DNA of 46,512 bases, from contig CACXVS010000024.1 in NCBI GenBank assembly GCA_902771155.1, positions 1-46,512 on the forward strand, read 5' to 3'. Below, in pieces: positions 1 through 46,512 of this stretch; positions within the stretch are counted from its first letter, which is position 1; every line of letters begins with the position of its first letter. The notes below the pieces were generated by a model. The model saw nothing but the letters and a program-made list of their open reading frames with translations, had not been told where the DNA came from and did no database searches. Position numbers and translations under genes: made by a program. Origin of the DNA: an uncultured Prevotellaceae bacterium. GTDB lineage: Bacteria > Bacteroidota > Bacteroidia > Bacteroidales > Bacteroidaceae.

Positions 1-2
1 CT

Positions 3-24
3 CTATATTTATATATAAATATAG
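3..24. repeat. 22-bp perfect AT-rich palindrome
   Basis: The 22 bases are their own reverse complement (half-site CTATATTTATA). A near copy lies at 1089-1110 and shares the exact core TTATATATAAATA, so the HU/smalltalk pair sits between two similar AT-rich elements. Function is unknown; a terminator, a protein-binding site or an element boundary are all possible. Confidence 0.6.
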
Positions 25-60
25 AAGTATTTTTAGGGTATGGGAATGGCTATAAGAGAA

Positions 61-84
61 CTGCAACACTGCAACAACTGCAAC
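61..84. repeat. Three CTGCAAC heptamers
   Basis: CTGCAAC occurs at 61-67, 69-75 and 78-84, with starts 8 and 9 bp apart. It lies between the AT-rich palindrome and the HU promoter. The 8-bp spacing resembles the CCTACAT pair at 20441 and 20449. An iteron or operator role is inference. Confidence 0.6.
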
Positions 85-165
85 GGTTTTGTGTCAACTG
101 AAAAAAAATCGAAGAAAAATGAAAAATTTCTGGCGAATTATTCGTGAACCGCAATCAGAAGGTAT

Positions 166-173
166 TACCTTTG
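166..173 (+). promoter_or_regulatory. Promoter -7 box for the HU gene
   Basis: TACCTTTG matches the Bacteroidetes consensus TAnnTTTG. A weak TTCG lies 21 bp upstream in place of TTTG. Transcription from here would give a leader of about 175 nt before the ATG at 356. The rest of 1-355 holds the palindrome, the heptamers and no convincing gene. Confidence 0.55.
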
Positions 174-355
174 CAGCGTCGAATTGAAGAAGCGGAGAGA
201 CGGGGCTTGAGGATGAGCATTGCGAATTTTAAATCTAGAAAATGCGCGCAAATAATGTAGCAATCTTATTTCCTTAACAGCGCCTTCAGGAAGCTGAACG
301 AGGCGACATAGAGAGTATTATTAAAATCATTAACAACAAAAAACTAAACTAGATT

Positions 356-928
356 ATGGCTATTAAAGTTATTGCACAGCGACGTGAAGTGAAATTGGGT
401 AAGAATCCTGGTAAGAAGTTCGTGATGCGTCCCGACCTCTACAGTCCCATCCAGGAGAAGAAGGTGTTCAGCGAGGCTGCTACTCATTCGGGCATCTCCG
501 TAGGAGTGATCAAGGCGGCTTGGGATGCCGCAGGCGAGGTGATTCGCACGTGGGCCACCGAGGGCCACTCGGTTCCTCTGCCCGGTCTGGGAACGATGCG
601 CTTCGGCGTGCGCTCGAAGGCGGTGGAGAAGCTGGAGGACGTGAAGACCAACCTGATCAGTGTGCGACGCATCGTGTTCACTCCCAACGTGGACGTGAAG
701 GACGAGCTGAAGAACACCTCGATCCAGATTACCTGCCTCGACGAGGAGGGCAACGTGCTGAAGCGCGTGACCTCGGGCGACAGCGGCGAGATTGAGGACA
801 ATGAGGGTGGCGACGACAACCAGAGTCAGGGCGGCTCTTCGACGGGCTCGGACACCGGAGGCGACCAGGGCGGCAACCAGGGAGGCGGAGGCACTGACCC
901 CGAGGAGGACGACCAGGGTAAGAACTAG
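356..928 (+). CDS. HU-family DNA-binding protein, long form
   Basis: 190 residues. Residues 1 to about 125 look like the Bacteroidetes HU-related family, which is longer than classical HU (about 90 residues): a basic start MAIKVIAQRREVKLGKNPGKK, a helical part, then a beta-arm-like stretch with PLPGLGTMRFGVRSK. Residues about 140-190 form a low-complexity tail rich in Gly, Asp, Gln and Ser that is probably disordered. Family members bind DNA without strong sequence preference. The gene is higher in GC than the DNA before it. A 38-codon smalltalk gene starts 15 nt after its stop; this pairing is common in Bacteroides and Prevotella, often beside VapE-type or amidase genes, none of which is visible here. 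The acidic glycine-rich tail is unusual for a nucleoid protein. Confidence 0.88.
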   Translation: MAIKVIAQRREVKLGKNPGKKFVMRPDLYSPIQEKKVFSEAATHSGISVGVIKAAWDAAGEVIRTWATEGHSVPLPGLGTMRFGVRSKAVEKLEDVKTNLISVRRIVFTPNVDVKDELKNTSIQITCLDEEGNVLKRVTSGDSGEIEDNEGGDDNQSQGGSSTGSDTGGDQGGNQGGGGTDPEEDDQGKN

Positions 929-943
929 CGTGGAGGAAGGTAA

Positions 944-1060
944 ATGAACAGGCAACGCATAGCCGAGATTGCAGTGAAGGTGATAGTAGCTGCTCTCACC
1001 GCCTTCCTGACGGCCATCACCACCACCAGTTGTATGGGGCACGGACCGGTGGTGCTCTAA
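944..1060 (+). CDS. Smalltalk microprotein
   Basis: 38 codons and a stop, beginning MNRQRIAEIAVKVIVAALTA. A basic start is followed by one hydrophobic segment (residues about 8-26) and then TTTSCMGHGPVVL. This matches the tiny smalltalk family of Bacteroidetes: about 35 residues, a single hydrophobic helix, an xTSCM-like end, encoded next to an HU-type gene. A purine-rich GGAGGAAGG lies 4-12 nt before the ATG and supports translation. The function of the family is unknown. It probably shares a transcript with the HU gene and ends at the terminator at 1129-1156. Confidence 0.8.
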   Translation: MNRQRIAEIAVKVIVAALTAFLTAITTTSCMGHGPVVL

Positions 1061-1088
1061 CCTCCAGGCGGGGCAGGCTGGTAATCCC

Positions 1089-1110
1089 CTATATCTTATA
1101 TATAAATAAG
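1089..1110. repeat. AT-rich near copy of the left-end palindrome
   Basis: Differs from the 3-24 palindrome by one inserted C and one missing T and shares the core TTATATATAAATA. It lies just after the smalltalk stop. AT-rich words can recur by chance, so the pairing is suggestive only. Confidence 0.45.
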
Positions 1111-1128
1111 GTGTGAAAAAAAAGAAAA

Positions 1129-1164
1129 CCCCGTCATCGGAATGTTGATGGCGGGGATTTTTTT
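1129..1164. terminator. Bidirectional intrinsic terminator
   Basis: CCCCGTCATC (1129-1138) pairs with GATGGCGGGG (1147-1156) with one G-T wobble and an 8-nt loop. A run of seven T follows on the plus strand, and an A-rich stretch lies before it. It therefore can end both the HU/smalltalk transcript and the minus-strand nusB operon, whose last gene stops at 1172. Confidence 0.85.
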
Positions 1165-1171
1165 GTTTGGT

Positions 1172-1603
1172 TTATTTCTCTTCTTCCTTCTTCTCCTCTT
1201 CGGGCTCGGGGTCCTTGAAGTCGGTGATGCCGGCCTTGACGAGGATGTTGTACCAGGTGATGAGCTTCTTGATGTGACTGTTCTGCACGCGGTCCTGATC
1301 CCACTCGGGGAGTACCTTGCTGAAATAGTCGCGCAGCTCCTTGCCCGATGCTTTCTTCTCGTTGATGCTGGCAGGCTTGCCGCCCTCCAGGTTCTTCATG
1401 TTCTCAAGGACGTCCATCAGGGGCACATCGTCGGTCTCGGTAAACATGGCGATGTCGCTCAACGAGGTGATGCGGTCGGTGGCGAAGGCGGGCATTCGCT
1501 TGTGGGTATCGTCGAGCGCCTCGACAATCAGGTTGTTGTTTCCTCTGGAAACGAGTTTGTAGAGTCCGGGCTTGCCGGAGATTGCTAAAATGGTCTGTTG
1601 CAT
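1172..1603 (-). CDS. DUF5606 domain protein
   Basis: 143 residues, matching in length and sequence the Bacteroidetes-specific DUF5606 family: the start ILAISGKPGLYKLVSRGNN reads like a small beta-barrel, the middle contains LPEWDQDRVQNSHIKKLITW, and the tail is Lys/Glu-rich. Biochemical role unknown. Its start lies inside the last 19 bases of coaE, so the two are probably translationally coupled. It is the last gene of the nusB operon and stops just before the shared terminator. The acidic-basic tail (PEEEKKEEEK) is probably disordered. Confidence 0.8.
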   Translation of the reverse strand: MQQTILAISGKPGLYKLVSRGNNNLIVEALDDTHKRMPAFATDRITSLSDIAMFTETDDVPLMDVLENMKNLEGGKPASINEKKASGKELRDYFSKVLPEWDQDRVQNSHIKKLITWYNILVKAGITDFKDPEPEEEKKEEEK

Positions 1604-2151
1604 TGTTCTATAATCTTATTTAATTGTTGTTCTATATCTGCTTTCCCGTCGTTGACGAGTTGGAAGTCGGCCCTCGCGGCGACCTCTTCCTGGGGCAGCT
1701 GGCGCCCCATCCATTCGAGTACTTTCCTGCGAGAGATGTGGTCGCGCTTCATCACCCTCTGGATGCGTACCTCCAACGGGGCGGTGACGACGATGACCCG
1801 ATCGACGAGCCTGAAGATGCCCGACTCGTACATGATGGCGCTCTCCATCCATTGCATGCCGCTCTCCTCGAAGTCGCGAAACACGGCGGGGTGCACGATG
1901 TCGTTGATGGCTTGCTGATTGTGGGCCGAGGCCAGCAGGAAGCGCGATACGGCTGCCTTGTTGAGCCGGCCTTCGCTGTCGTAGGTGTCGGGGCCCACGA
2001 GGCGGGTGAGCTGCTCGCGGATCTCTGGCGATGTGCGAATGAGCCGCTTGGCGGCGCTGTCGCAGTCGTAAACGTCGTAACCACGCTGTCGCAGATGCTG
2101 ACACACGTAGCTCTTCCCGCTGCCGATGCCTCCGGCTATCCCGACCTTCAT
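1585..2151 (-). CDS. coaE: Dephospho-CoA kinase
   Basis: 188 residues, the usual length. The enzyme phosphorylates the 3'-hydroxyl of the ribose of dephospho-CoA, the last step of CoA synthesis, in the cytosol. The Walker A loop GGIGSGKS lies at residues 7-14, followed by YDVYDCDSAAKRL, the family's substrate-side Asp region, and by HPAVF in the lid region. The frame stays open 33 codons further upstream, but the ATG at 2151 is chosen because it begins with the P-loop strand MKVGIAGG. That ATG overlaps the ybbR stop by one base (TGATG), typical of coupled translation. Confidence 0.95.
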   Translation of the reverse strand: MKVGIAGGIGSGKSYVCQHLRQRGYDVYDCDSAAKRLIRTSPEIREQLTRLVGPDTYDSEGRLNKAAVSRFLLASAHNQQAINDIVHPAVFRDFEESGMQWMESAIMYESGIFRLVDRVIVVTAPLEVRIQRVMKRDHISRRKVLEWMGRQLPQEEVAARADFQLVNDGKADIEQQLNKIIEQCNRPF

Positions 2152-3137
2152 CACTCCTCTGCTTGTGTCTCGATGAGGTAATCTACCAGAGTCGTCTCGA
2201 GTCGTGCCCTGGAGATGCCCGACGGCACATCCTTGAGGTAGATGCGGCACTTCTCCGACGGGTTCTGCTTGATCTCCTGATAGTCGGCTACGACGCGGAA
2301 GTCGGACGGGCGGAGGTTGCGATAGACGCTGACGCCGGTTACGAAACTGATGGCCACTTTGGCCGGGAAGGTTCTCAGAATCTTACCCTCGGGCATGTTG
2401 ATGCCCTGAATGGGCACACCCTCGATGCGCTCTTCGGTAAGGACGTCGGTGAGGAAACTGACCTTGATATGGTCGGGCACCATCTTGACGCCCTTGAGCT
2501 TGCTGAGGTGACAGTTCACCACCAGCGTATCGCGGAAGTTGGCGTAGTTGAGCGGCTCCGTATATACCATATTTATACTGTCGAGTTTCTCTTCAGAGGC
2601 ATAGACGGTCACGCTGTCGGGGGAATATTCCACGCGCGAGATGAAATAGAGCTCCTCGGGGATGACGCGGCCGTTCCACCTGACGGGCACCTGCTTCTTG
2701 GAGCCGTAGTTGTAGTAGAACTCCAGTTTCTCGGGCTTGATGCTGGTAATCTTCGAACTGCTCAGCAGCTGCTGATAGACCATCTTCTGAAGGTCTTGCG
2801 CCGACACCACTCCGGTGCCGTTGTTGCGGGTGTAGTTCTTGAAGTGGATCCTGACGTTCTTCAGGTAGTCGCCGTAGTGATAGGCAGCCAGCACGATGCC
2901 CTTGTCGCGAATGGTCATCTTCACCGTGTCGATCTCGTCGGAGGTGAGTACGGCGTTCTTGGGCACATCGACAATCGAAACGGGGATGGCAAACTCCTTC
3001 TCGTAGGTCTCGTTGAGTGTCAGCGACAGCCAGAAGATACCCGAGAGTGCCAGGAAGAACAGAAAAATCAGGAGTTCCCTGTTGATTCTGCTAAACAAGA
3101 AATTCCTGATAAACTGCCACAGTTTGCCTATACCCAT
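2151..3137 (-). CDS. YbbR-like domain protein
   Basis: 328 residues. One transmembrane segment near residues 20-40 (LLIFLFFLALSGIFWLSLTL) is followed by an exported part with repeats of the YbbR type, for example FAIPVSIVDVPKNAVLTSDE and RIEGVPIQGINMPEGKILRT. In Firmicutes YbbR-domain proteins (CdaR) modulate the diadenylate cyclase CdaA. Whether this one does so cannot be told, because no dacA-like gene is in view. It lies between yajC and coaE, a common Bacteroidales order. Confidence 0.85.
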   Translation of the reverse strand: MGIGKLWQFIRNFLFSRINRELLIFLFFLALSGIFWLSLTLNETYEKEFAIPVSIVDVPKNAVLTSDEIDTVKMTIRDKGIVLAAYHYGDYLKNVRIHFKNYTRNNGTGVVSAQDLQKMVYQQLLSSSKITSIKPEKLEFYYNYGSKKQVPVRWNGRVIPEELYFISRVEYSPDSVTVYASEEKLDSINMVYTEPLNYANFRDTLVVNCHLSKLKGVKMVPDHIKVSFLTDVLTEERIEGVPIQGINMPEGKILRTFPAKVAISFVTGVSVYRNLRPSDFRVVADYQEIKQNPSEKCRIYLKDVPSGISRARLETTLVDYLIETQAEE

Positions 3138-3149
3138 CGCCGTTGCTTC

Positions 3150-3470
3150 TTACTTCTGAGCTGGGGTGCTGGCCATATCCTTGAAGACAGAGGTCTTCTC
3201 GACGGTGACTACGACATCGCGGGCAATCTTGACATCGACCGTATTCCTAGTGAGGTCGATGCTCTTCACTGTTCCGTGGATGCCGCCTCCGGTCACTACC
3301 TCAGTGCCTTCGGTCAGCTCGTTCTGAAACTTCTGGATCTCTTTCTGCTTTTTCTGCTGAGGCTTGATCATGAAGAACCACATAATGGCGAAGATGGCCA
3401 CCATCATGATGATCATGCTCATGCCGCTGCCTCCTTGTGCTGCCTGGGCAGCTAATACAAAGTTTGTCAT
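3150..3470 (-). CDS. yajC: Preprotein translocase subunit YajC
   Basis: 106 residues, the usual size. Accessory membrane subunit that associates with SecDF and the Sec translocon. A short N-terminus is followed by one transmembrane helix (about 18-36, SMIIMMVAIFAIMWFFMI), the family hallmark IKPQQKKQKE, then a small beta-rich cytosolic domain with EGTEVVTGGGIHGTV. It lies 12 nt before ybbR and 17 nt after nusB, in the same operon. Confidence 0.95.
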   Translation of the reverse strand: MTNFVLAAQAAQGGSGMSMIIMMVAIFAIMWFFMIKPQQKKQKEIQKFQNELTEGTEVVTGGGIHGTVKSIDLTRNTVDVKIARDVVVTVEKTSVFKDMASTPAQK

Positions 3471-3487
3471 AATCTGTTATTTGTTTT

Positions 3488-4564
3488 TTATTTGTCTTCT
3501 TTCTCACCGGTAGGGGTGCCGCCTTTCTTGATGCGGGGCCTCATCTTCTTGGGCTTGCCGTCCTGAGTCAGCTGCTCCACGCGGATGGTCTTTTCTTTCC
3601 TCTCTTTCACGTCTTTGCCGTCTTTGCCCTCTTTGGGAGCCATATGCTTCAGAAGCCGCCCGGTCTTGATGAGATTGCGGGCAATGGCGTCGAGCATGCC
3701 GTTGATGTATCCTCCGCTCTTCTTGGTGGAGTAGAGCTTGGCTATATCCACATACTCGTTGATGGTGACGCTGATGGGGATGTTGGGGAAGGTCATAATC
3801 TCTGCAATCGCAATCTGCATGAGGATGACGTCCATATAAGCCAGACGGGAGAAGTCCCAGTTGCGCGAGGCTTCGCTCATATACGACTGGTACTGGTCGG
3901 CGTTGAGAATGGCGGAGCGGAACAGCTTGCGCGCGAATTCCTTCTCCTCGTCGCTGTCCCATTCGGGCAGCAGCTCTTCTTTGGCGCCGTTTTGCTCCTT
4001 GAAGCGCTTGATGGTCTTCAGCACAAAGGTGTCAACAATCTCCTTGTCGTCGTTCCAGTACAGGCTCTGGTCCTCCAGGATGGCATCCAGGTCGGCGTTC
4101 TCCATGATGAACGTCTTATACAGTTTCCGCCACAGTTCGCGGTCGGCGTCATAGCTGTCCTCCTCGCTGGCCATATAGGCCTGATAGACCTCCGACTGCT
4201 CTATGACCTCGAGGATCTGCCCCAGGAATACGGCCGAGTCTTCCCAGACAAACTTCTGTGTGCTCATAAACTCCTGAAGCGTCTTGTTCTCGCCCAACTG
4301 GATGGCGAAGCGGTTAAACACAAATTTTTGTGAAGGTTGCGGTGTACCCTCGCGCTTGGCACGAGCCTGGGCCACATCAAGCCTGCGGCCGGCCTCTTTC
4401 GTGATAGCCACGATAAGCGCCAGAAGATAGTTGTAAAGGTCATAGGCCTTTGACAGACTGAAGAAAAGCTCCTTCTCTGCCGCGTCGATGTTCTTGTTAC
4501 CGTTTTGATAGTAAGCGTAGGTTAACTGAACAATCTTAATTCTAATAATCTCTCTATTGATCAT
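3488..4564 (-). CDS. nusB: Transcription antitermination factor NusB, long form
   Basis: 358 residues, against about 140 in E. coli. NusB with NusE (S10) binds boxA RNA and supports antitermination during rRNA transcription. The NusB fold lies in the C-terminal half (about 205-305): FARKLFRSAILNADQ, LMQIAIAEIMTFPNIPISVT and NEYVDIAKLYSTKKSGGYIN, the last being the most conserved NusB stretch. The N-terminal extension of about 190 residues is helical, and residues 310-358 form a basic, Lys-rich tail. Long NusB proteins are usual in Bacteroidetes. It is the first gene of the nusB-yajC-ybbR-coaE-DUF5606 operon. Confidence 0.93.
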   Translation of the reverse strand: MINREIIRIKIVQLTYAYYQNGNKNIDAAEKELFFSLSKAYDLYNYLLALIVAITKEAGRRLDVAQARAKREGTPQPSQKFVFNRFAIQLGENKTLQEFMSTQKFVWEDSAVFLGQILEVIEQSEVYQAYMASEEDSYDADRELWRKLYKTFIMENADLDAILEDQSLYWNDDKEIVDTFVLKTIKRFKEQNGAKEELLPEWDSDEEKEFARKLFRSAILNADQYQSYMSEASRNWDFSRLAYMDVILMQIAIAEIMTFPNIPISVTINEYVDIAKLYSTKKSGGYINGMLDAIARNLIKTGRLLKHMAPKEGKDGKDVKERKEKTIRVEQLTQDGKPKKMRPRIKKGGTPTGEKEDK

Positions 4565-4629
4565 CTCACTTGATGCTTAAATTGTTTATTTCTAATTTTT
4601 TTCTAAATAGTTTGTCATTACTCAATGTG

Positions 4630-4637
4630 CAAAGGTA
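4630..4637 (-). promoter_or_regulatory. Promoter -7 box for the nusB operon
   Basis: On the minus strand this reads TACCTTTG, the Bacteroidetes -7 consensus. It gives a leader of about 60 nt before the nusB ATG at 4564. No clear TTTG -33 element was seen. Confidence 0.6.
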
Positions 4638-4731
4638 GGCATTTTTCTAGGATTCTGCAAGAAAAAGCAGGAAAAATACGTTAAAAATGAAAAAAAACTT
4701 ATCTCTCTTCACTCTTTTCACTTTTTTGTTG

Positions 4732-4739
4732 TACCTTTG
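4732..4739 (+). promoter_or_regulatory. Promoter -7 box for rplY
   Basis: TACCTTTG followed by CACC. It predicts a leader of about 85 nt before rplY, which includes the 10-bp palindrome GTTAATTAAC at 4797-4806. The -33 element is not obvious. Together with the box at 4630 it makes 4565-4827 a divergent promoter region. Confidence 0.6.
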
Positions 4740-4827
4740 CACCGCTTTTTCTCAAAGCACTACGATTTTTCGTGTGATGGCGAATTAAGCATAACAGTTA
4801 ATTAACTTAATTTAGAGTAACACAATT

Positions 4828-5433
4828 ATGAAAGAAATGAGCGTTAGTGGCCAGAAGCGTGCCACAACCGGCAAGAAAGCCGCCAAAGAACTCCGTAAGG
4901 AGGGTCTTGTTCCCTGTAACCTTTATGGTGAGAAGAAAAATGATAAGGGCCTTCCCGAGGCTGTGTCGTTTGCTATCCCCGCATCTCAGCTCCGCAAGGT
5001 TGTCTATTCTCCCGATGTCTATGTGGTGAATCTGACTATCGACGGCGAGGCCCACAAGGCTGTGATGAAGGAAATCCAGTTCCATCCCACAACGGATGCC
5101 GTGCTGCATATCGACTTCTTCGAGGTGAATGAGACCAAGCCCATCACTATCGGTATCCCCGTGAAGCTGACTGGTCATGCTCAGGGTGTGCGCGATGGTG
5201 GTCGCCTGAGCCAGGCTGTTCGCCAGCTGAATGTGACGGCTCCCTATAAGCAGATTCCTGAGGTGCTGGAGATCGACGTGACCGAACTGAAGCTGGGTAA
5301 GGCTATCAAGGTGGCCGAACTGAGCTTTGAGGGTCTTGAGATCGCTACTCCCTCCCAGGTCGTTGTATGCTCTGTGAAGGCTACACGTGCTTCTCGTTCT
5401 GCTGCTGCAGCAGGTGAAGACGCTGCCGAGTAA
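4828..5433 (+). CDS. rplY: Large-subunit ribosomal protein L25 (TL5/CTC type)
   Basis: 201 residues, the two-domain TL5/CTC form. It binds 5S rRNA in the central protuberance of the 50S subunit. The N-terminal domain (about 1-95) contains KELRKEGLVPCNLYG and the C-terminal beta domain (about 100-190) contains HIDFFEVNETKPITIGIPV. The tail is Ala-rich. It heads a plus-strand run of closely spaced genes and is followed 17 nt later by pth, a frequent pairing in bacteria. Confidence 0.95.
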   Translation: MKEMSVSGQKRATTGKKAAKELRKEGLVPCNLYGEKKNDKGLPEAVSFAIPASQLRKVVYSPDVYVVNLTIDGEAHKAVMKEIQFHPTTDAVLHIDFFEVNETKPITIGIPVKLTGHAQGVRDGGRLSQAVRQLNVTAPYKQIPEVLEIDVTELKLGKAIKVAELSFEGLEIATPSQVVVCSVKATRASRSAAAAGEDAAE

Positions 5434-5450
5434 ATCCTTAACGGTAGGGA

Positions 5451-6062
5451 ATGGACAAGTACTTGATTGTCGGATTGGGCAATGTCGGTGATGAATACGA
5501 ACTGACCCGCCACAATACAGGCTTTATGGTATTGGATGCCTTTGCTAAGGCGTCCAATATTCATTTTGAAGACCGCCGCTATGGCTTCGTGGCCGAAACG
5601 TCGCTCAAAGGCCGCAAGGTGTTCTTGCTCAAACCCTCTACGTTTATGAATCTTAGCGGCAATGCCGTGCGCTACTGGCTGAACAAGGAGAACATCGACC
5701 AGTCGCGCCTCCTGGTTATCAGCGACGATGTGGCGTTGCCTCTGGGGGCTTTCCGCCTGAAGGCAGGGGGCTCGAATGGAGGGCATAATGGTCTGGGGCA
5801 TATCCAACAGCTCATCGGACAGGATTATGCCCGTTTGCGAATGGGTATCGGAAACGATTTCCCGCGTGGGATGCAGGTGGACTGGGTGCTCGGGAAATAC
5901 GACGAGGAAGATCTGAAGGCACTACAGCCCAGTATCGACCTGGGTGTGGAGATCATCAAGAGTTTTGTATTGACAGGCATCGACTTCACGATGAACCAGT
6001 ATAACAAACTGGGCAGGGGGAGTCGGAAGAAAAAGAGTGAGGACGAAACTGAAACGGTATAA
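5451..6062 (+). CDS. pth: Peptidyl-tRNA hydrolase
   Basis: 203 residues, usual length. It hydrolyses the ester bond of peptidyl-tRNAs released from stalled ribosomes. Catalytic and binding motifs are intact: [10 protein letters not shown] near the start, TRHNTGF with the catalytic His, [18 protein letters not shown] with the catalytic Asp, and [10 protein letters not shown] with the tRNA-binding Asn. The C-terminus is Lys-rich. Its stop overlaps the next gene's ATG by one base (TAATG). Confidence 0.96.
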
Positions 6063-6445
6063 TGGAAGAGGTCGCAAGAATCGACAAGTGGCTGTGGGCA
6101 GCGCGTATCTTCAAGACACGTTCCATCGCTGTTGATGCGTGTAAGAACGGCCGCGTCACAATCAACGGTGTCAATGTGAAACCCTCGCATATGGTGAAGG
6201 TGGGAGAGACCGTCGCTGTGAGGAAACCGCCTGTGACCTACTCGTTCAAGATACTGAAGACCATCGAGCAGAGGGTAGGGGCGAAGCTGTTGCCCGAAAT
6301 CTATGAGAACGTGACGACGCCCGACCAGTATGAACTGCTGGAGATGAACCGCATTAGCGGTTTTGTGGACAGAGCCAGGGGAACCGGGCGCCCCACGAAG
6401 AAAGACCGCCGCGATATGGATGCCTTTTTTAGTGAAATAGAGTAA
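6062..6445 (+). CDS. S4-domain RNA-binding protein, Hsp15-like
   Basis: 127 residues. An S4 domain fills residues about 5-60 (RIDKWLWAARIFKTRSIAVD, then KNGRVTINGVNVKPSHMVKVG). The size and the basic tail (GRPTKKDRRDMD) match the HslR/Hsp15 family, which binds the large ribosomal subunit carrying stalled nascent chains. Its place directly after pth, another stalled-ribosome rescue gene, agrees with that role. Confidence 0.9.
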   Translation: MEEVARIDKWLWAARIFKTRSIAVDACKNGRVTINGVNVKPSHMVKVGETVAVRKPPVTYSFKILKTIEQRVGAKLLPEIYENVTTPDQYELLEMNRISGFVDRARGTGRPTKKDRRDMDAFFSEIE

Positions 6446-6450
6446 CGCGT

Positions 6451-7434
6451 ATGATAATCAATATTGTTTATATTGTTGTAGGTGTGGCCCTGGTGCTTTG
6501 GGGAGCCGACAGACTGACGGAAGGTGCTTCTTCGTTGGCTCGCGGTATGAATGTTCCGGAGATTATAATCGGCCTGACTATCGTGGCTGCAGGCACTTCT
6601 GCGCCTGAAATGTTCGTCAGTATTGTCTCTGCCCTGAAAGGTACATCGGATCTGGCCGTTGGTAATGTGCTGGGTTCGAATATTTTCAATACGATGCTGA
6701 TTGTGGGATGCTCGGCGGTGGTGGCCCCGATGGCCGTCGCACCCTCTACGGTGAAGAAGGATATCCCCTTTGCGGTCGTTGCGTCGCTACTGCTCTTCAT
6801 GCTCTGTTTCGACGATATGGACTCTCCTCACCTCTGGGGTAATGATATCAGCCGTTCGGATGGTATTATACTCCTTGTGGGTTTCCTCCTTTTCATGATC
6901 TACACTTTCAAGAGTGCCCGGAAACAGGGTCTGATGCCTACTGAGGAGGAGATGGAGGACAATAAGGAGCTGCCCAAGGATTATTCCAAGCTGTGGCGCA
7001 ACCTGTCGTTCATCGTGCTGGGACTTGCCTGTCTCATTATCGGTAGTAACCTCTTCGTTGACGCTGCCTCATATGTCGCCCATCGCTACGGGGTGCGCCA
7101 GAGTGTCGTCGGTCTGACGATTGTGGCTGGCGGTACCTCGCTGCCGGAACTGGCCACGAGTGTGGTGGCTGCGTATAAGGGCCGTTCGGCAATAGCCATC
7201 GGAAACGTGTTGGGTTCTAACGTCTTCAACATTTTGCTGATTCTTGGTACTACGGCCGTTATCCAGCCGTTGCGTATCATGGGTATCACCATCGTGGATC
7301 TGACGATGATGCTGGTGAGCGTGGGTATCGTGTGGCTCTTCGCTTATACCAAGTACTCCGTATCGCGCAGAGAAGGCTTCTTGCTCATTCTGGGATTCCT
7401 GGCCTATATGGCTTGGCTCTTATACCTATTGTAG
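6451..7434 (+). CDS. Calcium/sodium antiporter, YrbG family
   Basis: 327 residues with about ten membrane helices in two inverted halves, the Ca2+/cation antiporter fold. Both alpha repeats are clear: AAGTSAPEMFVS with GNVLGSNIFN in the first half, and GGTSLPELATS with GNVLGSNVFN in the second. The acidic residues of these repeats bind the cations. A cytosolic loop (about 150-180, RKQGLMPTEEEMEDNKELPK) separates the halves. It starts 5 nt after the S4 gene. Confidence 0.93.
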   Translation: MIINIVYIVVGVALVLWGADRLTEGASSLARGMNVPEIIIGLTIVAAGTSAPEMFVSIVSALKGTSDLAVGNVLGSNIFNTMLIVGCSAVVAPMAVAPSTVKKDIPFAVVASLLLFMLCFDDMDSPHLWGNDISRSDGIILLVGFLLFMIYTFKSARKQGLMPTEEEMEDNKELPKDYSKLWRNLSFIVLGLACLIIGSNLFVDAASYVAHRYGVRQSVVGLTIVAGGTSLPELATSVVAAYKGRSAIAIGNVLGSNVFNILLILGTTAVIQPLRIMGITIVDLTMMLVSVGIVWLFAYTKYSVSRREGFLLILGFLAYMAWLLYLL

Positions 7435-7443
7435 GATAAAACA

Positions 7444-7479
7444 CAGGGGTACTTGCTAAACCCCCTTTAACAAAACAAG
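7444..7479 (+). promoter_or_regulatory. preQ1-I riboswitch
   Basis: Stem P1 is AGGGG (7445-7449) with CCCCT (7462-7466). Loop bases CTTG (7452-7455) pair with CAAG (7476-7479), closing an H-type pseudoknot. The A-rich tail AACAAAACAAG is the same as in the known Thermoanaerobacter tengcongensis preQ1 aptamer, recalled from memory. The 3' strand of the pseudoknot ends 3 nt before the ATG at 7483, so ligand binding would hide the ribosome-binding region. It controls the yhhQ-queF pair, both queuosine-pathway genes. Confidence 0.92.
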
Positions 7480-7482
7480 AAA

Positions 7483-8178
7483 ATGGAAAATAAAACAAGC
7501 AATCAGAAGATCAGTGTGCTGTTCATGCTGTACGGCATCCTGTTTTGCGTCTGCCTGATTACGGCAAACGTACTCGAGACCAAACAGATTTCATTTGGAC
7601 CTGCGAATATGACGGCAGGTCTGATCGTGTTTCCCGTCAGTTACATCATCAACGATGTGGTGTGCGAAGTGTGGGGGTACGGACGTACCCGCCTGCTCAT
7701 CTGGCTGGGATTCGCTATGAATTTCATGTTCGTCATTTTTGGAGCCATTGCCGACTGGATTCCCGGCGCCCCATACTGGGACGGAGAAGAGGGCTTCCAT
7801 CAGATCTTCGGGCTCGCACCCCGAATCGCCGGCGCTTCGTTCCTGGCTTTCGTCTGCGGCTCATTCATGAATGCCTACGTGATGAGTAAGATGAAACTCC
7901 GGTCGTCGGGCAAGAACTTCTCCCGTCGTGCGGTGCTCAGTACCATCTTCGGTGAGCTGACCGACTCTATCATCTTTTTCCCGTTGGCTCTCGGAGGGGT
8001 CATCCCCTGGGAGGAGATGCCGTCGTTGGTCATCACGCAGGTGACCCTGAAGACACTTTATGAGATACTGGTGCTGCCGGTGACGATCCGGGTGGTGAGG
8101 TTTACCAAGTTACACGACAACGAGGATGTGTTTGACCGCGATGTCGCTTACAATATATTCAAGGTGAAGGAACTATGA
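7483..8178 (+). CDS. yhhQ: Queuosine precursor transporter, YhhQ/VUT family
   Basis: 231 residues with about six membrane helices. It takes up queuosine precursors (preQ0/preQ1) across the inner membrane. Family landmarks are [11 protein letters not shown], the stretch [20 protein letters not shown], and the later [17 protein letters not shown] preQ1-I riboswitch lies immediately before the start, and queF overlaps the end by 4 nt (ATGA), so uptake and synthesis of the precursor are under one control. Confidence 0.93.
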
Positions 8179-8633
8179 GAGAGAACGATCATTTACAGGC
8201 ACTCGGCAAGAAGACCGAGTACAAGATGGACTACGCTCCAGAGGTGTTGGAGACATTCGTCAACAAGCATCCCGATAACGACTACTGGGTACAGTTCAAC
8301 TGTCCTGAGTTTACATCGCTTTGTCCGATAACCGGACAGCCCGATTTCGCTGAGATCAAGATCCTCTATATCCCGGGAGAGCGTATGGTGGAGTCGAAGA
8401 GTCTGAAACTCTATTTGTTCTCGTTCCGCAATCATGGAGACTTCCACGAGGATTGTGTGAATATCATCATGAAAGATCTTGTACGACTGATGGACCCGAA
8501 GTACATCGAGGTTGTAGGTCTTTTTACGCCTCGTGGCGGCATCTCGATCTACCCCTATGCCAACTACGGACGTCCTGGTACAAAATACGAACAGATGGCT
8601 GAGCGTCGGCTGCTGGAACATCAGATGATGTAA
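8175..8633 (+). CDS. queF: NADPH-dependent preQ0 reductase
   Basis: 152 residues, the short unimodular QueF. It reduces the nitrile of 7-cyano-7-deazaguanine (preQ0) to the amine of preQ1. Cys50 in [12 protein letters not shown] is the expected nucleophile that forms the thioimide, with Asp57 beside it. The QueF motif is seen as ESKSLKLY, and FHE follows. It overlaps yhhQ by 4 nt. A terminator follows at 8663. Confidence 0.96.
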
Positions 8634-8662
8634 TGTCCCTGCAAAAAATACTAAAAAAACAG

Positions 8663-8692
8663 TCCGAATTGCATGCAGTTCGGATTTTTTTT
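8663..8692 (+). terminator. Intrinsic terminator after queF
   Basis: TCCGAATT (8663-8670) pairs with AGTTCGGA (8677-8684) with one wobble and a 6-nt loop GCATGC. Eight T residues follow. Confidence 0.85.
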
Positions 8693-8694
8693 GC

Positions 8695-8702
8695 TATATT
8701 TG
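8695..8702 (+). promoter_or_regulatory. Promoter -7 box for the carboxyltransferase gene
   Basis: TATATTTG lies only 2 nt after the T-run of the queF terminator. The nearest upstream TTG falls inside the terminator hairpin at 8669-8671, 23 bp away, which is too far for a good match. The leader would be about 25 nt. Confidence 0.6.
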
Positions 8703-8733
8703 CACTCATTATTTCAATTGATAACTAATATCT

Positions 8734-10515
8734 ATGGCAAAGAAGAAAATCCAATTCAGTCTCGTTTACAGAGACATGTGGCAGAGTTCAGGCAAATTCC
8801 AGCCTCGTAAGGATCAGTTGGAGCGTATTGCCCCCGCTATTATCGATATGGGCTGTTTCGCCCGAGTAGAAACCAATGGTGGTGCCTTTGAGCAGGTAAA
8901 CCTGATGGCAGGCGAGAACCCCAATCTGGCTGTACGCGCCTTCTGTAAGCCCTTCAACGAGGTAGGCATTAAAACCCACATGCTCGATCGTGGTCTGAAC
9001 GCCCTTCGTATGTATCCTGTGCCCGATGATGTACGTGCACTGATGTATAAGGTGAAACATGCTCAAGGTGTGGATATTACCCGTATCTTCTGTGGACTTA
9101 ACGATACCCGTAACATCATTCCGAGTATCAAGTGGGCCAAAGAGGGTGGTATGACACCGCAGGCTACACTGTGCATCACCACATCGCCCGTTCACACCGT
9201 AGAATACTACGCTGCAATCGCTGACGAGGTGATAGCTGCAGGTGCAGAGGAAATCTGTCTGAAGGATATGGCCGGTATTGGTCAGCCCGCTATGCTTGGT
9301 GCCCTCACGAAGGCCATCAAGACCAAGCACCCCGACATCATCGTGCAGTATCACGGGCACTCCGGTCCCGGACTCTCGATGGCCTCTATCCTGGAGGTTT
9401 GTAACAATGGTGCTGATATCATCGACACCGCCATCGAGCCGCTCTCTTGGGGTAAGGTGCATCCGGATATCATCTCCGTGCAGTCAATGCTGAAGAACGA
9501 GGGCTTCGAAGTGGCCGATCTGAATATGAATGCCTATATGCAGGCTCGTACGCTGACACAGGAGTTTATCGACGACTGGCTCGGGTACTTCATCAATCCT
9601 GCCAACAAGCACATGTCTTCACTGCTTCTTGGTAGTGGTCTTCCTGGTGGTATGATGGGCTCAATGATGGCCGATCTCGGACCTATCCAGAAGATGATCA
9701 ACAAGGAGCGCGAGAAGAAGGGCGAATCGACACTGACGATGGACGATATGCTGGTGAAGCTGTTCAACGAGGTGGAGTATGTATGGCCAAAGGTAGGTTA
9801 TCCTCCACTGGTAACGCCGTTCTCTCAGTACACTAAGAACATTGCGCTGATGAACCTCCTCACGATGGAGCAGGGCAAGGGTCGCTATGTGATGATGGAC
9901 GACGCCATCTGGGGTATGATTCTCGGTAAGAGCGGTAAGGTGCCCGGCACGATCGCTCCTGAACTCATCGAACTGGCTGAGAAGAAGGGCCTCAAGTTTA
10001 CCGATGCCGATCCTCATACGTTGCTTGAGAATGCGCTCGACGGATTCCGTAAGGAGATGGACGAAAATGGTTGGGAGTATGGACCCGACGACGAAGAGCT
10101 CTTCGAGTTGGCTATGCACCCCGAGCAGTATCGCCCGTTCAAGAGTGGTCAGGCCAAGAAGCAGTTGCTGGCTGATATCCAGAAGGCAAAGGATGCCAAA
10201 CTGGGTGGCGGTCAGAAGATTTCACAGGAGGAGATCGACGCACTGAAGCACGCTAAGGCCGACGCCGTGAAGAGTCCTTTGGATGGTCAGCTCATCTGGA
10301 GTTTCGGTGGCGAGGGCGTTCCTGCTGCCTGCATTGAGCCGTTTATCGGTCAGAAGTACAAGGAGGGTGATGTGTTCTGTTACCTGCAGACCAAGTGGGG
10401 CGAGATTGTCGAGATTCCTGCTGCCTTAGGAGGCAAACTGGTGGATATCAGCGTGAAGCCTGGACAGAAGATCCGTCAGGGCGACACGATTGCTTGGATT
10501 GAACGTGAAGCGTAA
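8734..10515 (+). CDS. Oxaloacetate decarboxylase/pyruvate carboxylase-type carboxyltransferase with biotinyl-like domain
   Basis: 593 residues. The N-terminal TIM barrel (about 5-270) is the carboxyltransferase domain: RD at 13-14, a Lys in CLKDMAG (Lys177) expected to be carbamylated, and the metal-binding pair in YHGHSGPG (His207, His209). The PYC/OadA domain follows, and a biotinyl/lipoyl fold ends the protein (about 515-593). Standard members have TLRDAHQS and HTHDTSG, so this is a divergent form. The usual biotin site EAMKM is replaced by LQTKWGE, leaving Lys554 as the only candidate. Family enzymes move CO2 between biotin and pyruvate/oxaloacetate. No beta or gamma decarboxylase subunit is nearby, so partner and substrate are uncertain. 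Confidence 0.82.
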   Translation: MAKKKIQFSLVYRDMWQSSGKFQPRKDQLERIAPAIIDMGCFARVETNGGAFEQVNLMAGENPNLAVRAFCKPFNEVGIKTHMLDRGLNALRMYPVPDDVRALMYKVKHAQGVDITRIFCGLNDTRNIIPSIKWAKEGGMTPQATLCITTSPVHTVEYYAAIADEVIAAGAEEICLKDMAGIGQPAMLGALTKAIKTKHPDIIVQYHGHSGPGLSMASILEVCNNGADIIDTAIEPLSWGKVHPDIISVQSMLKNEGFEVADLNMNAYMQARTLTQEFIDDWLGYFINPANKHMSSLLLGSGLPGGMMGSMMADLGPIQKMINKEREKKGESTLTMDDMLVKLFNEVEYVWPKVGYPPLVTPFSQYTKNIALMNLLTMEQGKGRYVMMDDAIWGMILGKSGKVPGTIAPELIELAEKKGLKFTDADPHTLLENALDGFRKEMDENGWEYGPDDEELFELAMHPEQYRPFKSGQAKKQLLADIQKAKDAKLGGGQKISQEEIDALKHAKADAVKSPLDGQLIWSFGGEGVPAACIEPFIGQKYKEGDVFCYLQTKWGEIVEIPAALGGKLVDISVKPGQKIRQGDTIAWIEREA

Positions 10516-11054
10516 TGGACTATCAGTCGATTATAGATAAGTACTATCCGTCGGAGAATGAACTCCGACGGATATTGTTAGTACACAGTCAACAGGTGGC
10601 CGACCGTTGTCTGCTCATTGCACAAAGGCATCCTGAACTGAAACTCGACAAGGAGTTTCTGAAAGAAGCCGCTATGCTCCACGATATCGGTATTTTCCGT
10701 TGTGATGCCCCAGGTATCCAGTGCTTTGGTACAGAGCCTTATATCTGTCACGGTATTATCGGAGGACAATTGCTGCGTGAGATCGGACTTGTGCGTCACG
10801 CTCAGGTTTGTGAACGGCATACTGGCACAGGTATCTCAAGGGATCAGATTATTGCCCAGAATCTGCCCCTTCCTCTCGACGGAACCTACGAGCCTGCTAC
10901 CCTCGAGGAGCAGGTCGTTTGTTACGCCGACAAGTTCTATTCCAAGACGCGTCTGGATCAGGAGCGTACCGTTGCACAGACGGCGCACAGTCTGGAGAAA
11001 TTCGGAGCTGCGGGGGTCAAACGGTTTTTCCAGTGGGTTGACTTGTTTGAATAA
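10515..11054 (+). CDS. HD-domain phosphohydrolase family protein
   Basis: 179 residues. An HD domain covers most of the protein: His24 in LLVHSQQVADRC, the His56-Asp57 pair in AAMLHDIGIF, His in ICHGIIGGQLL and in CERHTGTG, and a late Asp in CYADKFYSKT. These are the metal-binding positions of HDIG-type hydrolases. The substrate cannot be read from sequence. The ATG overlaps the stop of the carboxyltransferase gene by one base (TAATG), so the two are probably co-translated. Confidence 0.87.
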   Translation: MDYQSIIDKYYPSENELRRILLVHSQQVADRCLLIAQRHPELKLDKEFLKEAAMLHDIGIFRCDAPGIQCFGTEPYICHGIIGGQLLREIGLVRHAQVCERHTGTGISRDQIIAQNLPLPLDGTYEPATLEEQVVCYADKFYSKTRLDQERTVAQTAHSLEKFGAAGVKRFFQWVDLFE

Positions 11055-11111
11055 ATTCATTAATTCTGTGATAATCTCTGTTAATCTGTTACGGAAATAA
11101 GATTTTATTTG

Positions 11112-11119
11112 TATTTTTG
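11112..11119 (+). promoter_or_regulatory. Promoter -7 box for lptD
   Basis: TATTTTTG lies only 5 bases before the GTG at 11125. Transcription would begin at or next to that codon. The -33 element is weak (TCTG, 23 bp upstream). Confidence 0.55.
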
Positions 11120-11124
11120 CACCC

Positions 11125-14010
11125 GTGAAAAGGAAATCAGCGTTGATTTTGATGCTCTTTGTCATCATCATGATGATGGCAGAGGCTCCCTTGTCTCTCT
11201 TTAGAGGGGTGACCTCTTCGCGCGCTGATTCTCTTTCCGTTGACAGTTTTCTTACAGATGCTGCACCTCTGGATACCATTCTCGACATCACAGAGGAGGC
11301 TACCGCCAAGTTGAAGCGCGACACCTCCACGATGGATTCCCTTGAACTGGCCATCTACAAACACAACAAGGCTGTCGATGACTCCCTCTACAAGGATAGC
11401 GTCAATCGCAGTCGTAAGACGGGTATCGATTCCCCCGTGCAGTATGTTGCCAAAGACTCCCTGACCTATAATGCGGCTTCAGGACTGGCCCACCTCTATG
11501 GTGAGTCGAATGTGAAATACCAGAATATGGACCTCTCTGCCGATCATATTTTTATGAGTCTCGACAGCAATCTGGTTCATGCCGACTCCCGTATGGATAC
11601 GACCACAAACCAGCCAATAGGCTCTCCTGTGTTCAAGATGGGCAGCGATACTTACGAGACGGGAGAGATGGCCTTTAACTTTAAGACCAAGAAAGGTATC
11701 ATCGAGGATGTATATACCCAGCAGGATGAGGGTTTTCTTACCAGCGAACTCTCCAAGCGCGGCGCTAATGGTGATATGTTTATCCAGCACGGCCGTTATA
11801 CCACCTGCGACGATCCCCATCCTGATTTCTATCTGGCAATGTCGCGTGCAAAGGTGCGTCCAGGAAAGGATGTCGTGTTTGGTCCGGCTTATCTGGTAGT
11901 GGCCGATGTGCCCCTTCCCCTGGCTGTTCCTTATGGGTTCTTCCCCTTCACGAAGAGTTACTCCAGTGGTTTTATTATGCCCACTTACGGTGACGAGACT
12001 GAGCGCGGTTTCTATCTGCGTGATGGTGGTTACTATTTTGCCGTCAGCGACAAGTTGGACCTGAAACTTCTGGGAGAGATCTATACAAAGGGCTCTTGGG
12101 GCCTCTCTGCAGCATCGAACTACAAAAAGCGCTACAGGTATAGTGGCTCGTTCTATGGCAGTTACCAGAGCACGCTGAGAGGAGAGAAGAACATGCCCGA
12201 CTATCAGAAGACGACGAGTTTTAAGATTCAGTGGAGCCACAACCAGGATCCAAAGGCTAATCCTTACAGCTCGCTGAGGGCCAGTGTCAACTTCGCCACT
12301 ACGAGTTATGAGAACGACAACCTGAACTCTATGTATAATCCTCAGGCGAGGACGCAGTCCACACGAACATCGTCAGTCTCGTGGCAGACCTCATTCTCTA
12401 GCATCGGCTTGTCGCTCAGTTCGCAGATGAACCTGAATCAGAACATGCGTGACTCAACGATCGACCTGACACTGCCTGATTTGAATGTCAGTGTATCCCA
12501 GTTCTACCCCTTTAAGCGCAAAAAGGCTGCTGGCGAATCAAAGTGGTACGAAAAGATCTCCGTCAGTTATACGGGTCAGTTTAAGAACGGAATCCTTGCA
12601 AAGGAAGACAAGATCATGCATTCCAGTCTGAATAAGGACTGGAAGAATGGTATGTCGCACAGCATTCCCATCAAGGCTAATTTCACGATTCTCGGTTATC
12701 TGAACGTCACGCCCTCCTTCAACTTCTACGACAAGATGGTGTTCCGTCGATTCAATAAGTCGTGGGACGTGCAACGCCAGAAGGAGGTGACTGATACTGT
12801 CAGCGGTTTCTATAATCTATATAACTGGAACCTTTCGTTGGGAACTTCCACGAAGATTTATGGCTTCTGGATTCCCAATCGTAAGATCTTTGGTGATAAG
12901 ATCGACCGTATCCGTCACGTCATCACCCCGTCGGTCAGTTTCCAGTATGCTCCCGACTTCGGTTCGAGTCGTTACGGTTATTATGATAGTTACCAGAAGA
13001 CAGACGCCAATGGTAATGTGACGATGGTGGAGTATTCGCCCTTCCAGGGTGGAACCTATTCTGCTCCAGGCAAGGGAAAGACTGGATCTGTCAGCTTCGA
13101 CCTGAGTAACAACCTGGAGATGAAGGTGAGGTCAGAAGACGATTCTACTGGCTTTAAGAAGATCTCTCTGATCGATGAGTTCCGTCTGGGTATGTCTTAT
13201 AACTTTGCTGCCGACATCCGTCCCTGGAGTAACCTCAGTACCACGTTACGACTGAAACTTACCAAGAGTTATACCCTCAATCTCAGCGCTGTATTCGCCT
13301 CGTATGTCTATGAGGCTGATAGTGTGGGAGCAACGCCTCATGAGAGTGAACACACCACCTATTGGGGACAAGGAAAGATCGGTCGTTTCCAGGGTATCTC
13401 GCAAAATCTTTCCTATAACCTGAGCAACGAAAAGGTTGCCAACTTCATCAAGTGGCTCAAGGGTGAGAAGGTGGATAAGAAAAAGGACGACAAGAACAAG
13501 CGCAACAATGATGACGAAGACGACTGGGAAAATGATGTGGAAACCAATATAGACAAAGATATGGAGGATGCCAAACATGGTTCCAGGAGGAGTAATAATG
13601 ACAAAGCAGACACCGACGAGGATGGCTATATGCCCTTCAAGATACCCTGGAACATCAGTTTTGGCTATGGCATCAGTATGCGTGAGGATACGGATGTGAA
13701 GAAGTTTAATTACAACACGATGCGCTATCCCTATAAGTTCAACCAGACATTGAATGTCAGTGGAAACATCCGCATCAGTGATGGATGGAACATCAACTTC
13801 TCATCAGGTTATGATTTCGATAACAAGAAGATATCTATGACAACGGCCTCCCTGAGTCGTGATCTGCATTGTTTCAATATGTCGTGTTCCCTGGTGTTGG
13901 CACCCTACACAAGTTACAACTTCTCGTTCCGTTGTAATGCGGCCACTCTGACTGATGCTCTCAAGTATGATAAGCGCTCGAGTTCTTCGAATGCCGTACA
14001 ATGGTACTAA
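11125..14010 (+). CDS. lptD: LptD-like outer-membrane LPS assembly protein
   Basis: 961 residues. It is the outer-membrane barrel that inserts lipopolysaccharide. The chosen GTG gives a basic start KRK and a hydrophobic segment (7-20). Residues about 105-250 form the OstA/LptA-like periplasmic domain (SLTYNAASGLAHLYG); the rest is a barrel of alternating strands with many Tyr and Ser, including DFYLAMSRAKVRPG and IPWNISFGYGISM. A charged, Asp/Lys/Asn-rich insert (about 780-833) breaks the barrel, probably as a loop. A -7 box ends 5 bases before the GTG, so the mRNA may be almost leaderless. The next ATG (11152) would lose the basic n-region. The antiporter follows after 16 nt. Confidence 0.85.
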   Translation: MKRKSALILMLFVIIMMMAEAPLSLFRGVTSSRADSLSVDSFLTDAAPLDTILDITEEATAKLKRDTSTMDSLELAIYKHNKAVDDSLYKDSVNRSRKTGIDSPVQYVAKDSLTYNAASGLAHLYGESNVKYQNMDLSADHIFMSLDSNLVHADSRMDTTTNQPIGSPVFKMGSDTYETGEMAFNFKTKKGIIEDVYTQQDEGFLTSELSKRGANGDMFIQHGRYTTCDDPHPDFYLAMSRAKVRPGKDVVFGPAYLVVADVPLPLAVPYGFFPFTKSYSSGFIMPTYGDETERGFYLRDGGYYFAVSDKLDLKLLGEIYTKGSWGLSAASNYKKRYRYSGSFYGSYQSTLRGEKNMPDYQKTTSFKIQWSHNQDPKANPYSSLRASVNFATTSYENDNLNSMYNPQARTQSTRTSSVSWQTSFSSIGLSLSSQMNLNQNMRDSTIDLTLPDLNVSVSQFYPFKRKKAAGESKWYEKISVSYTGQFKNGILAKEDKIMHSSLNKDWKNGMSHSIPIKANFTILGYLNVTPSFNFYDKMVFRRFNKSWDVQRQKEVTDTVSGFYNLYNWNLSLGTSTKIYGFWIPNRKIFGDKIDRIRHVITPSVSFQYAPDFGSSRYGYYDSYQKTDANGNVTMVEYSPFQGGTYSAPGKGKTGSVSFDLSNNLEMKVRSEDDSTGFKKISLIDEFRLGMSYNFAADIRPWSNLSTTLRLKLTKSYTLNLSAVFASYVYEADSVGATPHESEHTTYWGQGKIGRFQGISQNLSYNLSNEKVANFIKWLKGEKVDKKKDDKNKRNNDDEDDWENDVETNIDKDMEDAKHGSRRSNNDKADTDEDGYMPFKIPWNISFGYGISMREDTDVKKFNYNTMRYPYKFNQTLNVSGNIRISDGWNINFSSGYDFDNKKISMTTASLSRDLHCFNMSCSLVLAPYTSYNFSFRCNAATLTDALKYDKRSSSSNAVQWY

Positions 14011-14026
14011 TCCAATCCGATGAATT

Positions 14027-16288
14027 ATGGCAGAATTACCATCAATGATTAAAGACCTGGCGCTGATGCTTATGGTGGCAGGCATCGTAACGCTGATATT
14101 CAAGAAACTGAAACAACCCTTGGTACTGGGTTATATCGTAGCAGGTTTCCTGGTCAGCCCCCATATGCCTTATACAGCATCGGTGGCAGATACAGAGAAT
14201 GTTCATTTGTGGGCGGATATTGGTGTAATGTTCCTGTTGTTCTCATTGGGTCTCGACTTCTCGTTCAAGAAGATCCTTCGCATGGGTGCTTCGCCCATCA
14301 TCTCTACGATTACCATTATCTTCTTTATGTCGATGTTGGGCGTATGTGTGGGTTACTCCTTTGGATGGGAAAAGATGGACTGCATCTTTCTGGGTGGAAT
14401 GCTTGCTATGTCATCTACCACGATTATCTATAAGGCATTCGATGATCTGGGCCTGCGCCAACAACAGTTTGCAGGTATGGTGATGAGTGTGCTCATTCTT
14501 GAGGATATCCTCGCCATCGTGATGATGGTTATGCTGAGCGCCATCGCCAGTGGGAATAATCCTGATGGCGGACAGATGCTTGGCTCTATTGTGAAGATTG
14601 GTTTTTTCCTTATCTTATGGCTTATCGTAGGTATCTTTGCCGTACCTTCTTTTTTGCGAAAGGTGCGCAAACTCATTAACAACGAGGTGTTGTTGGTGTT
14701 TTCTCTGGGACTCTGCTGTGCTATGGCTGTTTTCTCCACTAAGGTGGGCTTCAGTTCAGCATTTGGTGCCTTTATCATGGGTAGTATCCTGGCAGAGACC
14801 ATCGAGGCTGAGCGTATTGAGAAACTGGTGGAACCCGTGAAGAACCTCTTTGGTGCCATCTTCTTCGTATCGGTGGGTATGCTCGTCGATCCGATGATCC
14901 TGGTGAAATATGCTCTTCCAATCTTGTGCCTGGTGATGGCCATCCTGCTAGGTCAGGCTGTTTTTGGCACCTTCTCCTTCATGCTGGGAGGCGAGTCGCT
15001 TAAATCGGCTATGCGGTGCGGTTTCTCGATGGCGCAGATAGGTGAGTTCTCTTTCATCATCGCCTCGTTAGGATTGTCGCTGGGTGTCATCAGCGATTTC
15101 CTTTATCCCGTTGTGGTAGCTGTGTCTGTCATAACCACCTTCCTTACCCCGTATATGATCCGTCTGGCCACACCGGCCTATAACCATCTGGAGCATCACC
15201 TGCCCAACAAGATCGTTCAATCGCTCAATCGTCTGACGGTGGACAGCAAACATACGCAGGAACAGAGTTCGTGGAAGAAGTTGTTGTCACAGATGGCCAC
15301 CTATACGCTTATTTATTCCATCCTCTCTGCGGCCACCATTGCGGTGATGTTTACCTTTGTGTTGCCATTTATGAGGAAACTGTTGCCCGGATGGGAGCTT
15401 CATTGGTATGCCAATGGTATTACCGGTCTGCTCACGGTGATTCTTATCTCACCATTCCTGAGGGCGATGGTCATGAAGAAGAATCATAGTGAAGAATGGA
15501 AAACGCTTTGGGCTGAGAGCAATCGTAACCATCTGCTCCTCCTTTTCACGATTTTGGTCAGAATGATGATTGCCATCAGTTTTGTATTCTCTATCTGCAA
15601 CTATCTCAGTCGCTTCTCCAGTGCGCTGATGATCACCATTGGTGTGGTCGTTGTGTTGCTCATCATCTTCTCCCGTACGGTTAAGATGAGAAGCATCACC
15701 CTCGAACGACTGTTTATCCAGAACCTGCGTTCACGAGATATTCAGGCACAGGTTGATGGCAAGAAGCGACCTTTGTACGAGGGTAAGTTGCTCGACCGCG
15801 ATATCCATATCGCTGATTTCCAGGTACCCTTTAATTCCATGTGGATGGGACAGACGCTGAAGCAGTTGAACCTGGGTCAGAAGTATGGTGTCCATATCAG
15901 CAGCATTCTGCGTGGAGGTTTTCGTATCAATATCCCTGATGGCGACTATGTCATCTTCCCCGGCGATATACTTCAGGCTATTGGAAGCGATGCCCAGTTC
16001 ACAGGATTCCGTCAGGCCCTTGAGGACGAGGTGCTAGGCGAGGACCTTGATATTGAAAGCAAAGAGATGAAGTTACGTCAACTGGTTATTGGCGAGAATA
16101 GTCCGTTTGTAGGTAAGTCGCTCATTGAGAGTGGTATCCGTGATCTGTACAGTTGTATGGTGGTAGGCCTTGAGGAAGGTAAAGAGAACCTTTCACCCTA
16201 TCGTCCTGCCCGAAAGTTCCAGGTAGGCGATATTATCTGGGTGGTGGGTGAACTCGAAGCTCTTGAGGCCCTGATGGCTAATCATTGA
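14027..16288 (+). CDS. CPA2-family cation:proton antiporter with RCK-C domains
   Basis: 753 residues. The N-terminal half has about 12 membrane helices of the Na+/H+ exchanger (KefB/RosB) type, with [17 protein letters not shown] and [15 protein letters not shown]. Two further hydrophobic blocks follow (about 425-480 and 500-545). The cytosolic end has two TrkA-C-like domains (about 585-665 and 680-753) with [17 protein letters not shown] and [20 protein letters not shown]. No Rossmann NAD-binding domain is seen. It probably moves K+ or Na+ against H+; the ion cannot be told. Its 3' end overlaps convergent pepT by 11 bp. Confidence 0.9.
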
Positions 16289-17498
16289 AGCCAGCCACCA
16301 GTTCGCAGATTCTCACAATCACTTCTTTGGCTTTCTCCATCGACTGGATGCTTACGAATTCGTAAGGTCCGTGGAAGTTTACGCCTCCAGCGAAGATGTT
16401 GGGGCAGGGAAGACCCTTAAAACTTAGCTGCGCTCCATCCGTACCACCGCGGATAGGCTTTACCTTAGGAGTCACCCCACAGTCTTGCATAGCATGTAGC
16501 ACCAGGTCTATCACATGCATCTGTGGGTCAATCTTCTCCTTCATGTTGTAGTATTGGTCTTTGATCTCTGCCTTTACTGTGTTTTCACCATATTTCTCGT
16601 TCATGGTCTGTACCACACTCTCTATCAGGTGCTTGCGCTCTTCAAAGCGTGAACGGTCGTGGTCGCGAATGATGTAGTGCAGCGAGGCTCCTTCCACATT
16701 GCTCTGTACGCCCAGCAGATGGAAGAAACCTTGATAGCCCTCAGTCGTCTCAGGTCGCTCGTCAGCAGGCAGTGAGTCTGCAAATTCCATCGCCAGCAGG
16801 TTGGCGTTTACCATTTTACCTTTGGCATAACCTGGGTGTACGCTGATGCCTTTGATATGTATTTTGGCAGAGGCTGCGTTGAAGTTCTCAAACTCCAGTT
16901 CGCCAATGTCGCCCCCATCCATCGTATAGGCCCATTCGCACCCGAACTGCTCTACGTCGAAGTGGTGTGCCCCCATACCAATCTCTTCGTCGGGGTTGAA
17001 GGCGATGCGGATATCCCCATGATGAATCTCAGGATGGTCACGCAGATAGCACATTGCTTCCACGATCTCGGTGATACCGGCCTTGTCGTCGGCTCCCAAC
17101 AGTGTTGTACCGTCCGTCACGATCAGGTCCTCTCCAATATGCTTCAGCAACTCAGGAAATTTCTCCGGACTACTCACGATCCCCTCTGAAAGTAGGATGT
17201 CGCTACCATCGTAATGCGACACGATGCGTGCCTGGATGTTGGCACCAGAGCAATCGGGACTGGTGTCGTAATGCGAGATAAAACCGATGATAGGCACGCC
17301 TTTGGTATTGCCTTTCAGGGTGGCGTAGAGATAGCCTTTGTCATCGAGCGTTACGTCGCTCAATCCCTCCCTTTCCAACTCTTTTTTCAGGTAGACAGCA
17401 AATTCCAGTTGTTTCGCCGTACTGGGCACACAGTCTTTGTCTTCGGCACTCTGCGTGTCCGACTTCGTATAATTGATAAACCGTTCTGTTAAATCCAT
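16278..17498 (-). CDS. pepT: Peptidase T (tripeptide aminopeptidase)
   Basis: 406 residues, usual length. Cytosolic zinc aminopeptidase of family M20 that removes N-terminal residues from tripeptides. Metal and catalytic positions are present: [11 protein letters not shown] (His and catalytic Asp), LGADDKAG (bridging Asp), FNPDEEIG (catalytic and metal Glu), YTMDGGDIG, and the late His in FHGPYEF. The dimerisation domain lies between about 205 and 315. It is a single gene, transcribed away from the SLBB gene. Confidence 0.95.
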
Positions 17499-17529
17499 TT
17501 TTCGCTGTTTCTTCTTTTCAATACGGTTA

Positions 17530-17537
17530 CAAAATTA
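17530..17537 (-). promoter_or_regulatory. Possible promoter -7 box for pepT
   Basis: The minus strand reads TAATTTTG, about 32 nt before the pepT ATG. No well-spaced TTTG -33 element was seen. Confidence 0.45.
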
Positions 17538-17577
17538 CGTATTTTTCCCCAAACAGCATAGATTTCACCTATTTTAT

Positions 17578-17608
17578 TTTGTCAGAACAATAAAAATATG
17601 TACTTTTG
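17578..17608 (+). promoter_or_regulatory. Promoter for the SLBB export gene
   Basis: TTTG (17578-17581), a 19-bp spacer and TACTTTTG (17601-17608) match the full Bacteroidetes promoter. Transcription should begin near 17612-17616. Confidence 0.75.
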
Positions 17609-17618
17609 CAGCGTTTAA

Positions 17619-20126
17619 ATGCAAATTTGTATAGCGGTGAAGAATATTAAAAGGATTCTCTTGATAGTGTCGCTGTTGGTAAGTGTGCTTACTGCAGGCG
17701 CCCAGTCTATGAGCGACTTGGAGGTTTTAGAGTTTGTTCAGAAGGAGCAAAAGGCAGGCACGCCTCAACAGCAGATCTTCATCAAGCTGATGCAGCGTGG
17801 TGTCGATGCCAAGCAGATTCAGCGTCTCAGAAAACTATATGAGAGTTCTGGAGGTTCGGGCTCTTCTCGTTCTTCCTTGCGCCTCTCTTCTTCATCTTCC
17901 TCCTCCTCCGATGCCAATACCCGTCTGCGCGAGTCAAATGGTTCTGTTCGTGTCGATGCAGAGGGCAATCCACTTTACAGTTCGATGGATGGTTATAATC
18001 CTCTCGGTAGTAGTGAGTACGAGATTAACGATCTCGACACGCGTCCCAATGTCTATATCAAAGACTCCCTGAATCTTCTGGTGAATGGCAAGCAGGTGTT
18101 TGGTCGTGATATTTTCAACAAGCGTACGCTCTCTTTCGAGCCCAATATGAACATCCCCACGCCTTCCAGCTATGTGGTAGGTCCTGGCGACCAGGTTGTC
18201 ATCGATGTCTATGGAGCAACCCAGAAGTCTCAGAAACTCGAGGTGTCGCCAGATGGAACCGTTATCGTTGAAGGTGTAGGCCCCATCCATCTGGCAGGTC
18301 TTTCTGTTGAGGCTGCCAATGCGAAGATTAAGGATCAGTTGGGTCAGCGCTATAGCAGTTCAAGGATCCAGATGACGGTAGCCCAGACACGCACGATTAC
18401 GGTGAACGTGATGGGTGAAGTGTCAGCGCCTGGTACTTATACGCTTTCTGCCTTTGCCAGTGTCTTTCATGCCCTTTATATGGCTGGTGGTGTGAATGGT
18501 GTAGGTACACTCCGTAATATCAAGGTCTATCGTGGAGGTCGTCAGCTCACATCTGTCGATGTCTATGACTATATCCTCAATGGTCGCCTTACGGGCAATG
18601 TCCGTCTTCAGGATAACGATGTTATTGTTGTTGGCCCTTACGATTGTTTGGTTGACATCGTGGGAAACGTCAAGCGCCCTATGGCTTACGAAATGAAACA
18701 GAGCGAGAGTGTCGCTACCCTGTTGAAGTATGCAGGTGGTTTCTCTACGAAGGCTTATAAGGCCGCTGTCCGTCTGACCCGTACTGCAGGCAACCATTAT
18801 TCAGCCTATAGCGTTTCAGAGTTCGATATGGCAGGCTTCCACCTTATGGATGGCGACTCTGTGATTGTTGATTCCATCCTCGATCGCTATGAGAATACCA
18901 TTACCATTCGTGGTGCCGTCTTCCATCCTGGCCGTTACGACCTCGATGGCACTACCACCGTCCGTTCCCTCATCGAGCGCTCTGGTGGACTCACCGAAGA
19001 GGCTTTTTCCGCCCATGCGATGCTCTATCGTATGAAGTCTGATCGCACCCGTAGGGTCATCAGCATCGATGTCGATGCCCTTATGGCAGGTACCATAGCC
19101 GATATCGCCCTTGAAAACGAAGACGACATCTATATCCCCTATCGTCTGGAGACGATGTCGAAGCGCACGCTGACCATTCATGGTGAGGTACAGTTCCCTG
19201 GCGAATACGAGTATGCTGAAGACGAGACTATCGAGGATCTCATTTTACAGGCAGGCGGTCCTACTGATGCTACCTCAACAGCTAAGGTCGATGTGGCCCG
19301 TCGTATTGCCGACCCTGCGGCAACCTCTTCCGACAAGGCTATTGCTCAGACGTTCAGCTTCTCGCTTAAGAATGGTTATATTGTGGATGGCGATCGTTCG
19401 TTCACGCTCCAGCCTTACGATGAGGTCTATGTGCGTAAGAGTCCTGGTTACCATCCTCAGCGCAATGTGGAGGTGGTAGGTGAGGTGCTCTTCGAGGGTA
19501 CCTATTCACTCCCGATGAAGAATACGCGCCTCTCTGATGCTATCAAGGCTGCAGGAGGTGTCACAGCCGAGGCCTATATTAAGGGCGCACGTGTGGAGCG
19601 CCTGTTGAATCCTGATGAGAAGTTCCGTGTACAGAATTTGATGAAGATGGCCCAGATACAGACAGGGCATGGTCTCGACACCACGATGGTTACCCGTACC
19701 GATAGTATCTACTATGTAGGTATCAATCTCGATAAGGCCATCGAGAATCCAGGTTCCGACTATGATATCATCCTTCGTGAGGGCGACCGCCTGGTAGTGC
19801 CCGAATATAATGGTACAGTGAAGATCAACGGTAATGTGATGTATCCCAATACAGTGGCCTATAGCGAGGGTAAGGGCTATAAGTGGTACGTCAATCAGGC
19901 TGGTGGCTTTGGCAATCGTGCCAAGAAGTCTCGCACGTACATTCTTTATCAGAATGGTACTGTGACGAAGGCCAAGAAAGGTGCCAAGATCGAACCAGGT
20001 TGTGAGATCATCGTTCCCACGAAGACCACCTCGTCAGCACAGACCATTGCCAACATCGGCTCCATCGGTACCTCTATGGCCACGATTGTCACGCTGTTGG
20101 TGTCTGTCTTGAATCTTTTGAAATAA
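17619..20126 (+). CDS. Polysaccharide export protein with six SLBB domains
   Basis: 835 residues. A signal peptide (about 1-28, cleavage after AGA) is followed by a helical stretch, a poly-Ser linker (about 78-98), the Poly_export/Wza domain (about 184-265, VVGPGDQVVIDVYG) and six SLBB repeats starting near 265, 348, 431, 521, 621 and 737 (for example GEVSAPGTYTL, GAVFHPGRYDL, GEVQFPGEYEY). A hydrophobic segment ends the protein. Wza-type proteins form the outer-membrane exit channel for capsule or exopolysaccharide but have fewer SLBB domains. No Wzc, polymerase or glycosyltransferase gene is adjacent. The ATG lies only 10 nt after the -7 box; GTG at 17637 (VKNIKRILLIV) is an equally good start. 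tRNA-Arg follows after 10 nt. Confidence 0.88.
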   Translation: MQICIAVKNIKRILLIVSLLVSVLTAGAQSMSDLEVLEFVQKEQKAGTPQQQIFIKLMQRGVDAKQIQRLRKLYESSGGSGSSRSSLRLSSSSSSSSDANTRLRESNGSVRVDAEGNPLYSSMDGYNPLGSSEYEINDLDTRPNVYIKDSLNLLVNGKQVFGRDIFNKRTLSFEPNMNIPTPSSYVVGPGDQVVIDVYGATQKSQKLEVSPDGTVIVEGVGPIHLAGLSVEAANAKIKDQLGQRYSSSRIQMTVAQTRTITVNVMGEVSAPGTYTLSAFASVFHALYMAGGVNGVGTLRNIKVYRGGRQLTSVDVYDYILNGRLTGNVRLQDNDVIVVGPYDCLVDIVGNVKRPMAYEMKQSESVATLLKYAGGFSTKAYKAAVRLTRTAGNHYSAYSVSEFDMAGFHLMDGDSVIVDSILDRYENTITIRGAVFHPGRYDLDGTTTVRSLIERSGGLTEEAFSAHAMLYRMKSDRTRRVISIDVDALMAGTIADIALENEDDIYIPYRLETMSKRTLTIHGEVQFPGEYEYAEDETIEDLILQAGGPTDATSTAKVDVARRIADPAATSSDKAIAQTFSFSLKNGYIVDGDRSFTLQPYDEVYVRKSPGYHPQRNVEVVGEVLFEGTYSLPMKNTRLSDAIKAAGGVTAEAYIKGARVERLLNPDEKFRVQNLMKMAQIQTGHGLDTTMVTRTDSIYYVGINLDKAIENPGSDYDIILREGDRLVVPEYNGTVKINGNVMYPNTVAYSEGKGYKWYVNQAGGFGNRAKKSRTYILYQNGTVTKAKKGAKIEPGCEIIVPTKTTSSAQTIANIGSIGTSMATIVTLLVSVLNLLK

Positions 20127-20136
20127 ACATACTTTA

Positions 20137-20210
20137 GGTCCCGTAGCTTAGCTGAATAGAGCGTCAGATTCCGGTTCTGAAGGTCCAGGGTTTGAATCCC
20201 TGCGGGATCA
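20137..20210 (+). tRNA. tRNA-Arg (anticodon CCG)
   Basis: A full cloverleaf can be drawn. Acceptor GGTCCCG pairs with CGGGATC (one G-T). The anticodon stem TCAGA/TCTGA encloses TTCCGGT with anticodon CCG at 20171-20173, which reads CGG. The T arm is CAGGG-TTTGAAT-CCCTG, and the discriminator is A. CCA is not encoded. It starts 10 nt after the SLBB stop with no promoter in the gap, so it is either read through from that gene or driven from inside its 3' end. Confidence 0.95.
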
Positions 20211-20222
20211 CATACTAATAAT

Positions 20223-20266
20223 AAAGGCAGCAACGAAAACTTGTTTTTCAGTTGAGGCCTTTTTTA
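20223..20266 (+). terminator. Possible terminator after tRNA-Arg
   Basis: AAAGGC (20223-20228) can pair with GCCTTT (20257-20262), with further partial pairing of CAAC and GTTG inside, and a run of T follows. The stem is interrupted, so this is a moderate call. Confidence 0.5.
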
Positions 20267-20439
20267 TTGGATGTCAGACCAACCCGTGGCATGGGTAGGG
20301 ATTGACGAATTGAAAAGAAAAGAGAATAATTGAAGCGATTCAAACTATCTGTTTTTTACAAGTGAACGGAAAACACATGATATCGACCATCTTTTCATCC
20401 TTTGGTCGGTTGATTTAATAGATATTTTTTTGTCATTGT

Positions 20440-20543
20440 GCCTACATGCCTACATAAAATCTTCTGAAATGTCTTTAAATATGGTATTTTCTGATTGTTT
20501 TTGCCTACATAAAGCCTACATAAAACCTACATATAGCCTACAT
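20440..20543. repeat. Left arm of a long inverted repeat, six CCTACAT heptamers
   Basis: CCTACAT starts at 20441 and 20449 (8 bp apart) and at 20504, 20515, 20526 and 20537 (exactly 11 bp apart, about one helical turn). The blocks 20440-20470 and 20500-20522 recur in reverse complement in the right arm: 31 bp with one mismatch and 23 bp exact. The 29 bp between the two blocks have diverged. Confidence 0.85.
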
Positions 20544-20634
20544 GCATTTATATCAAGGTGCCTTTTATGTTCTGTAGGGATGTGGATCAAACAAAGAGCC
20601 TTGCCTGGAGATTATTTGTCAAGTAGTTGCTCTT

Positions 20635-20652
20635 GAATTCTCTAGAGAATTT
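20635..20652. repeat. 18-bp palindrome, copy 1
   Basis: GAATTCTCTAGAGAATTT, one base short of a perfect palindrome. GCTCTT precedes it. The perfect copy lies at 20701-20718. Confidence 0.8.
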
Positions 20653-20700
20653 GAATGAAAGTACCCGTAGCGCTATTTTTTTCTTCCCTATGGAAGCTCT

Positions 20701-20718
20701 GAATTCTCTAGAGAATTC
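20701..20718. repeat. 18-bp palindrome, copy 2 (perfect)
   Basis: GAATTCTCTAGAGAATTC equals its reverse complement. It lies 66 bp after copy 1. AAGAGC follows it and mirrors the GCTCTT before copy 1, so the two copies form an inner inverted pair near the centre of the outer arms. Confidence 0.85.
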
Positions 20719-20753
20719 AACAACAAGAGCCTAATATAAAACTTGCTAGTCTG

Positions 20754-20761
20754 TATCTTTG
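20754..20761 (+). promoter_or_regulatory. Promoter-like -7 box inside the inverted-repeat core
   Basis: TATCTTTG fits the consensus, but no well-spaced -33 element was seen and no gene follows before 21119. If active it would make a noncoding RNA running through the right arm. Confidence 0.3.
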
Positions 20762-20845
20762 TTTTTGCGAGAGCCCTATCTGGGTGTTTTGGCGTGCTTA
20801 TTTTGTGGAATTCTGCATGTAAGAGGGCTGTTTTGTGTGGTCAAT

Positions 20846-20937
20846 ATGTAGTTGCTATGTAGGCTTTATGTAGGCAAATTTTCTTCAATATCTTTTGTTT
20901 AAAGGTATTTCAGAAGATTTTATGTAGGTATGTAGGC
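20846..20937. repeat. Right arm of the inverted repeat, ATGTAGG heptamers
   Basis: ATGTAGG starts at 20857 and 20868 (11 bp apart), preceded by a one-mismatch copy at 20846 that keeps the 11-bp phase, and again at 20922 and 20930 (8 bp apart). 20856-20878 and 20907-20937 mirror the two conserved blocks of the left arm, so spacing as well as sequence is kept. Confidence 0.85.
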
Positions 20938-21085
20938 AATTTTTAACTTTATTATGAAAAGTATGATATATCTAAGAAACGGTGTCTCACCGTGTATAGG
21001 TTGTGATTTGGATCAGATTCTCAGAATTGAGCTGAAAACTTAAAGATTTAACAGTTCTGCGGAGCATAGTTTGGATAATTCTTAT

Positions 21086-21093
21086 TATCTTTG
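21086..21093 (+). promoter_or_regulatory. Promoter -7 box for the secreted protein gene
   Basis: TATCTTTG about 25 nt before the ATG at 21119. A TTTG at 21070-21073 is only 12 bp upstream, closer than usual. Confidence 0.5.
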
Positions 21094-21118
21094 CAAGCGA
21101 ATATAATCAGATGAAGAT

Positions 21119-22012
21119 ATGAAGAAGACCTTATTCCTTATTCCATTCCTGTTTCTGGCGGTTGTGGCTGGGGCACAGGACTTTGAGACAGAGATCGCAT
21201 TGGTTGAAGCACTTGACTTCAATGGAAAGACGCTTGCGAAGGCTCCTGACGGCAAGGCTCGGACACTGCAGCTGGCTCGCACCAAGTTCTCTAAGCCTAT
21301 GGAGAGTTACACGACGCTTGCACTGCCTTCGCTTAAACTGGGCAACATCATCGGACATCCTACCCTTGGGTGGGACGACACAGATTTCAAGATACCTGAG
21401 GGCGTACCTGCTGTCTATGAGGATAAATGGGTGTTGAACGATGTGTTTACCGATGGTGACTTTCCAGTGGCCATCTATGGTCGCACTCCTAGCGAGAAGC
21501 CCTTTCCCTGGGGAGAAAGTGAGAAGGATATCTCCTGTCGTGGCAGAGACCCGCATCTGATAATGCTCCTCGACCCCTCGAAGGAGGTGAAGAGGGTGTA
21601 TAACATCCGTAATCTCTCGATTACTCCCAAGGACAGTCTTTTTGAAAGTGTGGAATGGGCAGTGGTGAAGGATGGCGTGTTGTACTTCTCTGTGTGTCTC
21701 ATAACGGCACCTGACAAGGACTCTCAAGGCAACTATCTCGTGGCCGTTGATATCCATACCGACAAGACGCTCTGGATGAGCAAGCCGCGTACCATTAATT
21801 CCTCCAACTTCCTGATTGTTGGCAATTCCATCATCTGTGGTCATGGAGGTTCGGGCATTACAGACTATATCCATGTGCTGAACCGCTACACGGGTGTCAA
21901 GACTCGTGAGTACTGGATACCCACCGCTGCCTCCTGGTTTGCCATAGGGGAGGACAACATGCTTTATGCCACCCTCTACGACAAGCACGTGGCCTTCAAG
22001 ATTACAAAATAA
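21119..22012 (+). CDS. Secreted protein of unknown function, possibly beta-propeller-like
   Basis: 297 residues. A clear signal peptide (MKKTLFLIPFLFLAVVAGAQ, cleavage after AGA) is present and no lipobox. I do not recognise the family. The later part reads as short blocks with phrases such as VVKDGVLYFSVCLI, GNYLVAVDIHTDKTLWMSKP, NFLIVGNSIICGHGG and HVLNRYTGVKTREYW, which recall blades of outer-surface or periplasmic propeller proteins; that is an impression, not a match. It stands alone between the repeat region and the convergent LUD gene. Confidence 0.75.
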   Translation: MKKTLFLIPFLFLAVVAGAQDFETEIALVEALDFNGKTLAKAPDGKARTLQLARTKFSKPMESYTTLALPSLKLGNIIGHPTLGWDDTDFKIPEGVPAVYEDKWVLNDVFTDGDFPVAIYGRTPSEKPFPWGESEKDISCRGRDPHLIMLLDPSKEVKRVYNIRNLSITPKDSLFESVEWAVVKDGVLYFSVCLITAPDKDSQGNYLVAVDIHTDKTLWMSKPRTINSSNFLIVGNSIICGHGGSGITDYIHVLNRYTGVKTREYWIPTAASWFAIGEDNMLYATLYDKHVAFKITK

Positions 22013-22024
22013 AAGTAGGGCAGT

Positions 22025-22660
22025 TTAGTAGCCGAAATCCTCGCCTACGAGGACGATGGTATGCTTGCCATGAGGGGAGTTGCGCAGGAAGTGCACGTAG
22101 TTGCAGATGCTCTCGGGTGAGTTGCAGTTATGGCATACGCCATCCACCTGGCAAGGTGTCTTGATGTCGAATCGGGCGGCATTGATGGGTGAGGCTGTGC
22201 TACGGGCTCTGGCCAGAGCAGCCTCTACATTCTGGGCCACCTTGTTCAGTCCTATCACGAAAATCACCTTCTTGGGTCCCCAGGTGATAGCAGCCACACG
22301 GTTGCCATTGCCATCGATGTTCACGATGACACCGTCTTCCGAGATGGCATTGGCGCTCGAGAGATAGACATCGGTGGTAAAGGCGCGTACATACATCTGT
22401 ACTTTCTCTTCGGCTCCTTCCACGAGGTCGCGGTCGAGTACCTGAAGCGTGCCTCTGTCTCTGAGGGCCTGAGGGATGCCCATATCCCGGATGGTCATCG
22501 ACCCTCCCCACGTCACGCTACTGCCATCTGGTATCAGTTCTGATACTTTCTTCACGGCTTCAGTTGCTGTGGGACAATAGAAGGCTTGCATATTACGCTG
22601 TTTCAGGGCCTTGATCATGCGCTCTGCCAGTCGCTGGTTTCTCGTTTCTTTTGGTGTCAT
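22025..22660 (-). CDS. LUD-domain (LutC/YkgG-like) protein
   Basis: 211 residues. The LUD domain is clear: LIPDGSSVTWGGSMTIRDMG, LSSANAISEDGVIVNIDG and NRVAAITWGPKKVIFVIG. LutC-type proteins take part in L-lactate oxidation with LutA and LutB, but neither is adjacent. The C-terminus has four Cys (170, 176, 179, 186; CQVDGVCHNCN then SICNY), a pattern that could bind a metal or an Fe-S cluster and is common in stand-alone LUD proteins. Role here unknown. It is convergent with the preceding gene, with 12 nt between the stops. Confidence 0.85.
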   Translation of the reverse strand: MTPKETRNQRLAERMIKALKQRNMQAFYCPTATEAVKKVSELIPDGSSVTWGGSMTIRDMGIPQALRDRGTLQVLDRDLVEGAEEKVQMYVRAFTTDVYLSSANAISEDGVIVNIDGNGNRVAAITWGPKKVIFVIGLNKVAQNVEAALARARSTASPINAARFDIKTPCQVDGVCHNCNSPESICNYVHFLRNSPHGKHTIVLVGEDFGY

Positions 22661-22688
22661 AATCGTTTCAATTTTGTGGTTCTATGTG

Positions 22689-22696
22689 CAAAGATA
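22689..22696 (-). promoter_or_regulatory. Promoter -7 box for the LUD gene
   Basis: The minus strand reads TATCTTTG about 29 nt before the LUD ATG at 22660. Divergent from the box at 22759. Confidence 0.5.
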
Positions 22697-22758
22697 CGAA
22701 GAATAATACAAATTTCTATTTTTTTGCTGTTTTTTCTCTCGTTTTGCGAATTATTTCG

Positions 22759-22766
22759 TACTTTTG
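22759..22766 (+). promoter_or_regulatory. Promoter -7 box for the transpeptidase gene
   Basis: TACTTTTG followed by CATGCA, about 25 nt before the ATG at 22791. No well-spaced -33 element. Confidence 0.5.
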
Positions 22767-22790
22767 CATGCAAATTAAAGATCAAGGTAC

Positions 22791-23900
22791 ATGAGAAAGC
22801 TGACATTCATACTCTTCTTATCGGTGTCGTTGGTTGTTTGTGGACAAGGTCTGCCTACAGACGGACCATTGACTATACGTCCGATGCTCCAGCAGCTGGG
22901 CGAGCGGTTGCTGAAGGGTAAGACGGGCAGCATCGTGGCCATCAATCCTGCCAACGGCGAGATTCTGTGTCTGGCTACGAACACCCCTCAAGGCAGTGAT
23001 GTGCGCCAGGCTATCGGAAAGCCTCAGGCTCCTGGTTCTACTTTCAAGACGGCTCAGGCCCTGACCTTGCTCTCTGAGGGTATCATCACCCCAGAGACCA
23101 CCGTGGAGTGTAACAACGGCATTACGGATGGTAACATCAAGGTGGGATGCCATAAGCACCGTTCGCCCCTGGCTCTCAAGGATGCCATCGCCCAGAGTTG
23201 TAACACCTGGTTTCTGATGACCTTTGCCTCGATGATCAACGACGACTTTATGTACGAGTCGCATGATGAGGCTATCACCACCTGGCGCAGCTATATGCAG
23301 TCGATGGGGCTCGGAGGTCCCATGCATATAGATATACAAGGTGAACAGGGAGGACTCTTGGCTGGTGCCGACTATCTGAACCGTCGTTATAAGGACGGGT
23401 GGGACGGAAAGACCATCTGGTGGGCAGGCATGGGGCAGGGTGATGTGACCTGTACCCCCTTGCAACTCTGCAATCTGGCTGTTACGATAGCCAATCGTGG
23501 TTGGTACTATGTGCCTCATATCCATAAAGATACCAAGAACCAGCGCTATCTCACCAAGCGTCAGACGAAGGTGGCGAAGGAGGCTTATGGACCCGTGGTG
23601 GAAGGTATGCGTATGGCCGTAGAGAAAGGTACGGCCACGAGTATCAAGACCACTTATCCCATCTGTGGGAAGACGGGCACTATCGAGAATCCTGGTGAGG
23701 ACCATTCTGCCTTCATCGCCTTTGCGCCGATGAACGATCCGAAGATTGCCATTGCCGTGTATGTGGAGCATGGAGGGTTTGGCGCTGACATGGCTGCCCC
23801 GATGGCAGGACTCATCATCGAGAAATATCTGAAGGGAAAACTCTCAGATGCTTCAGAAAACAAGGCCAAGCAACTGGAAAGTAAGAAAATCAACAAGTAG
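22791..23900 (+). CDS. Stand-alone penicillin-binding transpeptidase
   Basis: 369 residues. A signal-like N-terminus (1-18) leads straight into a PBP transpeptidase domain. All three active-site motifs are present: SxxK at 83-86 (PGSTFK, Ser83 the acylated nucleophile), SxN at 136-138 (QSCNTW) and KTG at 294-296 (GKTGTIEN). WAGMGQGDVTCTPLQL is a PBP2-type signature. A full PBP2 has about 600 residues and a pedestal domain, absent here. It would crosslink peptidoglycan peptides in the periplasm. Residues after about 345 are Lys-rich. A LipoP-like site (VVCGQG, Cys17) could make it a lipoprotein; this is uncertain. Confidence 0.9.
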   Translation: MRKLTFILFLSVSLVVCGQGLPTDGPLTIRPMLQQLGERLLKGKTGSIVAINPANGEILCLATNTPQGSDVRQAIGKPQAPGSTFKTAQALTLLSEGIITPETTVECNNGITDGNIKVGCHKHRSPLALKDAIAQSCNTWFLMTFASMINDDFMYESHDEAITTWRSYMQSMGLGGPMHIDIQGEQGGLLAGADYLNRRYKDGWDGKTIWWAGMGQGDVTCTPLQLCNLAVTIANRGWYYVPHIHKDTKNQRYLTKRQTKVAKEAYGPVVEGMRMAVEKGTATSIKTTYPICGKTGTIENPGEDHSAFIAFAPMNDPKIAIAVYVEHGGFGADMAAPMAGLIIEKYLKGKLSDASENKAKQLESKKINK

Positions 23901-23922
23901 GAGTAAGTTTTTTACCGATTAT

Positions 23923-23954
23923 TTTGTCTATTTGCAAGAATTGTTGTACTTTTG
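23923..23954 (+). promoter_or_regulatory. Promoter for the porin gene
   Basis: TTTG (23923-23926), a 20-bp spacer and TACTTTTG (23947-23954). The leader to the ATG at 23995 is about 35 nt. Confidence 0.75.
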
Positions 23955-23994
23955 CCGACGCAAGAACTAAAATTCAATTGTAAACAATGACAAA

Positions 23995-25086
23995 ATGAAA
24001 CGTAAAACTTGCAAAATGAGGACACTGGCAGTGATGATGGCAGTGTTGAGCAGCGTTGCCGCCATGGGGCAACAGAAAAAAGACGGTGAAATTGACTGGA
24101 TGAAGGATTTCACAAGTAGAATCACTCTTAATGGCTATGCACAGGGAGGCTGGAGCTATCAGAATCCCAATGGTAAGGCCACCAACGCTTACAACCTTAA
24201 ACGTACCCTGCTATGGGCCAAGGCACGCATCACTGACCGCTGGTCGTTTATGTTTATGCACGACTTCTCGAGTGTGGTTCAGGAGTATTACACCGATTTC
24301 AGAATCTCTAACGACAATTCGCTGACCGTTCGCTTCGGACAGTTCAAGCACTCGTACTCGATGGAGAACCCTCTTTCTCCCACCCAGCTCGAGCTGATCG
24401 ATGTCTATTCGCAGGCCGTGCTCTATCTGGCCGGTGAAGGACCTGATCCGCTGAATGGTGTGAACTATGGTCGTGATATGGGTCTGGATATCTATGGCGA
24501 CCTGTTTGATGGATTCCTACACTATGATCTCGCCCTGATGAGTGGTCAAGGTATCAACCGTAAGGACCAGAACAACCAGAAAGACTTTATCGCCAAACTC
24601 GAGGTGCGCCCCATGAGCGGACTCCGACTGGTGGCCTCGGGCTATCTGGGCACGGGCTGTGCTGTGGGTACAGCAGCATGGAACCCTGATATCCAGGTGG
24701 GCGACAACTATACGCGCAATCGTTACAGTGTGGGTGGCGAGTATAAGACAGTTCCCTACTCACCTGCCAAATACAAGGAGGCCCGTCCTGCCAGCATCCG
24801 TGCAGAGTGGCTGGGAGGTAAGGATGGTGACGTAAACAGTCGTGGTGGATATGTGACCACTACGATCCCCGTGGTGGATGCCCTCGATATTGTGGCCAGT
24901 GGTGAGACCTTCGACCGCAATACGAAGGTGGATGGATGGGATCAGACCAACCTGACACTGGGTGTGCAATATTGGTTTTACAAGAAGTGCCGTGTGCAGT
25001 TGCAGTACACCCGTTGCCTCTGTGGCGAGAATATCAGTTCAAAGGATTATGATTGGCTTCAGGCCCAAGTTCAAGTAGCGTTTTAA
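23995..25086 (+). CDS. Outer-membrane porin, OprO/OprP-like
   Basis: 363 residues. A signal peptide (about 1-25, cleavage after AMG) is followed by a beta barrel: RITLNGYAQGGWSYQNPNG, NAYNLKRTLLWAKARITDRW, DNSLTVRFGQFKHSYSMENP and the C-terminal strand DWLQAQVQVAF ending in Phe, as outer-membrane barrels do. The family includes phosphate-selective porins, but the solute cannot be told. A symporter gene follows 2 nt later, so the pair may move one solute across both membranes. Confidence 0.85.
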   Translation: MKRKTCKMRTLAVMMAVLSSVAAMGQQKKDGEIDWMKDFTSRITLNGYAQGGWSYQNPNGKATNAYNLKRTLLWAKARITDRWSFMFMHDFSSVVQEYYTDFRISNDNSLTVRFGQFKHSYSMENPLSPTQLELIDVYSQAVLYLAGEGPDPLNGVNYGRDMGLDIYGDLFDGFLHYDLALMSGQGINRKDQNNQKDFIAKLEVRPMSGLRLVASGYLGTGCAVGTAAWNPDIQVGDNYTRNRYSVGGEYKTVPYSPAKYKEARPASIRAEWLGGKDGDVNSRGGYVTTTIPVVDALDIVASGETFDRNTKVDGWDQTNLTLGVQYWFYKKCRVQLQYTRCLCGENISSKDYDWLQAQVQVAF

Positions 25087-25088
25087 TT

Positions 25089-26612
<1,524 letters not shown>

Positions 26613-26620
26613 TCTTAAAA

Positions 26621-26652
26621 TCCCCGAACTGTTTGCGAGTTCGGGGATTTTT
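26621..26652 (+). terminator. Intrinsic terminator after the symporter
   Basis: TCCCCGAACT (26621-26630) pairs perfectly with AGTTCGGGGA (26638-26647) around a 7-nt loop GTTTGCG. A T-run follows and an A-run precedes. The loop also supplies the -33 TTTG of the next promoter. Confidence 0.92.
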
Positions 26653-26663
26653 GTTTACCTTTG
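26632..26663 (+). promoter_or_regulatory. Promoter for the TlpA-like lipoprotein, overlapping the terminator
   Basis: TTTG (26632-26635) lies in the terminator loop; a 20-bp spacer leads to TACCTTTG (26656-26663). The spacing is ideal for the Bacteroidetes promoter. Confidence 0.7.
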
Positions 26664-26688
26664 CGCCCATAACTAATTATAGACATTT

Positions 26689-27231
26689 ATGAAAAAAGTT
26701 TTTTTAATCCTCGTATTGCTTTCTGCGACCATCTCGCTGGTAGCTTCTTGTGCCAATCGACCCAAGGCTGTTGCGACAGCAACGGCTGAAGTCACTGAAG
26801 CCCAACAGGCTGATGCTGCCGACTTGGCGCCCGATTTCGAATTGCCCGACCTGCAGGGTAATCCCCTGAAGCTTTCTTCCCTTCGTGGAAAATACGTGGT
26901 GCTCGACTTCTGGGGCTCCTGGTGCATCTGGTGCATCCGAGGCATTCCCAGTATGAAGGAGGCCTATGCGAAGTACAAGGACAAGATGGAGATTCTGGGT
27001 GTGGATTGCCGCGATCAGGAGGCGAAGTGGAAAGCTGCCGTTGACGAGCACCAGTTGCCCTGGTTGCAGGTGCGTTGTCCTGACGACAAACTTCAGTCGC
27101 TTGCCGAGAAGTATCAGATTGAGGGTTTCCCCACTAAGGTGGTCATCGATCCTGAGGGTAAAATCGTGAAGGTCATCGTGGGTGAGGATCCAGCATTCTA
27201 CACCTTCCTCGACCAACTTTTCGCCAAATAA
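26689..27231 (+). CDS. TlpA/ResA-like thioredoxin-fold lipoprotein
   Basis: 180 residues. A lipoprotein signal ends at Cys21 (LVASC), then an Ala-rich linker, then an AhpC/TSA-type thioredoxin domain (about 45-178) that begins APDFELPDLQGNPLKLSSL. The active site is WCIWC (Cys79 and Cys82), where WCxxC with Ile-Trp between the Cys is uncommon. The cis-Pro loop is EGFPTKVVID. Such proteins reduce or exchange disulfides outside the cytoplasmic membrane. Attached by lipid, it should face the periplasm. The next gene is a metal exporter with its own promoter-like box. Confidence 0.9.
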   Translation: MKKVFLILVLLSATISLVASCANRPKAVATATAEVTEAQQADAADLAPDFELPDLQGNPLKLSSLRGKYVVLDFWGSWCIWCIRGIPSMKEAYAKYKDKMEILGVDCRDQEAKWKAAVDEHQLPWLQVRCPDDKLQSLAEKYQIEGFPTKVVIDPEGKIVKVIVGEDPAFYTFLDQLFAK

Positions 27232-27265
27232 GCCGCTTTGCAACCCAGTTGCAGTGAATGTGCCG

Positions 27266-27273
27266 TATCTTTG
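27266..27273 (+). promoter_or_regulatory. Possible promoter -7 box for the metal ATPase
   Basis: TATCTTTG followed by CAG, about 30 nt before the ATG at 27303. No well-spaced -33 element, so activity may be weak or activator-dependent. Confidence 0.45.
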
Positions 27274-27302
27274 CAGCGTGAAATCAAAACAACTGTAAAG
27301 AT

Positions 27303-29273
27303 ATGGCACATCATCATTGTGAAAACTGCTCACATGAGCATCACCACGAACACGAGTCTCACGAGCATCATCATGAGCATGAGCACAGCCTGAAGCAGCA
27401 GCTCTGGCTCATTGGTATTACCATCGTATTATTAATCGCCGCCTTTTTGGTGGAGAGGCATCTGAACCTCTCCACCTGGCAGTTATTGCTTGTTTATCTC
27501 GTACCTTATTTATTAATAGGGCACGATACGCTGAAAGAAGCTGTGGAGGGCGTTCTTCATGGCGACGCTTTCAATGAGCATTTCCTCATGTCGGTGGCCA
27601 CTATTGGCGCACTCTGTATTGGTTTCCTGCCTGGGGCAGAGACGGAGTTCCCTGAGGCGGTCTTCGTCATGCTATTCTTCCAGGTGGGCGAACTTTTCGA
27701 GGGCTATGCTGAAGGGAAAAGTCGTGCGAGCATCGCCCATCTGATGAATATCCGTCCTGATGTGGCGAATGTAGAGCGTGAAGGTCAGACGCAGGGTGTT
27801 AGTCCTGAAGAGGTGAGGGTGGGTGAGATCATCGTCGTTCGCCCAGGTGAGAAGGTCCCTTTGGATGGTGTGGTCGTCGAAGGCTCCACAGCTCTGAATA
27901 CGGTTGCCCTGACGGGTGAGACACTGCCTCGCGAGGTCAACGAGGGCGACGAGATCATCTCGGGTTGTGTGAATCTCTCTGGGGTTGTCAGGGTGCGCAC
28001 CACCAAACCTTTTGGGGAGAGTACGGTATCAAAGATCATACGTCTGGTGGAGAATGCTGGTGAGAACAAGTCGAAGAGCGAGACCTTCATCACTCGATTC
28101 GCCAGAGTATATACGCCTGTCGTGGTATTCCTGGCCATCGCATTGGCTATTGTCCCTACCTTGTTGGGAGGTGATTTCGCTACCTGGCTCTATAGAGCCC
28201 TGATGTTCCTGGTCGTCTCTTGTCCTTGTGCACTGGTCATCAGCGTGCCCCTCACCTTCTTTGGTGGTATTGGTGGAGCCTCGCGCAATGGTATTCTGGT
28301 AAAGGGCTCCAACTATATGGATGTGTTGGCAAAGGTGGGAACGGTGGTCTTCGACAAGACGGGAACACTCACGCATGGTCAGTTTGCTGTCTCTGCGGTA
28401 CATCCTGACACCTGCGATGAACATCAGCTTCTTCATCTTGCTGCCCATGTCGAACATTTCTCCACTCATCCTATTGGAGCTGCCTTGCGCGATGCCTTCC
28501 CCGATGAGGCTACAGATGGTTGTAAGGTGAGTGACGTAGAAGAGGTCGCAGGTCATGGCATCCGTGCCAAGGTAGGTGAGGATGTGGTCTGTGTGGGCAA
28601 TACGAAGATGATGGATGCAGTAGGTGCCAAATGGCACGATTGCCATCATGTGGGCACGATTATCCATGTGGCAATCAATGGCCGATATGCTGGTCATATC
28701 GTTATCAATGATAAGATCAAGGACGATAGTAGTGAGGCTGTATCCCGTCTGACGAATCTTGGTGTTGCCAAGACGGTGATGCTTACAGGTGATCGTAAGG
28801 AGGTAGGCGAACTCGTAGCTCATACGCTTGGTCTCTCAGAATACCATGCCGAACTCCTGCCTGCTGATAAAGTCTCCCATGTGGAGCGCCTGCTTTCAGA
28901 GAAGTCTGAAGGTAGCTATCTGGCCTTTGTGGGCGATGGCATCAACGATGCCCCTGTGTTGGCTCGTGCTGATGTAGGTATCGCCATGGGAGGTCTTGGG
29001 TCGGATGCTGCCATCGAGGCTGCTGACGTGGTGCTTATGGACGACAAACCCTCGAAAATAGCCCTTGCCATCAGCATTGCCCGTCGCACCCTTGCCATCG
29101 CTCGTCAGAACGTCTGGTTTGCCATTGGTGTCAAGGTGGCCGTACTGATCCTTGCTGCCTTAGGTATCGCCACCATGTGGCTGGCTGTCTTTGCTGATGT
29201 GGGTGTCACCGTCCTTGCCGTCCTCAATGCCATGCGTGCGCTGAGGGTGTCATCGTCTCACGAACTTGGCTGA
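27303..29273 (+). CDS. Zn/Cd/Pb-exporting P1B-type ATPase
   Basis: 656 residues. The usual N-terminal HMA metal-binding domain is missing; instead residues 1-30 contain 14 His and a CENC (Cys6, Cys9) pair. Then come membrane helices, the actuator TGE (204-206), the metal-site CPC (307-309), the phosphorylated Asp351 in DKTGT, HP (389-390) and GDGINDAP (544-551). The last helices keep a Lys (GVKVAV) and an Asp (FADVGVT) typical of the ZntA branch, hence Zn2+/Cd2+ rather than Cu+. It exports metal from the cytosol with ATP. Its 3' end overlaps convergent cotH by 24 bp. Confidence 0.93.
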   Translation: MAHHHCENCSHEHHHEHESHEHHHEHEHSLKQQLWLIGITIVLLIAAFLVERHLNLSTWQLLLVYLVPYLLIGHDTLKEAVEGVLHGDAFNEHFLMSVATIGALCIGFLPGAETEFPEAVFVMLFFQVGELFEGYAEGKSRASIAHLMNIRPDVANVEREGQTQGVSPEEVRVGEIIVVRPGEKVPLDGVVVEGSTALNTVALTGETLPREVNEGDEIISGCVNLSGVVRVRTTKPFGESTVSKIIRLVENAGENKSKSETFITRFARVYTPVVVFLAIALAIVPTLLGGDFATWLYRALMFLVVSCPCALVISVPLTFFGGIGGASRNGILVKGSNYMDVLAKVGTVVFDKTGTLTHGQFAVSAVHPDTCDEHQLLHLAAHVEHFSTHPIGAALRDAFPDEATDGCKVSDVEEVAGHGIRAKVGEDVVCVGNTKMMDAVGAKWHDCHHVGTIIHVAINGRYAGHIVINDKIKDDSSEAVSRLTNLGVAKTVMLTGDRKEVGELVAHTLGLSEYHAELLPADKVSHVERLLSEKSEGSYLAFVGDGINDAPVLARADVGIAMGGLGSDAAIEAADVVLMDDKPSKIALAISIARRTLAIARQNVWFAIGVKVAVLILAALGIATMWLAVFADVGVTVLAVLNAMRALRVSSSHELG

Positions 29274-30794
29274 GTGGCGCTTCCCTTGGTGCTCCCAGAC
29301 GACGAAGTATAGACCACGAGGTAACTGGTCTGTCTTAACCCGATTGCCTGTAGTTGTGCAAAGCACCTCTCTACCTGTGTGGTCGTATAGTCTGATATGA
29401 TAGTCTGCCTGATCGAAGTCGGGATATTCAGCCTCGATAGTGTGGATAGAGGTGTCGATTAAACTGTTGATATCCACAGGCTCATCCTGGCGCTGGGCGA
29501 AGGCTTCGAGAAGGGCTTGTACACGTTCTTTTATAACTGCTCGCAGGTCGTCAACATATTCTTCATAGGAAGAGAAGAGCACGACTTCTGTCATGGTACG
29601 TTGGTCGATACTCCAATATTGGTAGTTCAGTTGCTGTGATGGCTCGAGATGCTGGCTCAGACTGTCGATCTTATTCAGCAGCTTGCTCTCCAGTCCGTTG
29701 TTGTAGAGAGTCACGTAGTGACGTAGTATCAACTTCTGGAACCACTTGTCTTGCCACATACGCTTGATCCACTCGCCAGTACCAACATTGGTGAATCCGA
29801 TGTCGGCCATCAGTTGTCGTCGTGGATCATACCCCATGTCCTCCATGCGCCTGTCGTTGTCGAAGGCGATGTCGTAGTCCCATAACGGTCCGAAGTGGAG
29901 TCGTTGGTCGTCTTGCTCCTTGTAAAAGTACATACTCCACAAGTAGTCGATGTTAGCAGTGATCTCAGAGGCAATATACCAACTGGCCAGTGAGGTGCTG
30001 TCCACATAGTGATGATACCCCTCAGAACTGTTAAAGTCAAGATCGAACAGACGGTATTCGAAAAGCGTCACGAAGTCTCGGATATACGATAGCTGTTGGT
30101 TGTCGATCTCGTCTTTGTCAGGATAATGGATATTCACAGGCACACCCCTGGGAGTCCAAAAGCCTGTGTAGCCGGCGTTAAAGTCTATCGTTCCGTCAGC
30201 CTCCATCAGGTAACCTCCTGTGATGTTGCTCTCTTCTGTAAGTGGATAGTCTTGTTTGACGATGTCAACACGGTGTTTGCGGACTTCAATCTGATCGGAT
30301 ATCTGGTAAGTACCTCGATAGTTTCCGTTCAGTGTCAGGTCGATAAACTTGGCTGATGGTGTGAATGGTTGTCCACAAAGGTCTCCGATGTAGGCTGCCA
30401 GGGCATTGCGCATCAGCGATTTGTCACCATGATTGGCCAGCAGTGTCCATTTCCTGGCATTGGCATGATCATCGCCCAAAAGACGCGTCTTCTGGGAAAA
30501 TTTGATACGGTAGGGCTTCTTCTTGAGATCCCAGGTGGCGTTACCTCGTCCCCGAATCATGACAGAGTCGTAGAATATTTCTTGGTCCTGTTCGTCAACG
30601 TACCACAATTTGGCCAGAACCAGTGTATCCTTGCTGGTGATATCTTCACCAGTAAACGTGTTGATAAACATGTGAGGCAGGTTAGTAAGCCGATGGTGCT
30701 CCTGAGCAGTTGCTGTGCACCATGACAGCACGACAAGTAACAGCCAGATAAGGCTCCGCAGATGCCTGCGGAGCCTTTGTTCCTTAATATGCAT
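29250..30794 (-). CDS. Secreted CotH-kinase family protein with a sorting-like C-terminus
   Basis: 514 residues. A signal peptide (basic 1-15, hydrophobic IWLLLVVLSW, cleavage near TATAQ) is followed by the CotH domain: MIRGRGNATWDLKKKPYRIK, ANHGDKSLMRNALA, GNYRGTYQISDQIEV, GGYLMEADG and GPLWDYDIAFDND, the last holding the expected catalytic Asp residues. CotH proteins are atypical kinases that phosphorylate other proteins. The end, from about 465 (IRLYDHTGREV, LPRGLYFVVW, KFVRR), resembles the type IX secretion sorting domain, so surface display is likely. The ATG at 30794 lies 11 bp inside cydB, and a perfect 12-bp hairpin falls in codons 6-15. Confidence 0.87.
   Translation of the reverse strand: MHIKEQRLRRHLRSLIWLLLVVLSWCTATAQEHHRLTNLPHMFINTFTGEDITSKDTLVLAKLWYVDEQDQEIFYDSVMIRGRGNATWDLKKKPYRIKFSQKTRLLGDDHANARKWTLLANHGDKSLMRNALAAYIGDLCGQPFTPSAKFIDLTLNGNYRGTYQISDQIEVRKHRVDIVKQDYPLTEESNITGGYLMEADGTIDFNAGYTGFWTPRGVPVNIHYPDKDEIDNQQLSYIRDFVTLFEYRLFDLDFNSSEGYHHYVDSTSLASWYIASEITANIDYLWSMYFYKEQDDQRLHFGPLWDYDIAFDNDRRMEDMGYDPRRQLMADIGFTNVGTGEWIKRMWQDKWFQKLILRHYVTLYNNGLESKLLNKIDSLSQHLEPSQQLNYQYWSIDQRTMTEVVLFSSYEEYVDDLRAVIKERVQALLEAFAQRQDEPVDINSLIDTSIHTIEAEYPDFDQADYHIRLYDHTGREVLCTTTGNRVKTDQLPRGLYFVVWEHQGKRHSAKFVRR
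30750..30777 (-). terminator. Strong hairpin after cydB, inside the cotH signal peptide
   Basis: AAGGCTCCGCAG (30750-30761) pairs perfectly with CTGCGGAGCCTT (30766-30777) around a 4-nt loop. In the minus direction it starts 7 nt after the cydB stop and is followed by TTATCTGGCTGTT, not a clean T-run. It may reduce read-through from cydAB into cotH or act as an RNA stability element. Confidence 0.6.
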
Positions 30795-31929
30795 GATCGG
30801 TTTCGATCTCCTCCTTAGTGAGTTTCTTTTTGTCGATGGCGCGCCAGCAGTAGATGATATAAGCCAGCACGAAGGGTACAAGCAGCGATACGTAGAACAT
30901 CGTTGTCAACGTGAACTCACTGGAGCAGGAGTTCTCGAGCGTCAGCGACGACTGTAAGTCTGCTGTCGATGGATAGTAAGCTGTATGGTTCCATGCACTG
31001 CAAAGCAACAGGGCGAGCACAGTGAGTACGGTGCCAATGCCGGCAGGCCAGATACCTCCTACATAATCCTTCGAGAAAATGGTTTTACCAATGCCATAGA
31101 GCACCAGTATCACACCAATGAGCAGTGTCACGAGCAGATACCACATCTCGATAAAGTTGTTGAAATACTTGTATGGTTCCATGTAGATGCGTCCGAAATC
31201 ATCTACGGCAAAGCCCTCCTTCAGCATCAGGTGGACGAGATACGCCACGAAGAGCACCAGGAAAGGCACTGCAGCCCCAACCAATCGCACACTGCCACGT
31301 GAACGGATATTCTCGTCGTCCACATTGTTCATGACATAGAGGATGCCCAATACTCTGGCCAGGAACACCACGGCAAAACCAAACACAAGTACCCAGGGAT
31401 TGAGCAGGGCATCGAGACCATGCGAGGCATTAGCCCACCGCGAGATAATCGGGGTGATGGCTGTGACATCTACCAGATTGTTTTTCTCGATAATGAAGTT
31501 CGAGCCCTCGAAGAAGGTGGCTACGGCACCTCCTAAGAGTAATGGACCTAAGATACCATTAAGTGTCAGGAAAAACTGGAATGTCCTTGGACCGAGAATG
31601 TTGCCAATCTTATTCTGGAACTCATAGCTGACGGCCTGTAACACGAACGTGAAGAGGATGATCATCCAGAGCCAGTAGGCACCACCAAACGAGGTGGAGT
31701 AGAAGAGTGGGAACGAAGCGAAGAAGGCTCCTCCAAAGGTAACGAGGGTGGTAAATGTGAACTCCCACTTACGGCCTGTAGAGTTATACACTAGTCTGCG
31801 ACCCTCCTCTGTGTAGCCAAGTGAACGGGCTACAGAGTTGGCACCCTGCACAAACAACAGAAATACCAAGAGTGCTCCCAACAACGAGACAATGAAGCAC
31901 CAATAATGCTGTAAAAATACGTATGTCAT
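30784..31929 (-). CDS. cydB: Cytochrome bd quinol oxidase, subunit II
   Basis: 381 residues, usual length, with eight or nine membrane helices. It is the partner of CydA in the terminal oxidase that reduces O2 to water with quinol electrons at low oxygen. The N-terminus (LQHYWCFIVSLLGALLVFLLFVQGAN) and the stretch WEFTFTTLVTFGGAFFASFPLFYSTSFGGAYWLW match CydB. It overlaps cydA by 4 nt. Its last 11 bp overlap the start of cotH. Confidence 0.95.
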   Translation of the reverse strand: MTYVFLQHYWCFIVSLLGALLVFLLFVQGANSVARSLGYTEEGRRLVYNSTGRKWEFTFTTLVTFGGAFFASFPLFYSTSFGGAYWLWMIILFTFVLQAVSYEFQNKIGNILGPRTFQFFLTLNGILGPLLLGGAVATFFEGSNFIIEKNNLVDVTAITPIISRWANASHGLDALLNPWVLVFGFAVVFLARVLGILYVMNNVDDENIRSRGSVRLVGAAVPFLVLFVAYLVHLMLKEGFAVDDFGRIYMEPYKYFNNFIEMWYLLVTLLIGVILVLYGIGKTIFSKDYVGGIWPAGIGTVLTVLALLLCSAWNHTAYYPSTADLQSSLTLENSCSSEFTLTTMFYVSLLVPFVLAYIIYCWRAIDKKKLTKEEIETDHAY

Positions 31930-33461
31930 AATTCCGGTCCTTTCTTAATTTGTTTGAGCATAATGTTAATCTCCACTGCAAGCATGGTTGTAAAGAGTAT
32001 CAGGAAGAGGAAGAACGTGAGGGCGACGCTCGACGACTGGAGGTCGCTGACTGCTGCCCATGTGGGCAACATGTCCTGAATGGTCCAGGGCTGACGTCCG
32101 AACTCAGCCACTAGCCAACCACTCTCAGAACCGATATATCCCAGTGGGATGAGCAAGATGGCTATCCAGTAGTGCCAGGCAGGTAGGGCAGTGATATCCC
32201 GTTTCGCCCATAATTTCTTTGGGAAACCGTAGGCGCCAGCAAGCACCACGGCAAAGAAAAGTATAAACAGACAGCCCACACCCACCATCACGCGGAAAGC
32301 CCAGAAATTAATGGGCACGGGTGGCACAACGTCGTTTTTGTCCTTGATATAGCCATAGCCGAAGTAAGGCATGTTCTCTTTCAGTATATTCAGATTGTAG
32401 GCAACGGCCGAGTCGTCACCACTTGAACTGAACTTTGCCTGACGATAGTTGGCAAGGGCGGTGATGGCTTTCTTACCCCGTTCTATCTTCTCTTCCACAG
32501 GGAGTTCCACCTTACCGTCGGGTGTGGTGTAACCATTCAGGATGTCGTTGATGCCAGGCACGTAGCCATGGAAATCGTTTGTGGCCATAAACGAGAGGGC
32601 ATAGGGTACCTCGATACCTTCTATAACCTTCAGTCCGATATCGGTTCCACCGTCATAGAGGGCTTCCATGGCAGCGAGCTTCATAGGCTGCACGGCAGCT
32701 ACATCCTGTGCCGACTTATGACCTGTAGCAGCAGCCAGCAGCGAGGCTACCAATCCTACGGCAGCACCGATCTTCATGCTTTCAATAGCGAGTTTTGTAT
32801 CACGCTTCTTCATCAGATACCAGCAGCAGACGCCTACGCAGAAGATGGCGCCTATGATCCAGGCAGAAGTGACTGTGTGACAGAACTTGCTCACAGCAAA
32901 CGGTGAGAGGGCCACTTCGGCAAAGCTCACCATCTCATTGCGCATGGTGTCGGGATTGAACTCACACCCTACAGGATACTGCATCCAGGCATTGGCTACG
33001 AGGATCCACCAGGCAGAAATCGTTGCTCCCAGACCAGTGAGCCATGTTGAGGCAAGGTGGAATCCTGGCGATACCTTCTTCCAGCCAAAGTACATCACAG
33101 CCACGAAGGTACTCTCCATAAAGAAAGCCACAATACCTTCTACAGCCAGTGGCGCACCAAAGATGTCGCCCACAAACCAGGAGTAGTTACTCCAGTTGGT
33201 GCCAAACTCAAATTCCAGGATGATACCAGTAGCAACACCCATGGCAAAGTTGATGCCAAAGAGTTTCTGCCAGAATTTGGCCGTCTTTTTCCAGAATTCA
33301 TCCTTCGTTCGATAGTACTTGGTCTCTGCGATGCCCATGATGATCGCCAGACCCAGCGTCAAGGGCACGAAGAGCCAGTGATAGATTGCCGTGAGGGCGA
33401 ATTGTGCTCTCGACCAGTCGATGGTCCCGGCATCAATGTCTAAGAATACGTTGTTAAACAT
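31926..33461 (-). CDS. cydA: Cytochrome bd quinol oxidase, subunit I
   Basis: 511 residues. Heme- and quinol-binding subunit in the cytoplasmic membrane. Visible family landmarks are FALTAIYHWLFVPLTLGLAI with the first heme-ligand His, the stretch GTNWSNYSWFVGDIFGAPLA, and EFGRQPWTIQDMLPTW near the end. The Q loop region (about 255-340) contains the Bacteroidetes-type sequence around GYTTPDGKVELPVEEKIERG. It follows DUF4492 after 12 nt and overlaps cydB by 4 nt. Confidence 0.96.
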   Translation of the reverse strand: MFNNVFLDIDAGTIDWSRAQFALTAIYHWLFVPLTLGLAIIMGIAETKYYRTKDEFWKKTAKFWQKLFGINFAMGVATGIILEFEFGTNWSNYSWFVGDIFGAPLAVEGIVAFFMESTFVAVMYFGWKKVSPGFHLASTWLTGLGATISAWWILVANAWMQYPVGCEFNPDTMRNEMVSFAEVALSPFAVSKFCHTVTSAWIIGAIFCVGVCCWYLMKKRDTKLAIESMKIGAAVGLVASLLAAATGHKSAQDVAAVQPMKLAAMEALYDGGTDIGLKVIEGIEVPYALSFMATNDFHGYVPGINDILNGYTTPDGKVELPVEEKIERGKKAITALANYRQAKFSSSGDDSAVAYNLNILKENMPYFGYGYIKDKNDVVPPVPINFWAFRVMVGVGCLFILFFAVVLAGAYGFPKKLWAKRDITALPAWHYWIAILLIPLGYIGSESGWLVAEFGRQPWTIQDMLPTWAAVSDLQSSSVALTFFLFLILFTTMLAVEINIMLKQIKKGPEL

Positions 33462-33473
33462 AATTATTGAATT

Positions 33474-33695
33474 TTATGGATTGGCTCGTTCTGTTAGTTC
33501 AGTCGCCACGAAGTCCGCCTCGTCGCCGTTGGCATGCTGTTTCAGGAAGTTGGGGAAGAAAAACACCTTGAGCACTGCAAAGATAATAAACAATTTTATC
33601 AGAATAATCGCCCAAAGCGTCTTGCCAAGGCGCATATTCCTGAAACCGTCGTAATAGAGGTCAAAGATCCTGTAAAGGTATCCGTTTCTATTCAT
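33474..33695 (-). CDS. DUF4492 small membrane protein, cytochrome bd-associated
   Basis: 73 residues: a polar start MNRNGYLYRIFDLYYDGFRN, one membrane helix (about 27-45, TLWAIILIKLFIIFAVLKVFFF) and a short acidic tail. DUF4492 proteins are found next to cydAB in Bacteroidetes and are thought to act like small bd-oxidase subunits; the exact role is not known. The frame is open 18 codons further upstream, but ATG at 33695 fits the family start and the promoter at 33719-33750. Confidence 0.87.
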   Translation of the reverse strand: MNRNGYLYRIFDLYYDGFRNMRLGKTLWAIILIKLFIIFAVLKVFFFPNFLKQHANGDEADFVATELTERANP

Positions 33696-33718
33696 AAAGG
33701 TGATGTAAAATGATGTTG

Positions 33719-33750
33719 CAAATATACATCTTTTATTAATAAGTTCCAAA
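33719..33750 (-). promoter_or_regulatory. Promoter for DUF4492-cydA-cydB
   Basis: On the minus strand TTTG (33750-33747), a 20-bp spacer and TATATTTG (33726-33719) give a full match. The leader to the ATG at 33695 is about 15-20 nt. Confidence 0.8.
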
Positions 33751-33766
33751 TGTTTTGTGTTTTTTC

Positions 33767-33797
33767 TTTGTTATTTCGTAGGAATTGTCTATTTTTG
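33767..33797 (+). promoter_or_regulatory. Promoter for the coiled-coil/TolC/HlyD/ABC operon
   Basis: TTTG (33767-33770), a 19-bp spacer and TATTTTTG (33790-33797). Divergent from the cyd promoter, with which it shares about 80 bp. It rules out coding starts before about 33800. Confidence 0.78.
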
Positions 33798-33823
33798 CAC
33801 CCGAAAAAGAAATGTGGTTTTTT

Positions 33824-34696
33824 ATGAATAAGAAAATTATCGTTCCACTAATTATCGTGATTCTGGCCTTGTTGGCTGGTGTTGCGTGGCTCTTTTTGAA
33901 CCTGGAGGAACAGAAGCAGGCCAATAAGGATATGCAGGAATTGGCTGCTCTCGATAAGCAGGAGATGGAGAACGAGTACGAGCGTTTTGCCTTGCAATAT
34001 AGTGAGATGAAGACACAGATCAACAACGACTCCATCGTGGCTCAGCTTACTCAGGAACAGATGCGCACCCAGCAGTTGCTCGAAGAGTTGAAACGTGTGA
34101 AGGATACTGATGCCCGTGAGATAGCCCGTCTGAAGAAAGAACTTGCCACTGTGCGTGCCGTGCTTCGCGACTATGTGATGCAGATCGACTCTCTGAATCG
34201 TCTGAACGAGAACCTGAAGGCTGAGAACTCCCGTGTGAGTGCCGAACTTGAACAGCGTACAGCCCAGGTGGCTGGTCTGAGCCACGAGAAGGCTTCGCTC
34301 TCAGAGAAGGTGGCCATTGCAGCCCAGCTCGATGCGACGAACATTCAGTTGCAGGCCCTCAATAAGCATGGCAAGGATGCCAAGAAACTGAAGGATTGTA
34401 CGCAGATGAAGGTCAACTTCGTCATTACCAAGAATGTGACGGCCTCGAATGGCAATCGCACCATCTATGTGCGTATTCAGAACCCTGGCGGCAATACGCT
34501 GAAGGGTGGGGGAACCTTCGCCTATGAGAATCGCAGTCTGGAGTGCTCTGCCAAGAAGACCATTGAATATACGGGTGAGGAAACACCTGTAACCGTCTAT
34601 TGGAATGTCTCTCAGATGCTCGAGGCAGGCGACTATCGCGTTAGCATCTTTGCCGATGGCAATATGATCGGATCAAGAACATTTAGTTTTAAATAA
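33824..34696 (+). CDS. Membrane-anchored coiled-coil protein
   Basis: 290 residues. One N-terminal membrane helix (about 6-25, VPLIIVILALLAGVAWLFLNL) is followed by a long coiled coil (about 28-190, rich in Glu, Gln, Lys and Leu) and a C-terminal beta domain (about 200-290) with VNFVITKNVTASNGNRTIYV and VTVYWNVSQMLEAGDYRVSI. Family not recognised. The ATG at 33824 is preferred because an upstream TTG start would lie inside the promoter. It starts a run of six close genes with TolC, HlyD and ABC permeases, so a role as a periplasmic spacer or partner of that pump is possible; this is inference. Confidence 0.82.
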   Translation: MNKKIIVPLIIVILALLAGVAWLFLNLEEQKQANKDMQELAALDKQEMENEYERFALQYSEMKTQINNDSIVAQLTQEQMRTQQLLEELKRVKDTDAREIARLKKELATVRAVLRDYVMQIDSLNRLNENLKAENSRVSAELEQRTAQVAGLSHEKASLSEKVAIAAQLDATNIQLQALNKHGKDAKKLKDCTQMKVNFVITKNVTASNGNRTIYVRIQNPGGNTLKGGGTFAYENRSLECSAKKTIEYTGEETPVTVYWNVSQMLEAGDYRVSIFADGNMIGSRTFSFK

Positions 34697-34720
34697 ATTA
34701 AGAATATAATAAGAATAGAG

Positions 34721-36274
34721 ATGAATAGGAAAGGATTAAGGATGGTTAAAGGCTGGGTAAAATGGTTTTTGCCTTTTTATCTTTTTACCTTTTTACCTTT
34801 CTCTGCGGGTGCTCAGAGGGTGCTGAGTCTCGACAGTTGTCGCCAGATGGCCCTGCGCAATAATAAGCAGTTGGGCGTTTCCAAGTTGAAACAGGAGGTG
34901 GCTGCCAATCTCCGTAAGTCGGCTCGCACTAAGTATCTGCCTCATGTCAATGCCATCGGTACCTATCAGTACACCAGCAAGCCAATATCCTTGCTGAGCG
35001 ACGCACAAAAGCAGAGTCTGCCACATATCGGTACTGCGGTGGTGGGTAACATGCAGCCTTCGATGGCTGGCATCGAGACCTCGATGACACAGTTGGGGGC
35101 AGCCTTCATGAAGTTGGGCGTGCCTCCTTCCGAGGTTCAGCAGATGTTAGGTGGATTGCAGACCAGTCTGCAGGGTGGCATGCAAGGCATGGAGGCCACA
35201 CTTAATGCCCTGGGCCAGCAGATTGTCGATGCCTTCGACACTGATACCCGTAACCTCTTCGCAGGTTCTGTCATGCTTACACAGCCCATCTTTATGGGTG
35301 GAAGCATTATTGCCATGAATAAGATGGCCGACCTAAGCGAAGACATGGCCGAAAATTCGTTGAATGCCCGTCGCCAGGCCACCATCTATAGAATCGATCA
35401 GGCTTATTGGCAGGTCGTGTCGCTCCATCATAAGAAGGAACTTGCAGAGAGTTTTCTTGACCTTGTGAAGAAGTTTGATACCGATGTTCACAAGATGATC
35501 GACGAAGGTGTTGCCACCAGGAGCGATGGTCTGAGTGTCGATGTCAAGGTCAACGAGGCCGAGATGATGCTTACTAAGGTCAACGATGGTCTGGTGCTCT
35601 CGCGCATGCTGTTAAATCAGCTCTGCGGTCTTCCCCTCGACGAAGTGGTAACCCTTGCCGACGAGATGGCTGAGAACATTGCCGTGGTGGAATTTGCCCC
35701 GCAGTTGAATGTCGAGTTGGCCGTCGAAAACCGTCCTGAACTCAGGATGCTGCAGAACTCCATCGATATCTCCAAACAGGCCACCAATATCCTTCGTGCA
35801 GGTAATCTGCCACAGGTGGCTTTGACGGGAGGCTATTCCGTCAGCAACCCGAACACGTTCAATGGCTTTGAGAGAAAGTTTGGTGGCTTCTGGAACGTAG
35901 GTGTGCTGGTGCGTGTACCCATTTGGAACTGGGGCGACGTGATGTATAAAGTACGTGCCTCAAAGGGTGCTACCAGTATTGCAAACCTCGAACTGGCTGA
36001 GGCTCGTGAACTCGTAGAGCTGCAGGTCAACCAATCTGCTTTCAGGGTAGATGAGGCTAACAAGACACTCACGATGGCACAGTCTAATATCCAGCGTGCC
36101 GAAGAAAATCTCCGCATTGCCAATCTCGGCTTCAGCGAGGGTGTCATCACCCCCTCAGCAGTCATGGAGGCGCAGACGGCATGGCTGCAGGCCCAGTCGC
36201 AGAAAATCGACGCAGAGATCGATGTAAAACTCAGTCAGGTTGATCTGCAGAAAGCCCTTGGAACATTGGAATAA
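34721..36274 (+). CDS. TolC-family outer-membrane efflux protein
   Basis: 517 residues. A signal peptide (about 1-31) starts after a basic stretch. The OEP architecture is clear: LDSCRQMALRNNKQLGVSKLKQEV, then the second copy ENRPELRMLQNSIDISKQATN and WNVGVLVRVPIWNWGDVMYK. It forms the outer-membrane channel and periplasmic tunnel of tripartite pumps. Residues about 101-172 are an extra Gly/Met/Gln-rich segment (GLQTSLQGGMQGMEATLNAL) not seen in ordinary TolC. hlyD-like and permease genes follow. Confidence 0.92.
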   Translation: MNRKGLRMVKGWVKWFLPFYLFTFLPFSAGAQRVLSLDSCRQMALRNNKQLGVSKLKQEVAANLRKSARTKYLPHVNAIGTYQYTSKPISLLSDAQKQSLPHIGTAVVGNMQPSMAGIETSMTQLGAAFMKLGVPPSEVQQMLGGLQTSLQGGMQGMEATLNALGQQIVDAFDTDTRNLFAGSVMLTQPIFMGGSIIAMNKMADLSEDMAENSLNARRQATIYRIDQAYWQVVSLHHKKELAESFLDLVKKFDTDVHKMIDEGVATRSDGLSVDVKVNEAEMMLTKVNDGLVLSRMLLNQLCGLPLDEVVTLADEMAENIAVVEFAPQLNVELAVENRPELRMLQNSIDISKQATNILRAGNLPQVALTGGYSVSNPNTFNGFERKFGGFWNVGVLVRVPIWNWGDVMYKVRASKGATSIANLELAEARELVELQVNQSAFRVDEANKTLTMAQSNIQRAEENLRIANLGFSEGVITPSAVMEAQTAWLQAQSQKIDAEIDVKLSQVDLQKALGTLE

Positions 36275-36278
36275 TTTA

Positions 36279-36306
36279 TAGTCAAATAGTAGTCAAATAG
36301 TCAAAT
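36279..36306 (+). repeat. 11-bp tandem direct repeat before hlyD
   Basis: TAGTCAAATAG occurs at 36279-36289 and 36290-36300, followed by TCAAAT at 36301-36306. It fills most of the 38-nt gap between the tolC and hlyD genes. Slippage or a small regulator site are both possible. Confidence 0.7.
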
Positions 36307-36312
36307 TTATCT

Positions 36313-37299
36313 ATGTCAGCAAAGAGTCAACATAACAATATCCTGCTTGCTATAGCAGGTTTTGTGGGGGTAGTGATTATCGTAGCTATCATTGGTTTCC
36401 TGGTGCTCGATCGTGATCCTGATATCATCCAAGGTCAGGTCGAAGTGTCCGAGTATCGTGTGTCCAGCAAGGTGCCAGGGCGCATTCTTGAACTCCGGGT
36501 GAAGGAGGGCGACTATGTCAAGGTGGGTGATACCCTCGCTATCCTCGACGCTCCCGAGGTGCGTGCCAAGATGGAACAGGCACAGAGTGCCCAGAGTGCT
36601 GCAGCTGCCCTCGAACTGAAGGCCCAGAATGGTGCCCGTAAGGAGCAGATCCAGGGTGCTTTCTCCGTTCTCCAGCAAGCCAAGGCTGGTTTTGAGATTG
36701 CAGAAAAGTCTTACAACCGTGTACAACGCCTTTACGACGAGGGTGTGATGAGTGCCCAGAAGCGCGATGAGGCCTATGCTAACTATAAGGCGATGGAAGC
36801 TCAGGTAAAGGCAGCCCAGAGTCAATACGACATGGCTGTCAATGGTGCCCGTATGGAGGATAAGCTAGCAGCAGCAGCTCAGGTAGGGCGTGCCAAGGGT
36901 GCCGTCAATGAGGTGAACAGTTATATCCACGAGACCGTTCAGGTGGCTCAGATGGAAGGTGAGGTCAGCGATGTCTATCCCAAGGTAGGCGAACTTGTTG
37001 GCACGGGATCTCCCATCATGTCTATCTCCGTGATGCAGGATATGTGGGGCACATTCAATGTCCGTGAAGATCAACTTAACGGTATGCAGGTGGGTACTGA
37101 GTTCACTGTTTTCGTTCCCGCTTTCAATAAGGATATCAAGATGAAGGTGTATTACCTCAAGGACCAGGGCTCGTATGCCGTGTGGAAAGCCACAAAGGCC
37201 AATGGCCAGTACGATTTGAAGACCTTCGAGGTCAAGGCACGTCCCGTCGAAAAGTTTGAAGGCCTTCGTCCTGGTATGTCACTGATTATTAAGAAATAG
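36313..37299 (+). CDS. HlyD-family periplasmic adaptor
   Basis: 328 residues. One N-terminal membrane helix (about 10-32) is followed by the biotinyl-lipoyl-like half motif VPGRILELRVKEGDYVKVGD, a coiled-coil hairpin (about 80-190, with YNRVQRLYDEGVMSAQKRDE), the second half motif GEVSDVYPKVGELVGTGSPI and a beta-barrel end. It bridges inner-membrane permeases and TolC. The next gene starts on the base after its stop. Confidence 0.93.
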   Translation: MSAKSQHNNILLAIAGFVGVVIIVAIIGFLVLDRDPDIIQGQVEVSEYRVSSKVPGRILELRVKEGDYVKVGDTLAILDAPEVRAKMEQAQSAQSAAAALELKAQNGARKEQIQGAFSVLQQAKAGFEIAEKSYNRVQRLYDEGVMSAQKRDEAYANYKAMEAQVKAAQSQYDMAVNGARMEDKLAAAAQVGRAKGAVNEVNSYIHETVQVAQMEGEVSDVYPKVGELVGTGSPIMSISVMQDMWGTFNVREDQLNGMQVGTEFTVFVPAFNKDIKMKVYYLKDQGSYAVWKATKANGQYDLKTFEVKARPVEKFEGLRPGMSLIIKK

Positions 37300-38469
37300 G
37301 TGAATACACTTCGACTGATATGGCAGGTTGCAAAGCGTGAATGCAAGATTCTCTTTGTGAATCGCATTTACTTCTTTAGCATGGTGGCTTTCCCCTTGCT
37401 GGCGATGGTGTTCTTCACCTCGCTCATGGACGAGGGCCTGCCAGAAGATATGCCAGTGGGTATTGTCGATCTCGACAATACATCCACCTCGCGCGGTCTC
37501 ATTCGTCGTCTCGATGCCTTCCAGAGTTCGAAGGTGGTGGCTCGTTATCCCAGTGTGGCCGATGCTCGTCGAGCCATTCAGGAGAATCAGATCTACGCTT
37601 TTCTCTATATCCCCAAGGGCACTACCGATGCTCTGCTGTCGTCGCGCCGGCCTAAGATATCCTATTATTATAACATGGCGTCGGTTATGTCAGGTTCGTT
37701 GCTTATGCGCGACCTGAAGACCATCTCCAACCTCGGTTCCGCAGCTGTTGGTCAGGCCACGATGCGTGCCAAGGGTTATACCCCCGAGCAGATTGCCACC
37801 TTTCTGCAGCCCATTCGTGTCGATCTCCATCAGGTGGCTAATCCCTGGACGAATTATAACTCTTATCTCTCCACGGTTCTCGTGCCTGGTGTCATGATGC
37901 TGTTTATGTTTCTCATCTCTGCCTATTCGTTGGGCATGGAGTTGAAGTTCGGACGTGGCAAGGAGTGGGTAAAACTCGCCGACAATCGCATCGTCGTTGC
38001 CATTCTCGGTAAGTTCCTGCCCCAGTCGCTTATCTTCTTGGCACTCATACTCTTTTATCAGTTCTATATCTACGGTATCCTCCACTTCCCCCATCAGGGT
38101 GATTTCTGGGACATCCTGCTATTGTCGCTGCTCGAGGTGTTTGGCTCTATCGGTTTCGGCGTCTTCGCCTTCGGCTTATTCCCCTCGCTTCGCATGTCGA
38201 TGAGTGTCTGTTCGCTGTGGGCCGTGCTCAGTTTCTCCCTGGCAGGTTCTGCCTTCCCGGTGATGGGCATGGATACGCCCATTCAGGCGATTACGTGGCT
38301 CTTCCCGCTGCGCCATTATTATATGCTCTACCAGATTACGGTGTTCAATGGCTTCCCGCTTATCAATGCGTGGTTCCATCTGGTGGCCCTTTTAGGCTTT
38401 GTGCTATTGCCGTGGTTCGTGGTTATGAAAATCAAAAACGCCATGCTTCATTATGTCTATATTCCATAA
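37300..38469 (+). CDS. ABC-2 type permease, first copy
   Basis: 389 residues, GTG start directly after the hlyD stop. One membrane helix near the N-terminus (YFFSMVAFPLLAMVFFTSLM), then a large periplasmic domain (about 45-185) and five helices at the end (VLVPGVMMLFMFLISAYSLG and others). This is the DrrB/YhhJ-like ABC2_membrane type. Such permeases need an ATPase subunit, and none is present in this run. It overlaps the next permease gene by 17 bp. Confidence 0.9.
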   Translation: MNTLRLIWQVAKRECKILFVNRIYFFSMVAFPLLAMVFFTSLMDEGLPEDMPVGIVDLDNTSTSRGLIRRLDAFQSSKVVARYPSVADARRAIQENQIYAFLYIPKGTTDALLSSRRPKISYYYNMASVMSGSLLMRDLKTISNLGSAAVGQATMRAKGYTPEQIATFLQPIRVDLHQVANPWTNYNSYLSTVLVPGVMMLFMFLISAYSLGMELKFGRGKEWVKLADNRIVVAILGKFLPQSLIFLALILFYQFYIYGILHFPHQGDFWDILLLSLLEVFGSIGFGVFAFGLFPSLRMSMSVCSLWAVLSFSLAGSAFPVMGMDTPIQAITWLFPLRHYYMLYQITVFNGFPLINAWFHLVALLGFVLLPWFVVMKIKNAMLHYVYIP

Positions 38470-39718
38470 GATTATACATTGGTTCGACGATGCCTGCTAT
38501 ATCTGGCGTCAGGAGATCAAGCAGGTCTTCCGCGATGAGGGCGTGCTTATCTTCTGTATCATCGTGCCGCTGGCTTATCCCCTGCTGTATTCATGGATAT
38601 ATAACAACGAGGTGGTTCACGAGGTGCCCGTGGTGGTAGTCGATCAGTCCCACACCCAACTCTCGCGCCAGTTTGTGCGCATGGCCGATGCCTCGCCCGA
38701 TGTGAAGATAGTCTCCTATGCAGAGGATCTTGATGATGCCCAGTCGCTCGTCAGCCGTCAGATTGTCAAGGGTGTCTATCTCATACCCTCCGATTTCGCC
38801 ACGAAGATCAACCGTATGGAGCAGGCCACAATCAGCGTCTATTGCGACATGTCGCTCATGCTTACCTACAAGGCCATCTATATGACATCGGTGCAGGTCA
38901 CTCAGGCTATGGGTGCCGAGATTCAGAAGAAGGTGTCGGGCAATTATACCGACCGTGAGGATGCCATCACCACGCGTCCGCTCGATTTTGAAGATGTGCC
39001 TCTCTTCAATCCCGGAGCCGGTTATGGCAACTTTATCATTCCCGGTGTGCTTATGCTCATTCTTCAACAGACGCTGGTGCTGGGCATCGGTCTGGCGGCA
39101 GGTACGGCCCGCGAGCGCAACCGTTATAGTGACCTGGTACCCATCAACCGCTGCTATTCGGGTATCTATCGCATCATCTGTGGCAAGGCCCTCTGTTATC
39201 TCATGGTCTATGCCGTCATGTCTGTCTGGCTCACAATGGTGGTGCCCCGTCTCTTCTCGTTTATAGCCCTTGTCCATTGGCAGGATCTATTGGCCCTCAT
39301 GGTGCCATATCTGTTGGCTTGTACCTTCTTTGGCATGACCGTATCCTGTCTGGTGCATTACCGCGAGAATGTCATGCTGCTCATGGTGTTTATCTCGCTA
39401 CCCCTGCTGTTCCTCAGTGGTGTGTCGTGGCCTCAGTCCAGCATCCCCGGAGCCTGGCAGGGCATCTCCTGGCTTTTTCCCAGCACTTTCGGCGTGCGGG
39501 CCTTTATGCGTATGAATACGATGGGAGGCGTGTTGAGTGATGTGGTAGGTGAAATACGTTGTCTATGGATTCTTGCTGCAGCCTACTTCGGTTTCGCCTG
39601 CGTTGTCTATGGTGTTGAGAAGCGACGCACCTATCGTCATGCCCACGAGCGCCTTGAAGTGCTTCGTAAGAAGCGCGAGATTCGCCTACAACTCAAGCAG
39701 AAAGGTGAGCGCCCATGA
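38453..39718 (+). CDS. ABC-2 type permease, second copy
   Basis: 421 residues, same architecture as the previous gene: an N-terminal helix (GVLIFCIIVPLAYPLLYSWI), a periplasmic domain with VVVVDQSHTQLSRQFVRMAD, and a C-terminal group of helices including FIIPGVLMLILQQTLVLGIG and PLLFLSGVSWPQSSIPG. The two genes look like an old duplication and probably form a heterodimer. The basic tail is KKREIRLQLKQKGERP. It overlaps the acyltransferase gene by 4 nt. Confidence 0.9.
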   Translation: MSIFHKIIHWFDDACYIWRQEIKQVFRDEGVLIFCIIVPLAYPLLYSWIYNNEVVHEVPVVVVDQSHTQLSRQFVRMADASPDVKIVSYAEDLDDAQSLVSRQIVKGVYLIPSDFATKINRMEQATISVYCDMSLMLTYKAIYMTSVQVTQAMGAEIQKKVSGNYTDREDAITTRPLDFEDVPLFNPGAGYGNFIIPGVLMLILQQTLVLGIGLAAGTARERNRYSDLVPINRCYSGIYRIICGKALCYLMVYAVMSVWLTMVVPRLFSFIALVHWQDLLALMVPYLLACTFFGMTVSCLVHYRENVMLLMVFISLPLLFLSGVSWPQSSIPGAWQGISWLFPSTFGVRAFMRMNTMGGVLSDVVGEIRCLWILAAAYFGFACVVYGVEKRRTYRHAHERLEVLRKKREIRLQLKQKGERP

Positions 39719-40794
39719 CCAACGACGAACTCCAGTCCCAAACCATCAGTTACCTGCGATTCCCGCTCACGTTGGGCATTATCTTCATTCATTTTGACCT
39801 CATTGAGCATGCCTTTATCTATCAGGGTGTGCATTATGGGCTTAACCCTCCTGCCTGGTTTGTGCTTCTTGTCAATTTCTTCAGCGAGGTGTTTCCCCAG
39901 ATAGGCGTTCCGCTCTTCTTCATCATCTCCGGCTACCTCTTTTTCTTCCGAGGTCAGTTCGATGGCAGCATCTATAAGCAGAAGCTCCTCAAACGTGCCC
40001 GTACGCTCCTTATTCCCTATCTCTTGTGGAACCTCTTAGCTGCCATGCTCCACGATGCATATATCCTTTTCTCTGGAGCCGCCCAGACGCTTATTATTAC
40101 CTCGCCTCTCCGCCTATTCCACGATGCCAACGGCACGGGCTTTCCTTACCCCATCAACCTTCCCATGTGGTATGTACGCGACCTCATGGTTATGGTTGTA
40201 CTCTCACCTGTCTTCTTCTGGCTATTAATTCGTATGGGCAAGTGGCTGGTGATGTTGTTGGGCGTCTTTTTTTATCTTTATCAACCCCTATTTGCACCCG
40301 ATGGCAATTGGTGTGTTCTTTTAAGCCATGCATCCTTCTTCTTCTGTTGGGGGGCCTATTATGGTATTCGGAAAGAGAACTTTGTTGATCGTTTCAGAGG
40401 CTATCCATACTTACCTTTACTATACTTACCTATTGCAGTAGCTGATGCATTAACAAGAGGCACCAGTTATAATCTCATGATTCATCAGACGGGTGTTTTT
40501 TTAGGAACCATTTCGGCCTTTATTATTGTCGCTTATCTTTTGGAACGGGGTAGAGTGCATGTTAATCCCACACTGGCAGGTAGTAGTTTTTTTGTCTATG
40601 CCCTCCACACGTCCGTCCTTTTCGAGGTCTCGAAGATTGTCTTCATTGTGTTCTGTCTGGGCGACAATGTCTGGTCGATGCTCATCCTCTATTTCGCCAC
40701 GCCTCTCTTTACCGCTGCTCTATGTGTGGCTCTCTATCTCTTTCTTAAGCGTTTCTTTCCCGCTTTCTGCAACATCCTCACTGGTGGCCGTTAG
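39715..40794 (+). CDS. Acyltransferase 3 family membrane protein
   Basis: 359 residues with about ten membrane helices. The start QTISYLRFPLTLGIIFIHFD, then FSEVFPQIGVPLFFIISGYL, RTLLIPYLLWNLLAAM and LPMWYVRDLMVMVVLSPVFF, match the acyltransferase 3 family (OafA/WecH-like), which O-acylates surface sugars. The first His (HFD) lies where the family's catalytic His is expected. It overlaps the preceding permease by 4 nt, so it belongs to the efflux operon, which suggests the pump and the enzyme act on one envelope product. The 3' part is somewhat richer in AT than the neighbours. Confidence 0.87.
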   Translation: MTNDELQSQTISYLRFPLTLGIIFIHFDLIEHAFIYQGVHYGLNPPAWFVLLVNFFSEVFPQIGVPLFFIISGYLFFFRGQFDGSIYKQKLLKRARTLLIPYLLWNLLAAMLHDAYILFSGAAQTLIITSPLRLFHDANGTGFPYPINLPMWYVRDLMVMVVLSPVFFWLLIRMGKWLVMLLGVFFYLYQPLFAPDGNWCVLLSHASFFFCWGAYYGIRKENFVDRFRGYPYLPLLYLPIAVADALTRGTSYNLMIHQTGVFLGTISAFIIVAYLLERGRVHVNPTLAGSSFFVYALHTSVLFEVSKIVFIVFCLGDNVWSMLILYFATPLFTAALCVALYLFLKRFFPAFCNILTGGR

Positions 40795-40817
40795 CCGCCC
40801 TCAGTTTCATACTTACT

Positions 40818-42281
40818 TTACTTCTCCCGGCCTTTGATCCTTGAGCGCATGCTGCGGACGGAGGTGCGCTTTACATTGAGGGCGGCAGCGATGGCTTCGT
40901 CGTCGAAGTGGAGGTCGTCTTGCATGATGAGGAAGATATACTGGGCGGTGGAGAGTCCATTATACTTGCGTTCCCACTCCTGCCAACGTTTGGGACGCAG
41001 TTGGGCGAAGTAGTCCACCAGGCACTGCTGCTCCTTGGCTGTTGCCTCGGCGATGCATTGGTGCTGCTGCAACTGGCTGAACATCTGTGTGCCTACCAGC
41101 AGCGTGCCTGATATGCGCTCCATGCGGTTTTCCAGTTCCTCTTTCAGCCGTGCCATTTCCTGACTGTTCTCGGCTCCGCTCTTCTCCTGCAACTCTATAT
41201 TCGTTCGTAATTCAGAGATGCGTCTTGCATCCTCATCCAGCCGGAAACTCAGCCGGCGCACCTTCCTATGGTGCCACCACATGCCGGTTCCGATGGCGAG
41301 AACAGTTACCACAATCAGGGCGATAATCAGTCTCTGCATCCAAGTCATACGACCGTAAAAGTCCTTGCTATGCTGTATCTCGTCAAACTTTTGTTGCCAG
41401 TCAACCATCTGCATAGCCTGAATGGTGTATTTCATATCGTCATACTCACCTATCATCATCCTTGTTTCTGAAGCCTGCTCTTGATTGCCCGTCAATTCAT
41501 ATAGTTCGGACAGAAGTACCAGACATTTTCTGCGAGTTCTCTGGTCACTATCTTCAAGACCCATCTTTGCCAGTTGGATAGCCTTCTCATATTCTCCTTG
41601 GGCCTTTCTTATGTAAGCCGGTATCAGATACCATGTGGTGTGGGTGGCGTGGGTGCCGTCCAATTGTTTCCATTCTTGCAAGTATTCTTCTGCCTTGATG
41701 GCTTCACCATCCATGTCAGCATGAGCGGTTGCACACATGAGCAGGCTTTTTACCATCATCGTACTGTCATGGAGTTCGATGCTACTGTCTAGCAATTTAT
41801 GTGAATATTTCAGAATAGATGGTTGATTCCTGAAATAGTAGTTGACATGAGCCAATAGTTGATAGACTTGGCTTTTCAATTCTTCGTCATCATTTTTCTC
41901 CGAGATGTACTCTGCCACCTTGAAATCCTTGACGGCATCAATAATATTACCAAATCGGTACATTCTTACAATTCCACGGTATAAATAGGCTCGACTGCGG
42001 AGCCAGTCGTCGCCATAACGATTGTAGTAGTCAATACTGGCGGATATGAGTGAGTCATTTTCCAGTTTTCTATGCATCTTATAGGCCACTATCGTTTTCA
42101 GCAGACCGTATTCAGCCTTGCCACTCTCCGTCAGGGCGTTTGTGTTTACCTTAGCCAAAATGACTCTTGCCTCCTCAGGTTTATTAATCTTTTTCCAGAC
42201 CTGTACAAACTGAGGAGGGTGTTGTTCAGCGCAACCTATTATGATGGCCATGACTGCCAGTATGATGAATAGTTTCTTCAT
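40818..42281 (-). CDS. TPR lipoprotein with transmembrane helix and putative DNA-binding end
   Basis: 487 residues. A lipoprotein-like signal (IIIGC, Cys17) is followed by TPR-like helical repeats (about 30-300), one membrane helix (about 315-335, LIIALIVVTVLAIGTGMWWH), a coiled coil (about 340-390) and a C-terminal segment with DDEAIAAALNVKRTSVRSMR, which looks like a helix-turn-helix. This layout is common in Bacteroidetes next to propeller lipoproteins, and these proteins are thought to sense periplasmic signals and act on transcription. The HTH reading is inference, as is the lipidation, since a lipid anchor plus a downstream helix is odd. It is divergent from the propeller/TlpA genes. 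Confidence 0.75.
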   Translation of the reverse strand: MKKLFIILAVMAIIIGCAEQHPPQFVQVWKKINKPEEARVILAKVNTNALTESGKAEYGLLKTIVAYKMHRKLENDSLISASIDYYNRYGDDWLRSRAYLYRGIVRMYRFGNIIDAVKDFKVAEYISEKNDDEELKSQVYQLLAHVNYYFRNQPSILKYSHKLLDSSIELHDSTMMVKSLLMCATAHADMDGEAIKAEEYLQEWKQLDGTHATHTTWYLIPAYIRKAQGEYEKAIQLAKMGLEDSDQRTRRKCLVLLSELYELTGNQEQASETRMMIGEYDDMKYTIQAMQMVDWQQKFDEIQHSKDFYGRMTWMQRLIIALIVVTVLAIGTGMWWHHRKVRRLSFRLDEDARRISELRTNIELQEKSGAENSQEMARLKEELENRMERISGTLLVGTQMFSQLQQHQCIAEATAKEQQCLVDYFAQLRPKRWQEWERKYNGLSTAQYIFLIMQDDLHFDDEAIAAALNVKRTSVRSMRSRIKGREK

Positions 42282-42300
42282 ATCGATTGCAATTTGCCTG

Positions 42301-42308
42301 CAAAATTA
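42301..42308 (-). promoter_or_regulatory. Possible promoter -7 box for the TPR gene
   Basis: The minus strand reads TAATTTTG, about 20 nt before the ATG at 42281. The nearest TTG upstream is 26 bp away, too far for a good match. Confidence 0.45.
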
Positions 42309-42392
42309 CGGCTATTTCATCATACTAATATTATCAAGTATTTATCTTAAAAATACATGCAACACCCCCGATGGCGAATTCCTGTTCAAATC

Positions 42393-42424
42393 CTTGCTCG
42401 GTTCATAGATTCATCCTAACTTTG
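42393..42424 (+). promoter_or_regulatory. Promoter for the propeller/TlpA cluster
   Basis: CTTG (42393-42396), a 20-bp spacer and TAACTTTG (42417-42424). It places the transcript start near 42430 and excludes the open-frame ATG at 42371 as the start of the propeller gene. Confidence 0.7.
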
Positions 42425-42466
42425 CCATCGGATAAAATCAAACAAATCATTAAAACTATAATGTTT

Positions 42467-43561
42467 ATGAAGAAGAAAAGTATCTTATTTTTATGTCTGA
42501 TCGGCCTGGCATCATTCATGTCGTGTTCAGACAAAAGTGGTGCAGAATTTGAAGTGTCTCTTGAGGGACAACTTGTAAAAACTGACGCGAATAAGGGCAA
42601 ATGGCCCAAATGGATGTTGGGAAACAATATCTATGCCCTGGATCAAGATTGGAGTATTTATTCAGGTAAACTGACAAGTACAGAATGGCAGAAAGCAGAA
42701 AAAATATTAGTTAAGGGCCATGGGCAAAACGACTTCGGCGTTATGGTGCTATCACAAGACAATGATGGAGTATTATATGTCTTGGATCATCCTTTTGAAG
42801 GTGAGATGGAAAAAATGACGTTGGCTTCACTGACGAAAATTAAGCATACAGACAATATCTCTTCTATCAATGATCCGAAAAATAGAGAGAAATATGACCT
42901 TTCGAAAATGCCTTTCTTGTTGTGTGGTGACAGATTTGTAGTCTTATCCGACTCGACCATTCTCACAGTAGGAACACCTGAAGACGACATATGCCACGTC
43001 TTCTCGATCGTAAACTATAAAAACCAGACATTCACTCCTTTGGACTATTGGCCCAACGATAGTCTTCCTGAGGTCGTGGACGAAGAGAAATTGATGGTAT
43101 ATGCCCATGACTGTGGTATTATAGGTAATGATAAGGGCAGATTCTTATACTGGGCTGAGCATGGAGGAAAGCTTGCTTTCATATTTACTATTGATGGTTC
43201 AAAAACGAATATCCTGAGCCATCTATATGCTGACCGCCTCCCAATTCCCGGAATAGATAAAACGCCATTACCCGAGCGAGTACATTGCTGCGCAGACAAT
43301 GACAGGATATATTTGCTTTATAGGAATTCCAACAGCAAGGGCGAAATATTGGAGACATTTGACCGTAAAGACCCCTTGCCGTGGGGTAATACCGTCGAGG
43401 TGTATGACTGGGATGGCGTCAAACAACATATCATTCATCTTGATAAGTTTGGACAAGAGATTATGTTATCCAAGGATGGTAAGACCCTTTACCTTTATTC
43501 TGGTTTTATCGATGATGAAACTGAGCCTTATATTTACTCATACGATTTAAGTCATCTATAA
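42467..43561 (+). CDS. BF3164-like six-bladed propeller lipoprotein
   Basis: 364 residues from the chosen ATG (42461 is equally possible). A lipoprotein signal is present (KKKSILFLCLIGLASFMSC). The rest reads as propeller blades: VSLEGQLVKTD, ALDQDWSIYSG, RFVVLSDSTILTVG, GRFLYWAEHGGKLAFIF, DRIYLLYRN and GKTLYLYSGF. The family is the TolB-like six-blade group of Bacteroidetes, often paired with TPR regulator-like proteins and NVEALA peptides; no NVEALA peptide was found here. Substrate unknown. A TlpA-like gene follows 3 nt later. Base composition is more AT-rich than in the operons to the left. Confidence 0.8.
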   Translation: MKKKSILFLCLIGLASFMSCSDKSGAEFEVSLEGQLVKTDANKGKWPKWMLGNNIYALDQDWSIYSGKLTSTEWQKAEKILVKGHGQNDFGVMVLSQDNDGVLYVLDHPFEGEMEKMTLASLTKIKHTDNISSINDPKNREKYDLSKMPFLLCGDRFVVLSDSTILTVGTPEDDICHVFSIVNYKNQTFTPLDYWPNDSLPEVVDEEKLMVYAHDCGIIGNDKGRFLYWAEHGGKLAFIFTIDGSKTNILSHLYADRLPIPGIDKTPLPERVHCCADNDRIYLLYRNSNSKGEILETFDRKDPLPWGNTVEVYDWDGVKQHIIHLDKFGQEIMLSKDGKTLYLYSGFIDDETEPYIYSYDLSHL

Positions 43562-43564
43562 ATT

Positions 43565-44497
43565 ATGAACAAGAAATTTATAATGGTTGCGATTTGTTCA
43601 ATCGCTGGAATATTACTCATTTGTGGCTGCATGCAAACATCCAAAAACACGAAGGACTCCCAAAAAGGATCTGAACTGGAAGCGGTCGATACTATGCATA
43701 TCCTGCAGGTAGGAGAAAAAGCCTTTGATGCAGAACTCTTCGATATGCAAGGCAACAAGCATCGTCTGTTTGAAGCCTTTGCAGATGGTCGCTATGTGCT
43801 GCTCGACTTCTGGAATCTCCATTGTGGTGCGTGCCGACAGTCTGAGTCAGAGTTGCTGGAGGTCTATGAGCGAATGAAGGGGAAATTGGAAATCGTTGCT
43901 ATCAACTTGGATTCAATCTCTGAGTGGCAAAGGCATGAATGGAGCAAGAAGATTGTATGGAAGAACTGGAATGACGGGAGAAAGTTCAAGAAAGGAGGTA
44001 TCAAGAGCCGCTATTACGACTTCAATGCTGTACCCTTCTACGTCTTATTGTCGCCCGATGGCCGTATTCTTTGGGAGATGACTGGTTATGGCGTAGGATA
44101 TTTCTTGGGAATGGCTGAGGCTCTGAATGGTCCAAGGCAAGACAATTTTAACAATCCAAATCTTGTCATCAGGAAAGTTAAAACCGATGTCAGTGGCACC
44201 ACCATCAGCTTCCGCTATTTTACAGAGAAAGGCTACTGGTTCAACATTGCCCGCGATTCTTACCTCACTGCCAATGGCAGAAAATACAAACTGACAGCAG
44301 CCGACGGTATCAAACTCGACGAGAACAATACACCCCAAGTTAAAGCGTATTCAGTCAGAGTAAAATATGGACTCGACATCAACTATTGTGATTTCGCCCT
44401 GACCTTCGAACCGTTCTATACCGTTCCTGAATCCTTCGACTTCAAGGCTGGCGACGGCGAGGATGTCTTCGTCATCCACAATATTTCTGTAAAATAA
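43565..44497 (+). CDS. TlpA-like thioredoxin-fold lipoprotein with C-terminal extension
   Basis: 310 residues. A lipoprotein signal ends near LLICGC (Cys20 or Cys22). The thioredoxin domain (about 47-190) begins LQVGEKAFDAELFDMQGNKH; the active site is HCGAC (Cys87, Cys90), in which the usual Trp is His, and the cis-Pro loop is NAVPFYVLL. About 110 residues follow (KVKTDVSGTTISFRYFTEKG onward) that I do not recognise; they read as beta-rich. It should act on disulfides outside the cytoplasmic membrane. It is close behind the propeller gene and 16 nt before the next thioredoxin-fold gene. Confidence 0.85.
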   Translation: MNKKFIMVAICSIAGILLICGCMQTSKNTKDSQKGSELEAVDTMHILQVGEKAFDAELFDMQGNKHRLFEAFADGRYVLLDFWNLHCGACRQSESELLEVYERMKGKLEIVAINLDSISEWQRHEWSKKIVWKNWNDGRKFKKGGIKSRYYDFNAVPFYVLLSPDGRILWEMTGYGVGYFLGMAEALNGPRQDNFNNPNLVIRKVKTDVSGTTISFRYFTEKGYWFNIARDSYLTANGRKYKLTAADGIKLDENNTPQVKAYSVRVKYGLDINYCDFALTFEPFYTVPESFDFKAGDGEDVFVIHNISVK

Positions 44498-44513
44498 ATA
44501 AGAATAACTAATT

Positions 44514-45173
44514 ATGAACAAGAAAACTTTCATTACAATGATGCTCGCCCTCGCCGCAATGGCAGGGTTGGCACAGACTAAGACAGCAACTGTAATTGGT
44601 TATTCACCCGCTCTGAAAGACGGCACGCTGGTGTTTGCCGGTACTAGTAGTACGATACCTGTTGTAGATACCGTGCGGGCCGGACATTTCGCCTATACCT
44701 TGCCCGTTGAGGAATTCACCGAGAGCACCCTCGCTTTTCTTGGCGATGGCTGTCCTAATTCTAACACTCTGATCTTCCTGCGTCCAAATGTGACTGTGAA
44801 AGTGACGGGCAACGACTGCCTTAACCCCTTATGGAAAGTGGAAAGCCCGATACCTGAACAGCAGACCCAGAACCGTCTGACTGAATATTGCCGCGACGTG
44901 AGGGCAGAAGCCTTGCAGATGGACTTGGCTCATGCGCCTCGGGAGAAACGAGACTCCGTTACAATAGAATGGATGAAGCAACAAATGGATATCCTTCCAT
45001 CATTGCCTGTGGATGCAGCCACAATCCGGGCACTATTGGGCATATCCGAAACGGCCATGATAAGGAAAGACTTTCCGTACATGGAGCAGCTGAAAGAAGT
45101 GGAAAAGACCATCGCCGCCCGTGCGCCAAAAGGATTTGAAGAGAAATTAGCAGAGATTCATTCCTATGTCTAT
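44514..45173 (+). repeat. Tandem duplication, left copy
   Basis: The first 220 codons are repeated with similar length and clearly related DNA at 45805-46464. Exact runs such as AAAGACGGCACGCTGGTG occur in both. The copies are on the same strand, about 1.3 kb apart. Confidence 0.8.
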
Positions 45174-45638
45174 GCGAAGAATGAGCAGCAGATAGCCGAG
45201 GAATTGTCCGGCAATGAGAGCGTGTTCTTCAAGAAATACGACGACGTGGCCCCAGAGGACATCCTCCAGACCATCCTCGACAACTATAAAGGCAAGACCG
45301 TGCTCATCGACATGTGGGCCACATGGTGCGGTCCCTGTCGTGCTGGTCATAAAACGATGGCGCCTCTTAAAGATGAGTTGAAGGGGCGCAACATCAAATT
45401 TGTCTACTTCACCTCGCCCTCATCGCCTCCTACCACTTGGCAGAGAATGATTAAGGATATCGACGGTGACCACTATTACCTGACGGAAGAACAAAACCAC
45501 TACATCCTTCAGCACTTCGAGTCTGAAGGCATCCCCACTTACGCCATCTACGATACCAAGGGTCATCAGACCTACAAGAGTATTGGTTTCCCTGGCAATG
45601 ATGTTATCCGCAAAGAATTAGAAAAAGCAAGCAAGTAA
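44514..45638 (+). CDS. Secreted protein with N-terminal DUF4369-like part and thioredoxin domain
   Basis: 374 residues. A signal peptide (1-20, cleavage after GLA) is followed by a beta-rich part (about 22-105, TVIGYSPALKDGTLVFAG, then VDTVRAGHFAYTLPVEEFTE) of the type found before many Bacteroidetes TlpA domains. A helical linker (about 118-250) and a thioredoxin domain follow, with a classical WCGPC (Cys272, Cys275) and EGIPTYAIYD at the cis-Pro. Periplasmic disulfide exchange is likely. Residues 1-220 are closely repeated in the incomplete gene at 45805, but the two then differ completely. Confidence 0.85.
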   Translation: MNKKTFITMMLALAAMAGLAQTKTATVIGYSPALKDGTLVFAGTSSTIPVVDTVRAGHFAYTLPVEEFTESTLAFLGDGCPNSNTLIFLRPNVTVKVTGNDCLNPLWKVESPIPEQQTQNRLTEYCRDVRAEALQMDLAHAPREKRDSVTIEWMKQQMDILPSLPVDAATIRALLGISETAMIRKDFPYMEQLKEVEKTIAARAPKGFEEKLAEIHSYVYAKNEQQIAEELSGNESVFFKKYDDVAPEDILQTILDNYKGKTVLIDMWATWCGPCRAGHKTMAPLKDELKGRNIKFVYFTSPSSPPTTWQRMIKDIDGDHYYLTEEQNHYILQHFESEGIPTYAIYDTKGHQTYKSIGFPGNDVIRKELEKASK

Positions 45639-45639
45639 A

Positions 45640-45735
45640 ATGACTACATTCAAGGATACCGACATCCGCGAAGCTCTGCGGCGCAAATACACCAATACGC
45701 TGACATTGCCTGCAGACTTCAAAGAGAAAAAATGA
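45640..45735 (+). pseudogene. Short frame, probably the remnant of a larger gene
   Basis: 31 codons, beginning MTTFKDTDIREALRRKYTNT and ending LPADFKEKK. The composition looks like the N-terminus of a cytosolic protein of the sort found near sigma-factor or regulator genes in Prevotella, here cut short by a stop. It starts 1 nt after the stop of the preceding gene. A second tiny frame (MKILRDIFDKSSYN) overlaps its stop. It could still be a real microprotein; homologue lengths would decide. Confidence 0.4.
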
Positions 45736-45804
45736 AAATCTTGCGAGATATTTTTGATAAATCGTCGTATAACTAATAAGAGGTATAATAAAAACAAAAC
45801 GATT

Positions 45805-46464
45805 ATGATTAGGAATTCTTTCATTACGATGATGCTCGCCCTCGTCACTGTAACTGGGCTGGCACAGACAAAGACGGCAACTGTTACTGGTTACTCTCCC
45901 GCACTGAAAGACGGCACGCTGGTGCTTGCCGGTACTGGAACTATTGGGAATGTTGTAGACACCGTCAAAGCCGGACATTTTGCCTTCACTTTACCCGTAG
46001 AGGAACTCACCGAAAGCTTTCTCGGTTTATTGGGTGAAGGTTGTCCCAATTTTAATTTAACCCTCTTCCTGCGTCCCGGTGTGACTGTGAAATTGACGGG
46101 CACAGATTGTTTCTACCCTTTATGGAAAATTGAGAGTCCCTTGCCGGAACAGCAGACAGAGAGGCGTATAACGGAGCATTGCCGCGACGTAGTAACGGAA
46201 TTAATGCAGATGGATTTGGATAAAAAGCCTTGGGCAGAGAGAGAGGTCGTTGAAATGAAGTGGATGAAGCAACGGATGGACATCTTGCCTTCACTGCCTG
46301 TTGATGCAGCGACCATTCGTGCGCTATGGGGCATGTCTATGACGGCTAAGAATACCAAAGACTTCCCGTACATAGAGCAGTTGAAAAGACTGGAAAAGAC
46401 AATTGCTGCACGGGCACCTAAAGGATTTGAAGAGAAGTTGGCAGAGATTCACAACTATGTCTAT
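45805..46464 (+). repeat. Tandem duplication, right copy
   Basis: Direct repeat of 44514-45173 at the DNA and protein level. Similarity ends where both proteins read YVY, about codon 220, which marks the likely recombination point. Confidence 0.8.
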
Positions 46465-46512
46465 CCACCACGACTCTTGCAGGTGGGTGATGAAGCTGTT
46501 GATGCCGAACTC
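45805..46512 (+). CDS. Thioredoxin-fold paralogue, cut by the window edge
   Basis: 236 codons are visible, open at the right end. Residues 1-220 follow the 44514 protein closely: a signal peptide (MIRNSFITMMLALVTVTGLA), TVTGYSPALKDGTLVLAG, WMKQRMDILPSLPVDAATIR and ARAPKGFEEKLAEI. After NYVYPPRL the sequence turns to LQVGDEAVDAEL, which matches the thioredoxin-domain entry LQVGEKAFDAEL of the 43565 protein instead. The gene looks like a hybrid of its two neighbours. Active-site Cys lie beyond the window. Confidence 0.82.
   Translation, partial: MIRNSFITMMLALVTVTGLAQTKTATVTGYSPALKDGTLVLAGTGTIGNVVDTVKAGHFAFTLPVEELTESFLGLLGEGCPNFNLTLFLRPGVTVKLTGTDCFYPLWKIESPLPEQQTERRITEHCRDVVTELMQMDLDKKPWAEREVVEMKWMKQRMDILPSLPVDAATIRALWGMSMTAKNTKDFPYIEQLKRLEKTIAARAPKGFEEKLAEIHNYVYPPRLLQVGDEAVDAEL

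Follow-up and report, generated by a model that had tools for sequence, protein, structure and literature searches.

The window, a stretch of 46,512 nucleotides from an uncultured Prevotellaceae bacterium (contig CACXVS010000024.1), carries at 20441-20936 a symmetric array of short repeats in a region (20234-21118) for which the program-made ORF list holds no reading frame of 90 aa or more. In the whole window only a tRNA reaches the Rfam gathering score, and the array is assigned to no structured RNA family. From each side inward the site is built of a pair of heptamers at 8 bp, a linker of about 55 bp, heptamers at every 11 bp and the core, after which the same order is mirrored (Table 1). 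The outer inverted arms (20439-20479 and 20898-20938) are 41 nt long and 93% complementary, and the inner ones (20500-20542 and 20836-20878) 43 nt long and 86% complementary; the arms, CCTACAT positions and spacings listed in the initial annotation were all confirmed, together with the degenerate copy that it had placed at 20846. A template of this geometry that ignores the heptamer sequence fits none of 500 dinucleotide shuffles of 20400-20980, and when the window was cut into 153 tiles its sole fit was the array. CCTACAT itself occurs 14 times in the whole window against 4.9 expected, a number reached in none of 100 shuffles. The core also contains two exact palindromes which the initial annotation had overlooked, and their inner 12-mer is matched twice (with at most one mismatch) against 0.07 expected. 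Elsewhere in the window, an 8-bp tandem repeat, TTTTTACC, is present in 4.4 copies at 34766-34800.

Table 1. Features of the array and their positions in the window; tip boundaries rest on a family consensus reaching about -28 (126 tips) and on the ends of within-genome homology.
Feature	Position	Strand	Remarks
Left tip	20413..20440	.	weakly conserved A/T-rich stretch outside the outer pair; boundary approximate
Left outer heptamer pair, CCTACAT-G-CCTACAT	20441..20455	+	CCTACAT at 20441 and 20449; 8-bp step
Left linker	20456..20503	+	A/T-rich, 23% GC; length kept across the family
Left inner array	20504..20543	+	4 x CCTACAT (20504, 20515, 20526, 20537), 11-bp steps
Core	20544..20845	.	39% GC; without long ORF
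Core palindrome 1, AATTCTCTAGAGAATT	20636..20651	.	
Core palindrome 2, AATTCTCTAGAGAATT	20702..20717	.	66 bp from palindrome 1
Right inner array	20846..20874	-	ACTACAT (20846, degenerate), CCTACAT at 20857 and 20868
Right linker	20875..20921	-	
Right outer heptamer pair	20922..20936	-	CCTACAT at 20922 and 20930; 8-bp step
Right tip	20937..20964	.	boundary approximate; same basis as left tip

In species genomes, three CCTACAT at 11-bp steps were found in at least 119 stretches, many of them in rumen Prevotella/Bacteroidaceae assemblies and some in unrelated bacteria, and the geometry of the window recurs in dozens of these stretches. Altogether 65 distinct complete elements were gathered, with symmetric units 235-643 bp long, in a set to which both array and VapE searches contributed and which contains related copies that are not independent. 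The outer-pair pattern is present in 33 of 398 genomes sampled from the genus and its reversed control in 1 of 398, both sets being drawn samples; to judge from these searches, the site family is widespread in Prevotella/Bacteroidaceae. One-strand CCTACAT arrays at 11-bp steps in Pseudomonas and Mitsuaria (L003, L089) have no mirrored geometry and are probably unrelated to the family. Comparison with phage and plasmid collections by blastn gave weak matches alone (best E 0.1 to 0.6). Among viral contigs the three-heptamer pattern was found in nine stretches, none with mirrored arrays as read from the heptamer positions; the outer-pair pattern had one match (L129), with another heptamer order and gene setting, and the palindrome pair one match (L398), which fits the template and whose neighboring genes look chromosomal by reading. 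No description of the heptamer site or its family was found within the library searched.

The AATTCTCTAGAGAATT pair, spaced by 65-66 bp, is present in 34 of the 65 complete CCTACAT elements, including that of the window (9 of 15 with VapE or HU, 19 of 33 solo and 6 of 17 short-flanked elements), and is a signature of the family. A heptamer-independent probe, TTCTCTAGAGAA twice about 65 bp apart, was matched in 58 of 398 genomes and no controls, with up to 13 copies; the array template fits 19 of the 28 fetched loci that offer enough room and none of 140 shuffles, and 14 of the 23 with 1 kb on either side are without VapE or HU. The heptamers themselves change between lineages. In the related geometry of genomes G496 and G418 ATCTTAC replaces CCTACAT, a CTACTTT array (L396, read by eye) lies beside a VapE of 57%, and AAGGGTG heptamers form solo elements of G327, G350 and G340. 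Such a switch of the word at about ten places together, with distances fixed, is characteristic of a protein array whose partner co-evolves, and the earlier suggestion of a protein-bound array rather than a plain hairpin is supported by a spacing kept despite changing linkers and, between elements, changing heptamers. Arrays built of ATCTTAC or CCTTACC, again with outer pairs at 8 bp, were also seen on the 3' side of VapE-type genes in G418 (L230) and G496 (L243, L245, L249).

At two loci, L042 and L116, an HU-like gene and a VapE-type gene (a split one in L042) diverge from a gap that is filled by the site, and the encoded proteins show the Pfam domains BT4734-like_N, VapE-like_dom and HU-HIG, the cassette primase-helicase combining PF08800 and PF05272. 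The association with VapE-type genes by which the initial annotation had proposed to recognize an iteron role is thus borne out. Among 30 VapE loci picked by protein alone, a divergent HU gene is present at 24 and the gap contains at least four exact CCTACAT at 20, and the heptamer-free template fits 24 of the 29 gaps with enough upstream sequence and 0 of 330 shuffles; of the five that fail, three still contain 5-8 CCTACAT and two use TGACATA. A BT4734_N-VapE gene at E <= 1e-100 was found in 123 of the 398 sampled genomes, at most two candidates being scored per genome, and across this sample the arms and the core pair each co-occur with VapE at that limit. Six arm-bearing genomes without VapE at E <= 1e-100 have best matches of at most 44% identity, in assemblies that may be incomplete, and G150 and G007 clear the limit weakly (best E 2.5e-109 and 1.8e-119) and have no close VapE.

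Type 1 cassettes have their genes outside the arms, and type 2 copies (L001, L041) enclose the VapE gene between arms spaced by about 1.3 kb. The type 2 elements (L001:592-2057, L041:3040-4600) have arms of ACCCTACACCCTACAT whose linker contains an inverted heptamer, and the VapE gene that they enclose encodes 401 aa; the genome of L041 also has a solo relative, L063, whose core measures about 30 bp. Genes of Fic (VbhA-type antitoxin) or HipA-like type adjoin or lie near some arrays (L034:3830-4672 and L041:1228-2475 by Pfam, L117:1-968 and L016:2031-3155 by reading), and PADLOC and NCBIfam gave no match for protein P0001. The VapE of a type 2 relative matches the fold of PriRep1 (7pds), its closest solved structure, and its model has a C-terminal helix-helix-wing; as modeled, VapE is a helicase of PriRep1 type with a winged helix at its end. 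An AlphaFold model of the full VapE P0002 was set aside at a pLDDT of 44. Residue 688 of VapE co-varies with heptamer class, which is suggestive of binding between VapE and the heptamers; HU also has two class-separating columns, however, which counts against VapE as the heptamer reader. We nevertheless regard binding of the heptamers by VapE as probable.

Solo copies are numerous: 33 of the 65 complete CCTACAT elements have no VapE or HU within 700 bp, the window site, for which tblastn gave no match at that distance, being one of them; 15 do have one or the other, and the flanks of the remaining 17 are too short to class. The presence of several copies per genome, which the initial annotation had taken as a sign of mobility, was found in G006, with at least 17 copies in different flanks, and in G327, with 13. 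G006 encodes one VapE of the clade (82%, cut by the contig end and beside one copy) and two distant ones. Copies within a genome are homologous over the element, and in most genomes compared the match ends 1-36 bp outside the outer pairs, as in G003 (L055, L111, L320), G001 (L317, L318), G391, G087 and G404; in G372 and G266 homology continues beyond one outer pair for 55 to about 100 bp, and in G150 for longer. In an alignment of the 13 G006 regions, out of 19 fetched, that had both arms and enough room, the free heptamers (leaving out six fixed by the search pattern) depart from consensus at 2 of 539 positions, versus 194 of 2540 elsewhere. With heptamers so nearly unmutated, the copies seem to be under selection; indels in their inner arrays are mostly of about one or two repeat units. 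The G006 copies are without the core pair, which is therefore not needed for dispersal there. The right flanks of the copies read (L178-L196) contain, in most cases, 22-bp tandem repeats (CGACAGCAAGCAGGAGNCGATG), and also a conserved TTGCGCAAG region.

The proposed insertion after tRNA-Arg is not supported: the 12-base 3' end of the tRNA has no second copy in the window, no repeat of its 3' end bounding an insert was reported in 19800-21600, and of 54 related loci (a few of which overlap) L073 alone has a tRNA within 200 bp. A tyrosine-recombinase island at a tRNA gene was rejected on the same two grounds, the single tRNA 3' end and the sole tRNA-adjacent locus. No clean empty site was found among the loci and relatives compared, and cross-comparison of the fetched loci for filled and empty sites gave no pair. 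The rplM side of one G006 copy (L083) has matches in most of 81 related genomes searched, and among the matches listed no element adjoins elsewhere, in what is a one-sided comparison; for L073 and L318, the relatives searched either lack the flanks or have them rearranged. Among relatives of the window, no element lies in the fetched flanks of the orthologous downstream gene (L158, L159) or of tRNA-Arg (L162, L164), and in L163 tRNA-Arg is present with a different heptamer arrangement, at 9-bp steps, about 1.3 kb on its 5' side. Two other short dispersed repeats with many matches in related genomes are present in L073 (G087), at about 3542-3609 and 5069-5114.

We consider it moderately probable that the window element is a solo, gene-less copy of the cis site of an HU and BT4734_N-VapE cassette, resembling an iteron origin and spread in trans. 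The main rival, which we judge unlikely, is a transposon end-pair of MITE type with a hidden transposase, in which the arms would be terminal inverted repeats cut by a recombinase at the outer ends, with VapE and HU possibly accessory and the heptamers serving as enzyme-binding sites as in the ends of Tn7 or Mu. The element does have terminal inverted repeats, is non-coding and occurs in many dispersed copies, as the G327 and G006 numbers attest; these copies share ends near the outer pairs, and the single gene between the arms of type 2 and the solo type 2 copies with their short core would suit such an arrangement. Nevertheless, there is no transposase between the arms and none was identified among 10 neighboring proteins of six loci, one of which clears the TniB cut-off by a small margin but matches AAA_14 far better. 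Likewise, no target-site duplication rises clearly above shuffled pairing in 63 elements, whose ends are placed approximately, and the genes of type 1 cassettes lie outside the arms. One such MITE, the repeat-bearing BrickBuilt of Porphyromonas gingivalis, is likewise a dispersed miniature element in Bacteroidales, but the passages that describe it give it IS5-type terminal repeats and 23-bp tandem repeats and mention no heptamer geometry, and with ends that differ the window element was rejected as a BrickBuilt copy (PMC4596501).

A regulatory or partition site appears less likely still. The arrays would then be operators of the divergent HU and VapE promoters, or else a silencing or parS-like site, and the solo copies would serve as distant binding sites; the position in a divergent intergenic region agrees with this, and the core palindrome resembles a dimer operator, a related TTCTCTAGAAAAT preceding HU in L034. 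Against it, the genes beside solo copies are unrelated, VapE is helicase-like, and an operator needs no copying as a symmetric unit of several hundred base pairs. That the window holds a dead relic of a cassette which lost both genes is very improbable, for although L016 is such a remnant (88% like the L034 site), tblastn detects neither gene within 700 bp of the window site, both window arms are complete, the G006 heptamers are conserved and solo elements outnumber cassettes 33 to 15 among those that could be classed. L016 retains the HU promoter region, the left arm and part of the core, and at L034 the MGMT-type gene shared with L016 is about 4.5 kb away from the cassette; the two were rejected as an empty/filled pair, L016 being a deletion remnant of the same cassette. 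The internal-deletion relic raised in the initial annotation fits L016, and not to the window, with both its arms, nor to the complete G006 copies, with their heptamers kept.

Returning to the cassette origin and its solo copies, the window site has short direct repeats in arrays flanking a core, the cassettes supply a primase-helicase initiator (by Pfam for the cassette protein) with a winged helix (by model for the type 2 relative), and at 24 of 29 loci picked by protein the site adjoins the initiator gene, the window copy being solo. The HU and VapE genes would be transcribed divergently from either side of the site, which would act as the iteron origin of a SaPI/P4-like replication module. 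Its heptamers may be recognized by the C-terminal winged helix of VapE, whose monomers could stack along each arm, one per helical turn in keeping with the 11-bp step; each of the inverted arms would load one of two opposed rings of helicase, and opening or processing would take place in the symmetric core between the AATTCTCTAGAGAATT pair, the linkers being bent by HU. Loading of opposed helicases by inverted arrays on either side of a core is the simplest reading, and such a scheme is similar to the replication modules of P4 and of SaPIs (PMC7145576, PMC10061031). A resident cassette would maintain and spread the solo copies in trans, a solo copy then being much like a miniature element with a replication initiator, not a transposase, as its helper. 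Several observations count against an origin: the A/T-richness of the core is not striking (39% GC; the window as a whole has 50%), the wide spacing of type 2 arms is odd for a compact origin, and the G496 and G418 arrays lie, from their coordinates, 3' of VapE, unlike the upstream Prevotella-type cassettes. No recombinase that explains chromosomal entry was found, which counts against the explanation as a whole, as do the six arm-bearing genomes with distant VapE matches and the weak margins of G150 and G007, where no heptamer-matched helper is apparent. On balance, we give function as a replication origin slightly better than an even chance, and spread of solo copies in trans slightly less than an even chance, lowered because G150 and G007 show no close VapE.

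The site is ordinary in its parts and new as a whole. In origins of SaPIs, iteron sets flank a melting region, and the helicase with a C-terminal winged helix and primase partner found in SaPI Rep/PriRep is shared with the cassette, whose closest solved structure is the PriRep1 mentioned above, a staphylococcal protein. Unlike a SaPI, the present system shows no integrase or packaging gene among the 10 neighbors scanned, and has an HU partner, the 8/55/11 heptamer geometry, the core palindrome pair and solo chromosomal copies. In phage P4, the C-terminal DNA-binding domain of the alpha protein reads short iterons in two separate regions (ori/crr) of one phage genome, whereas here one symmetric site is multiplied without genes. 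Alpha is nevertheless alike in being described, in the passages that concern it, as a fused primase-helicase initiator (PMC7145576), and SaPI5 Rep is similarly discussed as a helicase of this general kind (PMC10061031). The BT4734-like family is listed among the AEPs, and for domains of VirE (PF05272) a helicase role in mobile-element replication has been predicted, in an account whose relevant sections describe no cis site (PMC5862659); these Pfam domains match the cassette protein.

The literature searched describes no cis site for the common BT4734_N-VapE genes; the family provides one, with its rules and natural specificity variants, and thereby opens binding by the initiator, firing of the origin and spread to direct tests. 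More tentatively, at clearly less than an even chance, the family may represent a class of transposase-free mobile element, in which the origin of a primase-helicase/HU cassette would multiply and insert on its own in the form of a symmetric miniature element; its words would be swapped wholesale between lineages, with the 8-55-11 arrays, often around a palindrome pair 65 bp apart, kept frozen. If solo origins do spread themselves, this would be a new way for DNA to multiply within a chromosome, and extra potential origins would be scattered over the genome.
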